From Nibricoccus aquaticus (GTDB lineage Bacteria; Verrucomicrobiota; Verrucomicrobiia; Opitutales; Opitutaceae), in the NCBI RefSeq assembly GCF_002310495.1, contig NZ_CP023344.1, positions 3,737,501-3,801,500 on the forward strand: 64,000 nucleotides of DNA, written 5' to 3'. The notes beneath the pieces are model-generated. The model was not told the DNA's origin. It did not search any database and worked only from the letters and a program-made list of their open reading frames with translations. The position numbers were made by a program, and so were the translations under genes. Below, one piece after another: positions 1 through 64,000 of the stretch (position 1 is its first letter; the number at the start of each line of letters is the position of its first letter).

Positions 1-1
1 T

Positions 2-1471
2 CAGGGTAGCATGGTCAGCCGCCCGCGTTTCCTCGCTTTGGCCGAGTTCGGCCCACGCAGTCTAATTTATCACGACGGCCGGATGTTTCGCGTTGATCGC
101 GCTAAGCTCAATATCAGCAGTTCCGACTCTATCTCGTCCGATTCCAAGCTACCCACTGTCAGCGCCCGTGTTTGCACCGCTTGCGGCTATGGGCACCTCG
201 GCGACGAGGCCAAGCCGGAGCCGCTCGCCGATGTCTGCGAGCACTGTCATACGCCACTCAGCGACGATGGTCGCGTCAACACGCTCTACCGAATCGAAAA
301 TGTGGAGACGACCGCTCAAGAGCGCATCTCCGTGAATGAGGAAGAGCGCCAGCGTCAGGGCTACGAATTACAAACCACCTATCGCTTCATGCCCGGCCCC
401 GGCGGCCTGCTGGAGCGCCACGATTCCGAAGCCGTCATAATCGACGCCGCCGATCCGGTTGCCCGTCTGGCTTACTCTCCCTCCGCCCGCATTTGGAGGA
501 TCAACAAAGGATGGCGTCGGCGTAAGGACAAGAAACAGCTCGGGTTCATCATCAACCCGATCAACGGCCGCTGGAGCAAACAGGACAACCCGGACGAAGC
601 CACCGATGCGGACGAAACCCCCGAGCAGCTCGACAAGAAAGAACCCACTCAACGCATTGTCCCCTTCGTGGAGGATCATCGCAATATCCTGATCCTGACA
701 CCCACAAAGGAATTGACGGACTCTGCGATGGCGACGCTGCAAGCCGCCCTGAAACGCGGCATCACGCAAACCTTCCAAATCGAAGAGTCCGAGTTGGTCG
801 TCGAGCCCTTGCCCGACGCGAATTGTCGCAAATCCATTCTGTTTTATGAGGCCGCCGAAGGAGGTGCCGGCGTGCTCAGTCGTCTTGCCCAAAGCTCCGA
901 GCAACTGGGGGTGGTCGCCCGCCAAGCACTCGAAATTATTCACTTCGACCTCAAGAAATTTTCGGCGTCTTTCGATGCCGCTGACCTCGCCGCCGTCGAG
1001 CGTCGCAGACCCACCGGTGAGCGCATCTGCGAAGCGGGCTGCTACCAATGTTTGCTCTCATATTACAACCAGCCCGATCACGAGCACATCAATCGCGGCG
1101 ACCCCGCCGTCCAAGAATTGCTGGTTCAGTTGGCCCACGCCACCGTGCGCCCGGCCAAGTTTCCCTCCACCAGCGCTGCCAGCTCTACGACAGACCTGCT
1201 GACTACTTGGCTCACCGCACTTGGCCAGCTCGGTCACCGCGTTCCCGATGACACCCGCTACGCTCTCGCCGATGGACTAGGCACCGTTGATGCGCGCTAC
1301 AAGGCCTCCCGCGCTCTCGTTTTCCTCGCGCCGCCTTCAGCCGCCGTGCAGGCCTACGCTGCCGACCGAGGCTACACCACCGTTGAGTTTATTACCGATT
1401 CTTCCACTTGGGCTGCTACCTTCGCCGATCACCCCGCCATCTTCGGCCCTTCCACGCCCGCAGTTTCATGA
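2..1471 (+). CDS. drmB: DUF1998 (DrmB-like) defence protein, 5' end outside window
   Basis: This is the C-terminal part of a DUF1998-type protein. The reading frame is open to the window edge, and the ATG at 11 sits inside the conserved SRPRFLALAEFGPRSLIYH segment, so the true start lies upstream. Two cysteine clusters are visible: CTACGYG...CEHCH at about 170-255, which looks like a zinc knuckle, and CEAGCYQCLLSYYNQ...H at about 1027-1095, the hallmark DUF1998 motif. In DISARM systems DrmB carries DUF1998 and acts with the helicase DrmA, whose gene would be expected just upstream. The stop overlaps the ATG of the SNF2 helicase (ATGA), so the two are translationally coupled. DUF1998 also occurs at the C-terminus of other helicases, so the DrmB name rests mainly on the neighbours. 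Confidence 0.75.
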   Translation, partial: QGSMVSRPRFLALAEFGPRSLIYHDGRMFRVDRAKLNISSSDSISSDSKLPTVSARVCTACGYGHLGDEAKPEPLADVCEHCHTPLSDDGRVNTLYRIENVETTAQERISVNEEERQRQGYELQTTYRFMPGPGGLLERHDSEAVIIDAADPVARLAYSPSARIWRINKGWRRRKDKKQLGFIINPINGRWSKQDNPDEATDADETPEQLDKKEPTQRIVPFVEDHRNILILTPTKELTDSAMATLQAALKRGITQTFQIEESELVVEPLPDANCRKSILFYEAAEGGAGVLSRLAQSSEQLGVVARQALEIIHFDLKKFSASFDAADLAAVERRRPTGERICEAGCYQCLLSYYNQPDHEHINRGDPAVQELLVQLAHATVRPAKFPSTSAASSTTDLLTTWLTALGQLGHRVPDDTRYALADGLGTVDARYKASRALVFLAPPSAAVQAYAADRGYTTVEFITDSSTWAATFADHPAIFGPSTPAVS

Positions 1472-4272
1472 GTTCTGCCGCGCTCATTCTATTTAACCCT
1501 GGTGCCTTGGTTCGCGCGCGGGGACGTGAGTGGGTCGTTCAGCCCGGTTCCTCAGATTCTCTACTTAAACTCCGTCCTCTCGGCGGTTCCGAGGAAGACA
1601 TCACTACGCTCCTCCCCGGGCTGGAGCCGGAAGCTCCAACCGCCGCCACTTTTCCCGAGCCCGATCCAGCCCTGCGCGGCAATCACACCGCCGCCGTGCT
1701 TTTGCGCGATGCTCTCCAGCTTAAGCTTCGCGCCGGGGCCGGCCCGTTTCGCTCCTTCGCCAACATCGCCGTTGAACCTCGTGCCTATCAGCTCGTGCCG
1801 CTGCTCATGGCGCTCCGCCAGCCCACGGTTCGCCTGTTGATTGCGGACGATGTCGGTATCGGCAAAACTATCGAAGCCGGTCTGATCGCGCGCGAGCTGC
1901 ACGACCGCGGCGAAATCGCCCGCTTCGCTGTGCTTTGCCCGCCTCACCTCGTTGACCAGTGGTGCAGCGAACTCGCGCGTCACTTTCACTTTCAAGCGAT
2001 CGCGCTTACTTCCGCCAGCGTCACGCGCCTCGAAAAAAACCTTCCACCCGGCGTCTCTCTCTTCGAGCACCATCCGGTGGTTGTCGTCAGCCTCGACTAC
2101 ATCAAGAGCGACCGCCACCGCGCTCACTTCCTCTCCATCGCCCCTGAGTGTATTATCGTGGACGAGGCCCATAGTTGTTCCACCGGAGGGCAAGGCCGCC
2201 AGCTACGCTTTGAGTTGCTCAAACAACTCGCCGACGACGTTGAACGCCATCTTATCCTCCTCACCGCTACGCCACACTCCGGCGACGATACTGCGTTTCA
2301 CAACCTGCTCTCGCTCCTCCGTCCAGATTTCGCCCGGCTCGCCGATGCTGACGCGACCACGCACCAGCGCCTCCGCGAAGACCTCGCCAATCACTTTGTG
2401 CAGCGCCGCCGGAGAGACATCGAGGAGTGGCAGGATGTAAGTGTATTTCCCAAACGCCTGACCGCCGAGATTACCTATCGTCTTACCGGCGCGTGGGGTG
2501 AGTTTTTCGATGCCGTGCAGGATTATTGTATCGGCCTAGCCGAGCGCACCGAAGCCATCGGCGGTGCAGGCCGGCACATGATTTGGTATGCCACGCTCGC
2601 CCTCTTGCGCTGCGTTGGTTCCTCACCCGCTGCCGCTGAACGCGCACTCAATACCCGCCTTACTGGCACCTTGGAAGAAATGGAAGCGCTCGCCGACGAA
2701 GCCCGCCTCCAAGATGGCGACGAAACCGATCTCTCTGCCAACGATTTCGAACCCGCCGGTGCCCTTGCCGAGACGGCACAACTAAAAGCCCTCATCGCAA
2801 ACGCCCGTTCCCTCGCCGGCCAGAAGGGCGATCCCAAACTCAAAGCCCTCTGCGAACACATACAGGAGTTACTCGCCACCGGCGCTCGCCCCGTCGTTTT
2901 CTGCCGCTACCTCGCGACTGCGCATTACGTCGCCGCCCACCTCCGCGAGCATTTTAAGAAAGCCACCGTGGACGCCGTCACCGGCGAACTCACCCCAGAA
3001 GAACGCGAGCTACGCGTCTCCGACCTCGCCGAGGCCGAGCAACCCATTCTCGTCGCCACCGATTGCCTTTCCGAGGGCGTGAATCTTCAGCACGGCTACA
3101 CTGCCGTTGTCCACTACGACCTTGCGTGGAATCCCACTCGTCACGAACAACGCGAGGGGCGCGTGGATCGCTTCGGGCAAAAGGCAAAGGAAGTCCGCTG
3201 CACCATGCTCTACGGGCAGGACAACCCCGTGGACGGCTTCATCCTCAACGTCATTCTCCGCAAAGCGGAGGCTATCCGCAAAGACCTCGGCGTGCTTGTG
3301 CCACTTCCGAAAGACGCCGAGCGCATGAACCACGCGATGATCAAAGCCGCTTTGCTCAAGCGCAACCGCGCCACCCGGCACGCTGACCAGCTCGACTTCG
3401 GTTTCGAAAAACTTCTCGGCGAAGAACTCAAACCCCTGACTACCGCATGGGAAGACGCCCGCGAAAATGCCAAGATCAACCGCACCGTTTTCGCCCAGCG
3501 CCGCATCAAACCTGAGGAAGTTCTCCCTGAATGGCGACGCCAGCTCGACCTCATCGGTGACGAAGCTGCCATCGCTCGTTTCGTCCAAAACGCCTGCGCC
3601 CGGCTCAACGCCCCATTAGAACCTACGCGCAACGCTTGGCGTTTTTTACCGAAGCATCTTCCCCCTGCACTGCGCGAACGCCTCGCCCAGGAGGACATCG
3701 ACCGCGACCTGCTCATCGACTTTCATTACCCGCCCGATCCCCGCTCGCACTTCATCCACCGCACGCATCCGTTGGTCGCCATACTTGCCGACCATCTGCT
3801 TGAGGGCGCGTTGCAGGACGAATCGTCCCTCGCGGCCCGATGTGCCGCTACAGTCACGGTCGATGTTTCCGTCGTCACCACCGTCTTCCTGCTCCGCTTA
3901 CGCTACCAGCTCTCCAGCCAAAAGCGCGGCGTCACACGCACGCTCATGGCCGAGGAGACGGTAGCCATCGCCTTAGAAGGTCGCATCGATCCCCGCTGGA
4001 TCGATGACACTGGAGTCCTTCAGCTCTTGGAGGTGAAACCGAGCGGCAACACAGGCACCGAGGCCGCCACCCGTGAAATCACCCACGCGCTCACACTCCT
4101 GCGCGCCAGCACGGGCCGTCTCGAAAATCTCGCCCGGCAACGCGCCGACGCGCTGTTGCAGGATCATCGACGCATCCGCGAAGCCGCCGACGATCAAGGT
4201 CGCTACGCTGTAACGCCGTCTCTGCCCGTAGATGTGATCGGCGTTTACGTTCTGCTGCCGGATATTCTCTGA
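1468..4272 (+). CDS. drmD: SNF2-family helicase, DrmD-like (class 1 DISARM)
   Basis: A 934-aa superfamily 2 ATPase of the SNF2/RapA type. Visible motifs are Walker A DDVGIGKT (about residues 127-134), DEAH at 232-235, LLTATPHSG near 265, and C-terminal helicase motifs DCLSEGVNL near 532 and QREGRVDRFGQ near 561-571, which holds the arginine finger. The ATG at 1468 is chosen because it overlaps the preceding stop as ATGA and gives MSSAALILFNPG; an earlier in-frame start at 1408 would lie inside drmB. SNF2 helicases are the marker of class 1 DISARM (DrmD), where they work with DrmA/B/C and an adenine methylase against incoming DNA. A standalone RapA-like helicase is the alternative, less likely next to DUF1998 and the methyltransferase. 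Confidence 0.8.
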   Translation: MSSAALILFNPGALVRARGREWVVQPGSSDSLLKLRPLGGSEEDITTLLPGLEPEAPTAATFPEPDPALRGNHTAAVLLRDALQLKLRAGAGPFRSFANIAVEPRAYQLVPLLMALRQPTVRLLIADDVGIGKTIEAGLIARELHDRGEIARFAVLCPPHLVDQWCSELARHFHFQAIALTSASVTRLEKNLPPGVSLFEHHPVVVVSLDYIKSDRHRAHFLSIAPECIIVDEAHSCSTGGQGRQLRFELLKQLADDVERHLILLTATPHSGDDTAFHNLLSLLRPDFARLADADATTHQRLREDLANHFVQRRRRDIEEWQDVSVFPKRLTAEITYRLTGAWGEFFDAVQDYCIGLAERTEAIGGAGRHMIWYATLALLRCVGSSPAAAERALNTRLTGTLEEMEALADEARLQDGDETDLSANDFEPAGALAETAQLKALIANARSLAGQKGDPKLKALCEHIQELLATGARPVVFCRYLATAHYVAAHLREHFKKATVDAVTGELTPEERELRVSDLAEAEQPILVATDCLSEGVNLQHGYTAVVHYDLAWNPTRHEQREGRVDRFGQKAKEVRCTMLYGQDNPVDGFILNVILRKAEAIRKDLGVLVPLPKDAERMNHAMIKAALLKRNRATRHADQLDFGFEKLLGEELKPLTTAWEDARENAKINRTVFAQRRIKPEEVLPEWRRQLDLIGDEAAIARFVQNACARLNAPLEPTRNAWRFLPKHLPPALRERLAQEDIDRDLLIDFHYPPDPRSHFIHRTHPLVAILADHLLEGALQDESSLAARCAATVTVDVSVVTTVFLLRLRYQLSSQKRGVTRTLMAEETVAIALEGRIDPRWIDDTGVLQLLEVKPSGNTGTEAATREITHALTLLRASTGRLENLARQRADALLQDHRRIREAADDQGRYAVTPSLPVDVIGVYVLLPDIL

Positions 4273-4296
4273 GCGACTAACCATTCAGCTGAAGCA

Positions 4297-4812
4297 ATGA
4301 TTCACACCGTCCACTTTTTGACCTTCTCGGAGACCGCCCTAACCCAGCGGTGGCGCTGGAATGAAAAGGACTGGGTTATGTCTAACGGATTTGCGCATCC
4401 CGTAACGGCGAAGCAGATGGGGAAGGTCTATATTTTCGCGGATGAAAGGTGGCCTTTATACGTCGGAAAATCTACGCAGAGTATCGCGGGGCGAGTTGCC
4501 GGTGCGTTCAAGGCTACGCCGACAAATCGCGTTAACGGATTTGGCGGCTATCGCTTCAAAAGGGAGAAAACGGAGGCCTTCCTTCACGTCTTCATGGGGA
4601 CACTTGCGGCTCCATGGACAAATACCGACGCCGAATGCATCGAGGCCGAAGTTGTTTTTAGAATTCGTCAGGCCGGTGCGTGGCCTGCCTATCAGACGGA
4701 AATTCATTTCTCGGCACCCGGGCCTCTGCATGAAACAGCGGCAGACGAAATCATGAATTACTTCCGCAAATTGAAGACCACCGGAGGTCTCGTTTCCCCT
4801 CTTAGCTCCTGA
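4297..4812 (+). CDS. Small GIY-YIG-like nuclease domain protein
   Basis: A 171-aa protein lying 24 bp after the helicase and 36 bp before the methyltransferase, so part of the same operon. Residues 43-66 read KVYIFADERWPLYVGKS followed by an arginine at 66. This matches the two short beta strands (VYIF...LYVG) and following Arg of the GIY-YIG fold, and the glutamates near 115-117 (CIEAEVV) are suitable for the metal-binding Glu. Such domains cut DNA through one metal ion. It is not one of the named DISARM core genes; it may be an accessory nuclease of this variant. The fold assignment is by motif only. Confidence 0.55.
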   Translation: MIHTVHFLTFSETALTQRWRWNEKDWVMSNGFAHPVTAKQMGKVYIFADERWPLYVGKSTQSIAGRVAGAFKATPTNRVNGFGGYRFKREKTEAFLHVFMGTLAAPWTNTDAECIEAEVVFRIRQAGAWPAYQTEIHFSAPGPLHETAADEIMNYFRKLKTTGGLVSPLSS

Positions 4813-4848
4813 GCATTCATCGCCAAAGATTTCAGTTTCCCCTCCCTC

Positions 4849-7800
4849 ATGGCACGCCGCCAAATCTACTCGCTTATCTTCGATTCCCTCCGGTTGGAGG
4901 GTGCCCTCTTCGTTCCCGCCGTGCTCGAAAAGGCGGCGCGCGGCGAGCACACCGCCCAAAAACCAGCAGACTACCGTCTCCCCAAGGGCCTCGCCCTCGT
5001 CGATGAGCAAGGCCGCGGTTTCCGCATCGCCACAGCCCTCTACAAAACCTTCGAGCCCACTCGCGCCCGTAAGGATGTGGACGCCACCCAAGCGACTATC
5101 GGCTTCGTCACCGAGCTGATTCGCGACGCCTTCGGCTACGCCGACTTCGCTCTTTGCTCTGAGCCCGTCACACTCGCCGACCGCGCCTATCCCGTCACCG
5201 CCTTCGCCTACGAGGGCCGCGTGCCCGTCATCGTCGCGCCGCATACGCTCGAACTCGACGAGCCTGACGAACGTTTTGCCATTGTCGGTTCCGGCCTGCG
5301 TCGTCGCTCAGCTTACCAGCTTGCCCAGCAGTTTCTCAACGCCAGCCCTGCTTGCACCTGGGCGCTCCTCACCAACGGCCGCCAGATCCGCCTAGTGCGT
5401 GATGCCGAGACTCTCGCACGGCCCGCGTTTCTCGAAGCTGACCTCGAACTGATATTGCGCGATCAGCGTTATGCTGACTTCGCTGCGGTCTGGCGCCTGT
5501 TTCATTCCAGCCGTGCCGGTGCGACGGACACATCCGACGCTTGCATTTGGGAAACGTGGAAACTTGAGGGGCAGGTGCAGGGCGAACGGGTGCGCGACGG
5601 ACTCCGTGGGGGTGTCACCGATGCACTAATAGCTCTTGGCACAGGATTCCTTGAGCACCGCGACAACGAGGCGCTGCGCCTCCGCCTCCAAACTGGCGAA
5701 CTATCCGTCGCCGATTATCTCCAGCAGCTCTTCCGCCTTATCTATCGCTTCCTCTTTCTTTTCACCGTTGAGGAGCGCGGCCTTCTTCATGTTGAAGATG
5801 ATCGTCCTGAGGCCCGCCGCGCCCGCGATGCCTTTGCCCAAGGTTACTCGTCCCGCCGCCTCCGGTACCGAGCCCTTCGCCGCGCAGGCTTCGACCGTCA
5901 CCACGACTTATGGATCGCTGTCCTCGTGGTATTTCGCGGTCTCGCTCGCGGCGAAGCCCACCTCGCGCTCCCCGCGCTTGGTGGCATCTTCGCTCCCACT
6001 CAATGCCCCAGCCTCGACGCCGCGAGTCTCGAAAATCGCATCCTCCTCACCGCCATGCGCCATCTGCGCTGGTCCGCAGTTTCAGGCCAGCTCGCAGCCA
6101 TTGACTATCGCAACATGGATTCCGAGGAACTCGGCTCAGTTTACGAAAGTCTCCTCGAACTCGTCCCCACCATTGACCTCGCCGCTCGGCGATTCGGTTT
6201 CGTCGGTCTCACGGACGCTGGCTCCACCGCCGGCAACGCCCGCAAAATGTCCGGCTCCTACTACACCCCGGATTCTCTCGTTCAGGAACTCATCAAGTCC
6301 GCCCTCGATCCCGTCATCGCACAGAAGATTGCCGACCATCCCGCCAATCCCGTCGAGGCCCTGCTCGCTCTCGCCGTCTGCGATCCATCCTGCGGCTCCG
6401 GCCACTTCCTCCTAGCAGCCGCGCGCCGCCTTGCGGAAAAAATCGCAGAACTTCGCGCACCTGATGGCGCCGTCCGCCCCGACGACTATCGACACGCTCT
6501 TCGCGAAGTCGCCAGCCGCTGCCTCTTCGGCGTCGATCTTAACCCGATGGCGGTTGAACTATGTCGCGTCGCCCTCTGGCTTGAGACCGTTGATCCCGGC
6601 AAGCCACTCGGGTTTCTCAACCATCATATCCGCACTGGCAATAGTCTCCTCGGCGTCACACCGGAACTCATTGCCCAAGGCCTCCCCGACGACGCGTTTA
6701 GCGCCATCGAGGGCGACGACAAAGCGGCTTGCTCTGAACTAAAGAAGCGGAACAGGAACGAGCGCGAAGGCTTCGGCCCGCTCTTCCAAGAAGAGGAGCA
6801 ATCCATTCGCGATCGTCTCCGACGGGCGGCGTCCGCTATTGAGGAGATGGACGACAGTCAGGCCGATTTACTTCAACATAAGGAAGCCGCCTTCGCCAGC
6901 ACCGAGGCCGCGCCCGAATTTCGCCGCGCGAAGTTCGTCGCCGACCTGTGGTGCGCTGCCTTCGTCATTAAAAAAAACTACCACGTAATTGCCGGTGGCA
7001 CGTCTCAAAACGCGAATTCTGAGCCGCAAATCGTTACGCCCGTTGCCGGTCAGCTCCTTCACACTCAGGACGAACTCTTCGGCCAACTGCTTCCCACAGC
7101 CGCGTCCGCACCTTCAAAGAAGAATAAGCTTCAATCCGAAATTCAAAAACCGAACTCGGGACTTCCGGTCGGTATCACAACGAAGCACCTCCGGGACTTC
7201 GTTCAAGGCCGCCCGTTTTCCAGCGAGGTCCAAGATAAAATTAAAGCCCTGGCTAGCCAATATCACTTCTTTCACTGGCACCTCGCATTTCCCAGTGTCT
7301 TCGATCGAGGCGGTTTCGACTGCATCCTTGGCAATCCACCGTGGGAACGAGTGAAGCTACAAGAGAAGGAGTGGTTCGCCGAACGTTCTCCCGACATCGC
7401 CCAAGCGACCAACGCAGCAGTTCGTAAACGGATTATTGAATCTGTTCGGATAAACGAACCATTGCTCTACGGTAAATTTGAAGAGGCGCTGCGCCAGTCT
7501 GAAGGTGAAGCACAATTGATGCGCAACAGCGGACTCTATCCGCTCTGCGGTCGCGGTGATATCAACCTTTACGCCGTCTTTGCCGAGCGGATGCGCCTGT
7601 TGCTTAATTCGGAAGGTCGTGTCGGGTGCGTGCTTCCCACCGGAATTGCGACCGATGATACAACCAAGTTTTTCTTCCAAGACCTCGTCGAAAGGAAATC
7701 TCTGGCGAGCCTTTACGATTTTGAAAACCGGAATTCGCTATTTCCACGGGCCGACCGAAACCTGAAGTTTTGTTTGTTCACGGTTGCGAGTCCCTCCTGT

Positions 7801-9573
7801 CGGCCCATCGAATCAGCTTCATTTGTCTTTGCCGCCATAAGGGCCGAAGACCTACGGGAGCAGCACCGCCGGTTTACCCTCTCGCCGGCCGATATTTTAC
7901 TGCTTAACCCGAATACGAAAACATGTTCGAGTTTCCGTTCGAGTTTAGATGCTGAGTTGACCAAGGCGATTTATCGAAAGGTGCCAATTCTGATCCGTGA
8001 CGGGCCTCCCGAAATAAACATGTGGCGCATCAATTTTATGCGCATGTTCGATATGGCCAACGACTCTGTCCACTTCAAGGAGGCAACAGAACTCGGGCAA
8101 GCAGGGTTTCAACTTCAAGGAAACGTGTTTCGAAAGGACGGTCTCTGCTCTTGGCTGCCTCTATATGAAGCCAAGATGATGCACCAGTTTGATCACCGCT
8201 TCGCGCACTCGGAACAACCGACGGTCGGACAACGAATACGAGGGAGCTCGGTGGATATTGATTCGGACGAACATGCGAGTTCACAGGTCGCTGCTTTGCC
8301 CCGGTATTGGCTTGAGGAAGAAATTGTCGAAAAGAGAATTCATGGCCTTCGTTGGTCTTTAGTGTTTCGAGATGTGACTGGCGCTGTAGCCAACATTAGA
8401 ACGGTTGTATCAACAATTCTTGGTAGAGTCGCCGTAGGGCACAAAGCTCCATTGATTCTCATCAATGAGTTCTCGGCCCGGGAAGCGTCGACTTTCGTCG
8501 CGACACTGAACTCGTTCATCTTCGATTACTGCGCACGTCAAAAGCTTACCGGCATTTCTTTAAGCTATTTTATTCTCAAGCAACTCCCGGCCTTTTCACC
8601 AGATGCTTTTGACCGACGATGCCCGTGGGACGACGAGAACAAAACGCTTCACGACTGGCTATTACCACGCGTTCTCGAATTGACTTACACGGCTTGGGAT
8701 TTGGAAGCGTTCGCCAGCGACTGCGGCTGGGCTGAACCACCCTTTCGATGGGATGACGAGCGCCGCTTTCTGCTGAGGTGCGAGTTGGACGCAGCGTTCT
8801 TTCACCTCTATTTGGGCTCGGAATCCGATTGGACGCAGCATGCTGATGTGCTCACTCATGATCTTCCTACGCCACGCGCAGCCGTGGCCTACGTCATGAA
8901 CACGTTTCCCATCGTGAAGCGCAAAGACGAAGCCCAGCACGGCGGCATCTACCGCACGAAAGAAACCATTCTCCAAATCTACGACGCCCTCCAAGAATCC
9001 ATCCGAAGCGGCCAAACCTACCAAACCCGCCTTGATCCGCCTCCTGCAGATATTCGGTGCTGCCATCCGCGTCGGTTCATTGTTCCCGCACCCGAATGGA
9101 TGGACCGGCCTCTTGTTTTACCGTCTGTGCCTCGAGGGATCGTCCCGCCGGATCGTTACCGCGTCATCGTCGTGCCGCATCTGCTGTATCAGGCCGGCGG
9201 ACGTATATCCTTCGACCGATTCCGTCGTGCTTACTGGCTTCTAACCGAACCCAATACTTTGCAACGCTATGCCAAAAGCTCCGTCGGAACTGTGGCGAAA
9301 GGGTGGGCCAAGGTCTATCGCGAACAACTCGATAAGGACATGTTCATTCCTCACCTACAAGGTGCCGTGCTGCGTGACCTCCATTTTATCCGAGTATCGG
9401 GCGAACGCTGGGTGGAGCTGCGTCGGACGGAGCATGTCGCCGACGATGAGCACGCAATCTTCGACGCCCGCCTCGCTCTTCTTGTAGCCGATCTTTGGCC
9501 GACCGCGGAACCGATTGCGCCGCTTTCCTCGAACGAAGAAGCAGCCCTGCGCGAACTCGAACTTGTATCATGA
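4849..9573 (+). CDS. drmMI: Large N6-adenine DNA methyltransferase, DrmMI-like
   Basis: A 1574-aa class I DNA methyltransferase. The SAM-binding motif I is DPSCGSGHF (residues 512-520), followed by LFGVDLNPMAVELC, and the catalytic motif IV is NPPW at 829-832. This is the N6-adenine signature of type I/IIG-like and PglX/DrmMI enzymes. The N-terminal ~450 residues are a helical region before the MTase core; the C-terminal ~700 residues likely hold target recognition. Bases from about 7900 to 8600 are visibly more AT-rich than the rest, as is common for exchanged recognition domains. In DISARM this enzyme marks host DNA as self. Its stop overlaps the next start (ATGA at 9570). BREX PglX or a fused type IIG enzyme are alternatives, but no nuclease motif was seen at the N-terminus. 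Confidence 0.75.
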   Translation: MARRQIYSLIFDSLRLEGALFVPAVLEKAARGEHTAQKPADYRLPKGLALVDEQGRGFRIATALYKTFEPTRARKDVDATQATIGFVTELIRDAFGYADFALCSEPVTLADRAYPVTAFAYEGRVPVIVAPHTLELDEPDERFAIVGSGLRRRSAYQLAQQFLNASPACTWALLTNGRQIRLVRDAETLARPAFLEADLELILRDQRYADFAAVWRLFHSSRAGATDTSDACIWETWKLEGQVQGERVRDGLRGGVTDALIALGTGFLEHRDNEALRLRLQTGELSVADYLQQLFRLIYRFLFLFTVEERGLLHVEDDRPEARRARDAFAQGYSSRRLRYRALRRAGFDRHHDLWIAVLVVFRGLARGEAHLALPALGGIFAPTQCPSLDAASLENRILLTAMRHLRWSAVSGQLAAIDYRNMDSEELGSVYESLLELVPTIDLAARRFGFVGLTDAGSTAGNARKMSGSYYTPDSLVQELIKSALDPVIAQKIADHPANPVEALLALAVCDPSCGSGHFLLAAARRLAEKIAELRAPDGAVRPDDYRHALREVASRCLFGVDLNPMAVELCRVALWLETVDPGKPLGFLNHHIRTGNSLLGVTPELIAQGLPDDAFSAIEGDDKAACSELKKRNRNEREGFGPLFQEEEQSIRDRLRRAASAIEEMDDSQADLLQHKEAAFASTEAAPEFRRAKFVADLWCAAFVIKKNYHVIAGGTSQNANSEPQIVTPVAGQLLHTQDELFGQLLPTAASAPSKKNKLQSEIQKPNSGLPVGITTKHLRDFVQGRPFSSEVQDKIKALASQYHFFHWHLAFPSVFDRGGFDCILGNPPWERVKLQEKEWFAERSPDIAQATNAAVRKRIIESVRINEPLLYGKFEEALRQSEGEAQLMRNSGLYPLCGRGDINLYAVFAERMRLLLNSEGRVGCVLPTGIATDDTTKFFFQDLVERKSLASLYDFENRNSLFPRADRNLKFCLFTVASPSCRPIESASFVFAAIRAEDLREQHRRFTLSPADILLLNPNTKTCSSFRSSLDAELTKAIYRKVPILIRDGPPEINMWRINFMRMFDMANDSVHFKEATELGQAGFQLQGNVFRKDGLCSWLPLYEAKMMHQFDHRFAHSEQPTVGQRIRGSSVDIDSDEHASSQVAALPRYWLEEEIVEKRIHGLRWSLVFRDVTGAVANIRTVVSTILGRVAVGHKAPLILINEFSAREASTFVATLNSFIFDYCARQKLTGISLSYFILKQLPAFSPDAFDRRCPWDDENKTLHDWLLPRVLELTYTAWDLEAFASDCGWAEPPFRWDDERRFLLRCELDAAFFHLYLGSESDWTQHADVLTHDLPTPRAAVAYVMNTFPIVKRKDEAQHGGIYRTKETILQIYDALQESIRSGQTYQTRLDPPPADIRCCHPRRFIVPAPEWMDRPLVLPSVPRGIVPPDRYRVIVVPHLLYQAGGRISFDRFRRAYWLLTEPNTLQRYAKSSVGTVAKGWAKVYREQLDKDMFIPHLQGAVLRDLHFIRVSGERWVELRRTEHVADDEHAIFDARLALLVADLWPTAEPIAPLSSNEEAALRELELVS

Positions 9574-11573
9574 ACAAGGAACAACAGGAAAACTTCTACG
9601 ATAAGCTAAGCCGCACTATCCAACCGGCCAAGGATCGAGGAGAACCTGAGATTTGGTTCCGTGAATTAAGGGTGCTGGATTCGTTGTCCATAAAGCCTGA
9701 GCAGGAAAGACGGCGCATCGTTCTTCATCGCGGTTTTAATATCCTATGGGCCGCGCCCGAAGATCCCGACACCGAGCAGGGTCTTTATCGCGACGGACTA
9801 GCCGGCCACGCGAGCGGCAAAACGCTTTTTTGCCGCATCCTCCGCCACCTGCTTGGTGAAGAACCCTTCGGCACCAACACCCAGCGCGATGGCATCGCCA
9901 AAAACTTCCTCACCTTGTGGGTGGTCGCATCCATTCGAGTGAAGGGTGAAAACTGGATAGTTGGGCGACCGTTGGCCGCCGACGGTGAAAAATTCGCAGT
10001 TCAGGCGGAGACAATAAACGAGGTCCTGCTGGGCGAGGCACCGAGCGGCGGTTACGAGGATTTTTTGATACGGGTGCGCAAAGTGGGCGACTGCGTCGAA
10101 CCACTATATCCCGAACAAGGCTGGAGACACCTCTTGCTCTGGCTGGCGCGAGATCAAGAGGCTCGGTTCAGCAGTCTCGCGGCGTGGCGTGAGGCAAGCA
10201 GCCAAGGCGACAATCCCCAGAATAAGGTCAACGACCGCCACCAAGTTATGAGAGCGGTCCTTGGTCTCTTGGATTTGCGCGAGCCCGCGCTGAGGCAGGA
10301 CTTGGACGCTAGCATTGCTCGTCTTGAATCTGGGCGTCTCAAGCATTCCACCGCTGACACCGAACTCGCAGGCCAAGTCACGCTGGCGAATCTCCGAACC
10401 GTCGAGCTTCTTGGCGACAATGCGCCAATTGAAACTGAGCAGTTACAGGCCAGGTTAACGTCGCTCGCCGAGGTAATGCGTGAGGCAGTCGAAGGTCTGG
10501 AAAAACGTCCGACGCCACAGGCAGTCCTCGACGCGCAGAAACGACTTAACGTCGCCAATAAAGCGGTCAGTGCAGCGGAGACAGAGCTGGAGGGTTTGGA
10601 GCCGCAAATCACCAGCCTCAAAGAACGGCAACAGCGCGACATGACGCTCATCCGCAATTTTAGAAGCGGGAACGTCGAAGACCCTTCGCGTGTGGTCGAT
10701 AATTTCTGTCCCAACTCGATTCAAACTGCGGTGAAGCGACAATGTTATGTTCCCGCAAAGCCGTCGGATGAATCTGCTTCGTCAGTTGCCGAGATGGAGC
10801 GCCAGGCGCAGGAGGACACCAAGAAGATCGCCACCGCAGAAGCGCGCTCTAAGCAGCTGGAGAAAATCTTGCCGGGTCTGCGCACCGCCGCGGACACCGC
10901 CGATGAAGCGCTCACCAAGGTGCAACGTGACAGCAACCGCGACATCGCTGCGCTCAGTCGCAAAGCGGAACGTGCGGAAGAGGTTTCCCGCCTCTTCAAT
11001 CAAATAGAAAAGACGAAGACCGCACAGGTCACCGCGACGGAAAAACTCACCACTTTAGCCGGCGAAATAGAAACCAAGAAAGCCGACATCACGAAGCTTC
11101 GCGACGACATGGATGTGAAGGTGCAAGCGTTCTCCAACGTGTTTGCCGACATCATCCGAGCGGTAATGGGAGCTTCCGTTGATCCCAAGGTTTCGGTCAC
11201 GAACGAAGGAATCGTGCCTCACGTGACGAGAAAGGGTGAGCTTTCTGGAGCCGCACTGGATACCATCAAAACTCTCGCCTTCGACCTTGCGGCAATCGTC
11301 GCCAGTATTGAGGGGCAGGGAAGCCACCCTCGCTTTCTGATCCACGACGGCCCACGAGAAGGCGACATGGCGCGAATCATCTACGAGCGCTTCTTCATTT
11401 ACGCTGCCGGCATCGAGGCCGCCTTTGCTTCACGAGATGATTCAAGCTTCCAATACATCATCACCACGACAACGCCTCCTCCGAAGAACATGCGTCAAGG
11501 TTCACGTTGGTTGCTAGAGCCGGTTCTTGATTCACGCCGACGAGAGCAGCGCCTCCTTAGAGAGGATTTCTGA
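9570..11573 (+). CDS. Coiled-coil P-loop ATPase, SMC/DUF2326-like, island component
   Basis: A 667-aa ATPase translationally coupled to the methyltransferase (ATGA). The P-loop is GHASGKT (K84). Residues from about 240 to 530 are rich in Glu, Lys, Gln and Leu with heptad-like spacing and long predicted helices, so they probably form a coiled coil. A C-terminal block FLIHDGPREGDM (Asp593) resembles the Walker B/D-loop region of ABC-type ATPases such as SMC, Rad50 or DUF2326 proteins. That layout (head, coil, head) suggests a DNA-sensing or DNA-bound ATPase. It is not a named DISARM gene, yet the overlap with drmMI argues that it is made in step with it. An earlier TTG-type start would only add residues inside the methyltransferase gene and is rejected. 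Confidence 0.6.
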   Translation: MNKEQQENFYDKLSRTIQPAKDRGEPEIWFRELRVLDSLSIKPEQERRRIVLHRGFNILWAAPEDPDTEQGLYRDGLAGHASGKTLFCRILRHLLGEEPFGTNTQRDGIAKNFLTLWVVASIRVKGENWIVGRPLAADGEKFAVQAETINEVLLGEAPSGGYEDFLIRVRKVGDCVEPLYPEQGWRHLLLWLARDQEARFSSLAAWREASSQGDNPQNKVNDRHQVMRAVLGLLDLREPALRQDLDASIARLESGRLKHSTADTELAGQVTLANLRTVELLGDNAPIETEQLQARLTSLAEVMREAVEGLEKRPTPQAVLDAQKRLNVANKAVSAAETELEGLEPQITSLKERQQRDMTLIRNFRSGNVEDPSRVVDNFCPNSIQTAVKRQCYVPAKPSDESASSVAEMERQAQEDTKKIATAEARSKQLEKILPGLRTAADTADEALTKVQRDSNRDIAALSRKAERAEEVSRLFNQIEKTKTAQVTATEKLTTLAGEIETKKADITKLRDDMDVKVQAFSNVFADIIRAVMGASVDPKVSVTNEGIVPHVTRKGELSGAALDTIKTLAFDLAAIVASIEGQGSHPRFLIHDGPREGDMARIIYERFFIYAAGIEAAFASRDDSSFQYIITTTTPPPKNMRQGSRWLLEPVLDSRRREQRLLREDF

Positions 11574-11639
11574 GCATAGATATCTATCAGAACAGCAACT
11601 CAACGCGCAAATTTGCCTTCTCCATCCTGCTTCACCGCA

Positions 11640-14600
11640 ATGAAAATCTCGCTTGAGCAGCTCTATACCGCGTACCGCAAAGCCAAGAAAGAGGCATTTC
11701 AGGACACCAACTGCGCTCACGGCCTAAAGTTCGCGAAGTATGAACAGCGGTTAGCTGCAAATTTTGCGCGACTGCTCAAGACGATCAATCAAACTCAGCC
11801 AGACTGGCCGACCGACATCAATTTCATTGGAGCTTTAACGTGCATTCCGAAGTCAGTCACTCCGCCAGACACCGACAAGCCCGTCGCGACCATTCATTGC
11901 CAATCGAGCGATCCTGAGGAACAGTGGAAGCGGCGATGCAGTTCGCGGAATCGAGCAACTGCTGATTTCCGGCCGGTCATAGACGCGTCAGTTGATTACT
12001 TGGTAATTTCCGCGCTTTGGGTTCTTGAGGTTGGCCATCTTTACGATGAGAAATTGGATACACGATACGCAGTGGGCAATCGACTCCGTCGCTGGCGGCC
12101 AAAACCTGAGGCTCCAGCTGGCACGGCTGGTCGACTAAACACGTTATCGCCAGATCTCTTTCAACCCTACTTCGTAGCTTACGGTCGTTGGCGCTCTGCA
12201 GGCCTAAAGGCCATGCGAACCGAGCTAAAGGAGGGACACCGGGTAGTTGCCGTGACGATGGATCTGAAACGATTCTACCATCAAATCGACGCCAACTTTC
12301 TTTTGCACGAAGACTATTTGGCGCAGATCGGACTAACCCTTACTAAAGAACAACGAACGTTCACACGCCAATTGATTGAGTCATTTGCGACCTTCAACCG
12401 GGTTCTGCATGAGCAAATCGGCGGCTCCGCTCGTGGTCTTCCAGTGGGACTGCCGGCCTCTGGTCTTATTGCGAATGTAGTACTGAGCCAATTCGACCGC
12501 CACGTCGTCTCCCGCCTCAATCCAAGTTACTACGCGCGCTATGTGGATGACGTGTTCTTGGTGCTGCGCCACTCTGATGAGTTCGCGGACGGAGCGGCAT
12601 TTCTCGGTTGGCTCGGAGAGCAACTAAGCCCGGTTGCGACCGCGATTTTTCCAAGAAATGGCGAATCACAAACCGATGGTCCTGCCTTAAAACTAAATCT
12701 GCCTTATGCAGACGGATCAGAGCTACTTTTTGTCGGAAAGAAGCAAAAAATATTTCAGTTAGAAGGGCCGCACGGCCTCGACCTAATTGGTCCAATTGAA
12801 GAGCAAATTCGGCAGCAGACTAGTGAGCATCGCGACCTTCCTCATCTGCCGGATACAGAAAGCCGAATGGCCCATCGGGCTCTGTTGGTCACTTCCGACG
12901 CGACTTTAAATGCGGACGCACTTCGTAAAGCTGATGCCGTAACCTTGCGACGTTCAGGATTTGCGATGCTGCTGGGAGACGTAGAGGCGCATGTGCGCGA
13001 TCTCGATGCCGCTTCTTGGTCTCCACTACGGCATCAATTCTACGATCTCGCACATCGCCACCTGCTAACGCCCAACGCGTTCTTTGACTATTCACGGTAT
13101 TTCCCGCGTATCGTTGGCATCATGACGGCGTGCAGCGATTGGGATCACGCCAGGCGTTTCGTCGGAGGCTTTCGTGCCCTACTGGCGTGCCTTCGGAAAA
13201 CCTGCAAAAGTCCAAACAACCAATTTAAGCGATGCCTGCGGGAAGCCTGCACGACCATAGCAGAAAGGATGATCGAAGCAGTGTTGCAATCCGCGCGGAA
13301 TGATAGCCGGAAGGTGCGAGAGCTTTTTAAGCAGATTAGAAAGGTTCTTTCGCTCGACGCAAAAGGCCCGACTGGAACTAAGCAAATTTCAGAAGCCAGA
13401 GAGCAGATGGTGCTACTCGACTGGGCGCGATTCACCTATGCCACTCATTGGTTGAAGGAAACCGTGGATGCCGACCCACCCGCTAAGCCAAAAGACTTCC
13501 AAGTGCGCGAGCTTCCTCCGTTTCGCGCCATGCAGATTTTCCAGGATGCGGCCAAGCTTCCGAAGCCGTATTGGCCCGCACTGATGTTTCCTACTCGCCC
13601 AATTCCGCTTCGGGAGATTACGGCCCGTGCACCCTCGTTGCTGGAAGACGGTGAATCGCTAAGCGCGGTCGTGAGCGGACTCCGTGGTACATGGATGCCC
13701 GAGCAAACAGGATTGTCGCTTACTTCGCCGGCACCCGATGGACCTCACAAACTAGTGGTTCCTAAAATCGCCGGCTCCGTAAAGTCGAAACCGCGCGTCG
13801 CGATCACCAGCATTGAGGTTTCGGATGACGAGTGGGCGGCTGCCGCCGAGGGCACGCCTAGCCTCACTCTGGAACGCTACCGTAGATTAAATAGTATACT
13901 CGACGCAGTCGTAGCGGGGCGTCCAAAACCAGATTATGTAATTCTTCCGGAGTGTTGCCTGCCCAGGCAATGGGCGATGCAGATGGCGGGTAAAATTCTC
14001 GCTCGCGGTGTCTCACTCATTGCCGGCCTTGAGTACCGCGTCGACTCGAAGAAACCGGATCTGTTGCACAACGAAGCGCTCGTGGCGCTTAGAACAGATT
14101 TCCCGGGTTACCAGACGGGGCTCTTTCTTCTCCAACCTAAACGGCAACCGGCATGGCCCGAGCTCCAGCATTTAGATTCAGATTTCGGAAAGGCACTCGC
14201 ACCGCCATCGGCAACAAGTCTCTTTCATCCAGTTTATCAGCATGGCGGGTTTCACTTTGGGGTGCTAATTTGTAGTGAGTTAACGGACATTCAAAATCGC
14301 AGACGTTTTCAGGGTAAGGTGGATGCGTTGTTTATCCCCGAATGGAATCAGGATATCGAATCGTTCGCGACGCTCGTTGAATCAGCGGCCCTCGATGTGC
14401 ATGCCTATATTGTGCAGGCTAACAATCGCCGCTACGGCGATAGTCGCTTGCGAGCGCCGATGAAGATTCATCACCAACGCGATTGGGTGAGGGTTAAGGG
14501 AGGGCTAAATGACTACTTCGTTATTGGTGCAATCGACTACATGAATTTACGCCGATTTCAGTCTCACGCGATTCCTCCGACGGGGGCTGGTGAGTTGTTC

Positions 14601-14681
14601 AAACCGTTTCCTATTGGTTTCCCAGATCGCTTTGCGGCAGCGAGACGAACGATACCGTCACCGCCGCAGCCGACTTCATAA
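11640..14681 (+). CDS. Reverse transcriptase-nitrilase fusion, DRT type 1 (UG1-like)
   Basis: A 1013-aa fusion. The RT part has catalytic Asp208 in VAVTMDLKRFYHQID and the active-site box YVDD at 301-304, plus the conserved GLPVGLPASGLIANV palm segment. After a helical linker, residues about 740-990 form a carbon-nitrogen hydrolase with a complete Glu-Lys-Cys triad: Glu771 (LPEC), Lys834 (LQPKR) and Cys878 (LICSEL). This architecture defines the UG1 unknown-group RTs, known as DRT type 1 phage-defence proteins. The ATG at 11640 is preferred over a TTG at 11613. There is no strong ribosome binding site and 66 bp separate it from the ATPase. Codon use is more AT-rich than in the flanking core genes, which fits transfer. 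No retron-like msr/msd RNA was recognised beside it. Confidence 0.85.
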   Translation: MKISLEQLYTAYRKAKKEAFQDTNCAHGLKFAKYEQRLAANFARLLKTINQTQPDWPTDINFIGALTCIPKSVTPPDTDKPVATIHCQSSDPEEQWKRRCSSRNRATADFRPVIDASVDYLVISALWVLEVGHLYDEKLDTRYAVGNRLRRWRPKPEAPAGTAGRLNTLSPDLFQPYFVAYGRWRSAGLKAMRTELKEGHRVVAVTMDLKRFYHQIDANFLLHEDYLAQIGLTLTKEQRTFTRQLIESFATFNRVLHEQIGGSARGLPVGLPASGLIANVVLSQFDRHVVSRLNPSYYARYVDDVFLVLRHSDEFADGAAFLGWLGEQLSPVATAIFPRNGESQTDGPALKLNLPYADGSELLFVGKKQKIFQLEGPHGLDLIGPIEEQIRQQTSEHRDLPHLPDTESRMAHRALLVTSDATLNADALRKADAVTLRRSGFAMLLGDVEAHVRDLDAASWSPLRHQFYDLAHRHLLTPNAFFDYSRYFPRIVGIMTACSDWDHARRFVGGFRALLACLRKTCKSPNNQFKRCLREACTTIAERMIEAVLQSARNDSRKVRELFKQIRKVLSLDAKGPTGTKQISEAREQMVLLDWARFTYATHWLKETVDADPPAKPKDFQVRELPPFRAMQIFQDAAKLPKPYWPALMFPTRPIPLREITARAPSLLEDGESLSAVVSGLRGTWMPEQTGLSLTSPAPDGPHKLVVPKIAGSVKSKPRVAITSIEVSDDEWAAAAEGTPSLTLERYRRLNSILDAVVAGRPKPDYVILPECCLPRQWAMQMAGKILARGVSLIAGLEYRVDSKKPDLLHNEALVALRTDFPGYQTGLFLLQPKRQPAWPELQHLDSDFGKALAPPSATSLFHPVYQHGGFHFGVLICSELTDIQNRRRFQGKVDALFIPEWNQDIESFATLVESAALDVHAYIVQANNRRYGDSRLRAPMKIHHQRDWVRVKGGLNDYFVIGAIDYMNLRRFQSHAIPPTGAGELFKPFPIGFPDRFAAARRTIPSPPQPTS

Positions 14682-14684
14682 TTG

Positions 14685-15455
14685 ATGAACTCGCTTGAAC
14701 GCAGTCTCGTCCAAAAAGCTGGCTACGACCACGGCTGGGAAGTCGTCGTCGAGGATCGTCCAGAGCAAGTTGTGCTGGCTTCGGCCCTACATCACGCCCG
14801 TGCCCGTATTCAATCTGCCCTACCAAGCTCTCGTTGGTTGCTCACGGTGACACCCAGACCAATCCATCGCGAACTTGAACGCGCAGAGCCCTCTTTTTAC
14901 CTAACAGGCGAGTATTTCAGAGCCAACAATGAGGCCGAACTCGGCCGACTCTTAGAGCAGGGCGCTCGTCTTGCCCGCACGCTTCCGGACGAACCCTGCC
15001 ATCGTTTCGAGAAGGCCCTCGCCGAACAACTTTCTGCCAGCAACGTTACCACCTCTGCCACGGAGGTCGATCGCCTCGTCCGCCAGCGCGTCGGGCAAAA
15101 TATCTACCGTGAGAGCCTAATGGACTATTGGAGCGGAGCTTGTGCCGTCACTGGCATTTCAATCCCGGAACTGCTACGCGCTAGCCACGCCAAGCCTTGG
15201 GCCGATTGCGTCACCGACACCGAACGGCTAAACGTTTACAACGGCTTTTTGTTGTGTGCTCAGCTTGATGCACTCTTCGACCGCCGACTCATGACATTCA
15301 ATGAAGCAGGCGAAGCGCTGTTCTCGCCATTCATTGATGACGACATTCGAAAAAAACTAGGCCTACAGGGTCGGCAAAAACTTCGCTGGATCACCCCAGA
15401 GCATCAGGCTTTCTTGGCATGGCACCGCGAGGCGTTTGTCTGTGCGACCAAATAG
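14685..15455 (+). CDS. HNH endonuclease (HNH_2-like)
   Basis: A 256-aa protein starting 3 bp after the RT-nitrilase stop, so almost certainly co-translated. The C-terminal half holds an HNH_2-type core: CAVTG from residue 153, ASHAKPW with His168, then NGFLLCAQLDALFD with Asn186 and Asp near 195-199. This pattern is common in restriction-like HNH nucleases of defence islands. The N-terminal ~130 residues have no motif I recognise and may sense or bind DNA. It is the last gene before the tRNA boundary. It could be the effector for the RT-nitrilase or the DISARM-like module, or an independent type IV-like restriction enzyme; the sequence does not decide. Confidence 0.7.
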   Translation: MNSLERSLVQKAGYDHGWEVVVEDRPEQVVLASALHHARARIQSALPSSRWLLTVTPRPIHRELERAEPSFYLTGEYFRANNEAELGRLLEQGARLARTLPDEPCHRFEKALAEQLSASNVTTSATEVDRLVRQRVGQNIYRESLMDYWSGACAVTGISIPELLRASHAKPWADCVTDTERLNVYNGFLLCAQLDALFDRRLMTFNEAGEALFSPFIDDDIRKKLGLQGRQKLRWITPEHQAFLAWHREAFVCATK

Positions 15456-15841
15456 TGGAGGACATCAAAGTCCGAAGTCCGCCTATGAGCAGGAATTGCT
15501 GCGTTTTGGAAAAGTCGTTCCCCGCGTTCGACTCTGTGTCTTGCGGCTCCGTTTTCGCCAATTTGTCCTTGGGCCCCGTCGCCTACACTCGCACCAGCTT
15601 CATCCAACGTGAGGCACAATTTCGTGCCGTTAAAATAGCCCAGATTTTTACACGGAAATTTTGAGAAAAGTGTACCTGTGGAATAATTTCCGATCGATGA
15701 TCCTCAAATAGTTCTGAAGGAAGGCCCAATATTTTTTACCAAAAGTGACGCTAGACTTGGCCAGAGAAAAAATGACGCGAAGCGTGGCCAAACGACGTTT
15801 CTTTGTGTCACTCACCACGAGTGGCTCGCACATGAGGACGA
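15456..15841. other. Gene-free stretch between defence island and tRNA
   Basis: No convincing reading frame, terminator hairpin or repeat was found here. The base composition from about 15,600 to 15,830 is more AT-rich than the flanks. Because the tRNA 3' end faces this stretch, it is the natural place for an integration junction, but no direct repeat of the tRNA 3' end was seen within the window. Confidence 0.5.
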
Positions 15842-15917
15842 TGGTGGGCCGGGTGGGAATTGAACCCACACTCTGGGGATTATGAGTCCCTCGCTTTAAC
15901 CATTAAGCTACCGGCCC
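15842..15917 (-). tRNA. tRNA with CAU anticodon (Met or Ile2)
   Basis: Read on the minus strand the 76-nt gene folds into a full cloverleaf: acceptor GGGCCGG paired with CCGGCCC, D arm GCTT...AAGC, anticodon loop CTCATAA, T arm GTGGG-TTCAATT-CCCAC, discriminator A and an encoded CCA. The first anticodon-stem pair is an A-C mismatch. The anticodon CAU fits elongator tRNA-Met or tRNA-Ile2 (which needs lysidine); the sequence alone does not settle which. It lacks the unpaired position 1 of an initiator. Its 3' end points towards the defence island. Confidence 0.93.
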
Positions 15918-16078
15918 AGCGTGGAAATGTGCGACGTTCACAGTGGGGAGAACTGGCTGCGTTGACCAAGCAAAATCCTGAGTGGGCGCGGAGGCATCGC
16001 GATTGTGTGCGCAGCGTTGGTGGCGAACAGGGAGGGCGTGCGCAAATTGAGCGGATGATCGCAGCGCGGAGTGCGCAT

Positions 16079-16105
16079 GAAAAAGGCGAGCCGGGGCTCG
16101 CCTTT
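16079..16105 (-). terminator. Rho-independent terminator of aspS
   Basis: A perfect 8-bp stem GGCGAGCC/GGCTCGCC with a 2-nt loop lies about 60 bp after the aspS stop. On the minus strand it is followed by a run of five T, the normal shape of an intrinsic terminator. Confidence 0.8.
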
Positions 16106-16122
16106 GAGGAGGTGCTGGTGCT

Positions 16123-16160
16123 GGAGGCGCGGAGCGAAGTCCGGCCCTGTCTACGAAGGA
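16123..16160 (+). repeat. Degenerate palindromic intergenic repeat
   Basis: This segment, GGAGGCGCGGAGCG followed by GTCCGGCCCTGTCTACGAAGG, closely resembles the element at 61201-61230 (GGAGGCGCGCACCGAGGTGC then GGCCCTACGAA). The stem is decayed here. It belongs to the dispersed palindrome family with a CCTAC-like tail. Confidence 0.55.
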
Positions 16161-16162
16161 AC

Positions 16163-17953
16163 TTACTCCTGTGGGATCACCGTCTGGATGTGCAGTTCTT
16201 TGAGCTGCTTTGCGGTGACGGGTGTAGGGCTTTGAGCCATGAGGTCCTGTCCTTTTTGCGTCTTCGGGAAGGCGATGACGTCGCGGATGCTCGTGGTGCC
16301 ACAGAGGAGCGCGCACATGCGGTCGAGACCGAAAGCGATGCCGCCGTGTGGAGGCGCGCCGTAGGTGAAGGCCTTGAGCATGTAACCGAAGCGGCTTTCG
16401 ACGACGTCGGCTGGGATCTTGAGAACGTCTTCGAAGACTTTCTTTTGGATCGCGGGCTGGTGAATGCGGATCGAACCGCCGCCGAGTTCCATGCCGTTGA
16501 GGACGGCGTCGTAGTGCTGGCCGCGGACGCGCTTCGGATCGCTGTCGAGATACTGCGCGTCTTCAGCGACGGGCGCGGTGAACGGGTGATGCGTGGCGAC
16601 GTAGCGGTTGTTCTCTTCGTCGAAGCTCATCAGCGGGAATTCGATCACCCAAAGGAATTTCCAGTCATCGTGGCGGATGGTCATCTTGCCGCGTTTGACG
16701 AGGAGCTGCGCGGCTTCGAGGCGCGTGCGGCCGAGGATGGCGCAGGCTTTTTCCCAGCCGGCGGCGGCGAAGAAGACCATGTCGCCGTCTTCGATTTTTA
16801 GTTGCTCGGTGAGCGCGGCCTTCTCGGCGTCGGAGAAAAATTTGACGATGGGAGATTTCCATTCGCCGTTTTCGGACTTGATGAAGGCGAGGCCTTTTGC
16901 GCCGAGAGATTTGGCGATGTCCTCGAGGGCTTTGATTTCGCCCTGCGTCATGTCGGCGAGACCTTTGGCGTTGATGGCCTTGATTACGCCGCCGCCAGCG
17001 ACGGTGGATTGGAAAACCTTGAAGGCGGAGTTCGTGAAAATGCTGGAGACATCCTGCAGCTCGAGGCCGAATCGCATGTCGGGCTTGTCGACGCCGAAGC
17101 GGTTCATCGCGTCGACGAACGGCATGCGGAGGAACGGCGTGGGGATGTCCACATCGAGCACTTCCTTCCAGACCTTCTTCAACATGCCTTCAAAAATTCG
17201 ATACACGTCTTCGCGGTCGATGAACGAGGCTTCGACGTCCACTTGGGTAAATTCCATCTGGCGGTCGGCGCGGAGATCTTCGTCGCGGAAGCAGCGGGCG
17301 ATTTGGAAGTAACGCTCCACACCGGCGACCATGAGGATCTGCTTAAACTGCTGCGGCGACTGCGAGAGCGCGTAGAACTGCCCGGCGTGGATGCGCGATG
17401 GCACGAGGTATTCGCGGGCGCCTTCGGGCGTGGATTTGAAGAGCGCGGGTGTTTCGACCTCGATGAATTCCTGCGAGTCGAAGTAATCGCGGATCGCCTT
17501 GGTGGCCTTGTGGCGGACCTGGAGATTTTTGCGCATCTTCGGACGGCGCAGGTCGAGGTAGCGGTAGGTGAGGCGGAGGTCTTCGTTGACCTTGTCGCCG
17601 CCGATGTCGTCGAGAGGGAAAGGCGGGGTGTCGGAAATGTTGAAGATCTCCAGGGCGATCGCATCGACCTCGATGCCGCCCGTGGGGATATTTTTGTTCA
17701 CCGTGCCTTCGGGGCGGGCGACCACTTTGCCGGAAACGCCGATGACAGACTCGGGCTTGATCTGCGCGGCTTGGGCGGCGAGCTCGGCGTTTACGTGCGG
17801 GTCGAATTTGACCTGTGTGATGCCTTTGCGGTCGCGCAAATCGATGAAGAGGATGCCGCCGTGATCGCGGATGGAGTCAGCCCAGCCGACGAGCGAGACG
17901 GACGCGCCAAGGGCGGATGGAGTGAGTTGGGCACAGTGGTGGCTGCTCTTCAT
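16163..17953 (-). CDS. aspS: Aspartyl-tRNA synthetase
   Basis: A 596-aa class II aminoacyl-tRNA synthetase that charges tRNA with aspartate. The N-terminal OB-fold anticodon-binding domain (VSLVGWADSIRDHGGILFIDLRDR) is followed by the catalytic core with motif 2 (FRDEDLRADRQMEFTQVDVE) and motif 3 near the C-terminus (GIAFGLDRM), with the usual bacterial GAD insertion between. Length matches the bacterial family. The ATG at 17953 (MKSSHHCAQL) is chosen because residues upstream of it in the open frame are low-complexity and unlike any synthetase. It lies 245 bp upstream of the tRNA(CAU) gene on the same strand. Whether it is discriminating or also charges tRNA-Asn cannot be told here. Confidence 0.97.
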   Translation of the reverse strand: MKSSHHCAQLTPSALGASVSLVGWADSIRDHGGILFIDLRDRKGITQVKFDPHVNAELAAQAAQIKPESVIGVSGKVVARPEGTVNKNIPTGGIEVDAIALEIFNISDTPPFPLDDIGGDKVNEDLRLTYRYLDLRRPKMRKNLQVRHKATKAIRDYFDSQEFIEVETPALFKSTPEGAREYLVPSRIHAGQFYALSQSPQQFKQILMVAGVERYFQIARCFRDEDLRADRQMEFTQVDVEASFIDREDVYRIFEGMLKKVWKEVLDVDIPTPFLRMPFVDAMNRFGVDKPDMRFGLELQDVSSIFTNSAFKVFQSTVAGGGVIKAINAKGLADMTQGEIKALEDIAKSLGAKGLAFIKSENGEWKSPIVKFFSDAEKAALTEQLKIEDGDMVFFAAAGWEKACAILGRTRLEAAQLLVKRGKMTIRHDDWKFLWVIEFPLMSFDEENNRYVATHHPFTAPVAEDAQYLDSDPKRVRGQHYDAVLNGMELGGGSIRIHQPAIQKKVFEDVLKIPADVVESRFGYMLKAFTYGAPPHGGIAFGLDRMCALLCGTTSIRDVIAFPKTQKGQDLMAQSPTPVTAKQLKELHIQTVIPQE

Positions 17954-18151
17954 AGGAGTTTTCGGAGAATGTGAACGGCCAGCAAAGCCGGGCGGGGGAG
18001 GGGCGGGCAAACAGAAACTGGTGCTGCGCGTGGGGTGGGCGGCGGTATGCGTTTTGGAGATGTTTTGCGGGGAGCGCTGACAGGAGCGTTCACAAACCGC
18101 TCGACCCGGTTTGGCGGGACTGTGCATAACGTCGGCCCCCATATCCCCTAT

Positions 18152-18736
18152 ATGCATCTTCTCGACCGCCGTACGATTTTCGTCCGTGAACATGTGGGTC
18201 TGCTCAAGCTGACTGGCGCTTACGATCTACTCGATCCGCAGACGCAGGAGAAAATCGGCATCGCGCAGGAGAAAATCAGCGGCTGGCAGAAATTCCTGCG
18301 GTTGCTCGTCAAAAAGGCGATGCTGCCGACGCGAGTGGAAATCGCCGCTGCGGAAGGCCAGCCGCCGGTGCTCGTATTGACACGCGGGTTCACGTTTTTC
18401 CGCTCGAAGGTGCTGGTGCTCGATGGAGCGGGCACGCAGATCGGTTACTTGCGCTCGAAGTTTTTCTCACTCGGTGGCGGCTTCCATGTTTTCAGCAACG
18501 ACGACCAGAAATTCGCCGAAGTGAAGGGCGATTGGAAGGGCTGGAATTTCCGCCTGGTCGATGTCACCGGCAGAGAGATGGGCATCGTTACCAAGAAGTG
18601 GGCAGGCCTCGGCAAGGAGTTTTTCACCAACGCCGACCAGTACGTCATCGAAGTGAAAGAAAGCGGCTCCAGCAACGCGCTCGTGCTCGCCGCGGCGCTG
18701 GCGATCGACATCGTTTTCAAGGAGCACCAAGGCTGA
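18152..18736 (+). CDS. LURP-one/scramblase-like protein
   Basis: A 194-aa protein with the repeated beta-strand pattern of the LURP-one/phospholipid scramblase fold (FFRSKVLVLDGAGTQIGYLR, then GGGFHVFSNDDQKFAEVKGDW, then FRLVDVTGREMGIVTKKW). Near the C-terminus lies a hydrophobic segment NALVLAAALAIDIVFKE. Bacterial members are small and of unknown function; membrane association is plausible. The ATG at 18152 (MHLLDRRTIFVREH) is preferred because the family starts at about this point; the in-frame extension upstream is unlikely. It is divergent from aspS, with 198 bp between the two starts to hold both promoters. Confidence 0.75.
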   Translation: MHLLDRRTIFVREHVGLLKLTGAYDLLDPQTQEKIGIAQEKISGWQKFLRLLVKKAMLPTRVEIAAAEGQPPVLVLTRGFTFFRSKVLVLDGAGTQIGYLRSKFFSLGGGFHVFSNDDQKFAEVKGDWKGWNFRLVDVTGREMGIVTKKWAGLGKEFFTNADQYVIEVKESGSSNALVLAAALAIDIVFKEHQG

Positions 18737-18806
18737 GCGCGATTTTGCAGCAGTCAGAGAGTTCGTGCCGCGCGCGTACGGACTCGCGAGAAACAAATCA
18801 CCTAAC

Positions 18807-19586
18807 GTGGAAATTATCTTTCTAGGCACCGGCACTTCCCAAGGCGTTCCCATGATCGCCTGTGATTGTGCCGTATGCGCATCGGATGATCCACGCAACA
18901 AACGCTACCGCGCTTCGATCCATGTCGTGATGGACGGATTGCACATTCAGGTGGATGCGTCGCCAGAGTTCCGGCTCCAGTGTCTGCGCGAGAAGATTAA
19001 CTGGATCGATCTGTTCATCCTCACGCATGGGCACGCGGACCATATCACGGGTATGGATGACTTGCGGCGGTTTTGCGATTTGCTCGGCGGAAACGCGCTC
19101 ACTGTTTACGCGACCGATGAAGGCATGAGCCGGGTGCTGGCGATTTACCCGTACACGATCATGGAACGGCCGGTGGTGCGCGGGTATCCGGCGTTCAAGC
19201 TCCAGCAGATGCCGACGCGAGTCGAGCTGCCGCAGGGTACCATCGAATCCACGCTGCTGCCGCATGGCGGTTTGAATACGCTCGGGCTCGTCTTCACCGA
19301 GAAGAGCAGCGGGAAGAAATTCACCTACTACACCGACTGCAAACGTGTCCCGCGCGAGGCCGTGGAGCTCGCGCGCGGTTCGGATATCGTGGTGCTGGAT
19401 GGTCTCCGCCCACAGGAGCATCCGTCGCATATGAGTATCTCCGAAGCGGTAGCCGCCGCGCAGGAAATCGCCGCTCCGCTGACTTACCTCACGCATCTCA
19501 CGCACCTGACCGACCACGCCACCGGCGAAGCGGAGCTGCCGCCAGCGGTACGCTTTGCGTACGACGGATTGCGCCTGAAGCTCTGA
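18807..19586 (+). CDS. PhnP-like metallo-beta-lactamase-fold hydrolase
   Basis: A 259-aa metallo-hydrolase. The N-terminus MEIIFLGTGTSQGVPMIACDC is typical of the PhnP group, and the metal motif THGHADHITGMDD gives the HxHxDH ligands; further ligands are the His in LLPHGG and the Asp in YYTDCKR. PhnP itself cleaves 5-phosphoribosyl 1,2-cyclic phosphate, but no phosphonate-lyase genes are nearby, so the substrate is open. The start is taken as GTG 18807, which matches the family N-terminus; a GTG 14 codons upstream is the alternative. It follows the LURP-one gene by 70 bp. Confidence 0.8.
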   Translation: MEIIFLGTGTSQGVPMIACDCAVCASDDPRNKRYRASIHVVMDGLHIQVDASPEFRLQCLREKINWIDLFILTHGHADHITGMDDLRRFCDLLGGNALTVYATDEGMSRVLAIYPYTIMERPVVRGYPAFKLQQMPTRVELPQGTIESTLLPHGGLNTLGLVFTEKSSGKKFTYYTDCKRVPREAVELARGSDIVVLDGLRPQEHPSHMSISEAVAAAQEIAAPLTYLTHLTHLTDHATGEAELPPAVRFAYDGLRLKL

Positions 19587-19902
19587 GGATTTCGGCGTTG
19601 CACGTGGAGCACGGCAGCAGTCGCGTTCGGTATCTGCGAGAATGGGCAGGGGGCTGATTGCGAGAGGAGATAAACTCCGATTGGCCGTACGCGTGTGGAT
19701 GAGGCGAGTGGTGATGCCTGGTAAGCGGTGGGCGTGCGCTTGGCGTGCGCGTCAAGCGAGGCGATCAGCGAAATACCGGGGCCGCGAAATGCAGATGCAT
19801 TCTAGGCGGACTAGAAATTTCTCAAAAAAGCCCTTGCTTTGAATCCACGTATTCATTGTGTGCTTTTAATTCCTACTAACTTTATCAACAAACTTATCGG
19901 CC
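19587..19902. other. Intergenic region upstream of the sulfur operon
   Basis: No gene is supported here. Near the 3' end lies a 10-bp perfect palindrome AGAAATTTCT (19813-19822), followed by an AT-rich stretch that runs up to the yezD start at 19903. This is where the promoter and operator of the sulfur operon should be, but I cannot define -35 and -10 boxes with good spacing. Confidence 0.45.
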
Positions 19903-20109
19903 ATGTCTTCTCCTGCCACTAAATCACCCGCCATCCTTGGTTCCGTCCCTGACTGGCTCGATATCGTTCGCAACAAAGTCGAAGGCCTCAGCTTTGGGGT
20001 CGTTCAGATAGTCGTCCACGACCGAAAAGTCACGCAGATCGAGCGTACTGAAAAGACGCGTCTCGATAGCTCTGCGACCGATTCCCTGCGCCGCCGGGAG
20101 AATTACTGA
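19903..20109 (+). CDS. yezD: YezD family small protein (DUF2292)
   Basis: A 68-aa protein with the DUF2292 signature SFGVVQIVVHDRKVTQIERTEKTRL in its second half. Members of this family are short and often sit at the head of sulfate or cysteine-uptake loci; the role is unknown, perhaps regulatory. Here it is the first gene of the porin-sbp-cysTWA-cysK cluster, 115 bp before the porin, which supports a sulfur link. The protein is mostly hydrophilic with a basic C-terminus. Confidence 0.85.
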   Translation: MSSPATKSPAILGSVPDWLDIVRNKVEGLSFGVVQIVVHDRKVTQIERTEKTRLDSSATDSLRRRENY

Positions 20110-20224
20110 ATTTCCAGGCCACCGGACAACCGAGGCTTTTTGTTATTCAAAAACCACACCAGTCAACTGGGTGTAAATGCAAGCAAAGCACCTGCACATC
20201 AACCCTACCGTAACTCTCAATCTT

Positions 20225-21616
20225 ATGAAGTCATTCACCACTATCCTCCGCAGCGGAATCGCCGCTTCGGCTATCGTCGCTACCGCCAGCAGCGTCCAGG
20301 CGCAGTCCGGCTCCGATGATGTCCAGCAACTGCGCGAACAGATCCGTCTGCTCGACCAAAAGCTCCGCGTCCTCGAGCGCAAACAGGAGATCAAAGACGA
20401 GACGGCCGCTGCCGCGCCCAAGCCCGTCGCAGTCGCCGCCTCCGACGGTCGTGTCGAGATCACCTCCGGCGACGGTGCCACGTCCCTCCGTCTTCGCGGC
20501 CTCGTGCAGGCCGACTATCGCTGGTTCGACTCGGCCAACGAGCCGGCCGACACGTTTCTTCTTCGCCGCGCCCGCCTGGTTTTCGAGGGCAAGTTCAATA
20601 ACATCTTCAGCTACGTCGTTCAGCCCGAGTTCGCCGGTACCATCCAGATCCTCGACGCCAACGTGAACGTCGCCGTCTCGCCCGCATTCAACGTGCGTAT
20701 CGGAAAGTTCAAGACTCCCGTCGGCCTCGAACAGCTGCAGTCCGACCCCGTCGCTTTCTTCAACGAGCGTTCCGTGGCCACCAACCTCACGCCCAACCGC
20801 GACGTGGGCATCCAGCTTCAGGGCGATGTGCTCAACAAAACGCTCAACTACACCGTCGCACTGCTCAACGGCGTGCCCGACGGCGGCAACAACGTGACGG
20901 GCTCCGCCGACTTCGACAGCGACAAGACCGTCGCCGCCCGCCTGTTCGCCACGCCTTTCGTGAATCAGAAGGACTCGCTCTTCACCGGTCTTGGCGTCGG
21001 CCTCGCCGTAAGCCTCGGCGATTACGCCACGGCCAGCGGCCGCACCGGAGGCTATCGCACGGATGGCCAGCAAACGTTCTTCTCTTACGACGCCTCAGTC
21101 GTGGCTAATGGCCAGGGCGTTACCTGGTCGCCGCAAGGCTACTACTACCGCGGGCCGCTCGGGATTCTCGCCGAGTATGTCGCCTCGTCTATCGAGCTGC
21201 AGCGCGGCGCTCTTCCTGTGCGTGAGGTTGAAAATTTCGGCTATAACCTCTCGGTCGGTTATGTCCTGACCGGCGAAGATTCCACCTACCGCGGAGTCAC
21301 CCCGAAAACTGTTTTCAATCCTTCCGCCGGCACTTGGGGCGCGTTCGAAGTAGTCGCTCGCGTCTCAGGTCTCGACGTCGATGACAGCGTCTTCAGCGGC
21401 GGCGCCGCCGGTCGTTTCGCAGCGCCCAATGTCAGCGCCTCCAAACTCACCGCGTATGGCCTCGGTCTGAATTGGTATCTGTCCCGCTCCGTGCGCGCAG
21501 GCTTCAACCTCTACCAAAACAAGTTCGATCTCGCCCCCGACGCCGTGCCCGCGGCCAACGCGCTTATCGCCGACGATGAGACCGCGTTCATCACGCGCCT
21601 TCAGATTTCGTTCTAA
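20225..21616 (+). CDS. Outer-membrane porin (OprP/OprO-like)
   Basis: A 463-aa porin. It has a signal peptide (MKSFTTILRSGIAASAIVAT...VQAQ), then a short coiled coil (about residues 30-60, DVQQLREQIRLLDQKLRVLE), then a beta-barrel with alternating amphipathic strands ending in the aromatic C-terminal residue (LQISF) needed for BAM assembly. The barrel core (RRARLVFEGKFNNIFSYVVQPEF, RIGKFKTPVGLEQL) matches the phosphate-selective porin O/P family, which conduct anions. In this operon it probably lets sulfate or sulfonates cross the outer membrane. The ATG at 20225 gives a clean signal peptide; an upstream ATG at 20177 would spoil it. Confidence 0.88.
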   Translation: MKSFTTILRSGIAASAIVATASSVQAQSGSDDVQQLREQIRLLDQKLRVLERKQEIKDETAAAAPKPVAVAASDGRVEITSGDGATSLRLRGLVQADYRWFDSANEPADTFLLRRARLVFEGKFNNIFSYVVQPEFAGTIQILDANVNVAVSPAFNVRIGKFKTPVGLEQLQSDPVAFFNERSVATNLTPNRDVGIQLQGDVLNKTLNYTVALLNGVPDGGNNVTGSADFDSDKTVAARLFATPFVNQKDSLFTGLGVGLAVSLGDYATASGRTGGYRTDGQQTFFSYDASVVANGQGVTWSPQGYYYRGPLGILAEYVASSIELQRGALPVREVENFGYNLSVGYVLTGEDSTYRGVTPKTVFNPSAGTWGAFEVVARVSGLDVDDSVFSGGAAGRFAAPNVSASKLTAYGLGLNWYLSRSVRAGFNLYQNKFDLAPDAVPAANALIADDETAFITRLQISF

Positions 21617-21673
21617 GGACCAGATCAACCGTCCCTGCCATCAATCCACCTCAAACCCTCTCTCAAAGTTATC

Positions 21674-22663
21674 ATGAAACTTCTCACCACTCTTCTCACC
21701 GTCGCGGCGCTCGCCGCACCGGTCTTCGCGAAAGACATCGAGCTCCTCAATGTCTCGTACGATCCCACGCGCGAATTTTATTCTGAATACAACAAAGCCT
21801 TCTCCGCCCACTGGAAGGCGAAGACCGGCGACAACGTCACCATCAAGCAGTCGCATGGCGGCTCGGGAAAGCAGGCCCGCTCCATCATCGACGGCTTGTC
21901 GGCCGACGTCGCCACGCTCGCTCTCGCCGGCGACATCGACGCGCTTCACACCAACGGCAAACTCATCCCCGCCGACTGGCTCGGCCGTCTCCCCAAACAG
22001 TCCGCGCCCTACACCAGCACGATCGTCTTCCTCGTCCGCGCTGGAAATCCCTTCAAGGTCAAAGACTGGGACGACCTCGCCAAGCCCGGCATCTCCGTCA
22101 TCACGCCCAACCCGAAAACCTCCGGCGGCGCGCAGTGGAACTACCTCGCCGCTTGGGAATTCGCCCGCCGCAAACTCGGCAGCGATGACGCCGCCAAGGA
22201 GTTCGTCCGCAAAATCTACAAGAACGTCCCCGTCCTCGACTCCGGTGCGCGCGGCTCGACGACCACCTTCGTGCAGCGCGGCGTGGGCGACGTCTTCATC
22301 TCCTGGGAAAACGAAGCCTTCCTCGCGCTCAAAGAATTCGGCGCCGACAAGTTCGAGATCGTCGTGCCTTCGCTGAGCATCCTCGCCCAGCCGAGCGTCA
22401 CCGTCGTGGACAAAGTCGTTAAGAAAAAGGGCACCGAGGAAATCGCGAAAGCCTACCTCGAGTACCTCTACTCCGACGAAGCTCAGGATCTCGCGGGTAA
22501 ACATTTCTACCGTCCGACGTCCGATGCCGCTGCCGCCAAGTACGCTGCCAGCTTTCCGAAGATCGAGCTCTTCACCATCGACGACGCCTTCGGTGGCTGG
22601 ACCAAGGCCAAGAAGGAGCACTTCGCCGACGGCGGCACCTTCGACCAGATCTACGCTAAATAA
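21674..22663 (+). CDS. sbp: Periplasmic sulfate-binding protein, copy 1
   Basis: A 329-aa solute-binding protein with signal peptide [19 protein letters not shown]. The mature protein shows the sulfate-binding family blocks [51 protein letters not shown] and [20 protein letters not shown], which build the oxyanion-binding site. It delivers sulfate (or thiosulfate) to the CysTWA permease encoded downstream. A second, diverged copy lies at 23589-24608. The gene follows the porin by 57 bp and is followed by a strong hairpin, which could raise the level of its mRNA. Confidence 0.92.
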
Positions 22664-22684
22664 TCCCTCACGGTTTCCCTCCCT

Positions 22685-22720
22685 TGCCTCTGTCCGCCGC
22701 TTCCCTGGCGGGCAGAGGCA
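22685..22720 (+). promoter_or_regulatory. Strong intraoperonic stem-loop after sbp copy 1
   Basis: Arms TGCCTCTG/CAGAGGCA and CCGCC/GGCGG, joined by one T-G wobble, form a 14-bp stem with an 8-nt loop, starting 22 bp after the sbp stop and 51 bp before the next start. There is no T-run, so it is less likely a full terminator and more likely an mRNA-stabilising or partially terminating element that sets a high binding-protein to permease ratio. Confidence 0.6.
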
Positions 22721-22771
22721 CGAAGAGCGAAAACGCCCGTTCAACCCAACCGCGAACTCCCCCCGAAAACC

Positions 22772-23581
22772 ATGAGCACGATCTCCACCCGTTTTGAAAC
22801 CATCGCGCACGTCGCCGCGCCTGCACCGGCCCCGTCCGTCTCTCAGGAGCTTTCGGAGCGCCTCAACAGCCTCTACGCCCTGTCGCAGCGTTCCCATTAC
22901 ATCTTCGGCTCACCGCTCGGCCCGTTCTATCACAAGGCGCATCACCTCAGCCTGCCGCGCTTCGTCTATTTCGGACCGCACACGCACGACGAATCCCTCC
23001 GCCTCGCTTTCTACGCGGGCCATGAGCACGACGACCTGCGCAGCACCTTCGCGCTGCTTCACCTCGTCGAGCGCCTCGCGATCGCCCCTGACATCGGCCA
23101 GGGCTTGAATCTTTCTTTCTTCCCGCTGCTCGATGCCGCCGGACTTTTTCACGGCGAAACCGGGCGCGATCTCGCTCAAGAGAACTGGGCGCATAGCTTT
23201 GCGCCCGAGATTAACCTCCTGCAAAAAGACGCCCGCTCCCGCGGTTACCACGGCTTCGTCCGCGTACTCACCGCTACTGGCACCGACGAGATTGCCGTCA
23301 GCCTGCGCAGCCAGTTCCCCGCCGCCCTTCAGGCACCCGGCGTCGAATTCATTTCATCCGACGATTTCGACCCGCTCCCTGTCCGCTGGGAATCCGCCAG
23401 CCCGCTCATCAACGACGGCCCGCTCACCTTGAACGACGATCTCCCGTTCAGTGCCTTCGAGCTCACGCTCCGCATTCCCGCCGCCTGGTCGGCCGAGCTC
23501 TACCGCGAAGCCGTCTCCTCGATTCTCCGCCGCTTCATTCTCCGCTACCGCACCCTTCAAGCCTACGGCCAACACCTCTAA
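22772..23581 (+). CDS. Degenerate M14-like protein (paralogue of 24646-25443)
   Basis: A 269-aa protein, not secreted. It aligns along its length with the M14-type protein encoded at 24646-25443: LPRFVYFGPHTHDESLRLAFYAG against IPRFLFTGPEAAHDPIRLGLFAG, LSFFPLLDAAG against LVIYPVCNPTG, and RTLQAYGQHL against RKFIAYAQDL at the C-terminus. The zinc-site residues are not kept: AGIHGDE reads AGHEHDD and TLHADD reads VLTATG, so the zinc His and Glu and the second His are changed. It is therefore probably catalytically dead, or has a new role. It sits between the two sulfate-binding protein genes, and its frame is intact, which argues for selection. Confidence 0.7.
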   Translation: MSTISTRFETIAHVAAPAPAPSVSQELSERLNSLYALSQRSHYIFGSPLGPFYHKAHHLSLPRFVYFGPHTHDESLRLAFYAGHEHDDLRSTFALLHLVERLAIAPDIGQGLNLSFFPLLDAAGLFHGETGRDLAQENWAHSFAPEINLLQKDARSRGYHGFVRVLTATGTDEIAVSLRSQFPAALQAPGVEFISSDDFDPLPVRWESASPLINDGPLTLNDDLPFSAFELTLRIPAAWSAELYREAVSSILRRFILRYRTLQAYGQHL

Positions 23582-23588
23582 ATAAATC

Positions 23589-24608
23589 ATGCCCACCGCG
23601 CTCTCCATCTCCCGCTCCCTGCATCGCATCGCCATCGCCGGTCTCCTCGTGACCTCGGTCGCGCTAACCGCCTCCGCCGCCGAACTGCTCAACGCGTCCT
23701 ACGACGTAACCCGCGAGTTCTACAAAGAATTCAATCCCGCCTTCATCGCCCACTGGAAGGCGAAGACCGGCGAGGATGTCTCCGTGAAACAATCACACGG
23801 CGGCTCCAGTAAACAGGTCCGCAGCGTGATCGACGGCCTTCAGGCCGACGTCGTCACCATGAATCAGGCGCTCGACATCGATCAGCTCGTGAAACCGGGC
23901 CTGATCCCGGTCGACTGGGCGAAACGTCTGCCGAACGACAGCGTCCCGTACACGTCCACGATCTTCTTCATCGTTCGCAAAGGAAACCCCAAGAACGTCA
24001 AAGACTGGTCCGACCTGCTCCGCGACGATGTGAAGTCGATCATCCCGAATCCAAAGACGTCGGGTAATGGCCGATACAGCTACCTCGCCGGCTGGGGCTA
24101 CGCACTCCGCCAGCCCGGCGGCAACGAAGCCAGCGCCCGCGAGTTCGTGAAGAAACTCTTCGCCAACGTCCCCGTCCTCGACGCCGGCGGGCGCGGAGCC
24201 ACCACCTCGTTTGCCAAGAACGGCATCGGCGACGTGCTACTCACCTTCGAAAACGAGGTCTCGCTCACCATCCGCGAATTCGCCGACGAAGGCTTCGAAC
24301 TGGTCGTTCCTACCACGAGCATCCTTGCCGAGAATCCCGTCGTCTGGGTGGACAAGGTCGTGAAGAAGAAAAAGACCGAAGCGCTCGCCAAAGCTTACCT
24401 CGAATATCTCTACACGCCCGAAGCGCAGGAGATCGCCGCGAAGCAAAACTTCCGTCCCGGCGATCCTTCCGTCTTCGCGAAATACTCCAGCCAGTTTCCG
24501 AACATCCCGCTCTTCCGTGTCGCCGACGTTTTCGGCAGCTGGACGAAAGCCCAGCAGGTCCATTTCGCCGACGGCGGCGTCTTCGACCAGATCTACGAAA
24601 AGCGTTAA
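23589..24608 (+). CDS. sbp: Periplasmic sulfate-binding protein, copy 2
   Basis: A 339-aa paralogue of the sbp at 21674. A longer signal peptide (residues 1-30, ending ALTASAA) is followed by ELLNASYDVTREFY, VSVKQSHGGSSKQVRSVIDG, PNPKTSGNGRYSYLAGW and LDAGGRGATTSFAKNGIGDV. The ligand-site blocks are kept but several flanking residues differ from copy 1, so the two may bind different oxyanions (sulfate, thiosulfate) or the same one with different affinity. It starts only 7 bp after the degenerate M14-like gene. Together the order sbp, M14-like, sbp, M14 reads as a tandem duplication of a two-gene module. Confidence 0.92.
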   Translation: MPTALSISRSLHRIAIAGLLVTSVALTASAAELLNASYDVTREFYKEFNPAFIAHWKAKTGEDVSVKQSHGGSSKQVRSVIDGLQADVVTMNQALDIDQLVKPGLIPVDWAKRLPNDSVPYTSTIFFIVRKGNPKNVKDWSDLLRDDVKSIIPNPKTSGNGRYSYLAGWGYALRQPGGNEASAREFVKKLFANVPVLDAGGRGATTSFAKNGIGDVLLTFENEVSLTIREFADEGFELVVPTTSILAENPVVWVDKVVKKKKTEALAKAYLEYLYTPEAQEIAAKQNFRPGDPSVFAKYSSQFPNIPLFRVADVFGSWTKAQQVHFADGGVFDQIYEKR

Positions 24609-24645
24609 TCTCGCTTCGTCACTCGTCACCGAATCCTTTCCCGTC

Positions 24646-25443
24646 ATGGTCATGCTCATGTCACCGGACTCGCGCGATCTTCGCACCTTGCTCGGCCCGC
24701 TCCTGGAACTGGCGGAGGAATGCGTTGACGTGATCGGCACCATGGCGGGCTCCTTCTCGCTCAACGGCCGCCGCTACGGCATCCCGCGTTTCCTCTTCAC
24801 CGGTCCCGAAGCCGCGCACGACCCGATCCGCCTCGGCCTCTTCGCCGGCATCCACGGCGACGAGCCCGCCGGTTGCGAAGCCCTCGCGCACCTCCTCGCG
24901 GACCTCGCCGACAATCCCGAAATCGCCAAGGGCTACGACCTCGTCATCTACCCGGTGTGCAATCCAACTGGATACGAGGACAACACGCGCGCCAACCGCG
25001 CCGGCTTCGATCTCAACCGCGAATTCTGGCGCAGCTCCGCGCAGCCCGAGGTCCGCATCCTCGAGCGCGAGCTGCGCACGCATCGCTTCGACGGCATCGT
25101 CACGCTCCACGCCGACGACACCTGCAGCGGCTGCTACGGCTACGCCCACGGTCGCGTTCTCAACGAAGCACTCCTGCGTCCCGCGCTCGATGCCGCCAGC
25201 CGCATTCTCCCGCGCGATGCCCGCGCTAACATCGACGGCTTCGTCGCCACCGAAAGCATCCTCCATGACTGCTTCTGCGGAGTCCTCGCCGCGCCGCCTG
25301 ATCAATCTCCACAACCCTTCGACCTTATCTTCGAAACACCCGCGCTCTCGCCGTTCGACCACCAGGTCGATGCTACCGTCGCCGCGCTACACTCCATTCT
25401 CGGTGAATACCGCAAGTTCATCGCTTACGCTCAGGACCTTTAA
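24646..25443 (+). CDS. M14-family zinc carboxypeptidase-like protein
   Basis: A 265-aa cytoplasmic protein (no signal peptide) with M14/aspartoacylase-type motifs: GIHGDE (zinc His and Glu), NPTGYEDNTRANRAGFDLNREFW (substrate-carboxylate binding Asn-Arg pair), and TLHADD (third zinc ligand His), with a Glu near the C-terminus in FDLIFETPALS that can act as the catalytic base. Relatives are carboxypeptidases, succinylglutamate desuccinylases and DUF2817 proteins. Its place within the sulfate uptake operon, with the stop overlapping the cysT start (TAATG), suggests it acts on a sulfur-containing amide or peptide, but the substrate is unknown. ATGs at 24646, 24652 and 24658 are all possible. Confidence 0.7.
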   Translation: MVMLMSPDSRDLRTLLGPLLELAEECVDVIGTMAGSFSLNGRRYGIPRFLFTGPEAAHDPIRLGLFAGIHGDEPAGCEALAHLLADLADNPEIAKGYDLVIYPVCNPTGYEDNTRANRAGFDLNREFWRSSAQPEVRILERELRTHRFDGIVTLHADDTCSGCYGYAHGRVLNEALLRPALDAASRILPRDARANIDGFVATESILHDCFCGVLAAPPDQSPQPFDLIFETPALSPFDHQVDATVAALHSILGEYRKFIAYAQDL

Positions 25444-26300
25444 TGTCCCTCTTCTGCAAAGAACGCTCCGCGCTGCCGGGCCTCAACCTGTCGCTCGGCT
25501 TCACGCTTTTCTATCTCGGCCTCATCGTGCTCGTGCCGCTCTCCGCCGCCTTCCTGAAAACTTTCGGGATGACGTGGGACGAGTTCGCCGCCGCCGTCAC
25601 GTCGCCGCGCGTGCTCGCCTCGTACAAGATCACCTTCTTCGCCTCGCTCGCCGCCGCGCTGGTTAATTCCGTCTTCGGCCTGCTCGTCGCCTGGGTGCTC
25701 GTGCGGTATTCATTTCCCGGACGCCGCATCGTCGATGCGCTCGTCGATCTTCCGTTCGCTTTGCCAACCGCCGTCGCCGGCATCGCTCTTACCGCGATCT
25801 ACGCGAAGAACGGCTGGGTCGGCCAGTTCCTCGATCCCGACGGCGCGCATCGGATTCTTCCGCACGGCATCAAACTCGCGTTCTCCGAGATCGGCATCTT
25901 CATCGCGCTCACCTTCATCGGCCTGCCGTTCGTCGTCCGCACCGTTCAACCGGTTCTCGAAGAACTGGAGCCCGAGCTCGAAGAAGCCTCCGCCACGCTC
26001 GGCGCGAACCGCTGGCAGACGATCACGCGTGTTCTCCTTCCCGAACTTTTCCCTGCGCTGCTCACCGGCTTCGCGCTTTCGTTCGCCCGCGCACTCGGTG
26101 AATACGGCTCAGTCGTTTTCATCTCGGGCAACATGCCGATGAAAACGGAAATCACGCCGCTGCTCATCATCACGAAGCTGGAGCAATACGACTACCGAGG
26201 CGCGACGGCCATTGCCGTCGTGATGCTCTGCGCCTCCTTCACGCTGCTGCTCCTCATCAACCTCATCCAGAAGTGGAGCCGCCGTCACCACCGCGTATGA
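25443..26300 (+). CDS. cysT: Sulfate ABC transporter permease CysT
   Basis: A 285-aa inner-membrane permease with about six membrane segments. The EAA-type cytoplasmic loop ELEEASATLGANRWQTITRVLLPELFPALLTG contacts the CysA ATPase, and the segment DALVDLPFALPTAVAGIALTAIY is typical of CysT/CysU. It pairs with CysW to form the channel for sulfate or thiosulfate delivered by the two binding proteins. Its ATG overlaps the previous stop by one base (TAATG). A repeat-bearing spacer of 170 bp, unusual inside a permease pair, separates it from cysW. Confidence 0.93.
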   Translation: MSLFCKERSALPGLNLSLGFTLFYLGLIVLVPLSAAFLKTFGMTWDEFAAAVTSPRVLASYKITFFASLAAALVNSVFGLLVAWVLVRYSFPGRRIVDALVDLPFALPTAVAGIALTAIYAKNGWVGQFLDPDGAHRILPHGIKLAFSEIGIFIALTFIGLPFVVRTVQPVLEELEPELEEASATLGANRWQTITRVLLPELFPALLTGFALSFARALGEYGSVVFISGNMPMKTEITPLLIITKLEQYDYRGATAIAVVMLCASFTLLLLINLIQKWSRRHHRV

Positions 26301-26309
26301 ACCAGCACG

Positions 26310-26465
26310 CAGAAACCAGAAGCCAGATGCCAGAGGCCAGTGACCGGAAGCATTTAAGCGCATCGTCATCACGCTTATTTCTTCCGCTCTCGGCATCCGT
26401 GCGTCGTGAATTGTTTTCAGCCTTCCTTCCTCTGGGATCTGGCATCTGGCCTCTTTCCTTCTGAC
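26310..26465. repeat. Inverted pair of CCAGANG 7-mer repeats inside cysT-cysW spacer
   Basis: At 26315-26340 the unit CCAGANG is repeated in tandem with a period of 7 (AGCCAGATGCCAGAGGCCAG is the core). At 26432-26456 the same phrase recurs in the opposite orientation (TCTGGCATCTGGCCTC). The two could pair as a long hairpin with an about 90-nt loop, splitting the transporter operon. The spacer between them has no reading frame worth reporting. Confidence 0.65.
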
Positions 26466-26470
26466 CGACC

Positions 26471-27412
26471 ATGGCCGCCGTCACCGCCGCACTTTCCGCT
26501 CGTCGCGAAACGTCTTCTTCGCACAACGCCCCCCGCGCCACCCAAGATCCTGCCTGGGTGAAGTGGACGCTTCTTTCCGTAGCGCTCCTCTTCCTCGCGT
26601 TCTTCCTCGTGCTCCCGCTCGTCGCGGTTTTCGCCGAGGCATTCCGCCGGGGCATGGGCGCGTACTTCGCCGCCTTCACCGACTCCGATGCGCTCGCCGC
26701 GATCAAGCTTACGCTCATCACGGCGGCCATCTCCGTGCCCGCGAACCTCGTCTTCGGCGTCGCCGCTTCCTGGGCCATCGCGAAGTTCAACTTTCGCTGG
26801 AAAAGCCTTCTCATCACGCTCATCGATCTGCCGTTCGCCGTCTCGCCGGTGATCTCCGGCCTGATCTTCGTTTTGGTTTTCGGCGCGCAGGGCTGGTACG
26901 GCCAGTACCTCGAATCCACCAACCCTTCATGGCCTTGGTTGCACGCCTGGCTGGTCCAGCAGGATTTCAAAATCATCTTCGCCGTCCCCGGCATCGTCCT
27001 CGCCACCGTATTCATCACGTTCCCCTTCGTCGCACGTGAGCTCATCCCGCTCATGCAGTCGCAAGGCACGGACGAGGAAATGGCCGCGATCACCCTCGGC
27101 GCGAGCGGCTGGCAGACTTTCTGGCGCGTCACCGTGCCCAACATCAAGTGGGGCCTCTTCTACGGCGTCATCCTGTGCAATGCCCGCGCGATGGGCGAAT
27201 TTGGCGCGGTATCCGTCGTCTCCGGACACATCCGCGGCGAGACCAACACTATGCCGCTCCACGTCGAGATCCTCTACAACGAATACAACTTCGTCGCTGC
27301 CTTCGCCGTCGCCTCGCTCCTCGCTTTTCTCGCCCTCGTCACGCTCGGCCTCAAAAGCCTCGTCGAGTGGCGTCACGCCCAGTCCCTGCGTACCGAAACC
27401 CTCGATCGCTGA
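26471..27412 (+). CDS. cysW: Sulfate ABC transporter permease CysW
   Basis: A 313-aa permease. After a hydrophilic 30-residue N-terminus come about six membrane segments, with [20 protein letters not shown] and the EAA loop [27 protein letters not shown]. The family block [31 protein letters not shown] is characteristic of CysW. It forms a heterodimer with CysT. The ATG at 26471 follows the repeat-bearing spacer by a few bases; 9 bp separate its stop from cysA. Confidence 0.94.
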
Positions 27413-27421
27413 TTTTCTGTC

Positions 27422-28474
27422 ATGAGCATCCACGCCTCCGGCATCACCAAAACTTTCGGCAAATACACCGCGCTCGCGAACGTCGATTTCACCGCACCGA
27501 GCGGGAAACTCGTCGCGCTCCTCGGTCCTTCCGGGTCGGGCAAGACCACGCTCCTGCGCATCCTCGCCGGACTGGAATTCGCCGATGCCGGCAGCGGCCG
27601 CGTGCAATTCGACAACGAGGACGTGACCTCCGTGCCCGCCGGCAAACGCGGCGTCGGCTTCATGTTTCAGCATTATGCGCTGTTCCGCCACATGACCGTG
27701 TTTGAGAACATCGCCTTCGGCCTCCGCGTGCGCGGCCGCGCGTCACGTCCGTCCGAAGACAAAATCACCGAACGCGTCCGCGAGCTTCTCCACCTCGTGC
27801 AACTCGATGGCTTGGAAAAACGTTTCCCCACGCAGCTCTCCGGCGGCCAGCGTCAGCGCGTCGCCCTCGCCCGTGCCCTCGCCGTGCAGCCCAAGGTCCT
27901 CCTGCTCGACGAACCCTTCGGCGCGCTCGATGCCAAGGTCCGCAAAGAACTCCGCCGCTGGCTCCGCAAATTTCACGACGAGATTCACATCACCACGGTC
28001 TTCGTCACCCACGACCAGGAAGAGGCCCTCGAAATCGCCGACGAGGTCGTCATCATGAACCAGGCGAAGGTGGAGCAAGTCGGCTCGCCGCAAGAAGTGT
28101 ACGACCGCCCCGCCACGCCCTTCGTCCACCGTTTCCTCGGCAACGTGAACATCCTTCGCGACGCCGCCGCCTGGGGGAACACCGGCCCCATCCACGACAA
28201 CGGCCGCCTCGCCGCCGACGGCCTCTTGTATGTCCGCCCGCACGACATCGAGGTCCACCCGCACGGCAGCGAAACCAGCGGCATTCCCGCTGTCCTCCGC
28301 TACATCCATGCCGCCGGCCCGCAGGCCCAGCTCACGTTCGAAGTCATCGCCACCGGCGAACAGGTCGAAGCCGACATCACCCGCTCTGGGCTTGCCGAGT
28401 TGAACCTAAAGCCAAACGATCTGGCCCTCTTGAAACTCCGGCCCACCCACGCCTTCCAAGACTACGCGATCTGA
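27422..28474 (+). CDS. cysA: Sulfate/thiosulfate import ATPase CysA
   Basis: A 350-aa ABC ATPase that powers sulfate import. Walker A is GPSGSGKT (35-42), the Q-loop lies in [20 protein letters not shown], the signature is LSGGQRQR, Walker B is [11 protein letters not shown] and the switch His is in FVTHDQEEA. The C-terminal ~110 residues form the TOBE-like regulatory extension typical of CysA ([10 protein letters not shown]). It follows cysW by 9 bp and closes the transporter part of the operon. Confidence 0.96.
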
Positions 28475-28504
28475 TTCTTTCGACCCAACTCAACCTCCCT
28501 CACC

Positions 28505-29497
28505 ATGGCTAAAATATACAACGACATCACCGAAACGATCGGCAACACCCCCCTCGTTCGTCTCAATCGTACCGCAGCCGCGCACGGCGCTCAGGCGGAG
28601 ATCCTCCTCAAGCTCGAGTTCTTCAACCCGCTCTCCAGCGTCAAGGACCGCATCGGCTACGCGATGATCGAGGACGCTCTCAAGTCCGGTAAAATCACCA
28701 AAGACTCCGTCATCATCGAGCCCACCTCCGGCAACACCGGTATCGCGCTCGCCTTCGTCGCCGCCGCGAAAGGCCTCAAGCTCGTCCTCACCATGCCCGA
28801 GACGATGTCTCTCGAGCGCCGCAAGCTTCTCAAGATCCTCGGCGCCCGCGTCGTCCTCACCGAAGGACCGAAGGGCATGAAGGGCGCCATCGCCAAGGCC
28901 GAGGAACTCGCCGCCAAGATCCCCGGCGGCATCATCCTCCAGCAATTCGCCAACCCGGCGAATCCCGCGATCCACCGCGCCACCACCGCCGAAGAAATCT
29001 GGCGCGACACCGACGGCAAAGTGGACTTCGTCGTCTCCGGTATCGGCACCGGCGGTACGATCACCGGCGTGGGCGAAGTGCTCAAAGCCAAGAAGCCCGG
29101 CGTGAAAATCATCGCCGTCGAGCCCGACGCCTCGCCCGTCCTCTCCGGCGGCCAGCCCGGCCCGCACAAACTCCAGGGCATCGGCGCCGGCTTCATCCCC
29201 GCCGTCCTCAACACGAAGGTTTACGACGAAGTCATCCGCGTGAAGGAAGTGGACTCCGGCCCGATCTCGAAACAGGTCAACACGACCGACGGCATCCCGG
29301 TCGGCATCTCCTCCGGCGCCGCGATCTGGGCGGGCATCCAGCTCTCGAAGCGTCCCGAAAACAAGGGCAAGCAGATCGTCGTGATCATCCCCTCGAGCAG
29401 CGAACGCTACCTCTCGACCTGGCTCTTTGCCGACATCAGCGCCGAGACCGATTCGATCGACGACCTCATCCCCGCCGCCGCTCCGGCGAACGCCTGA
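28505..29497 (+). CDS. cysK: Cysteine synthase A (O-acetylserine sulfhydrylase)
   Basis: A 330-aa PLP enzyme that makes cysteine from O-acetylserine and sulfide. The PLP lysine lies in [18 protein letters not shown], the substrate loop is [12 protein letters not shown], and the phosphate-binding loop is [13 protein letters not shown], all as in CysK. Length matches the family. It is 30 bp after cysA, so uptake of sulfate and the last step of its assimilation share an operon; genes for sulfate reduction itself are not in the window. Confidence 0.95.
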
Positions 29498-29596
29498 GCG
29501 CGAACGCGAGCTCCGGGTTCGCCTCCAATCACATCAAGGTGCGGCTAACCCCCGCGCCTTTTTTGTGCCCGTCGCCAGGCGGGTTGGCCAATGGAG

Positions 29597-29615
29597 GGAC
29601 GACCTCCGTGTCGTC
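29597..29615 (-). repeat. Palindromic intergenic repeat (GGACGAC type)
   Basis: On the minus strand this reads GACGACACGGAGGTCGTCC followed by CTCCAT. The same word occurs in the opposite orientation at 57078-57101 and 59577-59600. The arms GACGAC/GTCGTC enclose a 6-nt loop. It lies in the cysK-rhodanese spacer (29498-29724), which holds no other feature. Confidence 0.75.
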
Positions 29616-29724
29616 TGCTTCCCTACGAACAACCGCCGCGCTCTTAGCGCCTGACAATTCTCAGCCTCCGATTTTTTTCACTCCTCAACGCGCTACCCGC
29701 GGAAAACTGGTTTCACTTCACGCC

Positions 29725-30114
29725 ATGACTCAACCGACCCGCTACGAAAAACTCACCACCGACGCCAAAACCCGCATCCGCGAAATCACTGCGCAAGACA
29801 TCGAACGCACGCCGCTCGCTCCCGGCACAGTCTTGATCGATGTGCGCGAGACTCACGAATGGCACGCCGGTCACGCCGTCGGCGCGATCCACCTCAGCCG
29901 CGGCCTGCTCGAAGGCGCCATCGAAGAAAAAGTCCCCGATCTCGAAACGCCCATCCTGCTCTACTGCGCCGGCGGCAACCGCTCAGCACTCGCCGCCGAC
30001 AATCTCCAAAAGATGGGCTACAAAAACGTCACTTCGCTCGTTGGCGGTTTCCGCGACTGGCAGAAAGCGAGACTACCCGTGGTGCCGGGTGGGAGCGATT
30101 CGCTGAAGCTTTGA
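29725..30114 (+). CDS. Rhodanese-like sulfurtransferase
   Basis: A 129-aa single-domain rhodanese. The hallmark DVRETHEWHAGHAVGAIHL is followed by the active-site loop YCAGGNRSALAA, whose Cys carries the persulfide, and the C-terminal GGFRDWQ. It has no signal peptide, so it acts in the cytoplasm. Its place after cysK suggests a role in moving sulfane sulfur, for example from thiosulfate taken up by the transporter, but rhodaneses have many roles. The ATG at 29725 is chosen because the domain starts soon after; the open frame upstream is repeat sequence. Confidence 0.88.
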   Translation: MTQPTRYEKLTTDAKTRIREITAQDIERTPLAPGTVLIDVRETHEWHAGHAVGAIHLSRGLLEGAIEEKVPDLETPILLYCAGGNRSALAADNLQKMGYKNVTSLVGGFRDWQKARLPVVPGGSDSLKL

Positions 30115-30144
30115 GTAAATGACGATCTACCGGAGCTTTTCAGC

Positions 30145-30552
30145 TTAGTCTGACGTGCGCTTTGCCGCCCGACTGGATTCGGTTTTTGCGAATATTCGTT
30201 CCACATATTGAACGCTGTGCGGGTCCTGTATAGGTCGCCAGCGCTCGGGAAGTCTCAAGATCAGCTCATCTTCCGATTTACCCCGCATTATGTAGATGGT
30301 GTTCGGGAATCCTGAAGCACCGCTCTTGTCCACTGGATGCAGTTCCCAATCTGAGTCGGTCTCATAAATCTGATAGAGAGTAGGAGTTTCCGGGGTGAGA
30401 TAGTTCAGCAGTGCTGTGTCGTTTGAATAAAATTGAAGAGAAATTTTTGAATCGTCGCGTTGCTTGTATGCTTCCGTAAGCCGCAGCGATGCACGGCTAC
30501 ACGCGCTAAGCCCGATCACAGTCAGAACTAGTACGACGATTCGATAAAACAT
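30145..30552 (-). CDS. Small putative lipoprotein of unknown function
   Basis: A 135-aa protein with a type II signal peptide, MFYRIVVLVLTVIGLSAC, where the last residue is the lipobox Cys. The rest has no motif I recognise; it is Asp/Glu/Arg-rich, with aromatic residues and no further membrane segment. Its bases are more AT-rich than the flanking genes, which hints at a recent or relaxed history. It lies convergent to the rhodanese and 18 bp downstream of the GH3 gene on the same strand, so co-transcription with GH3 is possible. Confidence 0.6.
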   Translation of the reverse strand: MFYRIVVLVLTVIGLSACSRASLRLTEAYKQRDDSKISLQFYSNDTALLNYLTPETPTLYQIYETDSDWELHPVDKSGASGFPNTIYIMRGKSEDELILRLPERWRPIQDPHSVQYVERIFAKTESSRAAKRTSD

Positions 30553-30570
30553 AACTCAAATGATCTCCGG

Positions 30571-32982
30571 TTAGTCGTGCTGAGTTTGTGATTTTGAATT
30601 CGAAGCCGAGTTCTTCGGGGCGTCGGGATTGGTCAGAACCTCAAACCGCGCGTTCTGCGTCTGAACCGACGAGCCGCCGATCATCACGGTGAACGCGCCG
30701 GGCTCGATCACTCGTTTCAGGTCGCGGTTGTAGAAGGCGAGGGCTTCGGGCGTTAGTTCGAAGGTGATCGTCTTGGATTCCCCGGCTTTCAGGGCGACGC
30801 GTTGGAAGCCCCGCAATTCCATCACCGGCCGAGTCACGGAGCTGACTTCGTCGCGGAGATACAGCTGGGCGATTTCGACGCCGTCGCGGGTGCCGGTGTT
30901 TTTCAGGTCTATGCTCACACGGAGGTTTTCGGTTGTCGTGATCGTCGGTTTTTCGACGCGGAGGTTGGAGTAGGCGAAGGTCGTGTAAGAGAGACCGAAG
31001 CCGAAGGGGTACTGGGCCTCGTGGGTGCTGAACATGTAGGTGTACGGAGCGGAGTAAGGCTTGCGACGGTACTGCGCGGGGAGATGGCCGACGGTGCGCG
31101 GGAACGAGATCGTGAGTTTGCCCGAGGGATTGGTGTCGCCGAAAAGAATCTCGGCGGCGGCTCGGCCGGTTTCCTGGCCGGCGTACCAGCCTTCCAAGAT
31201 GACGGGGATTTTGTCGCCGAGTTCGCCGAGCGAAAGCGGGCGGCCGTTGGAGAGGTAGAGAATGACCGGTTTGCCGGTGGCGAGGATGCGGCGGGCGAGT
31301 TCGCTTTGGGCACCGACGAGATCGAGCGAGGCGAGATCGCCGAGTTTTCGTTTACCCCAGGATTCGCGGCTGATGACTTCGTTTTCGCCGAGCGCGAGAA
31401 TCACGAGATCCGCTTTCTCCGCGACGGTGATGGCTTCGGTGATCAAGCGCTGGTCTTCGACCGGATCGGCGAGCGCGATGTCGTTGAGTTCTTTCCAGTT
31501 GGTGTACGCGTCGCGTGCATCCTTGTTCGCGATCTTGCAGCCCTCGGCGTGGAGAATCTCCGCCTGATTGCCGACGCGGGCGCGCAGACCTTCGAGCAAG
31601 GAAACGGGCTGAAGCGGAACGCCGCTGTAGCCCCCGAGGCGGGCGATGTCGGCGTTCGGGCCGATGACCGCGATGCGTTTGTGCGCGCCAACTGTGAGCG
31701 GGAGTAGGCCGCCGTCGTTTTTGAGGAGTACGATGCTTTCGCACGCGGCTTGAAGTGCGAGGGCGCGCGATTCATCCGACTTCGCGAGTGCGTGAGCGGG
31801 AGCGGCTTCGAGCGGTTTTTCTTCGAAGAGGCCGAGCTGGAATTTCCAGCGCAGCACGGCGCGGACGGCGTCGTCGACGAGTTTGTCGAGCGCGGCATCT
31901 TTGCCGAGCAGCGGGATGAGTTGGGAAAATGTTTCGGGAATCGGCAGCTCCATCTGCACGCCGGATTCGAGCGTGAGCCGCGCGGCTTCGGCGGCGGTGC
32001 TAACGACGCGGTGATCTTTGAAGAGATGCGCGACGCCGTCGTAGTCGGAGACGAAGAGTCCTTTGAAACCGTACTCGCCGCGCACGAGGTCTTGCAGCAT
32101 CGCGCGGTTCGCGTGCGAGGGGATGCCGTCCACTTCGTTGTACGACGGCATAATGGTCGCGGGTTTGGCGTCACGGATGATCGTGGCGAAGGGAGCGATG
32201 TGCGTCTCACGCAGCTCGATCGGCCCGATGTGCGCCGGGCTGCGGTTGAGTCCGCCTTCGGACGCGCCGTGACCGGCGAGATGTTTCAACGTCGCCATCA
32301 CGCTCTGCGGTCCGATTTCGCCAGTAGCGCCGCCTTGCAGACCGCGAATGATGGCGGTGCCGAGACGGCCGTTGAGGTACGGGTCTTCGCCGAGCGTTTC
32401 CTCGGTGCGGCCCCAGCGCGGATCGAGGGTGACATCGACGACGGGCGTGAGTGCGTGATGCGTGCCGCGGGCGCGCGCCTCGCGGGCGGACATGGCGTAG
32501 AGTTTTTCGATGAGCTCCTCGTTCCATGTGCAGGCAAGACCGATGGGCGCGGGGAAACTGGTGGCCTCGGGCTTCATCAAGCCGTGGCAGAGTTCGTCGT
32601 GAAAGAAGGCCGGGATGCCGAGGCGCGTTTTGGTTTTGAGGAATTCCTTCACGCGGTTGCGTGCGAAAATCTCGTCGTCGATGCCGAGGTGGCACGGGCC
32701 GATGGAGCCGATGCCGGAGGCGAAGGTTTTTTCCAAAAATTCGGGCGTGAGTGCCTGCGCGATGGTCTGGTCTTTCTTGGGCGTGGGAATCCAGTGCGAG
32801 GTGATCTGCGCGATTTTTTCCTGCGGGGTCATGCGGGCGACGAGATCGTTCACGCGAGCGTCGATAGGCGCGGCCGGGTTTTGATAAAGCGGTGCGGGCT
32901 CTGCGCTGAAAAGGCGGAGCGCGAGGAGCGAGCAGGTGAACGCGAGGAGGACCGGACGCAGGGGCGAGGGGAGGGCGGGCAT
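30571..32982 (-). CDS. bglX: GH3 beta-glucosidase/xylosidase, exported
   Basis: An 803-aa family 3 glycoside hydrolase of BglX type. A signal peptide (MPALPSPLRPVLLAFTCSLLALRLFSA) is followed by the (beta/alpha)8 domain with FFHDELCHG, the RWGRTEETLGEDPYL block and the catalytic nucleophile Asp in LFVSDYDGV. The second alpha/beta domain (VILALGENEVISRESWGKR) and a C-terminal fibronectin III-like domain (VSIDLKNTGTRDGVEIAQLYL) follow. It releases beta-linked glucose or xylose from oligosaccharides, probably in the periplasm. The ATG at 32982 gives a clean signal peptide. It is divergent from the GH63-like gene over a 128-bp shared promoter region. The bglX name is by architecture, not by proven substrate. 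Confidence 0.9.
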   Translation of the reverse strand: MPALPSPLRPVLLAFTCSLLALRLFSAEPAPLYQNPAAPIDARVNDLVARMTPQEKIAQITSHWIPTPKKDQTIAQALTPEFLEKTFASGIGSIGPCHLGIDDEIFARNRVKEFLKTKTRLGIPAFFHDELCHGLMKPEATSFPAPIGLACTWNEELIEKLYAMSAREARARGTHHALTPVVDVTLDPRWGRTEETLGEDPYLNGRLGTAIIRGLQGGATGEIGPQSVMATLKHLAGHGASEGGLNRSPAHIGPIELRETHIAPFATIIRDAKPATIMPSYNEVDGIPSHANRAMLQDLVRGEYGFKGLFVSDYDGVAHLFKDHRVVSTAAEAARLTLESGVQMELPIPETFSQLIPLLGKDAALDKLVDDAVRAVLRWKFQLGLFEEKPLEAAPAHALAKSDESRALALQAACESIVLLKNDGGLLPLTVGAHKRIAVIGPNADIARLGGYSGVPLQPVSLLEGLRARVGNQAEILHAEGCKIANKDARDAYTNWKELNDIALADPVEDQRLITEAITVAEKADLVILALGENEVISRESWGKRKLGDLASLDLVGAQSELARRILATGKPVILYLSNGRPLSLGELGDKIPVILEGWYAGQETGRAAAEILFGDTNPSGKLTISFPRTVGHLPAQYRRKPYSAPYTYMFSTHEAQYPFGFGLSYTTFAYSNLRVEKPTITTTENLRVSIDLKNTGTRDGVEIAQLYLRDEVSSVTRPVMELRGFQRVALKAGESKTITFELTPEALAFYNRDLKRVIEPGAFTVMIGGSSVQTQNARFEVLTNPDAPKNSASNSKSQTQHD

Positions 32983-33110
32983 CGCTGGCAGTTTCGATTC
33001 ACTGCCAGCGCGCGCACAAGTCGGATCTTCGCTGCGCGCGGTCGGACGGTGCGGCGTCGCGCGCGGCAAAAACCTTGGCGTGGGCGCGGCGGAGCGTTTG
33101 CGTCGGCCTC

Positions 33111-34478
33111 ATGCTTTCGCGTTTCACCCCCGCCTTGCTCGCGTTGTCCATCGCCGCCGCTCCGTTGATCGCTGCAGAATCCTCCGCCCCGCTCGACCAA
33201 TCCGTCGCGCTCATCCGCAAACATCTGCACAGCGATTACGCCGGGATGTTTCGCAGCGAAGGCGGCGCGTTCAAATACCCGTTCATCACACCGGGCAGCG
33301 CGCAGTACGGGGACATTTTGTGGGATTGGGATTCCTGGCTGAGCAACATCGCGCTGCGCCAGATCCTCACCGAGAAAGCCACCGCCGAGGAGAAAACCAA
33401 AGCGCTCAAGCACGAGCAGGGCTGCGTGCTGAATTATCTCAACTACGGCGCATTCGACGGCTGGGTGCCGATCATCTTGCTCCGCAATTCCGGTTCGCGC
33501 GCCGAGCTCATGAAGCAGGCCGACACGTACGCGACGAACATGCACAAACCGTGTCTCGCGCAGCACGCCGCGTTCATCACGAAGCTCAACGGCGGTGATG
33601 CCGAGTGGCTGCGCGAGGGGATGTTTCACCTCCAGTCGTTCGTGAACCGCTATAAGAATCATCAGCGTCACGCGGCCACTGGCCTCTATTTTTGGAACGA
33701 CGACATGGCCATCGGCGTGGACAACGATCCATCCACGTACATGCGTCCGGCTAAGAGCTCGGGTTCGATTTTTCTGAACTGTCTCATGTACCGCGAACTC
33801 CTCGCGCTGGCGTATCTGTGCGAGCGACTCGGGCAAAAAGAGATCGGCGATCTCTACGCCAAAGATGCTGAGGACTTAAAATCTGCGGTTCAGAAACACT
33901 GCTGGGACGAGCGCGACGGTTTCTTCTACAGCGTCGATTTGAACCTGCTGCCATACGAAGGAAAACCATTCGCCGCAGATCCCTCCATCCGGTTGCACGC
34001 AGGTTATCCGCGCGACTACGACTGCCTCATCCAGCGCATCGATGTGTGGTCCGGTTTTCTCCCGCTTTGGGCAGAGATTGCCACGCCCGAGCAGGCGAAG
34101 CGCATGGTCGAGCGCTATCGCGACACGCGCACCTTCAACGCCGCCTACGGCGTGCGCACGCTCTCGAAATTGGAGAAGATGTACAACGTCCGCGGCTCGG
34201 GAAATCCCTCGCTGTGGACCGGCCCGATCTGGGGCGTTTCCAACTACCTGGTTTTTCGCGGCCTCGTGAAATACGGCTTCAAGGACGACGCCCGCGACCT
34301 CGCCGACAAGACGATCCGGCTCTTCGGCCGCGACTTCGAGCGCTTCGGCGCGCTGCACGAATATTACCTGCCGGACAGCGGCGAGCCGGTGCTCAACCGG
34401 GGTTTCCAGAACTGGAACTACCTCGTGCTGAACATGGCCGTCTGGCGCGAAGGCGGAGAGCCGGTGGCGGAGTTTTGA
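33111..34478 (+). CDS. GH63-like (alpha/alpha)6-barrel glycoside hydrolase, exported
   Basis: A 455-aa protein with signal peptide MLSRFTPALLALSIAAAPLIAAES. The mature part is an (alpha/alpha)6 toroid: GDILWDWDSWLSNIALRQIL near the start holds the acidic residue expected to be catalytic, RVR-type loops follow, and the WTGPIWGVSNYLVFRGL and NRGFQNWNYLVLNMA blocks are typical of GH63/mannosylglycerate-hydrolase-like enzymes. It probably removes alpha-linked glucose or a related sugar from a glycan or glycoside. It faces the GH3 gene back to back, which suggests joint use on one substrate. The ATG at 33111 gives a regular signal peptide; a start 12 codons upstream would not. Confidence 0.78.
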   Translation: MLSRFTPALLALSIAAAPLIAAESSAPLDQSVALIRKHLHSDYAGMFRSEGGAFKYPFITPGSAQYGDILWDWDSWLSNIALRQILTEKATAEEKTKALKHEQGCVLNYLNYGAFDGWVPIILLRNSGSRAELMKQADTYATNMHKPCLAQHAAFITKLNGGDAEWLREGMFHLQSFVNRYKNHQRHAATGLYFWNDDMAIGVDNDPSTYMRPAKSSGSIFLNCLMYRELLALAYLCERLGQKEIGDLYAKDAEDLKSAVQKHCWDERDGFFYSVDLNLLPYEGKPFAADPSIRLHAGYPRDYDCLIQRIDVWSGFLPLWAEIATPEQAKRMVERYRDTRTFNAAYGVRTLSKLEKMYNVRGSGNPSLWTGPIWGVSNYLVFRGLVKYGFKDDARDLADKTIRLFGRDFERFGALHEYYLPDSGEPVLNRGFQNWNYLVLNMAVWREGGEPVAEF

Positions 34479-34481
34479 GAG

Positions 34482-34543
34482 CTGGGAGCGCCAGCGGCTC
34501 GCCGGCAGGTTTGGGGAAGCCGGCCAGCGGCCGGCGCTCCCAG
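34482..34543. repeat. Long palindromic intergenic repeat
   Basis: The ends CTGGGAGCGCC and GGCGCTCCCAG are perfect inverted repeats (11 bp), and the inner parts AGCGGCTCGCCGGC and GCCGGCCAGCGGCC can pair further. The element sits directly after the GH63-like stop, so it could also act as a transcript end. It carries the GCTCCC tail seen in the GCCGACGGGG-type copies at 55075 and 56473. Confidence 0.75.
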
Positions 34544-34646
34544 CGGGCAGATTTAGAATTCTCCCGGCGACTCCCCGACAAAGGGCTTGCGGGCTTCGCC
34601 TTCGCTCGCTGACTTGCAAACCCCACTTTCAAACTAGGCTTTCCCC

Positions 34647-35264
34647 ATGAAACTCTCCAAACGCGGCGAATACGGCTTTCGTGCTATGATCGACATCGGT
34701 CTGGCGCATGAGCTCGGTCGCGAACTCGTCCCGCTCGGCGAGCTGGCGGAGAATGGGAAAATCCCGACGAAGTTTCTTGAGCAAATCCTGCTCGATCTGC
34801 GTCAGGGCGAATTCCTGACCAGTATGCGCGGCAAATACGGCGGCTATAAACTCGCCCGCCCCGCGAAGGACATCATCGCCGGCCAGATCGTGCGTTACCT
34901 CGAAGGTCCGCTCGCGCCCATCGGCTGCGTGAGCCAGACGGCTTACGAGAAATGCTCATGTCCCGATGAAGTTCACTGCGGCCTGCGGATGCTCATGCTC
35001 GATGTGCGCAACGCCATCGCGAACATCCTCGACCGCTACACCATCGCCGACGTCGTCGAGGTCACGCTCCGCAAGATGCGTCGCGACAACGTGAATCTTC
35101 CTTACGTTTCCAGCCCGCGCGCGGGTGAGAGCCGCCGCATCCACGGGAAATCCAAACGCGGTCCGGCCGCACGCACCGCCGCGCCCGAAAACAGAAAACC
35201 GTCGCCGATGACCACGCCGTTCGAAACTGGTCTCGACGACTTTCTTTATCGTGAAGGTATTTGA
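34647..35264 (+). CDS. Rrf2-family regulator with cluster-type cysteines
   Basis: A 205-aa Rrf2 transcription factor. The N-terminal winged helix (MKLSKRGEYGFRAMIDIG...RGKYGGYKLARP) is followed by a cysteine motif C94, C103, C105 and C111 (CSCPDEVHC). This resembles the Fe-S ligands of IscR, NsrR or RirA and differs from CymR, which has none. A basic and Pro-rich tail of about 60 residues (RGPAARTAAP) follows the usual end of the family. It is coupled by TGATG to the sulfonate-binding protein gene, so it most likely controls the ssuABC-like operon and perhaps the cys operon, reading sulfur or Fe-S status. Confidence 0.85.
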   Translation: MKLSKRGEYGFRAMIDIGLAHELGRELVPLGELAENGKIPTKFLEQILLDLRQGEFLTSMRGKYGGYKLARPAKDIIAGQIVRYLEGPLAPIGCVSQTAYEKCSCPDEVHCGLRMLMLDVRNAIANILDRYTIADVVEVTLRKMRRDNVNLPYVSSPRAGESRRIHGKSKRGPAARTAAPENRKPSPMTTPFETGLDDFLYREGI

Positions 35265-36274
35265 TGACGCGCCGCGCATTCTTTCTCCCGCTCGTGCTGG
35301 CGGTGGCGTCGATGGCGGCGCTGCTGGGGGGCTGTCGCGCGAAAACATATTCTGAGCCGGTCTCGCGCGCGGGAAAAAAAATCCTGCGCGTTGGCTACTT
35401 TCCCAACATCACGCACGCCCAAGGCGTGATCGGCAGCACGCTCACCGCCGAGAAGAAGGGCTGGTTCGAAGAACGCCTCGGTCCCGACGTGGAGATCCAG
35501 TGGTTCGTGTACAACGCCGGTCCAAGCGCGATGGAAGCGATCTTCACGGACTCGGTTGATCTCACGTACGTCGGCCCCAGCCCGGCGCTCAACGCCTTCA
35601 TCCGCGCACGCGGTGACGACATCCGCATCGTTTCCGGCTCGGCCCGCGGCGGCGCGGCGCTGCTGGTGCGCCCGGGTGCAGGGATCGAGAAGCCCGAAGA
35701 TTTTCGCGGCAAAAAACTCGCCACGCCCCAGCTCGGCAACACGCAGGATGTGGCCGCGCGCGCGTGGTTGAAGGCGCAGGGGTTTCACATGACCCAGCTC
35801 GGCGGCGATGTGTTCGTGCTGCCGACAGCGAATCCCGATCAGCTCGCGCTTTTCAAACAAGGTCAGATCGACGCCGTGTGGACCGTCGAGCCCTGGGTGA
35901 CGCGCATCGAAACGGAAGCGGGCGGCAGCGTGTATCTGGAACAGCCTGACGTCGTCACGACCGTGCTCGTCGCCAGCAAAAAGGCGCTCGATCACCGGAG
36001 CGAACTCATCGGACGTTTCGTGAAGGCGCATCACGAACTCACTGACTGGACCGTGGCACATCCCGCCGAGGCGCAGGCCATCGTGCAGCGCGGGCTCACG
36101 GCGATCGTTCATCGCGAAGTGCCGCTCAAACTCGTTTCCGCCGCGTGGAAACGCCTGACTTTCTCAAACGACATCACCCTCCACTCCATCGAAGGCCTTG
36201 TGGCCGATGCCCGCGGGCTCGGTTTCATTCGAGGCGACGTCGAGCTCCAACCCCTCATCCATATCCTCCAGTGA
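35264..36274 (+). CDS. ssuA: Sulfonate/taurine-type ABC substrate-binding lipoprotein
   Basis: A 336-aa binding protein of the SsuA/TauA/NrtA superfamily. A lipobox signal (residues 1-24, ALLGGC) is followed by LRVGYFPNITHAQGVIGSTL, FVYNAGPSAMEAIFTDSVDLTYVGPSPAL and a pair of hinge-linked lobes. The GPS and VEPWV blocks fit aliphatic-sulfonate and taurine binders; nitrate or thiamin-precursor binders are alternatives. The ATG lies at 35264 and overlaps the rrf2 stop. Being membrane-anchored it works with the SsuB/SsuC pair encoded next. Context with Rrf2 and the cys operon makes a sulfur source the best guess. Confidence 0.78.
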   Translation: MTRRAFFLPLVLAVASMAALLGGCRAKTYSEPVSRAGKKILRVGYFPNITHAQGVIGSTLTAEKKGWFEERLGPDVEIQWFVYNAGPSAMEAIFTDSVDLTYVGPSPALNAFIRARGDDIRIVSGSARGGAALLVRPGAGIEKPEDFRGKKLATPQLGNTQDVAARAWLKAQGFHMTQLGGDVFVLPTANPDQLALFKQGQIDAVWTVEPWVTRIETEAGGSVYLEQPDVVTTVLVASKKALDHRSELIGRFVKAHHELTDWTVAHPAEAQAIVQRGLTAIVHREVPLKLVSAAWKRLTFSNDITLHSIEGLVADARGLGFIRGDVELQPLIHILQ

Positions 36275-37083
36275 CCGTACAAACGGAATTGGTTAACGAA
36301 GCGCCCTCGAAACTTTCGGTGGGCGAAATCACCAAGCGTTTTCGCAGCAAGAGCCGCGAAGTCCACGCGCTCGACCGCGTGTCGCTCGACATCGCCGAGG
36401 GCGAGTTCGTGTGCCTCGTCGGCCCGAGCGGCTGTGGCAAGAGCACGCTGCTCAACATCATCGCCGGTCTCGACACCGCCGATGAAGGCACGCTGCTCTG
36501 CGACGGCAAAGCCGTCGACGGCCCGGGGCGCGATCGCATGGTGATGTTTCAGGAGCACGCGCTTTTCCCCTGGCTCGATGTGCTGGGGAACGTGCTCTTC
36601 GGCCTCAAGCTCAAGCCCGGCCTGAACAACTCCGAGCGTACGGATGTCGCGCGCTTTTATCTCAAGCTCGTCGGTCTGGAGAAATTTGCCTCGGCCAACA
36701 TCCACGAACTTTCCGGTGGCATGAAACAACGCGTTGCCCTCGCCCGCGCGCTCGCGCCCAATCCGCGCGTGCTGCTCATGGACGAGCCGTTTGCCGCGCT
36801 CGATGCGCTCACGCGCGAGCAGCTCTACGGCGACATCCAGCGCATCTGGCAGGATCGCAAGAAGACCATCGTCTTCGTGACGCATAATGTGCGCGAAGCC
36901 GTCTGTCTCGGCGACCGGGTGGTGCTTTTTTCGCCGCATCCAGGCCGCATCCGCGAGCAGTTCAAAATCGATCTGCCGCGCCCGCGTGACATCAACAGCG
37001 TCGATCTCGCGCAGTATTCCACGCGCATCACCAAGGCGCTCAAGGGGCACATGAAGGCGACGGAAGGAGAGGTCTCAGAATGA
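36271..37083 (+). CDS. ssuB: Sulfonate-type ABC transporter ATPase
   Basis: A 270-aa ABC ATPase. Walker A is GPSGCGKST, the Q-loop is in MVMFQEHALFPWLDVLGNVLFG, the signature is LSGGMKQR, Walker B is VLLMDEPFAALD and the switch His lies in VTHNVREAV. These features are typical of SsuB/TauB. The GTG at 36271 is chosen because it overlaps the ssuA stop as GTGA; the longer frame upstream would run through the end of ssuA. Its stop overlaps the permease ATG (ATGA), so the four-gene set is fully coupled. Confidence 0.88.
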   Translation: MTVQTELVNEAPSKLSVGEITKRFRSKSREVHALDRVSLDIAEGEFVCLVGPSGCGKSTLLNIIAGLDTADEGTLLCDGKAVDGPGRDRMVMFQEHALFPWLDVLGNVLFGLKLKPGLNNSERTDVARFYLKLVGLEKFASANIHELSGGMKQRVALARALAPNPRVLLMDEPFAALDALTREQLYGDIQRIWQDRKKTIVFVTHNVREAVCLGDRVVLFSPHPGRIREQFKIDLPRPRDINSVDLAQYSTRITKALKGHMKATEGEVSE

Positions 37084-37847
37084 AACGTTTCCTCACTGCG
37101 GCGGCGTTCTTCGCCGTCATCCTCGCGATCTGGGAATTGCTCGTGCGCGCCAAAGTCTGGTCGCCCATCGTACTGCCGTCGCCGCTGATGGTCGGCGAGT
37201 ACCTCGTCGCCGCGATCCGCGACGGCTCGTTGCTGGCGGCCTCCTGGGTGACGCTGAAGCGCCTGCTGCTCGGCTACGTTTTTGGCATCGCTCTCGGACT
37301 TCCGCTCGGCCTGCTCACCGCGCGTTTCCAAGTCTGCAAAGACACGATCGGTCTGCTGGCGCTCGGGCTGCAAACGCTGCCGAGCGTGTGCTGGGTGCCG
37401 CTGGCGCTCCTGTGGTTCGGTCAGACGGAGACGGCGCTCTTCTTCGTCGTCGTGATGGGCACGCTCTGGTCGGTGATCATCGCGACCGACACGGGCGTGC
37501 GCACGATCCCGCCGATCTACGCGCGCGCGGCCCGCACGATGGGCTCCAATGGATTTCACACATGGATTCACGTGATGTTGCCCGCGTCGCTCCCGTTTGT
37601 CGTCAGCGGTATGAAACAAGGCTGGGCGTTTGCCTGGCGCTCGTTGATGGCGGCGGAGATCTACGTGACGATTCTTACCGGCTTCGGTCTCGGGCACTTG
37701 CTGCACTATGGCCGCGAACTCCACGCGATGGAGCAGGTGACTGGTGTGATGGTCGTGATCGTCGTGATCGGCCTGCTGGCGGACAAAATCATGTTCTCGC
37801 CGTGGGAGCGTTTCCTGCATCGGCGCTGGGGCACGCAGGGGAAGTGA
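37080..37847 (+). CDS. ssuC: Sulfonate-type ABC transporter permease
   Basis: A 255-aa permease with about six membrane helices, starting MKRFLTAAAFFAVILAIWELLV. The EAA loop ARAARTMGSNGFHTWIHVMLPASLPFVVSGMKQGWAFAWRSLMAAE is the SsuC/TauC/NrtB signature. It forms the channel for the Rrf2-ssuABC operon. The gene ends before an inverted repeat and is convergent with the EVE gene. Confidence 0.87.
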   Translation: MKRFLTAAAFFAVILAIWELLVRAKVWSPIVLPSPLMVGEYLVAAIRDGSLLAASWVTLKRLLLGYVFGIALGLPLGLLTARFQVCKDTIGLLALGLQTLPSVCWVPLALLWFGQTETALFFVVVMGTLWSVIIATDTGVRTIPPIYARAARTMGSNGFHTWIHVMLPASLPFVVSGMKQGWAFAWRSLMAAEIYVTILTGFGLGHLLHYGRELHAMEQVTGVMVVIVVIGLLADKIMFSPWERFLHRRWGTQGK

Positions 37848-37855
37848 ACGGAGGC

Positions 37856-37940
37856 GAATTCACCGCGGAGACGCGGAGGGCACGGAGAGAAGGCCAAATG
37901 GATTTAGACTCCGCGTTCTCCGCACCTCCGCGGTGAATCC
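37856..37940. repeat. Inverted pair of CGCGGAG-type periodic repeats (terminator-like)
   Basis: The first arm, ATTCACCGCGGAGACGCGGAG and on, is mirrored by CCGCACCTCCGCGGTGAATCC about 45 bp later. The arms can pair over most of about 30 bp. The spacer between is AAATGGATTTAGA-like and unstructured. Lying between two convergent genes, it could act as a bidirectional terminator. Confidence 0.8.
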
Positions 37941-37957
37941 TCAGGATTGAATAGAAC

Positions 37958-38368
37958 TCATCCGCCCAGCTTCACGATCTTCGCAAACTCCGTCTTTTTG
38001 AGCGGCATCACGGAGAGGCGGCTCTGGCGGAGCAGGCCGATGTCTTTGAGCGAGGCTTCGCCTTTGACCTGTTCGAGCGTGACGGGATTTTTCAACGCCT
38101 TGCCTGCTTTGAGTTCGACCGCCACCCAGCCGTCTTCGTCGGCGGTTTTATCGGGAAACGCGGCTTTGCTCACTTCGGCGAGGCCGACGACTGCCTTGGT
38201 GGTGACGCTCTCGTAGAAGAGGACGGCGTCGCCGGGCTGCATGGCTTTGAGGAAATTGCGGGCCTGAAAATTACGCACGCCTGTCCAGTCGGTTTTGCCG
38301 TCGCGGACGAAGTCGGTCCACGCGTAAGCCTCGGGTTCCTGTTTCACGAGCCAGTATTGCGTTGTCAT
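37958..38368 (-). CDS. EVE domain protein
   Basis: A 136-aa protein that is entirely one EVE domain: QYWLVKQEPEAYAWTDF at the start, GVRNFQARNFLKAMQPGDAVLFYES in the middle and VVGLAEVSKAAFPD. EVE domains have a PUA-like fold and bind modified bases; in bacteria they can stand alone, often near modification or stress genes. The ATG at 38368 matches the family start. It is divergent from a tiny membrane protein gene. Confidence 0.9.
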   Translation of the reverse strand: MTTQYWLVKQEPEAYAWTDFVRDGKTDWTGVRNFQARNFLKAMQPGDAVLFYESVTTKAVVGLAEVSKAAFPDKTADEDGWVAVELKAGKALKNPVTLEQVKGEASLKDIGLLRQSRLSVMPLKKTEFAKIVKLGG

Positions 38369-38399
38369 GCGGTGAGCGGTTTTGTGCAGTGCAACCAAG

Positions 38400-38519
38400 A
38401 TGGACGACTCTGCTGCTGAAAAGGCAAAAGCCCAACGCGCGCTTTGGATTTTATACGCGGCGATGGGCATCGGCATCGGATTGCCGGTCGTGTTGTTCAT
38501 CGTGTTCCACCAACGCTGA
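38400..38519 (+). CDS. 39-aa putative membrane protein
   Basis: A very short gene coding for 39 residues: MDDSAAEKAKAQRALWILY, then one membrane span rich in Gly, Ile and Val (AMGIGIGLPVVLFIVF), ending HQR. The hydrophilic head, single span and GC-rich third positions fit a real small membrane protein. It lies 21 bp before the PIN/TRAM gene and could be its partner in the membrane. No strong ribosome binding site is visible. It could also be chance, so confidence is moderate. Confidence 0.5.
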   Translation: MDDSAAEKAKAQRALWILYAAMGIGIGLPVVLFIVFHQR

Positions 38520-38540
38520 GAAGTCCCACGAATCGCTTTC

Positions 38541-39554
38541 ATGAACCGCACGCTGCTCCCGATCCGGATTGTTTTCATCCTGCTGTGCGCGGCCGCCGGC
38601 TGGCTGATCTGCTACACGATCGAGGATTGGGATAAACGCCGCATGCTCGCCACCTTCATTGGCGGATCGATCGGCATACTGGCGGTGCTGACCGATGTGA
38701 TGTTGAAGGGGTTTTCGTTGCGCGGTCTTTCAGCGATCACGTTCGGCCTCGGGGTGGGGACATTGATTTCCTATCTGATCGGGACATCGCCACTGTTTCG
38801 CGGAGCTGATGCGCAGTACGTTTATCTGACGCAGCTCGCGCTGTTTCTCGTGGCGACTTATCTCTGCACGGTCATAGCGCTGCGCGGCAAAGATGAGTTC
38901 AACCTGGTCATCCCTTATGTGCGTTTCGTGCCGCAGGAAGTGGAGACGTCGCTGGTCGTGGTGGACACGAGCGCGCTGATCGACGGGCGCATTGCAAAGG
39001 TGTGCGAGGCGGGGTTTCTCAGCGCGGCGCTGGTGATCCCTCGGTTCGTGCTCGATGAATTGCAGGCTGTGGCCGACTCGAGCGAGCCGACCAAACATGC
39101 CCGTGGACGCCGTGGACTCGAAGTGCTCGGCGAGCTGCGCAAAATCAAAAACATCGATATCCGCATCCCGGAGAGCGATGTGACCAAAAAGCAGGATGTG
39201 GATGCGAAGCTCGTGTTCCTCGCGCAGTCGATGAAGGCGAAGCTGCTCACCACGGATTTTAATCTGGCGAAGATGGCGGAGTTTCACGGCGTCCACTGGC
39301 TCAACCTCAACTCGCTCGCGCGCTCGTTGCGGCCGGAGTTGATTCTTGGCGAGCAGCTGGAAGTCGAACTCGTCAAAGCGGGCAAAGAAGATCTCCAGGC
39401 CGTCGGTTATCTGGAAGACGGCTCGATGGTCGTCGTGCAGGGCGGACGTCCGCACATCGGCCAACGCGTGACGGTGGAAATCTCCAGCGTGCTGCCATCA
39501 GCCGGTGGAAAAATGGTCTTTGCGCGGATGCTGAACGATCGGGCGCTGGGGTGA
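38541..39554 (+). CDS. Membrane-anchored PIN/TRAM domain protein
   Basis: A 337-aa protein of the YacL type. It has about four N-terminal membrane segments (RIVFILLCAAAGWLICYTI and following, to about residue 115), then a PIN domain with acidic residues in VVVDTSALIDGRIAKV, DELQAVADSSE, DVDAKLVFLA and TTDFNLAKMAE that would bind metal and cut RNA, and a C-terminal TRAM domain (GYLEDGSMVVVQGGRPHIGQ). The catalytic residues look intact. Members are found across bacteria, and the in vivo RNA target is unknown. Confidence 0.9.
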   Translation: MNRTLLPIRIVFILLCAAAGWLICYTIEDWDKRRMLATFIGGSIGILAVLTDVMLKGFSLRGLSAITFGLGVGTLISYLIGTSPLFRGADAQYVYLTQLALFLVATYLCTVIALRGKDEFNLVIPYVRFVPQEVETSLVVVDTSALIDGRIAKVCEAGFLSAALVIPRFVLDELQAVADSSEPTKHARGRRGLEVLGELRKIKNIDIRIPESDVTKKQDVDAKLVFLAQSMKAKLLTTDFNLAKMAEFHGVHWLNLNSLARSLRPELILGEQLEVELVKAGKEDLQAVGYLEDGSMVVVQGGRPHIGQRVTVEISSVLPSAGGKMVFARMLNDRALG

Positions 39555-39705
39555 GCTGGCTTTTGGGGTTCCGCGACCACAACAACGGAATAGTGACGCA
39601 GGGCGGTCGCAGGCTACTCAGAGGAGAGCAGGAAGCGTGTTGCCGGATTGTCGCTAAAGTGGATTCAGATGGACGCACTGCATGGCCTCGGACTTAGAAC
39701 GGATC

Positions 39706-39767
39706 GCAAACATTCAGGTCTGACCTCTTGAGGCGAGCGGGGTGTGCAAACTGCAAAGTTTGACCCC
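39706..39767 (+). repeat. Two GCAAAC...TGACC repeats 40 bp apart
   Basis: GCAAACATTCAGGTCTGACC starts at 39706 and GCAAACTGCAAAGTTTGACC starts at 39746. They share both ends, differ in the middle, and are spaced exactly 40 bp. They overlap the 3' end of the gene 39714-40721, so its last about 20 codons are repeat-derived. Confidence 0.65.
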
Positions 39768-40721
39768 TTTTCCGGCTCTTTTCCGGCTACCCCGTTCGTT
39801 CTCCTGCTTTTTTGAGTCTTCCAGTATGGCGGACACTAATGGTTTGAGCGCAACCAAGGTTATCCGAAACAAACCAGTCATCGATACGTAACTGATATCC
39901 ACGTCCGAGACTTTAAAGGCTTCGTCTAGCGCAATAACAGTTCTGTCGCCTTCAGTTTTCGCAGGTCCGTAGTGTACTCCTCCTTTTGAATTCGCGCACG
40001 CATTGATGACATCCTTCACACTCGCGGCCTGTCCTTTGAATAGCATGCACTTTCTCGCGAGAAATGCGTCTCGGTTAATTTCAATAATCTCACGGGTGGT
40101 CACACTGCCGGGATCAAGATTAAACCAATGGCTCTCTGGGCTAGGGACATCTGCAGGCAGTTCTTCCACGTCATTTATACGAAACTTGAACTTAAGGCAA
40201 AATCGCGTGTTTGCGCGGCTCAGCATTCCATCGAGTAGTAGTTGTCTCATGATAGCGGAACCACGAAGGGTTTCGTACCAGTCATTTTTGAGCGCAGTTT
40301 CGTCTAGATCGGCGATGGCTCTAAGAAAAAAGGCTTCAGCTTTGTGTTCAGAGAACGCCTCTCTCAATCCGGGGAAGATTTGTTGAGGAGGCGTCGCAAT
40401 ATGTTCACGTGTTTCTACTGCTAAAACCGGGAGAAGGCTTGGGTCGCCGCTTAGTAATTCGACTCCATTCAGTCGCAAAGAAGCTGTGTGATCTTTCCAA
40501 GTTGCGACTACAATAACGTAGCCGAAATCGATCTGAACGCGTTGAAAGTGAAAATGATGCGATGGCCCCGAGTGCTCAAGCGTTAGGGAAAGTGAACCGT
40601 CCCCGTGAATAAAAAGATTGGCTACAGCGGAATCGGTTTTGACCTTGAATATCGGTGCCCTTGCCCCGAAGGGCGGCGTTTGAAACCTGCATACGAGTGC
40701 GAGGGTGCCGCTGGTTGTCAT
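39714..40721 (-). CDS. Hypothetical protein with repeat-derived C-terminus
   Basis: A 335-aa protein of unknown function. The N-terminal ~90 residues show beta-strand patterns (LALVCRFQTPPFGARAPIFKV, LFIHGDGSLSLTLEH, VIVVATWKDHTASLRLNG) like a LamG-type jelly roll. The middle is helical; residues about 150-300 have no motif I know. No signal peptide or membrane span is seen. The gene is more AT-rich than its neighbours, which suggests transfer. The last about 20 residues come from the GCAAAC repeats, so the original end may have been lost. Confidence 0.6.
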   Translation of the reverse strand: MTTSGTLALVCRFQTPPFGARAPIFKVKTDSAVANLFIHGDGSLSLTLEHSGPSHHFHFQRVQIDFGYVIVVATWKDHTASLRLNGVELLSGDPSLLPVLAVETREHIATPPQQIFPGLREAFSEHKAEAFFLRAIADLDETALKNDWYETLRGSAIMRQLLLDGMLSRANTRFCLKFKFRINDVEELPADVPSPESHWFNLDPGSVTTREIIEINRDAFLARKCMLFKGQAASVKDVINACANSKGGVHYGPAKTEGDRTVIALDEAFKVSDVDISYVSMTGLFRITLVALKPLVSAILEDSKKQENERGSRKRAGKGVKLCSLHTPLASRGQT

Positions 40722-40849
40722 AGATGCTGCTAACGCTAAGAAAGGGGGGCCGGTGTAGGTATTTGGCAGGGGATGATTTCCTCTAAAATTCAGTGATGTA
40801 TTTTGCGTGTAACGTGCGCCTAGGTATCCGGAATCGTGTGACGGGGAGT

Positions 40850-41011
40850 TTAAGCTGCCTTTCGCTTGGGCTTTCCTTCGGCGACGGAATGCAAACCGGC
40901 GTCGCTGGCGGCGATCCCGGATTTGAACTGCTTCGCGCTTTGAAGGAAGAGCGCACCGTGTTCGATGTGAACTGGGATTGGGGGTAAGGAGTTGTTAGCT
41001 GCTGCAGTCAT
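40850..41011 (-). CDS. Possible 53-aa protein after tRNA-Ala
   Basis: A short open frame coding MTAAANNSLPPIPVHIEHG, then an amphipathic part with SAKQFKSGIAASDAGLH and a basic end KPKRKAA. Its codons are GC-rich at third positions in the way of the surrounding genes, and it lies 44 bp after the tRNA on the same strand. No ribosome binding site is visible. The rest of the interval 40722-41055 holds nothing I can name. Confidence 0.4.
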   Translation of the reverse strand: MTAAANNSLPPIPVHIEHGALFLQSAKQFKSGIAASDAGLHSVAEGKPKRKAA

Positions 41012-41055
41012 GAAGCTGGGGAATGCTGACTGACGAACCTGCCGCTGATGGGGAT

Positions 41056-41131
41056 TGGTGGAGCAGACCGGGATCAAACCGGCGACCTCGTCGTTGCGAA
41101 CGACGCGCTCTATCAACTGAGCTACTGCCCC
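41056..41131 (-). tRNA. tRNA-Ala (CGC anticodon)
   Basis: On the minus strand the 76-nt gene starts GGGGCAGTAGCTCAGTTGAT and ends with an encoded CCA. The acceptor GGGGCAG pairs with CTGCTCC (one G-U), the anticodon stem CGTCG/CGACG encloses TTCGCAA, so the anticodon is CGC, and the T arm GCCGG-TTTGATC-CCGGT is regular apart from one end pair. It reads the alanine codon GCG. Confidence 0.95.
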
Positions 41132-41335
41132 TCTGGAGCCGGTGGTTTTGGGCGAGGGCTTTCGGCGAGTAAATACCAATTTTGAGCAGGGGCGTCCGCC
41201 GGACTGACGTGACGGCTGTGCAAAAAATGACCGGGCGCGCGCTTGGTCTCCAATTTGCTGTTGCGGGAGGTGCCGCCGGTTGGAAGATGCGCTCGCAGAC
41301 TTAAAAGAGCCTGCTTCCTCGGAGGATTTCCACAC

Positions 41336-41767
41336 ATGAAAAAAGCCACAGCCACAAAGACCAAGACTACCCCAGCGATCCCGGCGCCCGTTCCGGCAAA
41401 AAAGGTGAGCAGTCCCGTCAAGGCGAAGGCTCCCGCCAAGGCCAAACCGGCCAAAGCTGCGGCGAAGGCTCCGGCGGCGGCACCGACCGTGAAAACAACT
41501 CCGCCCATGCCCGTGCTCACGACGATCACGGCGGAGATCGACATCGGTTTCGGCAACACGCTCTGGATCCGCGGGGACGGTCCCGGCCTGAGCTGGGAAA
41601 CCGGGCTGATCATGGACTGCGTGGCCGACGACAAATGGTCCGTCACGCTGGCCGATGCGGGCGCGCCGGTGGTGTTCAAGTTTCTCGTCAACGATCTCTC
41701 CTGGTCGGCGGGCACCGACTATGTCGTGAAGCCGGGCGGTTCGATTACGCTGAAGCCGACGTTCTGA
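41336..41767 (+). CDS. Lys/Ala/Pro-rich protein with CBM-like domain
   Basis: A 143-aa protein. Residues 1-60 are low-complexity, rich in Lys, Ala and Pro (KAKAPAKAKPAKAAAKAPAA), like histone H1 tails. Residues about 65-143 form a compact domain: GFGNTLWIRGDGPGLSWETG, DDKWSVTLADAGAPVVFKFLVND and a PTF end. This pattern resembles the starch-binding-like CBM20/CBM48 fold. No signal peptide is present. The ATG at 41336 is chosen since the Lys-rich tail starts there. It could bind glycogen or nucleic acid; neither is shown. Confidence 0.7.
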   Translation: MKKATATKTKTTPAIPAPVPAKKVSSPVKAKAPAKAKPAKAAAKAPAAAPTVKTTPPMPVLTTITAEIDIGFGNTLWIRGDGPGLSWETGLIMDCVADDKWSVTLADAGAPVVFKFLVNDLSWSAGTDYVVKPGGSITLKPTF

Positions 41768-41820
41768 GTCGGGCGGTGCTAGCGGGTGGTGAGAAGCTGC
41801 CCGCTTTGAATCACGGAGCG

Positions 41821-41851
41821 GCGCGTTAGGGATAACGCGCCCTGCCTCGGG
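41821..41851. repeat. Palindromic intergenic repeat (GCGCGTTA type)
   Basis: An 8-bp perfect stem GCGCGTTA/TAACGCGC with a 4-nt loop GGGA, followed by CCTGCCTCGG. The tail matches the CCTACCTCGG of the copy at 50957, while the stem differs. Confidence 0.75.
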
Positions 41852-41981
41852 CGAGAGCGCGCGATCGATGCAATCCTGCGCGTGCAGCGCATGACAAATC
41901 CCTGACAACTTCCTGACGCGGCGCTGACAACTGCCGCGGCGGTTTGTGGTGAAATGGCTCCGTCCTCAACGGACATTCACC

Positions 41982-43349
41982 ATGAAAACTTCGCTCTTCT
42001 CGTTCTTCGCGGCCGCGCTTGTCGGTGTCGCTTCGTTTGTCGCTCTCTCTGCTAAAACCAACACTTCCTCCGGCGATGAGGCGGTGCGGCTGCGGCTCGA
42101 TCTGGATCGCACGGTGTTGCCGGCGGGCTCTACGGAAAAAGCGGTCATCAAAATCTCGCTCGATGGCGTGCGCCTGCCGCGCCCGGAGTCGCGTCCGCCG
42201 GTAAACCTTGCCCTCGTGATCGACCGCTCGGGCTCGATGAGCGGCGATAAAATCGAGAAGGCGCGCGAGGCCGCCCTCGAAGTTCTCAGCCGACTTGCGC
42301 CGGACGACATCCTCTCGGTCGTCGCTTACGATTCCGATGTGGAGACGCTGGTCCCGGCGCAACGCGTGGGCGATGGGCGTCGCATCTCGGCAGCGATCCG
42401 CTCGATCCGAGTTAACGGAAACACGGCGCTCTTTGGCGGCGTTTCTCAAGGCGCGTCGGAAGTTCGGAAGCATCTCGAAGATCGGCGCTACATCCACCGC
42501 GTTATCCTGCTCTCCGACGGGCAGGCGAATGTCGGCCCGAGCACGCCGGACGATCTGGCGCGGCTGGGTACGGCGCTGATGAAAGAAGGCGTTTCGGTCA
42601 CGACGGTGGGGCTCGGACTCGGCTTCAACGAGGATCTCATGACGCGTCTCGCGCAGCGCAGTGACGGCAACACGTACTTCGTGGAGTCGAGCGAGGATCT
42701 GCCGCGGATCTTCGCGGGTGAAATCGGCGATGTGCTCAATGTGGTGGCGCGCCGGGTGGTCGTGGAAGTGGAGTTTCCCGAGGGCGTGCGTCCTTTGGGG
42801 TTTGTCGGTCGCGAAGGCGTGATCAAGGGCCAGAAGGCGGAGGTGACGCTCAATCAAATTTACGGCGGCCAGGAGAAGTTCGCGTTGATCGAAGTCGAAG
42901 TGCCGGCGCGGGAAGACGGCGTGAGTCTGGAACTCGCGACGGCGCGGCTGACCTACGATGACGCGTTGAAGAATAAGTCCGCGACGAGCCAGGCGCGCAG
43001 CGCGGTGACCTTCAGCAAGCGCAAGGAAGCGGTGATCGGCTCGGCAAACTTGAAGGTGCAGAACGATTATGCGGTTAACAGCCTCGCGATGACGAAGGAC
43101 CGCGCGGTGGAGTTGGTCGATGCGCGCAAACCGGCGGCGGCCGCAAAGGCGCTGCGAGCGAAGGCCGTGGAAATGAATTCGATGGCGGTGACCTATAAAA
43201 ATGTGGAGCTCGCTGAACTCGCGAAGAAGCAGGAAGCGGAGGCGGACCGGCTCGAGCGCGATGGGCTGAGCAACAAGGAGCGCAAAGCCTATCGCGCCGA
43301 GAACACGCAAACGACGAGTCAGCAGTCGTCGGTCGGGAGTTCGAAGTAA
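41982..43349 (+). CDS. Exported von Willebrand factor A domain protein
   Basis: A 455-aa protein with an N-terminal signal peptide (MKTSLFSFFAAALVGVASFVALSA). The VWA domain holds an intact MIDAS metal site: DRSGSMSG, then the Thr in NGNTALFGG and the Asp in LLSDGQANVG. A beta-rich domain follows (about residues 240-340) and then a helical C-terminus rich in Lys, Ala and Glu (residues about 345-455, KRKEAVIGSANLK..., LAKKQEAEADRLERDG). It resembles Ca-activated chloride channel/YfbK-like VWA proteins. It precedes a two-component pair by about 180 bp on the same strand and could be linked to envelope sensing. Confidence 0.85.
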   Translation: MKTSLFSFFAAALVGVASFVALSAKTNTSSGDEAVRLRLDLDRTVLPAGSTEKAVIKISLDGVRLPRPESRPPVNLALVIDRSGSMSGDKIEKAREAALEVLSRLAPDDILSVVAYDSDVETLVPAQRVGDGRRISAAIRSIRVNGNTALFGGVSQGASEVRKHLEDRRYIHRVILLSDGQANVGPSTPDDLARLGTALMKEGVSVTTVGLGLGFNEDLMTRLAQRSDGNTYFVESSEDLPRIFAGEIGDVLNVVARRVVVEVEFPEGVRPLGFVGREGVIKGQKAEVTLNQIYGGQEKFALIEVEVPAREDGVSLELATARLTYDDALKNKSATSQARSAVTFSKRKEAVIGSANLKVQNDYAVNSLAMTKDRAVELVDARKPAAAAKALRAKAVEMNSMAVTYKNVELAELAKKQEAEADRLERDGLSNKERKAYRAENTQTTSQQSSVGSSK

Positions 43350-43424
43350 GCTTGCAACGGTCTGTCGGTGAAGCGGACGTTTTGCGCACGCTGTGCATCG
43401 TCGAAGAGCGTAAGCGCTGAAAAG

Positions 43425-43457
43425 GCGGTCCCTGCGTACACAACGCGCGGGGACCGC
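43425..43457. repeat. Palindromic hairpin before the histidine kinase
   Basis: Arms GCGGTCCC and GGGGACCGC pair over 8-9 bp around a 16-nt loop, 68 bp after the VWA gene's end. There is no T-run. It may be one more member of the dispersed palindromes, or a weak transcript end between the VWA gene and the kinase. Confidence 0.5.
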
Positions 43458-43530
43458 GCGTTCCACCTCCCAACCGCAAAACCAGCTCGGCATACGCCCG
43501 ATAATTTTGTCAGCTGACTTCACTCTTTTT

Positions 43531-45348
43531 GTGACGACCACCTCGCGCCGCATTTTTCTCTATTGGTTGTTGCTGCTGGCAGCGGCGCTTGGGGTCGGAG
43601 CGGGGGCGTGGTTGTTGCTAGAGCGGGAGGAGTCGCGGTTGTCGAAGCGCACGGAATCGGCCGAGGCGGCGCGGAGGGCGGCGGTCGAAGCGCGGGCGGC
43701 ATTGGTCGCCGAAAATGTCGAATTACTGGTCGGCGATGTGGAGGCGGGATTATTGGATACGCTGGCTGAGGCACCGGCGGAAAATCTGGACGCGGTGCTC
43801 AATGACTGGGAGCGGACCAATCCGCTCGTGCGGACGGCGTTCCGGGCGGCGGCGAGCAGCGGGCGGTTGCTGCGGCCGGCGATAGGGAACCGTAGTGAAG
43901 AGGCTCGGGGATTTTACCGGCGGTTTGCGACGCGGTTGAGTGCTCAGCCGCCGTGGCGGCCGGTAAAACTATCTTACGAGGAGTTTTCGAGTAGTTCGCG
44001 AAAGAAGGGCGATCAAAACGTGGAGACGGTTCAAAATGCGCGACGCGAAGTTCAAGCGCTGGCGAAGGATCGGTCGTCGTATGCGTCGAACTCGGCGCAG
44101 TCGGGGAGTGCGAGCGCGCTCTCGGGACAGCAAGAAGCTAAGGTGAAGGGGCGTTCATTATCGGAGAAAGCAGAGGTAGCGGATTTTGCAGTGGCAGAGC
44201 GCGCGGTACCGGCGGCGAAGGCGGCGAGTGTTGCGCCTGTTGCGGACCGGCGTGGATGGCTGCCGTTGGTGGCGGACGGGCGGTTGCATTTGCTGGGCTG
44301 GGTGTGGCCGCAAAATGCGAGCGAGGTGCGTGGCGTGGAGGTGGAACTGGCGGCGCTGGTGTCGCGGTTGGGCGGGGCGATGCCGGTCGAGGTGGCGGCG
44401 GGCGAGGGCTATGCGCTGCGCGATGACAAGGGGCGCGTGCAGCATCAAGCGGGCGTGGTCGCGGCGAGTGCGCCGACGGTGCGCGTGCCACTGGCGGCGA
44501 CGTTGTTACCGGGGTGGGACGTGGTGGCGTTTCTGGCGGTCGCGCCGGAGGAGAGCGGGACGGGATCGTTTTTCGCGGTGGGAGCGTCGCTCGCGGCGGT
44601 GTTGTTGCTGGCGATTTTGACGAGTGGATCGCTGCTGCTGTGGCAGGCGAGGCGGAGCGAGGCGGAGGCGGCGCAGAAGACGTCGTTTGTGGCGAATGTG
44701 TCGCACGAGTTTAAGACGCCGCTGACGACGATCCGGCTGTATTCAGAATTGCTGGAGCAAGGGCGCGTGGCCGATGCGGAGAAGCAGGGCGAGTATCTGC
44801 GGACGATCGGTCGCGAGACGCAGCGGCTGGCGCGGCTCGTGAACAACGCGCTGGATTTTTCGCGGCTGGAGCAGGGGAAGAAGCAATTTCAACGCGAGCG
44901 GTGTGATCTCGGAGCTGAGTTGGGGCGGTTGATGGATGTTCATGCACCGCGGGTCGCTGAGTCGGGGATGACATTGAGGGGTTCGCTGCCCGAGAAGCCG
45001 GTGATGGTGACGACGGACCGCGATGCAGTGGAGCAGATCGTACTCAATCTCGTGGATAATGCGTGCAAGTACGCGAGCGACGGGCGCGAGTTGAGCGTGG
45101 CGCTTGTGGGTCGCGCGGACGGTGGAGCAGAGGTGCGCGTGAGTGATCGCGGGCCGGGCGTGCCAGTGTCGGAACGCGAACGGATTTTCGAGAAGTTTCA
45201 CCGCGTGGATCAGACGCTGACGGCGGAAAAGGGCGGCACGGGACTCGGGCTGAGTATTGCGCGGCAGCTCGCGCGCGGGCTGGGCGGGGAACTACGTTGC
45301 GAAGCGCGGCCGGGAGGCGGCGCGGTGTTTGTGCTTACTTTGCCATGA
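43531..45348 (+). CDS. Membrane sensor histidine kinase
   Basis: A 605-aa kinase. The first membrane segment is IFLYWLLLLAAALGVGAGAWLLL, a long periplasmic part (about 30-345) has no known domain, and the second membrane segment is FFAVGASLAAVLLLAILTSGSLLLW. The H-box SHEFKTPLTT has the phosphorylated His392, and the ATP-binding part has DNACKYASDG (N-box), SDRGPGVP (G1) and GGTGLGLSIARQL (G2). A GTG at 43531 is preferred because the membrane segment starts soon after; a TTG at 43507 is possible. It overlaps the response regulator gene by ATGA. The signal is unknown. Confidence 0.9.
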   Translation: MTTTSRRIFLYWLLLLAAALGVGAGAWLLLEREESRLSKRTESAEAARRAAVEARAALVAENVELLVGDVEAGLLDTLAEAPAENLDAVLNDWERTNPLVRTAFRAAASSGRLLRPAIGNRSEEARGFYRRFATRLSAQPPWRPVKLSYEEFSSSSRKKGDQNVETVQNARREVQALAKDRSSYASNSAQSGSASALSGQQEAKVKGRSLSEKAEVADFAVAERAVPAAKAASVAPVADRRGWLPLVADGRLHLLGWVWPQNASEVRGVEVELAALVSRLGGAMPVEVAAGEGYALRDDKGRVQHQAGVVAASAPTVRVPLAATLLPGWDVVAFLAVAPEESGTGSFFAVGASLAAVLLLAILTSGSLLLWQARRSEAEAAQKTSFVANVSHEFKTPLTTIRLYSELLEQGRVADAEKQGEYLRTIGRETQRLARLVNNALDFSRLEQGKKQFQRERCDLGAELGRLMDVHAPRVAESGMTLRGSLPEKPVMVTTDRDAVEQIVLNLVDNACKYASDGRELSVALVGRADGGAEVRVSDRGPGVPVSERERIFEKFHRVDQTLTAEKGGTGLGLSIARQLARGLGGELRCEARPGGGAVFVLTLP

Positions 45349-46070
45349 AAGCGAAAATCCTGATTGCCGAAGACGACGCGAACATACGGCTCGGGCTGAC
45401 GGCGACGTTGGAGAGCGAAGGGTATGATGTGACGGCGGCGGGCGATGGCGCGCAGGCGTTGAAGCTTTTTGCGCAGGGGAAATTCGATCTGGTGATCCTC
45501 GATGTGATGATGCCGAAGGCCAGCGGCTATGACGTGTGCCGGGATCTGCGTGCGAAAGGCGAACGCGTGCCGGTGTTGTTTCTCACCGCGAAGGGCGAGG
45601 AGATCGACAAGGTGGTCGGACTCAAACTGGGTGCGGACGATTATGTAACAAAGCCGTTTGGCGTGCATGAATTGCTGGCGCGGGTGGAGGCGTTGCTGCG
45701 GCGTTCGCGGACGAGTGCTGAGAAAAACGGTGCGGGCGGAGGAGGAGCGAAGGAGTTGCCGGCGGTGTTTCGATTTGGTGTGGCGGAAATCGATCGGAAG
45801 AAATTCACGGCGGCGGTGAGCGGGCGCGAGGCGGTGGCGTTGACGGCGCGGGAGTTGAAGTTGCTGGAAGTTTTTGCGGCGGGTGCGGGCGAAGTGCTGA
45901 CGCGGGATGCGTTGCTCAACGCGGTGTGGGGCGTGGGTTATTTTGGGACGACGCGGACGCTCGACCAACATGTCGCGCAGTTGCGGAAGAAGGTGGAGGC
46001 GGACGCGGAATCACCGGCTGCGATTATTACGGTTCATGGGATCGGGTACCGGTACGAACCGTGCCGTTGA
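45345..46070 (+). CDS. OmpR/PhoB-type response regulator
   Basis: A 241-aa regulator. The receiver domain has the acidic pair EDD near residues 9-11, the phosphorylated Asp53 in VILDVMMP, the Thr in FLTAKGEE and Lys in YVTKPFG. The linker is Gly-rich, followed by a winged-helix DNA-binding domain (LTARELKLLEVFAAGAGEVLTRDALLNAVWG...TRTLDQHVAQLRKKVE). It is the partner of the kinase just upstream, to which it is coupled by ATGA overlap. Its regulon may include the neighbouring VWA or superoxide dismutase gene, but no binding site is defined here. Confidence 0.95.
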   Translation: MKAKILIAEDDANIRLGLTATLESEGYDVTAAGDGAQALKLFAQGKFDLVILDVMMPKASGYDVCRDLRAKGERVPVLFLTAKGEEIDKVVGLKLGADDYVTKPFGVHELLARVEALLRRSRTSAEKNGAGGGGAKELPAVFRFGVAEIDRKKFTAAVSGREAVALTARELKLLEVFAAGAGEVLTRDALLNAVWGVGYFGTTRTLDQHVAQLRKKVEADAESPAAIITVHGIGYRYEPCR

Positions 46071-46120
46071 AATGGCGCTGGCGGTTGCAGTGATGGGCTT
46101 TTGGGTTACCGAACTCTCGC

Positions 46121-46879
46121 ATGAACTCCCAAAACGCTGAATTCACCCTGTCGCGACGCGACGCACTCAAAACGTTTGGCGCGGGCGCGGCCCTGCTGAG
46201 TCTGGGATTATTGGGGATGCAGCGTCTCTCGGCGCAGGCGTCGGCTGGAGCGGCAGCGAACGCGGCGAGCGGGCCTTTCGTGCTGCCTCCGCTGACCTTT
46301 GCTTATGATGCGCTGGAGCCGCACATCGATGCGAAGACGATGGAGATTCATCACACGAAGCATCATCAGGCGTATGTGACGGCGGCGAACAAGGCGCTGG
46401 CGGGTCACGCGGAGTTGCTGGGATTGGACGTGCCGGAGCTGCTGCGTCAGCTCGATAAGGCGCCGGAAGCGATTCGCACGACGCTGCGGAATAATGTCGG
46501 TGGGCATGCGAATCACTCGTTCTTCTGGACGCTGCTGAGCCCGAAGGGTGGCGGTGAACCGAAAGGCGGGCTGGAGTCGGCGATCAAGAAACAGTTCGGC
46601 GATTTCGCGGCGTTCAAGACGCAGTTCGCGGATGCGGCGGCGAAACGGTTTGGCAGCGGCTGGGCGTGGCTGCTCATGAAAGATGGCAAACTAGTGATCG
46701 AGTCGTCGGCCAATCAGGACTCGCCGCTGATGATGGGCGCGCGGCCGATTCTCGGTCTCGATGTGTGGGAGCACGCGTACTATCTCAAATATCAAAATCG
46801 GCGCGCGGACTATGTGAATGCGTTCTGGAACGTGGTGGATTGGGACAAGGCCAACGACTACTACCGGATGGCAACGTGA
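46121..46879 (+). CDS. sodA: Tat-exported Fe/Mn superoxide dismutase
   Basis: A 252-aa superoxide dismutase with an N-terminal twin-arginine signal, [20 protein letters not shown], ending near RLSAQA. The enzyme part keeps the metal ligands: His in [13 protein letters not shown], His in GHANHSFFW, and Asp/His in LDVWEHAYY. The [15 protein letters not shown] block is Mn-type like. It converts superoxide to peroxide outside the cytoplasm, since Tat exports folded, metal-loaded enzymes. It is 50 bp after the response regulator on the same strand and convergent with fur. Confidence is high for the family, moderate for Tat export. Confidence 0.92.
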
Positions 46880-46918
46880 GTGAGGCAGCTTCTCCTTTTA
46901 AGTTCGGAGGTTCGATCC

Positions 46919-46950
46919 AACCACAGATAGCACAGAGAGCACGGATGCAG
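46919..46950 (+). repeat. CACAGAG-type periodic intergenic repeat
   Basis: The phrase has a 9-nt period: CACAGATAG, CACAGAGAG, CACGGATGC. Related text is at 62834-62882. It lies between the sod stop and the terminator. Confidence 0.7.
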
Positions 46951-46970
46951 AAGCAGAGTTGGGTCGCCTA

Positions 46971-47015
46971 AAAACAAAAACGCCGAGGTGATGAACCTCG
47001 GCGTTTTTGTTTTTG
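46971..47015. terminator. Bidirectional terminator between sod and fur
   Basis: A perfect 8-bp stem CGCCGAGG/CCTCGGCG with a 7-nt loop TGATGAA is flanked by an A-rich run on the left and a T-rich run on the right, so it ends transcripts from both convergent genes. Confidence 0.9.
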
Positions 47016-47030
47016 AAAGAGGAGAGCGGC

Positions 47031-47606
47031 TTAGCTCTTCACGACTGGCGACTGGCTGCGTTGCTGGACGGCGGCGGGAATCGCGGTGGCGGCGACGTTG
47101 CCGGAATCGCGCGTGAGGTTTTTCGGTTTTTGGGCGAAAAACTCGACGAGGTGGGAAACGTCGGTGTAACCGCGGGACTTGAGCGTCTCTTCGATTTTTT
47201 TCACCACGGTGCGGAGTTCGGCGCTGCTCTCGGCATCGAGTTCGGTGACGTCGTTGGAGTCTTTGGAAACGATGTGGTAGGGAGCGGCGTCGCCATCGAG
47301 GGCGATTTGGTAGAGGCTGGTGCCGTTGTGGAAGTAACAGAGGCGGACGAGGCCAACTTCCTGGAAGGCGGCGAGGCAGCGGTACACGGTGACGAGATCG
47401 CAGGCGGTGCTGGCGAGGTCGTTGTGAATCTGCTCGATGCTGGCCGGCGCGGTGCGTTTCAGAAGTGCTTCTAGAATCGCAACACGCGGCTGGGTAATAC
47501 GAAGCCCGGCTGACTTGAGGCGGGCGCAAGCCACGTCGATGGACGCTGGCGATTTGGCGGGTGATACGGCCGCCAAGGGGTGGTTGGTCTGGGTTGAAGC
47601 GATCAT
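47031..47606 (-). CDS. fur: Atypical Fur-family regulator
   Basis: A 191-aa Fur-family protein. The winged helix is clear: LKSAGLRITQPRVAILEALL, then IEQIHNDLASTACDLVTVYRCLAAFQEVGLV. In the dimer/metal part the normal HHDHLxCxxCG block is replaced by YHIVSKDSNDVTELDAES, so the CxxC zinc site is absent and only some regulatory ligands remain. A low-complexity tail of about 40 residues follows. The ATG at 47606 (MIASTQTNHPL) is used; a TTG 14 codons upstream is less likely. A candidate operator lies upstream. What it senses (iron, zinc, manganese or peroxide) cannot be said; SOD is its convergent neighbour. Confidence 0.85.
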   Translation of the reverse strand: MIASTQTNHPLAAVSPAKSPASIDVACARLKSAGLRITQPRVAILEALLKRTAPASIEQIHNDLASTACDLVTVYRCLAAFQEVGLVRLCYFHNGTSLYQIALDGDAAPYHIVSKDSNDVTELDAESSAELRTVVKKIEETLKSRGYTDVSHLVEFFAQKPKNLTRDSGNVAATAIPAAVQQRSQSPVVKS

Positions 47607-47642
47607 GTGATGATGAACTTTAGGTAAGCTATCGCCTGCTGA

Positions 47643-47672
47643 ATGCAATTCTGTAAATTAGATGAATTGCAT
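47643..47672. promoter_or_regulatory. Inverted repeat, candidate Fur operator
   Basis: Two perfect 9-bp arms, ATGCAATTC (47643-47651) and GAATTGCAT (47664-47672), are separated by 12 AT-rich bases. The distance between arms is 21 bp, two helical turns, which suits a dimer or pair of dimers. It lies 36 bp upstream of the fur start and 118 bp before the Minf_1886 gene, so it could regulate either or both. Confidence 0.6.
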
Positions 47673-47790
47673 AAGCAGGTTTTTACCTGGTTTTGGCGGA
47701 AATGCGGCCGAACAAGAGGCTAAGCGCCCAGAGCAACGTGAAGAGCAGTTGCCACGATGAAGTCTGAACGCACTGTCACCCATCCCGAAC

Positions 47791-48231
47791 ATGCAGGACG
47801 TGGAATTTAACGAAGTCATCGAGCTCATTTGCAAAGAAGACGGTCGCTACGACCGGAAGGCTTATACCTTTATCCGTCAGGGTTTGGATCAGACGGTGAA
47901 GGAGATCCGTAAGAAAGACGCCGAGAAGGCGCAACGGTCGCGTCACGTGAGCGGACCGGAGTTGTTGGAAGGGCTGCGAGCCTACGCGCTGGATCAGTAC
48001 GGGCCGCTGACGAAGACGGTGCTGAACTCGTGGGGTATCAAACGCTGTCAGGATTTTGGCGATCTGGTTTTCAATCTGATCGAGTACAACGTCTTCAGCA
48101 AAACCGAGAGCGATAAACGCGAGGACTTTTCGGACATCTATACGTTTGACGATGCGTTCGTGAAACCGTTTTTGCCGAAGAAGAAACCGCGCCAGACGGA
48201 CACGGCGACCGAAGCGGTCGGTCCGGCTTGA
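47791..48231 (+). CDS. Minf_1886 family protein
   Basis: A 146-aa protein matching the Minf_1886 family (small conserved protein of Verrucomicrobia and Planctomycetes): a helical N-terminus (VEFNEVIELICKEDGRYDRKAYTFIRQGLD), then HVSGPELLEGLRAYALDQYGPLTKTVLNSWGIKRCQDFGDLVFNLIE and a Pro/Lys-rich tail. The function is unknown. It gives support to the taxonomic call. No signal peptide or membrane span. It is divergent from fur. Confidence 0.88.
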   Translation: MQDVEFNEVIELICKEDGRYDRKAYTFIRQGLDQTVKEIRKKDAEKAQRSRHVSGPELLEGLRAYALDQYGPLTKTVLNSWGIKRCQDFGDLVFNLIEYNVFSKTESDKREDFSDIYTFDDAFVKPFLPKKKPRQTDTATEAVGPA

Positions 48232-48352
48232 GGCGGCGGCTCACGATCTGCCTGTGGCTGCGTCTCCGCGCTTCGGCCTGATTTGCGCGGCAATCAGAAG
48301 GCGGATACGTCTGCGCCTGTTAGCTTGAAACTGAACACATCTGACTTTTTCC

Positions 48353-50917
48353 ATGCCCGTTAAACCCACCGCCGTTTCCGCCAACTTCAGCCTGCTCGAT
48401 CCATTCTGGAAAGAGCGCGTTGATCGCACGGTGCTCTCGAACGGGCTGACGGTGCTGATCAAGCCGGACATGTCGGCGCCGGTGGCGTCGGTGCAGGTCT
48501 GGGTGAAGACGGGGAGCATTCATGAAAATGCGCTGCTCGGTGCAGGGCTTTCGCACTATCTGGAGCACATGCTTTTCAAGGGCACGAAGCGCCGGGCGGG
48601 GCGGGAGATTTCGGCGTCGGTGCAGGCGCATGGCGGGTACATCAACGCGTACACGACCTTTGACCGGACGGTGTATTACATCGATCTGCCGTCGGAGCAT
48701 GTGGGCGTGGCGGTCGATATTCTGGCGGATGCTGTGCTGCACTCGACGCTGCCGGAAGATGAAGTGGCGAAGGAGAAGGACGTGATTTTGCGCGAGATCG
48801 ACATGGGGCGCGACGATCCCGACCAGCGGCTGGGTGAGGCGCTGTTCGACACGGCGTTTCGGCAGCATCCGTTCCGGTATCCGATCATCGGGCACCGCGA
48901 AGTGTTTTCCGGTGTGAGGCATGCGGATCTCGTCGCCTACTACCGTGCGCGTTACGTGCCGAACAATCTGGTGGTGGTGATCGCGGGGGCAGTTGACCCG
49001 AAAGCGGCGCTGGTGGAGGTGGAAAAACATTTTGGCGGAGCTCCGCGTGCGCGGCTGGCTCCGGTGGTGATTCCGGAGGAGCCGGCGCAACTCGCGCCAC
49101 GGGCGTTGCATAAATTCGAAGACGTGGAGCTGACGCGGGCCGGGCTGGCGTGGCAGATCCCGGGTATCACCCATCCGGATGCGCCGTTGCTGGATTTGCT
49201 GGCGACGATTCTGGGCGGGGGCGACAGCTCGGTGCTGTGGCAGGATGTGCGCGAGAAGGCGCGATTGGTTCACTCGGTCGATGCGCACAGCTGGACGCCG
49301 GGAAGCGTGGGGTTGTTTTATGTGTCGTTCACATGCGACGCGGACAAGCGCGAGGCGGCGACGAAGGCGATCGAGCGGTCGCTGGCGAGGTGTGTGGCGA
49401 AAGGATTTTCGCCTGCGCAGATCAAGAAGGCGCAGCGGCAGACGGTGGTGGGGGAAATCAATTCGCGCAAAACGATGAGCGGGCAGGCGTCGCGGCTCGG
49501 AGCGGCGGAAGTCGTCATCGGCGATCTCGATTATGCGAAGACATATTTCGAGCGGATGCGTCTGGTTACCGCGGCGGATCTGAAGCGCGTACTGAAGACT
49601 TATCTCGTGCCTGCGCGGCTGACGTCGGTTTCACTTAATCCGAAGGCGAGTGAGGAAGCGCTTACGGGAACGACTGCGGTGGCGGGCAGCGATCTTGAGT
49701 TTGAGGAAATCAAACTGGCGAACGGTTCGCGGCTGTTGCTTCAGCACGACGCGCATCTCCCGAATTTGCATGTGCGGCTGCTGTGTCTTGGCGGACCGAT
49801 GCAGGAAGACGCGGGCAAGCGCGGGGCGACGTCACTGCTGGCGACGATGCTGACGAAGGACACGCGGAAGCGGAGCGCGGCGGCTGTCGCCCAGTTCATC
49901 GAGGAAGTGGGCGGGGCATTTCATCCGTTCTCGGGCAACAACAGTTTCGGGCTCGCGGCTGAAGTGCTGCCGACGGATGTGGATCGCGCACTGACGGTGC
50001 TGAGCGAGGCGGTGTTCGCGCCGGCGTTTAAGAAGACCACGTTCGAGATCGAGCGCGAGGCGCAGCTGGCGGAGCTGATGCAGGATGCGGACGATGTGGT
50101 GACGTTTGGACGGAAGCTGCTGAGGAGGAAATTTTTTGGCGCGTATCCGCTATCCATCGACTCGGCGGGTGACGAGTCGGGGCTCAAGGCGGTGACGCCG
50201 GGCGATCTGGCGGCGCTGTGGAAGACGTGTTTTGTCGCGGGCAATGTGGTGTTGGCGGTGGCGGGCGATTTTGACCGGAAGAAGCTGGTGCCGCAGCTGA
50301 AGGCGTTTCTGGCGAAAGTGCCGAAGGGAAAACTGGCGAAGCCGGAGGTGACGTTTGAGCGTCCGGCAGAAGTCGGGGATTTTATCGAGACGCAGCCGCG
50401 CGAGCAGGCGGTGGTGTTTCAGGCGTTTCGCGGGCCGGGTCTGAAGGCCGACGATTATTACGTGAGCGAAGTGGCGGATGAACTGTTCAGCGGGATGTCG
50501 TCGCGGTTGTTCGAGCGAGTGCGCGAGGACAAGGGGCTGGCGTACTTTGTCCGGTCGAGCCGTGTGGTCGGACTGGAGGCGGGGATGTTTGCGTTTTTTG
50601 CCGGGACGAGTCCGAAGCATTACGAAGAAGTGCTGGCGGAATTCGACGCGGAGATCGCACGCGTGCAGGCGGGCGAGGTGACGGCGGAGGAGCTGAAGCG
50701 GTGTCAGACGCGTTTGAAGGCGGGGCGTCGGATGGGGCTGCAGACGAATTCGGCGCGCGCGATGCAGGCGGGCTTAAATGCGCTTTATGGGCAGCCGGTA
50801 AACGACTGGAAAAATTACGACGGCTATATCGACGCGGTGACGGTGGCGAAGCTGCGGGAGTTTGCGCGGACGTATTTCAAGAAGTCGCAGCGGACGCAGC
50901 TGGTCGTGAAGGCGTGA
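48353..50917 (+). CDS. M16 family zinc metallopeptidase (insulinase-like)
   Basis: An 854-aa peptidase with two M16 halves. The inverted zinc motif HYLEH lies at residues 68-72 and the third ligand Glu is in EVAKEKDVILREIDM about 76 residues later. The second half (from about residue 440: FEEIKLANGSRLLLQHDAHLPNLHVRL) is the inactive M16 domain that closes the chamber. There is no signal peptide, so it probably acts in the cytoplasm, though processing peptidases of this family can be exported. Length matches the fused two-domain group. Confidence 0.92.
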   Translation: MPVKPTAVSANFSLLDPFWKERVDRTVLSNGLTVLIKPDMSAPVASVQVWVKTGSIHENALLGAGLSHYLEHMLFKGTKRRAGREISASVQAHGGYINAYTTFDRTVYYIDLPSEHVGVAVDILADAVLHSTLPEDEVAKEKDVILREIDMGRDDPDQRLGEALFDTAFRQHPFRYPIIGHREVFSGVRHADLVAYYRARYVPNNLVVVIAGAVDPKAALVEVEKHFGGAPRARLAPVVIPEEPAQLAPRALHKFEDVELTRAGLAWQIPGITHPDAPLLDLLATILGGGDSSVLWQDVREKARLVHSVDAHSWTPGSVGLFYVSFTCDADKREAATKAIERSLARCVAKGFSPAQIKKAQRQTVVGEINSRKTMSGQASRLGAAEVVIGDLDYAKTYFERMRLVTAADLKRVLKTYLVPARLTSVSLNPKASEEALTGTTAVAGSDLEFEEIKLANGSRLLLQHDAHLPNLHVRLLCLGGPMQEDAGKRGATSLLATMLTKDTRKRSAAAVAQFIEEVGGAFHPFSGNNSFGLAAEVLPTDVDRALTVLSEAVFAPAFKKTTFEIEREAQLAELMQDADDVVTFGRKLLRRKFFGAYPLSIDSAGDESGLKAVTPGDLAALWKTCFVAGNVVLAVAGDFDRKKLVPQLKAFLAKVPKGKLAKPEVTFERPAEVGDFIETQPREQAVVFQAFRGPGLKADDYYVSEVADELFSGMSSRLFERVREDKGLAYFVRSSRVVGLEAGMFAFFAGTSPKHYEEVLAEFDAEIARVQAGEVTAEELKRCQTRLKAGRRMGLQTNSARAMQAGLNALYGQPVNDWKNYDGYIDAVTVAKLREFARTYFKKSQRTQLVVKA

Positions 50918-50956
50918 GGAAAAAGTTGAGAGCTGAGGAGGTGGATTTATCCAACC

Positions 50957-50986
50957 GGCGGGGTTAGGGCTAACCCGCCCTACCTC
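50957..50986. repeat. Palindromic intergenic repeat (GGCGGGGTTAG type)
   Basis: Arms GGCGGGGTTAG and CTAACCCGCC pair with one bulge, followed by CTACCTCGGAGG. It sits between the convergent M16 and nucleoside transporter genes and may help end both transcripts. Confidence 0.75.
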
Positions 50987-50999
50987 GGAGGGGCGACCG

Positions 51000-52325
51000 T
51001 CAGGTCATCATGCCGGCGACGGAGGCGGTGAGGAAGCAGGCGAGGCTGCCGCCGAGGAGGGCGCGCCAACCGAGGCGGGCGAGCTCGGGGCGTTTCTCGG
51101 GGGCAATCGCGCCGATGCCGCCGATCTGGATGCCGATGGAGACGATATTGGAGAATCCACAAAGCGCATACGTGAGGATGATGCGGGTGCGGTCGTCGGT
51201 GAGCGCGCCGGAGGCCTGGAGTTTGTTCATCGAGAGGTAGGCGATGAACTCGTTGAGGACGGTTTTTTCGCCGAGGAGCTGGCCGGCGGTTATGAGGTTG
51301 GCGGAGTCGATGCCCATGAGCCAGGCGAGCGGGGCGCCGAAAAGGCCGAAGAGGAGTTGGAGGGAGAGGCTGTCGTAGCGGCCGCCAGAGGTGGAGGCGA
51401 TGAAGGCGTTGAGGCCGGTCCATTCGCCGAGGAGGCCACCGAGCATCCAGTTGACCATGGCGACGAGGGCGGTGAAGACGATCAACATGCCGGCTACGTT
51501 GGCGGCGAGTTTTAGGCCGTCGGTCGTGCCGAGGCAGATGGCGTCGAGCATGTTTTCGCCGGGTTTCTCGGCACTCATGCGAAGTTCGCGGTCCACGATT
51601 TCTTCCTGCGGCATCAGGATTTTGGCGACGACGAGCGCGGCAGGGGCGGAGAGGACGGAGGCGGTGAGGAGGTGGGTGGCCCAGCGGACGCGTTCGACGG
51701 GGTCATTGCCGCCGAGAAGGGTGATGTACACGGCCATGACGCCGCCGGCGATGGTGGCCATGCCGCCGACCATGACGGCGAGGAGCTCGGAGCGCGTCAT
51801 GGTTTTTAGATACGGTTTGATGAGGAGCGGAGCCTCGGTCTGGCCGACGAAGATGTTGCCCGACGCGTTGAGGGTTTCGGCACCGGAGAGTTTCATGGTG
51901 CGCGACATGATCCAGGCGAAGCCCATGACGATGAACTGGAGGACGCCGAGGCGGTAGAGCAGCGAGGTGAGCGCGGAGAAAAAGATGATGGTGGGCAGCA
52001 CGCTGACGACGAAGACGGGGCCGCCGGCGGTGAAGGGTAGCTCGGGGATGTTGCCGCCAGCGATGCCGTTGAACCAGCCGAAGAGGAGGCGGGTGCCCTC
52101 GTTGGTGAAGCCGATGATCTGGTTAAAACCCCAGCCGACGGCTTCGAAGAGTTTGCGGACAGGGCCGACGTGAAGGATGAGCAGGCCGAAGATGAGTTGA
52201 AGCGACATGCCGACGCCGACGAGTTTCCAGTCGATCTTGCGGCGGTTGGTGCTGAAGAGGGCGGCGATGGCGAGGAAGGCGGTGATGCCGAGAAGACCGC
52301 GAAATAGATGGGAGAAGGAGTCCAT
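51000..52325 (-). CDS. nupC: Concentrative nucleoside transporter (NupC family)
   Basis: A 441-aa inner-membrane protein with many hydrophobic segments. The CNT-family blocks are present: LNASGNIFVGQTEAPLLIKPYL (nucleoside and cation site, GQTEAP), GMATIAGGVMAVY and TYALCGFSNIVSIGIQIGGIG. It imports nucleosides with protons or sodium. The ATG at 52325 gives a natural N-terminal membrane helix; the longer upstream frame is rejected. It is divergent from the carbonic anhydrase gene with 74 bp between them. Confidence 0.94.
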   Translation of the reverse strand: MDSFSHLFRGLLGITAFLAIAALFSTNRRKIDWKLVGVGMSLQLIFGLLILHVGPVRKLFEAVGWGFNQIIGFTNEGTRLLFGWFNGIAGGNIPELPFTAGGPVFVVSVLPTIIFFSALTSLLYRLGVLQFIVMGFAWIMSRTMKLSGAETLNASGNIFVGQTEAPLLIKPYLKTMTRSELLAVMVGGMATIAGGVMAVYITLLGGNDPVERVRWATHLLTASVLSAPAALVVAKILMPQEEIVDRELRMSAEKPGENMLDAICLGTTDGLKLAANVAGMLIVFTALVAMVNWMLGGLLGEWTGLNAFIASTSGGRYDSLSLQLLFGLFGAPLAWLMGIDSANLITAGQLLGEKTVLNEFIAYLSMNKLQASGALTDDRTRIILTYALCGFSNIVSIGIQIGGIGAIAPEKRPELARLGWRALLGGSLACFLTASVAGMMT

Positions 52326-52399
52326 GAATCGAGGGTGGAGAAAGCCGGTTGCGTGCCGGGAGGCTTGCGGGTGTGTGCGCGCGGGGCGAGAAGCAAGGG

Positions 52400-52960
52400 A
52401 TGACTCCGACTCCCCTGACGGTTGAAGAACGGCTGGCGCGGCATCTTTCGAAAATGCCGGACACGGCGCGGGCAAACTGGGTGGCGGCGAACGCAACCGT
52501 GGTCGGCGATGTGACCCTGGGTGCGCGGTCGAGCGTGTTTTATGGAGCGGTGCTGCGCGGGGATATTGCGCGGATCGTGGTGGGGGAAGGGACGAATATT
52601 CAGGACAACTGCGTGGTTCACCTGGCGGACGATCTCGATGCGGTGATCGGCGCGTGGTGTACGATCGGGCACGGGGCGATCGTCCATGCGTGTACGATCG
52701 AGGATGAGTGTTTGATCGGAATGGGAGCGACGGTGCTCGATGGTGCGCGGATCGGGGCGCGGAGTATCGTGGGCGCGGGAGCGGTGGTGAAGCCGAGGAC
52801 GGTGATTCCGCCAGGATCCGTCGTCCTGGGGTCTCCTGCGAAGGTGGCGCGGACGCTCAATGAGGAACATCAGCGGGCGTTGAAAGGGTGGGCGGAAAAA
52901 TATCTGGCGGTTTCGGCGGCGCATGCGGCGCGAGAGAAGGCGGCGGGAGAAAAGCGCTGA
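52400..52960 (+). CDS. Gamma-class carbonic anhydrase-like protein
   Basis: A 186-aa left-handed beta-helix protein. Hexapeptide repeats (VVGDVTLGARSSVFYGAVLRGD, IQDNCVVHLADD, CTIGHGAIVHACTIEDECLIGMGATVLDGARIG) include the three metal His in NCVVH, IGHG and IVHAC, as in YrdA/CaiE-like gamma-CA proteins. A C-terminal helix (RTLNEEHQRALKGWAEKYL) packs on the helix. A purine-rich sequence AGCAAGGGA just before the ATG supports the start. Carbonic anhydrase activity is plausible, not certain. Confidence 0.9.
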   Translation: MTPTPLTVEERLARHLSKMPDTARANWVAANATVVGDVTLGARSSVFYGAVLRGDIARIVVGEGTNIQDNCVVHLADDLDAVIGAWCTIGHGAIVHACTIEDECLIGMGATVLDGARIGARSIVGAGAVVKPRTVIPPGSVVLGSPAKVARTLNEEHQRALKGWAEKYLAVSAAHAAREKAAGEKR

Positions 52961-52999
52961 CCGGGTGCCGGTGGCGGAGTGCGGTGCGGACTCGGCAGC

Positions 53000-53029
53000 G
53001 CGTGCGAGCACGCTGACCTACGGGACGGG
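53000..53029. repeat. Palindromic repeat (GCGTGC type) overlapping an epimerase stop
   Basis: Arms GCGTGC/GCACGC with a 2-nt loop are followed by TGACCTACGGGACGGG. A nearly identical copy lies at 57160-57196. The CTACGGGAC tail includes the stop codon (TAG on the minus strand) of the epimerase gene 53018-54055. Confidence 0.75.
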
Positions 53030-54055
53030 CGGAGAATTTTCCCAGCGTCCGGCGAGTTCGATGGCGGCGGAGGGCCAGTCGGGGTGGCGGAAGGTGAAGC
53101 CGTTTTCGAGGAGGCGGGTGGGGATGACGCGGCGGCTTTTGAGGAGGAGCTCGGTGTCGGTGCGCAGGAAGAATGCGCCGATTTCGAGGAGCCAGGCGGG
53201 CGAGCGGAGACCGATGGGGGCGAGGAGCGCGTGACGGAGGATGGTCTGGAAAGAGGCGTTGGTGAGCGGGCCGGGGGCGGCGAGGTTGATGGGGCCGCTG
53301 AGGTCTTCGCGGGCGAGGAGGAAGCGGATGGCGGCGGCGAAGTCGTGTTCGTGAATCCAGGAGACGTACTGGCGGCCGTTGCCGTGAGCGCCACCGAGGC
53401 CGCGGCGGGCGAGTTTGGCGAGTGTATCGAAAACTCCGGCACGGTCGGGGCTCATCACCATCGCGGAGCGGAGGGCGACGCGGCGGGTGAGGGGAGTCGG
53501 AGATGTGAAGAGGGTTTCCTCCCAGGCGCGGGCGATCTCGATGGATTTGTCCCAGTAGCGCGGGACGTCGGGCTCGGAGCTGCCGAGGACGCCGGTGGCT
53601 TCGTCGTTGGGGGCGTCGAAGCGGTGGGCGTAGATGGTGGCGGTGCTCATCTGGAGCCAGACGCGCGGAGGGCGGGCGGTGCGGGCGACGGCTTCGCCGA
53701 TGACACGGGTGGATTCGACGCGGGAGGACAGCATTTCGGCGAGGTTGCGCTTCGTGTAGCGGCAGTTGACGGAGCGGCCGGCGAGGTTGATGACGGCGTC
53801 GGCTCCGTCGAGTTCGGCGGACCAGGGGGCTAGGGTGCGGGCGTCCCAATGGAGGATGCGGAGAGTGGAGTTGTGCGCGGGAGTGTTGGTGCTGGTGGTT
53901 GCTGTGATGAGGGGCGAGGTGAAGTCGGAGGAGGGGAACGTGGATGGGTCGCGTGTGAGGACCACGAGGTCGTGCGTGGCGTTGGTGTCGCGCAGGAAGT
54001 CGCGGAGGAGAATGCGGCCGAGCTGGCCGGTGGCTCCGGTTAGGATGAGTTTCAT
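53018..54055 (-). CDS. TIGR01777-type NAD(P)-dependent epimerase
   Basis: A 345-aa short-chain dehydrogenase/epimerase-like protein. The Rossmann motif TGATGQLGR is at the N-terminus, then DGADAVINLAGRSVNCRYT, RVESTRVIGEAVA, a STATIY segment, and a C-terminal DUF1731-like part (LLEIGAFFLRTDTELLLKSRRVIPTRLLENGFTFRHPD). It matches the YfcH/TIGR01777 family; the substrate is unknown. A 30-residue stretch after the first strand (SSDFTSPLITATTSTNTPAH) looks like an insertion. The last residues PPVP and the stop are encoded by the repeat at 53000. Its start overlaps the desaturase stop (ATGA). Confidence 0.88.
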   Translation of the reverse strand: MKLILTGATGQLGRILLRDFLRDTNATHDLVVLTRDPSTFPSSDFTSPLITATTSTNTPAHNSTLRILHWDARTLAPWSAELDGADAVINLAGRSVNCRYTKRNLAEMLSSRVESTRVIGEAVARTARPPRVWLQMSTATIYAHRFDAPNDEATGVLGSSEPDVPRYWDKSIEIARAWEETLFTSPTPLTRRVALRSAMVMSPDRAGVFDTLAKLARRGLGGAHGNGRQYVSWIHEHDFAAAIRFLLAREDLSGPINLAAPGPLTNASFQTILRHALLAPIGLRSPAWLLEIGAFFLRTDTELLLKSRRVIPTRLLENGFTFRHPDWPSAAIELAGRWENSPPVP

Positions 54056-54948
54056 GGTGCGGCGCTGAGTTCCGGGCGTTCCGGCTGGTCGGCTGGTAAT
54101 TTGATCGCCCAGGCCAGTCTCAGTTTTTGGAGAGCGCTGATGGCCCACCATCCAGGATCTAATTGGTGTTCACCAATGCCGAGTTTGGCTGAGCCGGGAA
54201 AGGCGTGGTGATTGTTGTGCCAGCATTCGCCCATCGTCAGCAGTCCGAGGTGATCTAGGTTGTAGCCTTGGACGGCATGGCCGGTGAGGTGCCAGTCTCG
54301 CGAGCCGTGGTTGTGAGCAAAGTAGCCGACCAGCCAGTGTCCGATCAGCGAAACGGTGATGCGCACGAAGATCCCCCAGATAACCCAGCCCGCCCCGCCG
54401 CAAAAGTAGAGCAGCAGCGCCCAGGGGAGTTGCTGTAGGAGCCACGTCCGCTGCATGAATTTATAGACCACGTTTTCAGCGGTCGAAGGCTCGATGATGA
54501 ATCCGGGAGGATGTCGAAGCTGAATCTCGCAGTGAAGCTGCCAGAGGAAATCCTTCCACGCGGGATTGCGGTGAATGAAAAAAGGATGGCAGTTGGGATG
54601 TCGTTGGGCCCAGTCGCGGATTTCGTGCATGTACATCACTCGAAAAGGGCCGCCCATCCCGACCAGGACGCCGAGATGAACCAATATGTATTCCAGCCAG
54701 CGCGGGCAGGCGAAGCTGCGGTGAATGAGCAAGCGGTGAAATCCCACCGAGTGTCCGAGGCACAGCGTGCTCACGGTGAAGATGAACGATACGAGAATAG
54801 CCGTTGGAGAAATCGTGAGTGCTCCGCCGATGATGGCGATCAAGGCGCAGGTGCAGAACCAAATTGATTTCAGGGGGCTCCACTGGACGGTGCCTTCGAC
54901 TGGATTCGTCTGGGGCGTCTTATTATGCATTCGGTGTACAGCATGCAT
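54052..54948 (-). CDS. Acyl-lipid/acyl-CoA desaturase
   Basis: A 298-aa membrane di-iron desaturase. The histidine boxes are HRLLIH (first), a second one reading HPNCH within RDWAQRHPNCHPFF, where one His of the usual HxxHH is a Cys, and HNNHH (third, GECWHNNHHAFP). There are about four membrane segments. It introduces a double bond, probably delta-9, into fatty acyl chains. It is the first gene of a two-gene unit with the epimerase, overlapping by four bases (ATGA). Confidence 0.85.
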   Translation of the reverse strand: MHAVHRMHNKTPQTNPVEGTVQWSPLKSIWFCTCALIAIIGGALTISPTAILVSFIFTVSTLCLGHSVGFHRLLIHRSFACPRWLEYILVHLGVLVGMGGPFRVMYMHEIRDWAQRHPNCHPFFIHRNPAWKDFLWQLHCEIQLRHPPGFIIEPSTAENVVYKFMQRTWLLQQLPWALLLYFCGGAGWVIWGIFVRITVSLIGHWLVGYFAHNHGSRDWHLTGHAVQGYNLDHLGLLTMGECWHNNHHAFPGSAKLGIGEHQLDPGWWAISALQKLRLAWAIKLPADQPERPELSAAP

Positions 54949-54971
54949 GGTAAGATTTTTTGGACAGCATT

Positions 54972-55098
54972 GGGGGATTAACAGGATTCGGTAGAGTGTG
55001 GGTGAGGCGGAGGCTAACTCCGCGTCTTAAGTGACGCGGCTACGTTGCGGAGCGGAGGCTGGCAGACTGAAAAGGCCGACGGGGACGTCGGCGCTCCC
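54972..55098. repeat. Cluster of three intergenic repeats
   Basis: Three elements follow one another: GGATTAACAGGATTCGG (54974-54992, periodic type), a palindrome CCGCGTC/GACGCGG followed by CTACG (55020-55044), and a palindrome GCCGAC/GTCGGC followed by GCTCCCGG (55075-55098). Nothing else is in the spacer, and the last one stops just before the regulator gene's end. Confidence 0.75.
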
Positions 55099-55102
55099 GG
55101 GA

Positions 55103-55624
55103 TCAGCCGAGGAGTTTGAAGACTTTGTCGCCGAGGCTCGCTAGGCGTTTGAGGCCGGCGGGGGAGAGGGATTGGGAGCGTTCGCACCAGCGGGAGGTCA
55201 GCTCCATGAACTCGGCGAGGTCGGCGAAGCGTTTGAGGGTGGAGGCGGGAATCGTTTTGGAAGACGCGGCTTCGGCGGCGCATTCGCGGAGGATGGTGAC
55301 GGTAGGGTCGAGTTCGCGGCGGCGGCGTTCGCGCATGATGAGGAGAAACATTTCCCAGACGTCTTCGAGGGTGGCAAAGTGGTCCCGGCGGTCGCCCATC
55401 TGGTGGACGATGCGGACGAGGCCCCAGCCTTGGAGTTCTTTGATGCCGGTGCTGACGGCGGAGCGGGCGATGTCGAGGGTCTCGGCAATTTCGTCGGCCG
55501 CGATGGGCTCGGGGGAAACCATGAGGAGGGCGTGGATCTGGGCGACGGAGCGGGTGATGCCCCAGCGGGCGCCCATCTCGCCCCAGTGGAGGATAAATTT
55601 TTGGGTGGTGGGTGTGAGTTTCAT
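55103..55624 (-). CDS. GbsR/MarR-family transcriptional regulator
   Basis: A 173-aa winged-helix protein. The DNA-binding part is typical of the GbsR group: GITRSVAQIHALLMVSPEPIAADEIAETLDIARSAVSTGIKELQGWGLVRIVHQMGDRRDHF. The C-terminal half is helical (WEMFLLIMRERRRRELDPTVTI). GbsR proteins control osmolyte or envelope genes; the target here is unknown. No operon partner follows on the same strand, as the desaturase lies 155 bp away beyond repeats. Confidence 0.88.
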   Translation of the reverse strand: MKLTPTTQKFILHWGEMGARWGITRSVAQIHALLMVSPEPIAADEIAETLDIARSAVSTGIKELQGWGLVRIVHQMGDRRDHFATLEDVWEMFLLIMRERRRRELDPTVTILRECAAEAASSKTIPASTLKRFADLAEFMELTSRWCERSQSLSPAGLKRLASLGDKVFKLLG

Positions 55625-56119
55625 AGAGTGAGCGGAGTTGGCGAAAGGTGTGAACGGAGAACGGCGGGGAGGGGACGTGGGGAGACGAGGTGGGCAGGCG
55701 GGCGAGGTGTGGTTCGTGTAATTTCAGAAAAGACTGAAATTTAAGGCGGTGTCGAGTATGGAGTTGGGTTTGGGGAGGAGCGGAGCCGGCGGAGAGAGGA
55801 ATCGGAGTGGGGCATGAGGTCGGAGACGGAATTTTTTAACCACTGATGGCACTGATGGGAACGGATTCGGAAGGTGGCGGATTCTGCTGACTGCGGGTGA
55901 TGTGGGCGGGAGCTGATCGAGGCACGTGGGGTGGAGGTGCGTCGGGACGGAGGAGACGGAACGGAGTTTGGTCGGGATTTCAGGATTGGAGGAGTCGGGG
56001 TGGGGCGGTGCGATGGCGGGATGAATGCGGCGAGTTTTTCCGGAGATCGCGGCGTAAAGCCGCTCCTACCGTTTTGGGAGAGGGCTGGACGTGGGGGCGG
56101 GGGGCGGCACGGTGGCGGG
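55625..56119. other. Repeat-bearing spacer before the methyltransferase
   Basis: No gene is supported. A periodic phrase lies at 55835-55872, with CACTGATGG present twice in tandem, followed by GAACGGATT. A palindrome GCGGC/GCCGC with tail TCCTACC lies at 56049-56070. Open frames crossing this region are GC-rich shadows. Confidence 0.55.
56049..56070. repeat. Palindromic repeat with TCCTACC tail
   Basis: Stem GCGGC/GCCGC with loop GTAAA and the tail TCCTACC. Its layout is like the REP elements of other bacteria (stem plus CTCCTAC). Confidence 0.7.
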
Positions 56120-56953
56120 GTGTTTGAAATCATCGCGAAACAGGCAGCGCAGAGGTATCGGTCGTGCGGGATCACGGCATGGCAATTTGCGCGTGGGAAA
56201 CTTTTGGGCGATCCGGTGTATCGGGCAGTCTGGGACGGGCCGTGGTTGAAGCGTGGTGGGACGGTGATCGATCTGGGGTGCGGGCAGGGATTGATGCTGG
56301 CGTTGATCGCGGAAGGGCGGGCGGCGGAGCGTGGAGTTGTTGAAGCGGGGGCGGAGCGGGAGGACGGAAATTTGGACAGGATTACAGGATTAACAGGATT
56401 GGGGGAGTTGCGGACGAAGGGCGAAGGGCCGCTGGAGAATAGTGCGCATCGGGCGGGCAGGGCGTTTTCGGAGCCGACGGGGACGTCGGCGCTCCTGAGG
56501 GGGCGGCTGGTGGGGATCGAGCTGCGGGCGAAGGTGGCGGGGATCGCGCGGCGGGCGCTGGGTGAGGATGCGGAGATTATCGCGGCGGATGCGCGGGTGG
56601 AGGCGTTGCCGGTGGCACGGACGATTTTGATTTTCGATGTGCTCCACATGATGCCGGCGGCGGATCAGGAGGCGTTGGTGCGCGGGCTGGTGGCGGCGTT
56701 GGAGCCGGGTGGGACGTTGTTACTTCGCGAGGCGGATGCGGGGGCAGGGTGGCGGTTTCAGGCGGTGAATGTCGCGAACCGGGCGAAGGCGTTTTTCTTT
56801 GGGTATTCGTCGAAAGGGTTTTGTTTTCGGACGGCGGCGGGGTGGCGGGCGTTGCTCGAAAGTACCGGGCTCGGCGTGGAGGTGTGGCCGATGGGGAAGG
56901 GGACGCCGTATGGGAATGTGCTGCTGGTGGGGACGAAGGCTAAAGCGGGCTGA
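56120..56953 (+). CDS. Class I SAM methyltransferase with in-frame repeat insert
   Basis: About 277 aa from a GTG at 56120 (MFEIIAKQAAQRYRSCG). Motif I is VIDLGCGQGLMLALIAEG. The next strand, LVGIELRAKVAGIARRAL, normally follows directly, but here about 55 residues lie between them, encoded by 56335-56505 and made of intergenic repeat text. After that come AEIIAADARVEALP, TILIFDVLHMMP and LEPGGTLLLREAD, as expected. The reading frame stays open through the insert. Starts further upstream (ATG 56021) would include another repeat. The methylated substrate is unknown. Confidence 0.75.
   Translation: MFEIIAKQAAQRYRSCGITAWQFARGKLLGDPVYRAVWDGPWLKRGGTVIDLGCGQGLMLALIAEGRAAERGVVEAGAEREDGNLDRITGLTGLGELRTKGEGPLENSAHRAGRAFSEPTGTSALLRGRLVGIELRAKVAGIARRALGEDAEIIAADARVEALPVARTILIFDVLHMMPAADQEALVRGLVAALEPGGTLLLREADAGAGWRFQAVNVANRAKAFFFGYSSKGFCFRTAAGWRALLESTGLGVEVWPMGKGTPYGNVLLVGTKAKAG
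56370..56495. repeat. Repeat insertion inside methyltransferase gene
   Basis: From 56370 the periodic phrase GGATTACAGGATTAACAGG runs, and at 56473-56495 there is the palindrome GCCGAC/GTCGGC with tail GCTCC, the same as the copy at 55075. Both lie in the gene between motif I and the second strand. Confidence 0.8.
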
Positions 56954-56958
56954 GTTTG

Positions 56959-57196
56959 GTTGAATCGCAAAGACGCAAAGGCGCGAAGGTCGGATGCGAA
57001 GGAGACGTGAGAGGGTGTCGCAGCGATCGAGTGGCCACGCTTTAACAAACGCGGCTACCGCGGAGGCGGGCGGAAGTGGACGACACGGAGGTCGTCCCTC
57101 CTGGGGAATGCGTGATGGGGGCGTCGCGCATCCATCTAAGGAAGAGGCGAGGTCGGGGCGCGTGCGAGCACGCTGGCCTACGGGACGGGACGCGGC
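56959..57196. repeat. Repeat cluster between methyltransferase and lipA
   Basis: Elements in order: GCAAAG-type phrase with an 8-nt period at 56959-56994; a partial palindrome near 57033-57060 ending CGGCTACCGC; GGACGAC/GTCGTCC palindrome at 57078-57101 with tail CTCC; and the GCGTGC/GCACGC palindrome at 57160-57196 with tail GGCCTACGGGACGGG. No gene is supported in this spacer. Confidence 0.75.
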
Positions 57197-57200
57197 GCGG

Positions 57201-58097
57201 TCAGGCGCTGGCGAGGGCGTTTTCGGTATTCAGGTGGTCGGTACCGGTGTACTTTTCCGACTGTTCGTCGGCGTGGTAACTGGAGCGGACCATGGCGCCG
57301 GATTCAACGACGCCGAAACCGATGCTGAGACCGAATTCTTTCCAGCGGATGAACTCCTCGGGCGTGACCCAGCGGGCGACGGGCCAGTGCTGCGGCGTGG
57401 GCTGGAGGTATTGGCCGATGGTGAGGATGTTGACGCCGTCGGAGGCGATGTCGCGGAGGGTCTGCTCGATCTCGTGCTGTTCCTCGCCGAGGCCGAGCAT
57501 GATGCCGGTCTTGGTGGTGAAGCCGCGGCTTTTCACGTGGCGGAGGACGGCGCGGGAGCGGTCGTAGCGGGCCTGGACGCGGACGGGTTTTTGGAGGCGC
57601 TCCACGGTCTCCATGTTGTGGTTAAAGATATCGGGCTTGGCGGCGAGGACGGTGTCGATGTGCTCGAAGTTTTCTTTGAAGTCGGGGACGAGGACTTCGA
57701 TGGCGGTATTCGGATTGCGGTAACGGATGGCGCGGATGGTCGCGGCCCAGACGCTGGCGCCGCCGTCTTTCAGCTCGTCGCGGGCGACGGAGGTGATGAC
57801 GCAGTGTTTCAAATTCATCTTGGCGACGGCGTCGGCGACGCGGGCCGGTTCGCCGAGGTCGAGTTCGGTGGGTTTGCCGGTGGCGATGGCGCAGAAGTTA
57901 CAGGAGCGAGTGCATATATTGCCGAGGATCATCACCGTGGCGGTGCCGCGGGACCAGCATTCGCCGAGGTTGGGGCATTGGGCGCTCTGGCAGACGGTGT
58001 GGAGCTTGTGCTCGTCGACGAGCTTGCGGACGGCGTTGTAGCCGGGGCCGGAGGGAAGCTTGGCGCGGAGCCAGGAAGGTTTGCGAGCGGTGTCCAT
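57201..58097 (-). CDS. lipA: Lipoyl synthase
   Basis: A 298-aa radical-SAM enzyme that inserts two sulfurs into octanoyl groups on lipoyl domains. Both cluster motifs are complete: CQSAQCPNLGEC (auxiliary 4Fe-4S) and CTRSCNFC (SAM-binding 4Fe-4S). The C-terminal Ser in VRSSYHADEQ, a ligand of the auxiliary cluster, is present. The ATG at 58097 (MDTARKPSWLR) fits the family N-terminus. It is on the same strand as lipB, with a secreted-protein gene between. The need for sulfur links it loosely to the cys genes. Confidence 0.97.
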   Translation of the reverse strand: MDTARKPSWLRAKLPSGPGYNAVRKLVDEHKLHTVCQSAQCPNLGECWSRGTATVMILGNICTRSCNFCAIATGKPTELDLGEPARVADAVAKMNLKHCVITSVARDELKDGGASVWAATIRAIRYRNPNTAIEVLVPDFKENFEHIDTVLAAKPDIFNHNMETVERLQKPVRVQARYDRSRAVLRHVKSRGFTTKTGIMLGLGEEQHEIEQTLRDIASDGVNILTIGQYLQPTPQHWPVARWVTPEEFIRWKEFGLSIGFGVVESGAMVRSSYHADEQSEKYTGTDHLNTENALASA

Positions 58098-58235
58098 TGA
58101 GTGTGCTGAGCGGAATCTGAACGGAAACGAGAGGGTGGGAGGAAAAGGGGTTCTGGCCAGCGGTGCACACTTATTTTCTGGGGGCGGGGACGGGGAGAAA
58201 TGGAGCTTATGGGGCCTATGGTTTGAGTAAAGAGG

Positions 58236-58265
58236 AACGCTCAACGTTTAACGCTGAACGCTCAA
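58236..58265. repeat. AACGCTC heptad repeat
   Basis: Four exact-length 7-nt units in a row (AACGCTC, AACGTTT, AACGCTG, AACGCTC) form a period-7 tract upstream of lipA. It is unlike the palindromes and related in style to the CCAGANG tract at 26315. Confidence 0.75.
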
Positions 58266-58328
58266 TGGGTGGCGGAAGGTGATGGAGGCGAGGTGCGCGG
58301 TGGTGAGTGCCGGGTGGTTTGCAGGCGC

Positions 58329-58359
58329 AAAAAAGCCGCCGGGCGCAATGGCCGGCGGC
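58329..58359 (-). terminator. Rho-independent terminator of the secreted-protein gene
   Basis: Stem GCCGCCGG/CCGGCGGC with a 9-nt loop, and on the minus strand a run of six T follows. It lies 28 bp after the end of the gene 58387-59433. Confidence 0.85.
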
Positions 58360-58386
58360 TGGAGATTTACACGAGAGGCGCGGAGG

Positions 58387-59433
58387 TCAGGGTTTGACGA
58401 CGGGGCGTTTGACGGGGGCGATGTTGAGGCTGGCGGGGGCGTCAAGGACGGCTTTGGGGGGGGCGGCTGGAGCGGTCGCTGAAGGGAGGCTGGCGGTCTC
58501 GACGTAGAGCTCGGCCTGGAGGCGGGCGATGGCTTCGCCTTCGGTGGGCGGGGTGGAGAGGCGGATGAGGCCGAGGTTGGCGAGTTTCAGGGTGAAGATG
58601 GTGCTCTTCATGTCGGGCCCGAGGAGTTCGAGGGTGGCGGATTTTTCGGCGGTGTCCTGACTGTTGCCTTGGACGAGGAAGGTGTCGCGCCAGGCGGTCC
58701 AGGCGGCGCGGTCGGCTGCGCTGATCGCGACGGTGAGGTCGGAGATGTTGGGGGTGGCGATGGCGGCGGAGGCTGCGTTGAAGACACCGGCGGGTTTTCC
58801 GGTCGTGGTGTTCGTGATGGAGAAGGCTTCGAGGGAGGCGATGCGGGTGGAGGGGAGGCCGTCGAGGGTGATGCGGAAATTGGAGGCGATGGCGCCGGCA
58901 CCGACCTTGGCTCCGGCGCGTGTTGCGGAGCCATCGGCGGCGACGGATTTCACGCTCTCGGCGCGGAAGATGAAGGTGAGGCGAAAGGGGTCTTTCGAGC
59001 TGCCGTCGAGTTTGGGGAATTGGACTTCTTCGATGACGGCGTTGGCGGCCAGGAGAGTGGACTCGGTTTTACCGTTGGCGTCCGCAGTCGTGAGCGTGAG
59101 GGGTTGCGGCGTGTTTTTTCCCGAGAGGAAACTGGAGAGAGCGTCGGTGAGTGCGGGGGAAAGTGGGAGTGTGGTTTCGACGACGATGGGGTCGTAGCTG
59201 ATGGAGGAGATGTGTTTCTTCGTGGTGCCGCCGAGAGAGGATGTTGTGACAGTGCCGGCGATGTCGCCGCCGGACCAGCCGGTGACTTCGGAGCAGGTGA
59301 CGCCGTTAATGGCGACGGACTGCGCGCCCGAGGAGTAGGTGCGGGTGGCCAGCGCGGCGGAGGTGATGCCCGTGGAGGCGGCGAGGAGGGCGAGTGAGAG
59401 CGAGAGTGTCGGGAGGCGGCGGAGCGTTTTCAT
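58387..59433 (-). CDS. Secreted protein of unknown function, tail-tube-like middle
   Basis: A 348-aa protein with signal peptide MKTLRRLPTLSLSLALLAAS. Residues about 35-165 (VTCSEVTGWSGGD, then ISSISYDPIVVETTLPLSP, then NAVIEEVQFPKLDGSSKDPFRLTFIFRAE) are beta-rich and recall the gp19/Hcp-like tail-tube fold; a second, similar beta-rich half follows. The C-terminus is Ala/Pro-rich (SATAPAAPPKAVLDAPAS). The similarity is by pattern only, so I give no name. It is placed between lipA and lipB on the same strand and has its own terminator. Confidence 0.65.
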   Translation of the reverse strand: MKTLRRLPTLSLSLALLAASTGITSAALATRTYSSGAQSVAINGVTCSEVTGWSGGDIAGTVTTSSLGGTTKKHISSISYDPIVVETTLPLSPALTDALSSFLSGKNTPQPLTLTTADANGKTESTLLAANAVIEEVQFPKLDGSSKDPFRLTFIFRAESVKSVAADGSATRAGAKVGAGAIASNFRITLDGLPSTRIASLEAFSITNTTTGKPAGVFNAASAAIATPNISDLTVAISAADRAAWTAWRDTFLVQGNSQDTAEKSATLELLGPDMKSTIFTLKLANLGLIRLSTPPTEGEAIARLQAELYVETASLPSATAPAAPPKAVLDAPASLNIAPVKRPVVKP

Positions 59434-59576
59434 GAGTGGGAGAGTAAGAGGCGGGGAGTGTTGGGGACGTGCGGGCAGGAAGGCACGTATTTTTTGGTTG
59501 GAGACGGGGTGTGAAGGGAGGCGTCCGGGCGGAACGCTTAATGGAGCGGGCGGCACCCGGCGTTGCCAGGAAAGAC

Positions 59577-59600
59577 GGACGACACGGAGGTCGTCCTTCC
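59577..59600. repeat. Palindromic repeat (GGACGAC type)
   Basis: Same 20-nt core as at 57078, with tail TTCC instead of CTCC. Arms GGACGAC/GTCGTCC with a 6-nt loop. It lies 46 bp downstream of the lipB stop. Confidence 0.75.
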
Positions 59601-59645
59601 AGGGAGAACCCGGAACGGCGTCGCGCGAGCGCGAGCCCTAAGGGA

Positions 59646-60407
59646 TTATTTGCCGGCGAGGAAGGCAGGCCAGAGGGTCCAGAATTCTTGCGCGATGACG
59701 CGTTTCACTTCGGCGAGGTCGAGCGGTTTTCCGCCGAGCTCGGCTTGCATCGAAGTGACGGTGCCGTCGGTCGCACCGATGCCGCAGGGGACGATGCCGG
59801 TGAAGTGGGCGAGGTTGGCGTTCACGTTGAGCGCGAAGCCGTGGTAGGCGGTCCACTTTTTCACGGCGACGCCGAGGGCGGCGATTTTGCGCGGACCGAG
59901 CCAGATGCCGGTTTTGCCGGGGCGGCGGGCGGCGGCGAGGCCGAGGGAGCCGACGGAGTTGATGAGGACTTGTTCGAGGAAGCGGAGATACTCGTGGAGA
60001 TCTTTGCGCGGGAGGAGCGAGACGATCGGGTAGCCGACGATCTGGCCGGGGCCGTGGTAGGTGATGTCGCCGCCGCGGTTGGTTTTCACGACTTCGATAC
60101 CTTGCGCGGCGAGCTGGGCGGGGGTCCAGACGAGGTTGGCGCCGGCGCCGGCGCGCTGGCCGATGGTGAAGACGGGGTCGTGTTCGGTGAAGACGAGGGT
60201 GTCGCCGATTTTGTTTTCCTGACGCTGGGCGAGGAGTTCTTCCTGCCAGCGGAAGGCGGCTTCGTAGCGGGTGCGGCCCCAGTCGAGGGTGGCGGGTGCG
60301 AGTGTGGGCGGGGGTGAAGCGGAGGCGGAGGCGGTGTTGGCGGGATCGGGCACGGGGGGAGTTTTGGTGGAATGGACGGCGGTGCAACTGCCGGATGCTT
60401 GTCTCAC
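59646..60407 (-). CDS. lipB: Octanoyl-[acyl carrier protein]-protein octanoyltransferase
   Basis: About 253 aa. LipB moves octanoyl chains from ACP to lipoyl domains, the step before LipA. Family motifs are present: RGGDITYHGPGQIVGYP and the catalytic Cys in GIVPCGIGATDGTVTSM, with the partner Lys in GPRKIAALGVAVKKW. The N-terminal ~40 residues are Ser/Ala/Pro-rich and unlike the family. The start is uncertain: GTG 60407 lies at the edge of a periodic repeat, and GTG 60353 is an alternative that gives a more usual length. Confidence 0.93.
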   Translation of the reverse strand: MRQASGSCTAVHSTKTPPVPDPANTASASASPPPTLAPATLDWGRTRYEAAFRWQEELLAQRQENKIGDTLVFTEHDPVFTIGQRAGAGANLVWTPAQLAAQGIEVVKTNRGGDITYHGPGQIVGYPIVSLLPRKDLHEYLRFLEQVLINSVGSLGLAAARRPGKTGIWLGPRKIAALGVAVKKWTAYHGFALNVNANLAHFTGIVPCGIGATDGTVTSMQAELGGKPLDLAEVKRVIAQEFWTLWPAFLAGK

Positions 60408-60441
60408 GCAAAGGCGCGAAGGCGCAAAGATTCGGAGGGAG
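60403..60441. repeat. GCAAAG-type periodic repeat at the lipB start
   Basis: The unit GCRAAGGC recurs with a period of 8 (GCAAAGGC, GCGAAGGC, GCAAAG). It overlaps the proposed GTG start of lipB. Matching phrases are at 56959 and 61089. Confidence 0.7.
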
Positions 60442-60568
60442 TATGACTGTGGCGTTTTTGGGAAGGCGGGCGAAGAGGGGAACGCTCAATCGAGGCGGAG
60501 TTGGACGGGAAGATCTTTGGGCGGGGATTGGGCGTTGCGGGGGGAGGTGCGGGCGGCACGGTGGCGGG

Positions 60569-60970
60569 ATGAGTTGGATAAAAACAGGTGTTCCGGAACG
60601 GATGGTGTCGGGGGTTTTTGAGTGGGCGAAACTCGGTGTGATGGCGACGCCGGTGGGAGAGCGGCGGGAGATTTTCGATGCGCCGACGGCGACGTTGGAG
60701 CGGCTGCGCTGTCATGCGACGACGGTGCGGGTGGGCGAGGCGTCGCATCCGCCGCACCGGCATCCGGAGGAGGAGTTGATTTTTGTGAAGGAAGGCGTGT
60801 TGGAGGTGAGTGTGGAGGGAAAGGTGTGGAAGGCGGGAGCGGGGGCGGTGATTTTTTATGCGTCGAATGAGCTGCACGGGATGCGCAATGGCGGGGAGGT
60901 GCCGGCGACGTATTATGTGTTGCGGTGGCATTCGACGAAGACGGCGGGAGATGCGGGGGCGGCAGTGTAG
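60569..60970 (+). CDS. Cupin domain protein
   Basis: About 133 aa, one cupin barrel. The metal motif 1 is GEASHPPHRHPEEELIFVKEG (two His and Glu), and motif 2 is near SNELHGMRNGG with the third His. Such single-cupin proteins serve as isomerases, sugar-binding or sensor domains; the function is unknown. Start at ATG 60569; ATG 60602 is also possible. Long open frame upstream is repeat-derived and rejected. It is divergent from lipB. Confidence 0.8.
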   Translation: MSWIKTGVPERMVSGVFEWAKLGVMATPVGERREIFDAPTATLERLRCHATTVRVGEASHPPHRHPEEELIFVKEGVLEVSVEGKVWKAGAGAVIFYASNELHGMRNGGEVPATYYVLRWHSTKTAGDAGAAV

Positions 60971-61290
60971 TGCGGATGATTTTTGATTCACCGCGGAGGC
61001 GCGGAGGGCGCGGAGTTCGGAGGACGGAATTTATGGGATTAACGGGATTGGGGCGGGCGTGGCTGGTGGGTTTGTGGAAGAGGTTGGGCTCACGCAAATG
61101 CGCGAAGGCGCAAAGTTTCGGAGGGAATCTTGAGAGGGAGCGCGGGAGGCGCGGGAGGGCGGAAGTTTTTTTATCGAGGAAGCGCGACGACGCTGAGTTT
61201 GGAGGCGCGCACCGAGGTGCGGCCCTACGAAAGACGGCGTGGAAAATGCGTTTGCGCGGGGCGTGGGGGGTGAGCAAGGTCGGCGGTTTT
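60971..61290. repeat. Repeat mosaic between cupin and lysS
   Basis: Nearly the whole 320 bp is repeat: CGCGGAG type at 60987-61018; GGATTAACGGGATTGG at 61034-61053; GCAAAT/GCGAAG type at 61089-61125; a GCGCGGGAGG-like phrase at 61139-61158; and the GCACC/GGTGC palindrome with tail GGCCCTACGA at 61201-61230. No gene is supported. The lysS promoter must lie within or behind these elements. Confidence 0.7.
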
Positions 61291-62811
61291 ATGAGCGACG
61301 TTCCCTCCGATATTTCACACGACCAACATGCTGTGCGGCGTCAGAAGCTGGCGGATTTGCGCGCGGGTGGATTTGACCCGTTTCGCGCGAATGTGGCGGT
61401 GACGCATTTTTCGCAGGATGCGAAGGCGTTGTTCGTGGAAGGCCAGGAATACGGGCCGGTGGTCACGGTGGCGGGGCGACTCGTCACGTTTCGCGTGCAG
61501 GGCGGCAGCTCGTTCGTGAAAATCCAGGATCAGCAGGGGCCGATTCAGCTCTATTTCCGTCGCGATGTGATCGGCGAGGAACGCTACGGCGTATTCAAGA
61601 AGTCGCTCGATCTGGGCGACATCATCGGCGTGACGGGGGCGTTGTTTAAGACGAAGACGGGTGAGATCACGGTGCGCGTGGATGCGTTTACGCTGGTGTC
61701 GAAGGCGCTGCGTCCGCTGCCGGAGAAGTGGCATGGGCTGAGCGATGCGGAGCAGGTTTATCGTCAGCGTTATCTCGATCTGATCGTGAACGCGGAGTCG
61801 CGGAAGCGGCTGATGTTGCGCTCGAAGATCGTGTCGCAGGTGCGGCGATTTTTGGAGGACAAGCAGTTCCTCGAAGTGGAGACGCCGGTGCTGCAAGCCG
61901 TGGCGGGCGGTGCGGCGGCGCGGCCGTTTACGACCCATCACAATACGCTGGGCATGGACTTCGTGCTGCGTATCTCGCTCGAACTTTATCTGAAGCGGAT
62001 GCTCGTCGCGGGGTATGACCGCGTGTTCGAGATCGGGCGGAATTTCCGCAATGAAGGCGTGTCGCGCCGGCACAATCCGGAGTTCACGATGCTGGAGGTT
62101 TATCAGGCCTACAGCGACTATCGTGGCATGATGACGCTGGTGCAGGAGTTGATGCGGCATCTGGTGCGCGATGTGGTTAAGCCGACGGAAGCGGAGGGCG
62201 AAGGTGAGAATGCGCCGCGCCGTGCGACGATGAAGATCAAGCATGCGGCGAGCGGGCAGGACATCGATTTCGGTGCCGAGTGGCGCGAGGTGAAGTACAA
62301 GGATCTGATCATCGAGAAGACGGGCGACGCGCAGTGGTTTTCGCGCTCGAAGGAAGAGAAGATCGCGGGCGTGCAGAAGCTCGGGCTCTTCGCGGACGTG
62401 AAGTGGGAGGAGTTTGAGCTGACGAACGAAATTTTCGGAAAGCTGATCGAGCCGACGTTGATCCAGCCGACGTTTGTGACGCATCTGCCGAAGGAGCTTT
62501 GCCCACTCGCGAAGATCACGCCGGACGATCCCACGACGATCGATGTGTTTGAGCTGATCATCGGCGGCATGGAGATCGCGCCCGCTTACTCGGAGCAGAA
62601 CGATCCGGATGTGCAGCGGCAGATGTTCGAAGCGCAGGCGGGCGAGGAAAAGCAGAACATCGATCAGGATTTCCTGCTCGCACTTGAACACGGGATGCCG
62701 CCGGCGGGTGGCATGGGCATCGGGATCGACCGGTTGTGCATTTTGCTCACGGGGGCGGAGAGCATTCGCGATGTGATTCTTTATCCGCAGCTGCGGAACG
62801 CGCAGGCGTGA
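61291..62811 (+). CDS. lysS: Lysyl-tRNA synthetase (class II)
   Basis: A 506-aa class II synthetase that charges tRNA-Lys. The N-terminal OB fold (VVTVAGRLVTFRVQGGSSFVKIQDQQGPIQLYF) binds the anticodon. The catalytic core has motif 1 (RRFLEDKQFLEVETPVLQ), motif 2 (FEIGRNFRNEGVSRRHNPEFTMLEVYQAY) and motif 3 (GMGIGIDRLCILLTGAESIRDVILYP). The ATG at 61291 (MSDVPSDISHDQHAVRRQKL) is selected; an upstream open frame covers only repeats. The lolC/E gene lies 147 bp downstream on the same strand. Confidence 0.97.
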   Translation: MSDVPSDISHDQHAVRRQKLADLRAGGFDPFRANVAVTHFSQDAKALFVEGQEYGPVVTVAGRLVTFRVQGGSSFVKIQDQQGPIQLYFRRDVIGEERYGVFKKSLDLGDIIGVTGALFKTKTGEITVRVDAFTLVSKALRPLPEKWHGLSDAEQVYRQRYLDLIVNAESRKRLMLRSKIVSQVRRFLEDKQFLEVETPVLQAVAGGAAARPFTTHHNTLGMDFVLRISLELYLKRMLVAGYDRVFEIGRNFRNEGVSRRHNPEFTMLEVYQAYSDYRGMMTLVQELMRHLVRDVVKPTEAEGEGENAPRRATMKIKHAASGQDIDFGAEWREVKYKDLIIEKTGDAQWFSRSKEEKIAGVQKLGLFADVKWEEFELTNEIFGKLIEPTLIQPTFVTHLPKELCPLAKITPDDPTTIDVFELIIGGMEIAPAYSEQNDPDVQRQMFEAQAGEEKQNIDQDFLLALEHGMPPAGGMGIGIDRLCILLTGAESIRDVILYPQLRNAQA

Positions 62812-62958
62812 GGATTTAATTTTCTATCCTTCGATCCGTGACACAGAGAACACAGAGCGCCGACACTGAGGGCACAGAGGCTCTCAAGAGTTCGTGCGTT
62901 CTCTGGCGGACTTATGCCGCACAGCCTCAGGCGTGCTGAGGCCCTACAACTGATTCCG
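62812..62958. repeat. Repeat-bearing spacer lysS to lolC/E
   Basis: A CACAGAG-type phrase with 9-nt period runs 62834-62882, and a palindrome GCCTCAG/CTGAGGC with a 5-nt loop and tail CCTACA lies at 62934-62949, 10 bp before the next ATG. Confidence 0.75.
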
Positions 62959-64000
62959 ATGCCCTGGTATCTTTATCTCGCCCTGAAGCAGCTGTTCCCG
63001 ACGGGGAAGCGGCTGACGTTTTTCACGGTGATTTCGGTGCTGGGGGTGACCCTGGGTGTGTGGGTGATGATCGTGTTTCCCGGCGTCATGGGAGGTTTTG
63101 GCCACAAATATCGCGGCCTCATCGTGGACACTCAGGGAGACATCCAAGTCCGGGCGAGCGGACTGGTGCGGTCGGCGGAAGTTTTGCAGCATTTGGCGAA
63201 GATTCCGGGTGTGATCGCCTCGACGCCGTTTGCGGAAGGCATCGTGATGTTGAGCAACGGCAACAGGCCGTCGTTTCCTGGTATTCAGGGAATCGATCTC
63301 GGTCACGTGGAGGACGTCATTCCGCTGCGACGGCACATTGTGCGAGGATCGCTCGATGATCTGGATGACGACACGGTGATCCTCAGCGCCGGTCTCGCCA
63401 ACTCGATTGGTGCGTGGATTGGCAGCAAGGTGCAGGTCGTGTCTCCGGCGACATTGGAGAAGATGCAGCGGGATGAGGTGATGCTGCCGACAGAGCTGAC
63501 GGTCGTGGGCATTTTTGAAATCGGGCATCAACAGCTCGATAGCTCCGTCGCTATTGTGACGCTGAGACGGATGCAGGATCTCTACGATCTCGGAAAAAAC
63601 GTACATGGCTTCAATGTGAAGCTCTCTCCGAACGAAGATGTGATCGAAGCGGCGAAGCGGATCAATGCGACGCTGCCACCGATGAGTGGACTGAGGGCGC
63701 GTACGTGGATGGAGGCGAATGAATCATTTTTGCTAGCGCTTCAGTTTGAGAAAATGATGGTCACTTTGATCACTGCATTTGTGACACTGGTGGCGGTTTT
63801 TTTGATTACCTCGTTGCTCCTGACCTCAATCGTTCGTCGGACTAAGGAAATCGGTGTGCTCGCGTCTTTGGGGGCAAAGCCCACTCAAGTGGCGTTGTGT
63901 TTTTGTTTTCAAGGAATGCTGGTCGGGGTGTTCGGTACGGTGCTTGGCGTCACGTTGGGTCTGCTGACGTTGAAGAATGTGGATGCCATCCTGCAGGGGT
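62959..64000 (+). CDS. LolC/LolE-type ABC transporter permease, truncated by window end
   Basis: At least 347 aa, open to the window end. MPWYLYLALKQLFPTGKRLTFFTVISVLGVTLGVWVMI gives the first membrane helix, then a periplasmic domain (about 45-260) of the MacB/LolC type, then two membrane segments (MVTLITAFVTLVAVFLITSLLLTSIV and MLVGVFGTVLGVTLGLLTL) and the typical loop RRTKEIGVLASLGAKPTQV. LolC/E extract lipoproteins from the inner membrane, with the ATPase LolD expected downstream. Order lysS-lol is plausible for this phylum. The start ATG follows a palindrome directly. Confidence 0.9.
   Translation, partial: MPWYLYLALKQLFPTGKRLTFFTVISVLGVTLGVWVMIVFPGVMGGFGHKYRGLIVDTQGDIQVRASGLVRSAEVLQHLAKIPGVIASTPFAEGIVMLSNGNRPSFPGIQGIDLGHVEDVIPLRRHIVRGSLDDLDDDTVILSAGLANSIGAWIGSKVQVVSPATLEKMQRDEVMLPTELTVVGIFEIGHQQLDSSVAIVTLRRMQDLYDLGKNVHGFNVKLSPNEDVIEAAKRINATLPPMSGLRARTWMEANESFLLALQFEKMMVTLITAFVTLVAVFLITSLLLTSIVRRTKEIGVLASLGAKPTQVALCFCFQGMLVGVFGTVLGVTLGLLTLKNVDAILQG

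Follow-up and report, generated by a model that had tools for sequence, protein, structure and literature searches.

A zinc-site-deficient M14-fold protein conserved in a sulfate-uptake operon of Nibricoccus aquaticus, and its possible place in a CysK-centred assembly

In the cysteine synthase complex, the C-terminal tail of CysE enters the active site of CysK, and in H. influenzae 80% of the CysE–CysK interaction energy comes from the C-terminal isoleucine, according to the portion of PMC9547175 drawn on here. The same portion gives DFSI as the MtbCysE tetrapeptide, 2Q3C as the MtbCysK1–DFSI complex, and DFSI, MNYDI, MNWNI and YGDGI as the ends of published CysK binders; the pentapeptides that bound best had hydrophobic residues in third position and acceptors in fourth position. 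In the sections of PMC12895370 used, deletion or substitution of the C-terminal isoleucine abolished binding of CysE to CysK, and CdiA, EGL-9 and CymR are listed as further CysK partners with isoleucine motifs. The CymR–CysK pair is also described in the part of PMC4961446 consulted. In plants, as set out in an excerpt of PMC4263312, the cysteine synthase OASTL binds the STAS domain of the transporter SULTR1;2, inhibits the transporter and gains activity. In the literature searched on CysK with CysA, CysH, sulfate transporters or a link to M14 proteins in Verrucomicrobia, no report was found of tails such as those described below.

The locus analyzed lies in a 64,000-nucleotide stretch of N. 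aquaticus DNA, called the window throughout. Nine genes on the same strand run in the order porin, sbp1, dead M14, sbp2, intact M14, cysT, cysW, cysA and cysK, with an Rrf2 regulator further on. Transporter genes and cysK were assigned by NCBIfam models, each over its own cut-off. The features are:

20177..21616, + strand: porin, Porin_O_P (PF07396), by Pfam match; it precedes sbp1 in most of the related loci
21674..22663, + strand: sbp1, sulfate-binding protein; TIGR00971 over cut-off
22772..23581, + strand: dead M14 protein, from homology, lost ligands and predicted fold; ends AYGQHL
23589..24608, + strand: sbp2, second sulfate-binding protein; TIGR00971 over cut-off; not constant in relatives
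24646..25443, + strand: intact M14 (AstE/AspA-type) protein, from PF24827 over cut-off, zinc ligands and AF2 model; ends AYAQDL
25443..26300, + strand: cysT permease; TIGR02139 over cut-off
26471..27412, + strand: cysW permease; TIGR02140 over cut-off
27422..28474, + strand: cysA ATPase; TIGR00968 over cut-off; C-terminus QDYAI, a CysE-type tail
28505..29497, + strand: cysK cysteine synthase, the proposed hub; TIGR01139 over cut-off; best PDB match 2q3b/2q3c (398.6 bits)
34647..35264, + strand: Rrf2 regulator, a possible further part; C-terminus REGI; best equivalog CymR, below its cut-off

The M14 fold and the lost zinc site

The open reading frame at 22772–23581 starts with ATG and encodes 269 residues. 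The first-pass annotation had read it as an M14-fold pseudoenzyme alignable over its whole length with the intact protein at 24646–25443. BLASTP recovered this relationship over residues 24–163 (E = 5e-16, 29% identity), so homology of the remainder rests on the predicted fold; a MAFFT alignment of the whole proteins gave 26% identity. No Pfam or NCBIfam model, PF24827 and PF00246 included, matched the dead protein at E <= 1. Its AF2 model is a complete domain (pLDDT 87.6) that matched 4b6z_C with Z 21.6 and rmsd 2.9 over 230 aligned residues at 16% identity, and the solved structures closest to it by fold were M14 carboxypeptidases (4b6z, 3l2n and 3k2k). Sequence comparison and predicted model together indicate an M14 fold with homology to the intact copy. 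The protein is probably cytosolic, with no signal peptide seen by eye.

In line with the first-pass statement that all three zinc-ligand positions are changed, H70, E73 and H155 of the intact copy are replaced by Glu, Asp and a non-His residue in the dead one. The Asn-Arg carboxylate site (DLNR to DLAQ) and the catalytic Glu (FETP to LRIP) are gone as well. Judged by ligands, Asn-Arg pair and catalytic Glu, the protein does not appear to be an active zinc hydrolase of the M14/AstE-AspA kind.

The intact partner, by comparison, carries the HxxE motif, the Asn-Arg pair, the third His and the catalytic Glu. It scored 38.7 bits with PF24827 (cut-off 25) and 30.1 bits with PF00246 (cut-off 21.6), the curated score and the complete zinc site placing it in PF24827. 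With the N-acetylornithine deacetylase model NF052223 it reached 57.9 bits, against an equivalog cut-off of 400. All three zinc ligands were kept in 26 of 26 intact-type copies, and the catalytic Glu is Gln in one genome (G092; G numbers are our handles for genomes). The solved structures nearest by sequence to the intact profile were 2qvp, 3b2y and 3ieh.

Conservation, descent and gene neighborhood

Of 115 related genomes, that of N. aquaticus included, 19 carry a close dead copy whose reading frame is open and whose zinc site is missing; the copies other than the window's own are 47–62% identical to it. None of the dead-copy matches listed from the 115 genomes contained an internal stop. The dead-type set numbered 27 copies, of which 25 had been labelled dead and the other two are second copies in G092 and G109; at least two of the three zinc ligands were lost in every one. 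Residual ligands were the Glu in G005 and in one G028 copy, the third His in G015 and the first in G092; the remaining copies keep none of the three. Nei–Gojobori (NG86) dN/dS was 0.13–0.29 in five dead pairs and 0.14–0.27 in five intact pairs, where dS is only rough because pS reaches 0.67. Open frames and these ratios disfavor decay, and point to a gene under purifying selection. The earlier description of the frame as open and well kept therefore holds, and the pseudoenzyme reading itself is supported: the relatives offered neither a homologue with a complete zinc site in the same place nor signs of decay.

In a quick tree of 109 proteins, 19 dead copies formed one clade (SH-aLRT 99). The best such tree places the G331 dead copy among intact ones, which needs two losses of the zinc site; a repeated origin is not claimed, since the well-supported branches force only one change.

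Gene neighborhoods were read in 71 stretches, made up of 31 from near relatives and 40 picked from the matches of a 286-genome survey of the class. In that survey, intact M14 matches above 150 bits occurred at 103 places in 96 of the 286 sampled genomes, and at 102 of these places the match extends to position 265 or 266 of the 266-position profile. The intact protein occurs across the class, in most cases within a sulfate operon or next to cysK; the sulfur-linked module suspected at first pass is thus supported, and is wider than proposed. Intact M14 genes stand beside cysK in G117, G133 and G161, with no cysT, cysW, cysA or binding-protein gene recognized in the stretch; several other stretches (e.g., G254, G205 and G229) likewise have an intact M14 gene without any of these.

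Among relatives the operon order is largely kept, the more constant neighbors of the M14 genes being CysT, CysW, CysA and CysK. The first-pass annotation had grouped the M14 pair with sbp1 and sbp2. This grouping was not sustained as a constant one: in the 19 stretches where both M14 types were recognized, the two genes adjoin or only a binding-protein gene intervenes, and that gene was present between them in five and absent in 14. Whether the dead and active genes are kept together had also been raised. In the relatives set, 24 genomes have the intact operon-type gene; 19 of them also have a dead-type copy, but four (G003, G027, G043 and G058) have the intact gene alone, G052 being cut by the contig end. 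Conversely, a dead copy without an intact operon-type copy at E <= 0.001 was found in G071, G008 and G005, G064 again being cut by the contig. Since each type occurs without the other, an obligate dead/intact pair, or heterodimer, was rejected.

In G008 and G331 the dead gene lies directly before cysK, and no sulfate-transporter gene was recognized in either stretch. A Cys_Met_Meta_PP enzyme and a DUF3034 protein are encoded at each of these two places (L047 9628–14002 and L200 5235–11048, respectively), and at the G331 place there is in addition an Rrf2 protein ending GEGI. By eye, the G005 dead gene sits alone among apparently unrelated genes. Genome G028 (C9, L050, 5530–16154) has two sulfate M14 operons, and close to the first of them lie two more dead M14 copies of highly divergent sequence.

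C-termini of the sulfur proteins

The window CysA ends QDYAI, a tail of the D-aromatic-x-Ile type by which CysE docks into CysK; its C-terminal Ile and the hydrophobic residue at -3 are the sequence features expected of a candidate docking tail. Across the 71 stretches, 35 of 46 CysA proteins end in Ile, 25 of the 46 in aromatic-x-Ile (DFSI itself in G065), and 11 in another residue. Similar ends were found on CysH (28/30), where the tail directly follows the ECGLHE motif, E. coli CysH stopping at ECGLHEG, and on the Rrf2 regulator (24/30), as D/E-Y-x-I in 17 and as MYYI or MWYI in seven. Control sulfur proteins carried aromatic-x-Ile ends in 0 of 30 (CysD), 1 of 30 (CysN) and 1 of 28 cases (NIR_SIR, two rows without a stop having been dropped). 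The tallies for Rrf2, CysN, CysH, CysD and NIR_SIR comprise 30 loci each among the matches listed; for CysH these were drawn from 46 genomes over the cut-off, a match of any strength being present in 76 of 95. Two CysN-like proteins are exceptions in their ends: the G051 cysN product (L297), ending GDYVI, and one in G134 (L176, 3128–4489), ending EEFTI.

Other operon proteins lacked the aromatic-x-Ile end (porin 0/32, sbp 0/67, cysT 0/50, cysW 0/47 and cysK 0/34), and it occurred in four of 550 other long open reading frames, three of which look like CysE by eye. Against this background, Fisher p-values were 1.5e-27 for CysA, 4e-41 for CysH and 6e-33 for Rrf2; these are too small, and the counts likewise overstate, because the rows are related. 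Serine acetyltransferases were divided. The best CysE-type protein per relative ended in W-x-I or Y-x-I in 25 of the 25 read (26 were fetched and one was not recovered), and these CysE-like proteins score below the TIGR01172 cut-off (138.6–158.2 bits), N. aquaticus's own copy falling just below the EpsC cut-off (148.7 vs. 150). Among CysE proteins over the TIGR01172 cut-off, only two of 30 ended in aromatic-x-Ile and 13 in Ile.

Outside the phylum, none of eight CysA and none of eight CysH proteins had the aromatic-x-Ile end, each set being E. coli plus seven plasmid-borne proteins picked for spread (from 40 listed rows for CysA and 20 for CysH), with one plasmid-set CysA only CysA-like by match length. 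Sulfur enzymes with an Ile-ended tail may also exist beyond the phylum, since Aeromonas caviae CysH (L361) ends GSGI and E. coli CysM (L202) ends GAGI. CysA proteins from outside the class end DYVI (G449, L204) and EYVI (G438, L209); the tail may therefore predate the class or have been gained again.

The window Rrf2 protein scored 116.8 bits with the Rrf2 domain PF02082 (cut-off 30) and 93.8 bits with the CymR model NF047409, its best equivalog, whose cut-off is 195. In G003, G004, G015, G016, G020, G023 and G024, comparison of coordinates places a tailed Rrf2 gene at most about 1 kb upstream from the porin gene heading the sulfate operon. In the window, the Rrf2 stop overlaps the start of an open reading frame for an NMT1-type binding protein (35261–36274, PF13379), followed by an ABC ATPase-like frame identified by eye; this may be a second sulfur-uptake cluster.

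The M14 proteins have a conserved end of their own. Leu or Ile was the last residue in 66 of 67 intact-type and 25 of 26 dead-type rows of the 71 stretches, against 61 of 550 other long open reading frames. Rows were typed by the nearer profile, intact or dead, and two of the 67 intact-type rows (G188 and G331) lack the zinc motif. Ile was the last residue in only 22 of the 67 and two of the 26. Some relatives end like docking tails (GWGI in G109, SWGI in G092, GFGI in G028 and, among dead copies, AWHI in G004 and G034). Leu is the last residue of both M14 proteins in the window, so the dead one, ending QHL, lacks the C-terminal Ile expected for docking into CysK. In the AF2 model of the intact protein, pLDDT is 56 over the five C-terminal residues. 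In the dead model the end is drawn as a helix up to residue 268 (block pLDDT 75), and the C-terminus may thus belong to the fold. The idea that CysA tails and M14 ends vary inversely was considered and set aside: raw counts pointed that way, with 22 Leu and two Ile for CysA with aromatic-x-Ile, and seven Leu, 13 Ile and one neither for CysA without it, but only three supported independent tree pairs stand behind them and a sign test shows nothing.

A proposed role and its comparison with known systems

The observed loss of the zinc site, the conservation of the gene and its linkage to importer genes and cysK are joined here in one reading, to which we assign a probability of roughly 0.4: the dead M14 protein would be a conserved non-catalytic partner, with a binding or regulatory task, in a CysK-centred assembly coupling sulfate import to cysteine synthesis. 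The gene would have arisen by duplication of an M14 (AstE/AspA-type) protein of the sulfate-uptake/cysteine module of Verrucomicrobiia, and zinc binding would have been lost afterwards, while purifying selection maintained both fold and C-terminus. A CysK active site free of O-acetylserine would hold the C-terminal tails of CysE, CysA, CysH and the Rrf2 regulator; in sulfur shortage, O-acetylserine would build up and displace the tails, thereby freeing import and reduction. The dead protein might act as a scaffold or modulator, either through its own conserved C-terminus or through a surface facing CysK, CysA or the intact M14 protein, and this step is the weakest part of the model. We infer the CysK-centred complex from the CysE-type tails on CysA, CysH and Rrf2, which would suggest a module organized round CysK, and are less sure of the dead protein's place in it.

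A broader formulation, which we put only a little short of even odds, would treat CysK as a hub throughout Verrucomicrobiia. CysA, CysH, a CymR-like Rrf2 protein and serine acetyltransferase would have interchangeable D-aromatic-x-Ile tails, all docking into the same CysK active site, and O-acetylserine alone would thereby set import and reduction together with acetylation and transcription, the M14 pair being an accessory. Here too, the tails argue well for the CysA, CysH and Rrf2 part; the M14 part is weaker, because both M14 proteins of the window have a terminal Leu and, in the sections of PMC12895370 used, replacement of Ile abolishes CysE binding.

The main rival, rather doubtful in our view, is that the dead copy binds the intact M14 protein and controls or stabilizes it, with no role at CysK. 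Their common descent speaks for such a pseudo-subunit, as does the closeness of the two genes in the 19 stretches that have both; against it are the three genomes in which a dead copy but no intact operon-type one was found at E <= 0.001, and the four with the intact gene alone. Another alternative is a changed catalyst, in which acidic replacements of the ligands build another metal or catalytic site. That possibility draws on the Asp or Glu found for His, the Asp for Glu and the frequent Glu for the third His, and on GFDHRD and LET/VES-type sequences at the ligand places of many orthologues. Yet the window copy, with its Glu and Asp, lacks an acidic residue in the third position, some copies have Asn or Met at the second, and the Asn-Arg pair and catalytic Glu are lost, which leaves a new active site improbable.

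Absence of the dead copy from the four genomes with only the intact gene would suit a relic on its way to loss, kept in the operon by chance, but we hold this to be very improbable given the open frames in all matches, the low dN/dS and the conserved end. Least probable of all is that the intact M14 protein is a carboxypeptidase trimming the Ile-ended tails of sulfur proteins, with the dead copy as their reader. The M14 clan does hold carboxypeptidases, among them the fold matches of the dead model, and operon and pathway are rich in such tails; however, the best Pfam match of the intact protein is a family of small-molecule deacylases (PF24827), and the dead copy is without the carboxylate-binding Asn-Arg pair.

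A pseudoenzyme kept beside an active paralogue in a nutrient-import operon points to a non-catalytic task for the M14 fold in sulfur uptake. With the AstE/AspA family (PF24827) and the M14 carboxypeptidases, the window proteins have fold and motif order in common. They differ from these enzymes in that the dead copy is without the HxxE motif, the Asn-Arg pair, the third His and the catalytic Glu, and in that both window types have a conserved short C-terminus; no common end was seen among 14 third-clade M14 proteins elsewhere in these genomes.

As far as their sequences indicate, the tails of the CysE-like, CysA, CysH and Rrf2 proteins are of the same D-aromatic-x-Ile type as in the known cysteine synthase complex, with the difference that they are also carried by an importer ATPase and a PAPS reductase. 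If the proposal is true, that complex would no longer have a single partner but would also take in the importer, the reductase and the regulator. The window Rrf2 protein resembles CymR, which acts with CysK in Bacillus subtilis, in being a putative regulator of the Rrf2 family that is encoded near sulfur genes and whose tail ends in Ile; it differs in that its score lies below the CymR equivalog cut-off and a long extension precedes the tail. In the plant SULTR1;2–OASTL pair the transporter is unrelated and a STAS domain takes the place of the short tail, so the likeness is one of analogy only; the assembly proposed here would, if it exists, be a bacterial counterpart of that contact between transporter and cysteine synthase.
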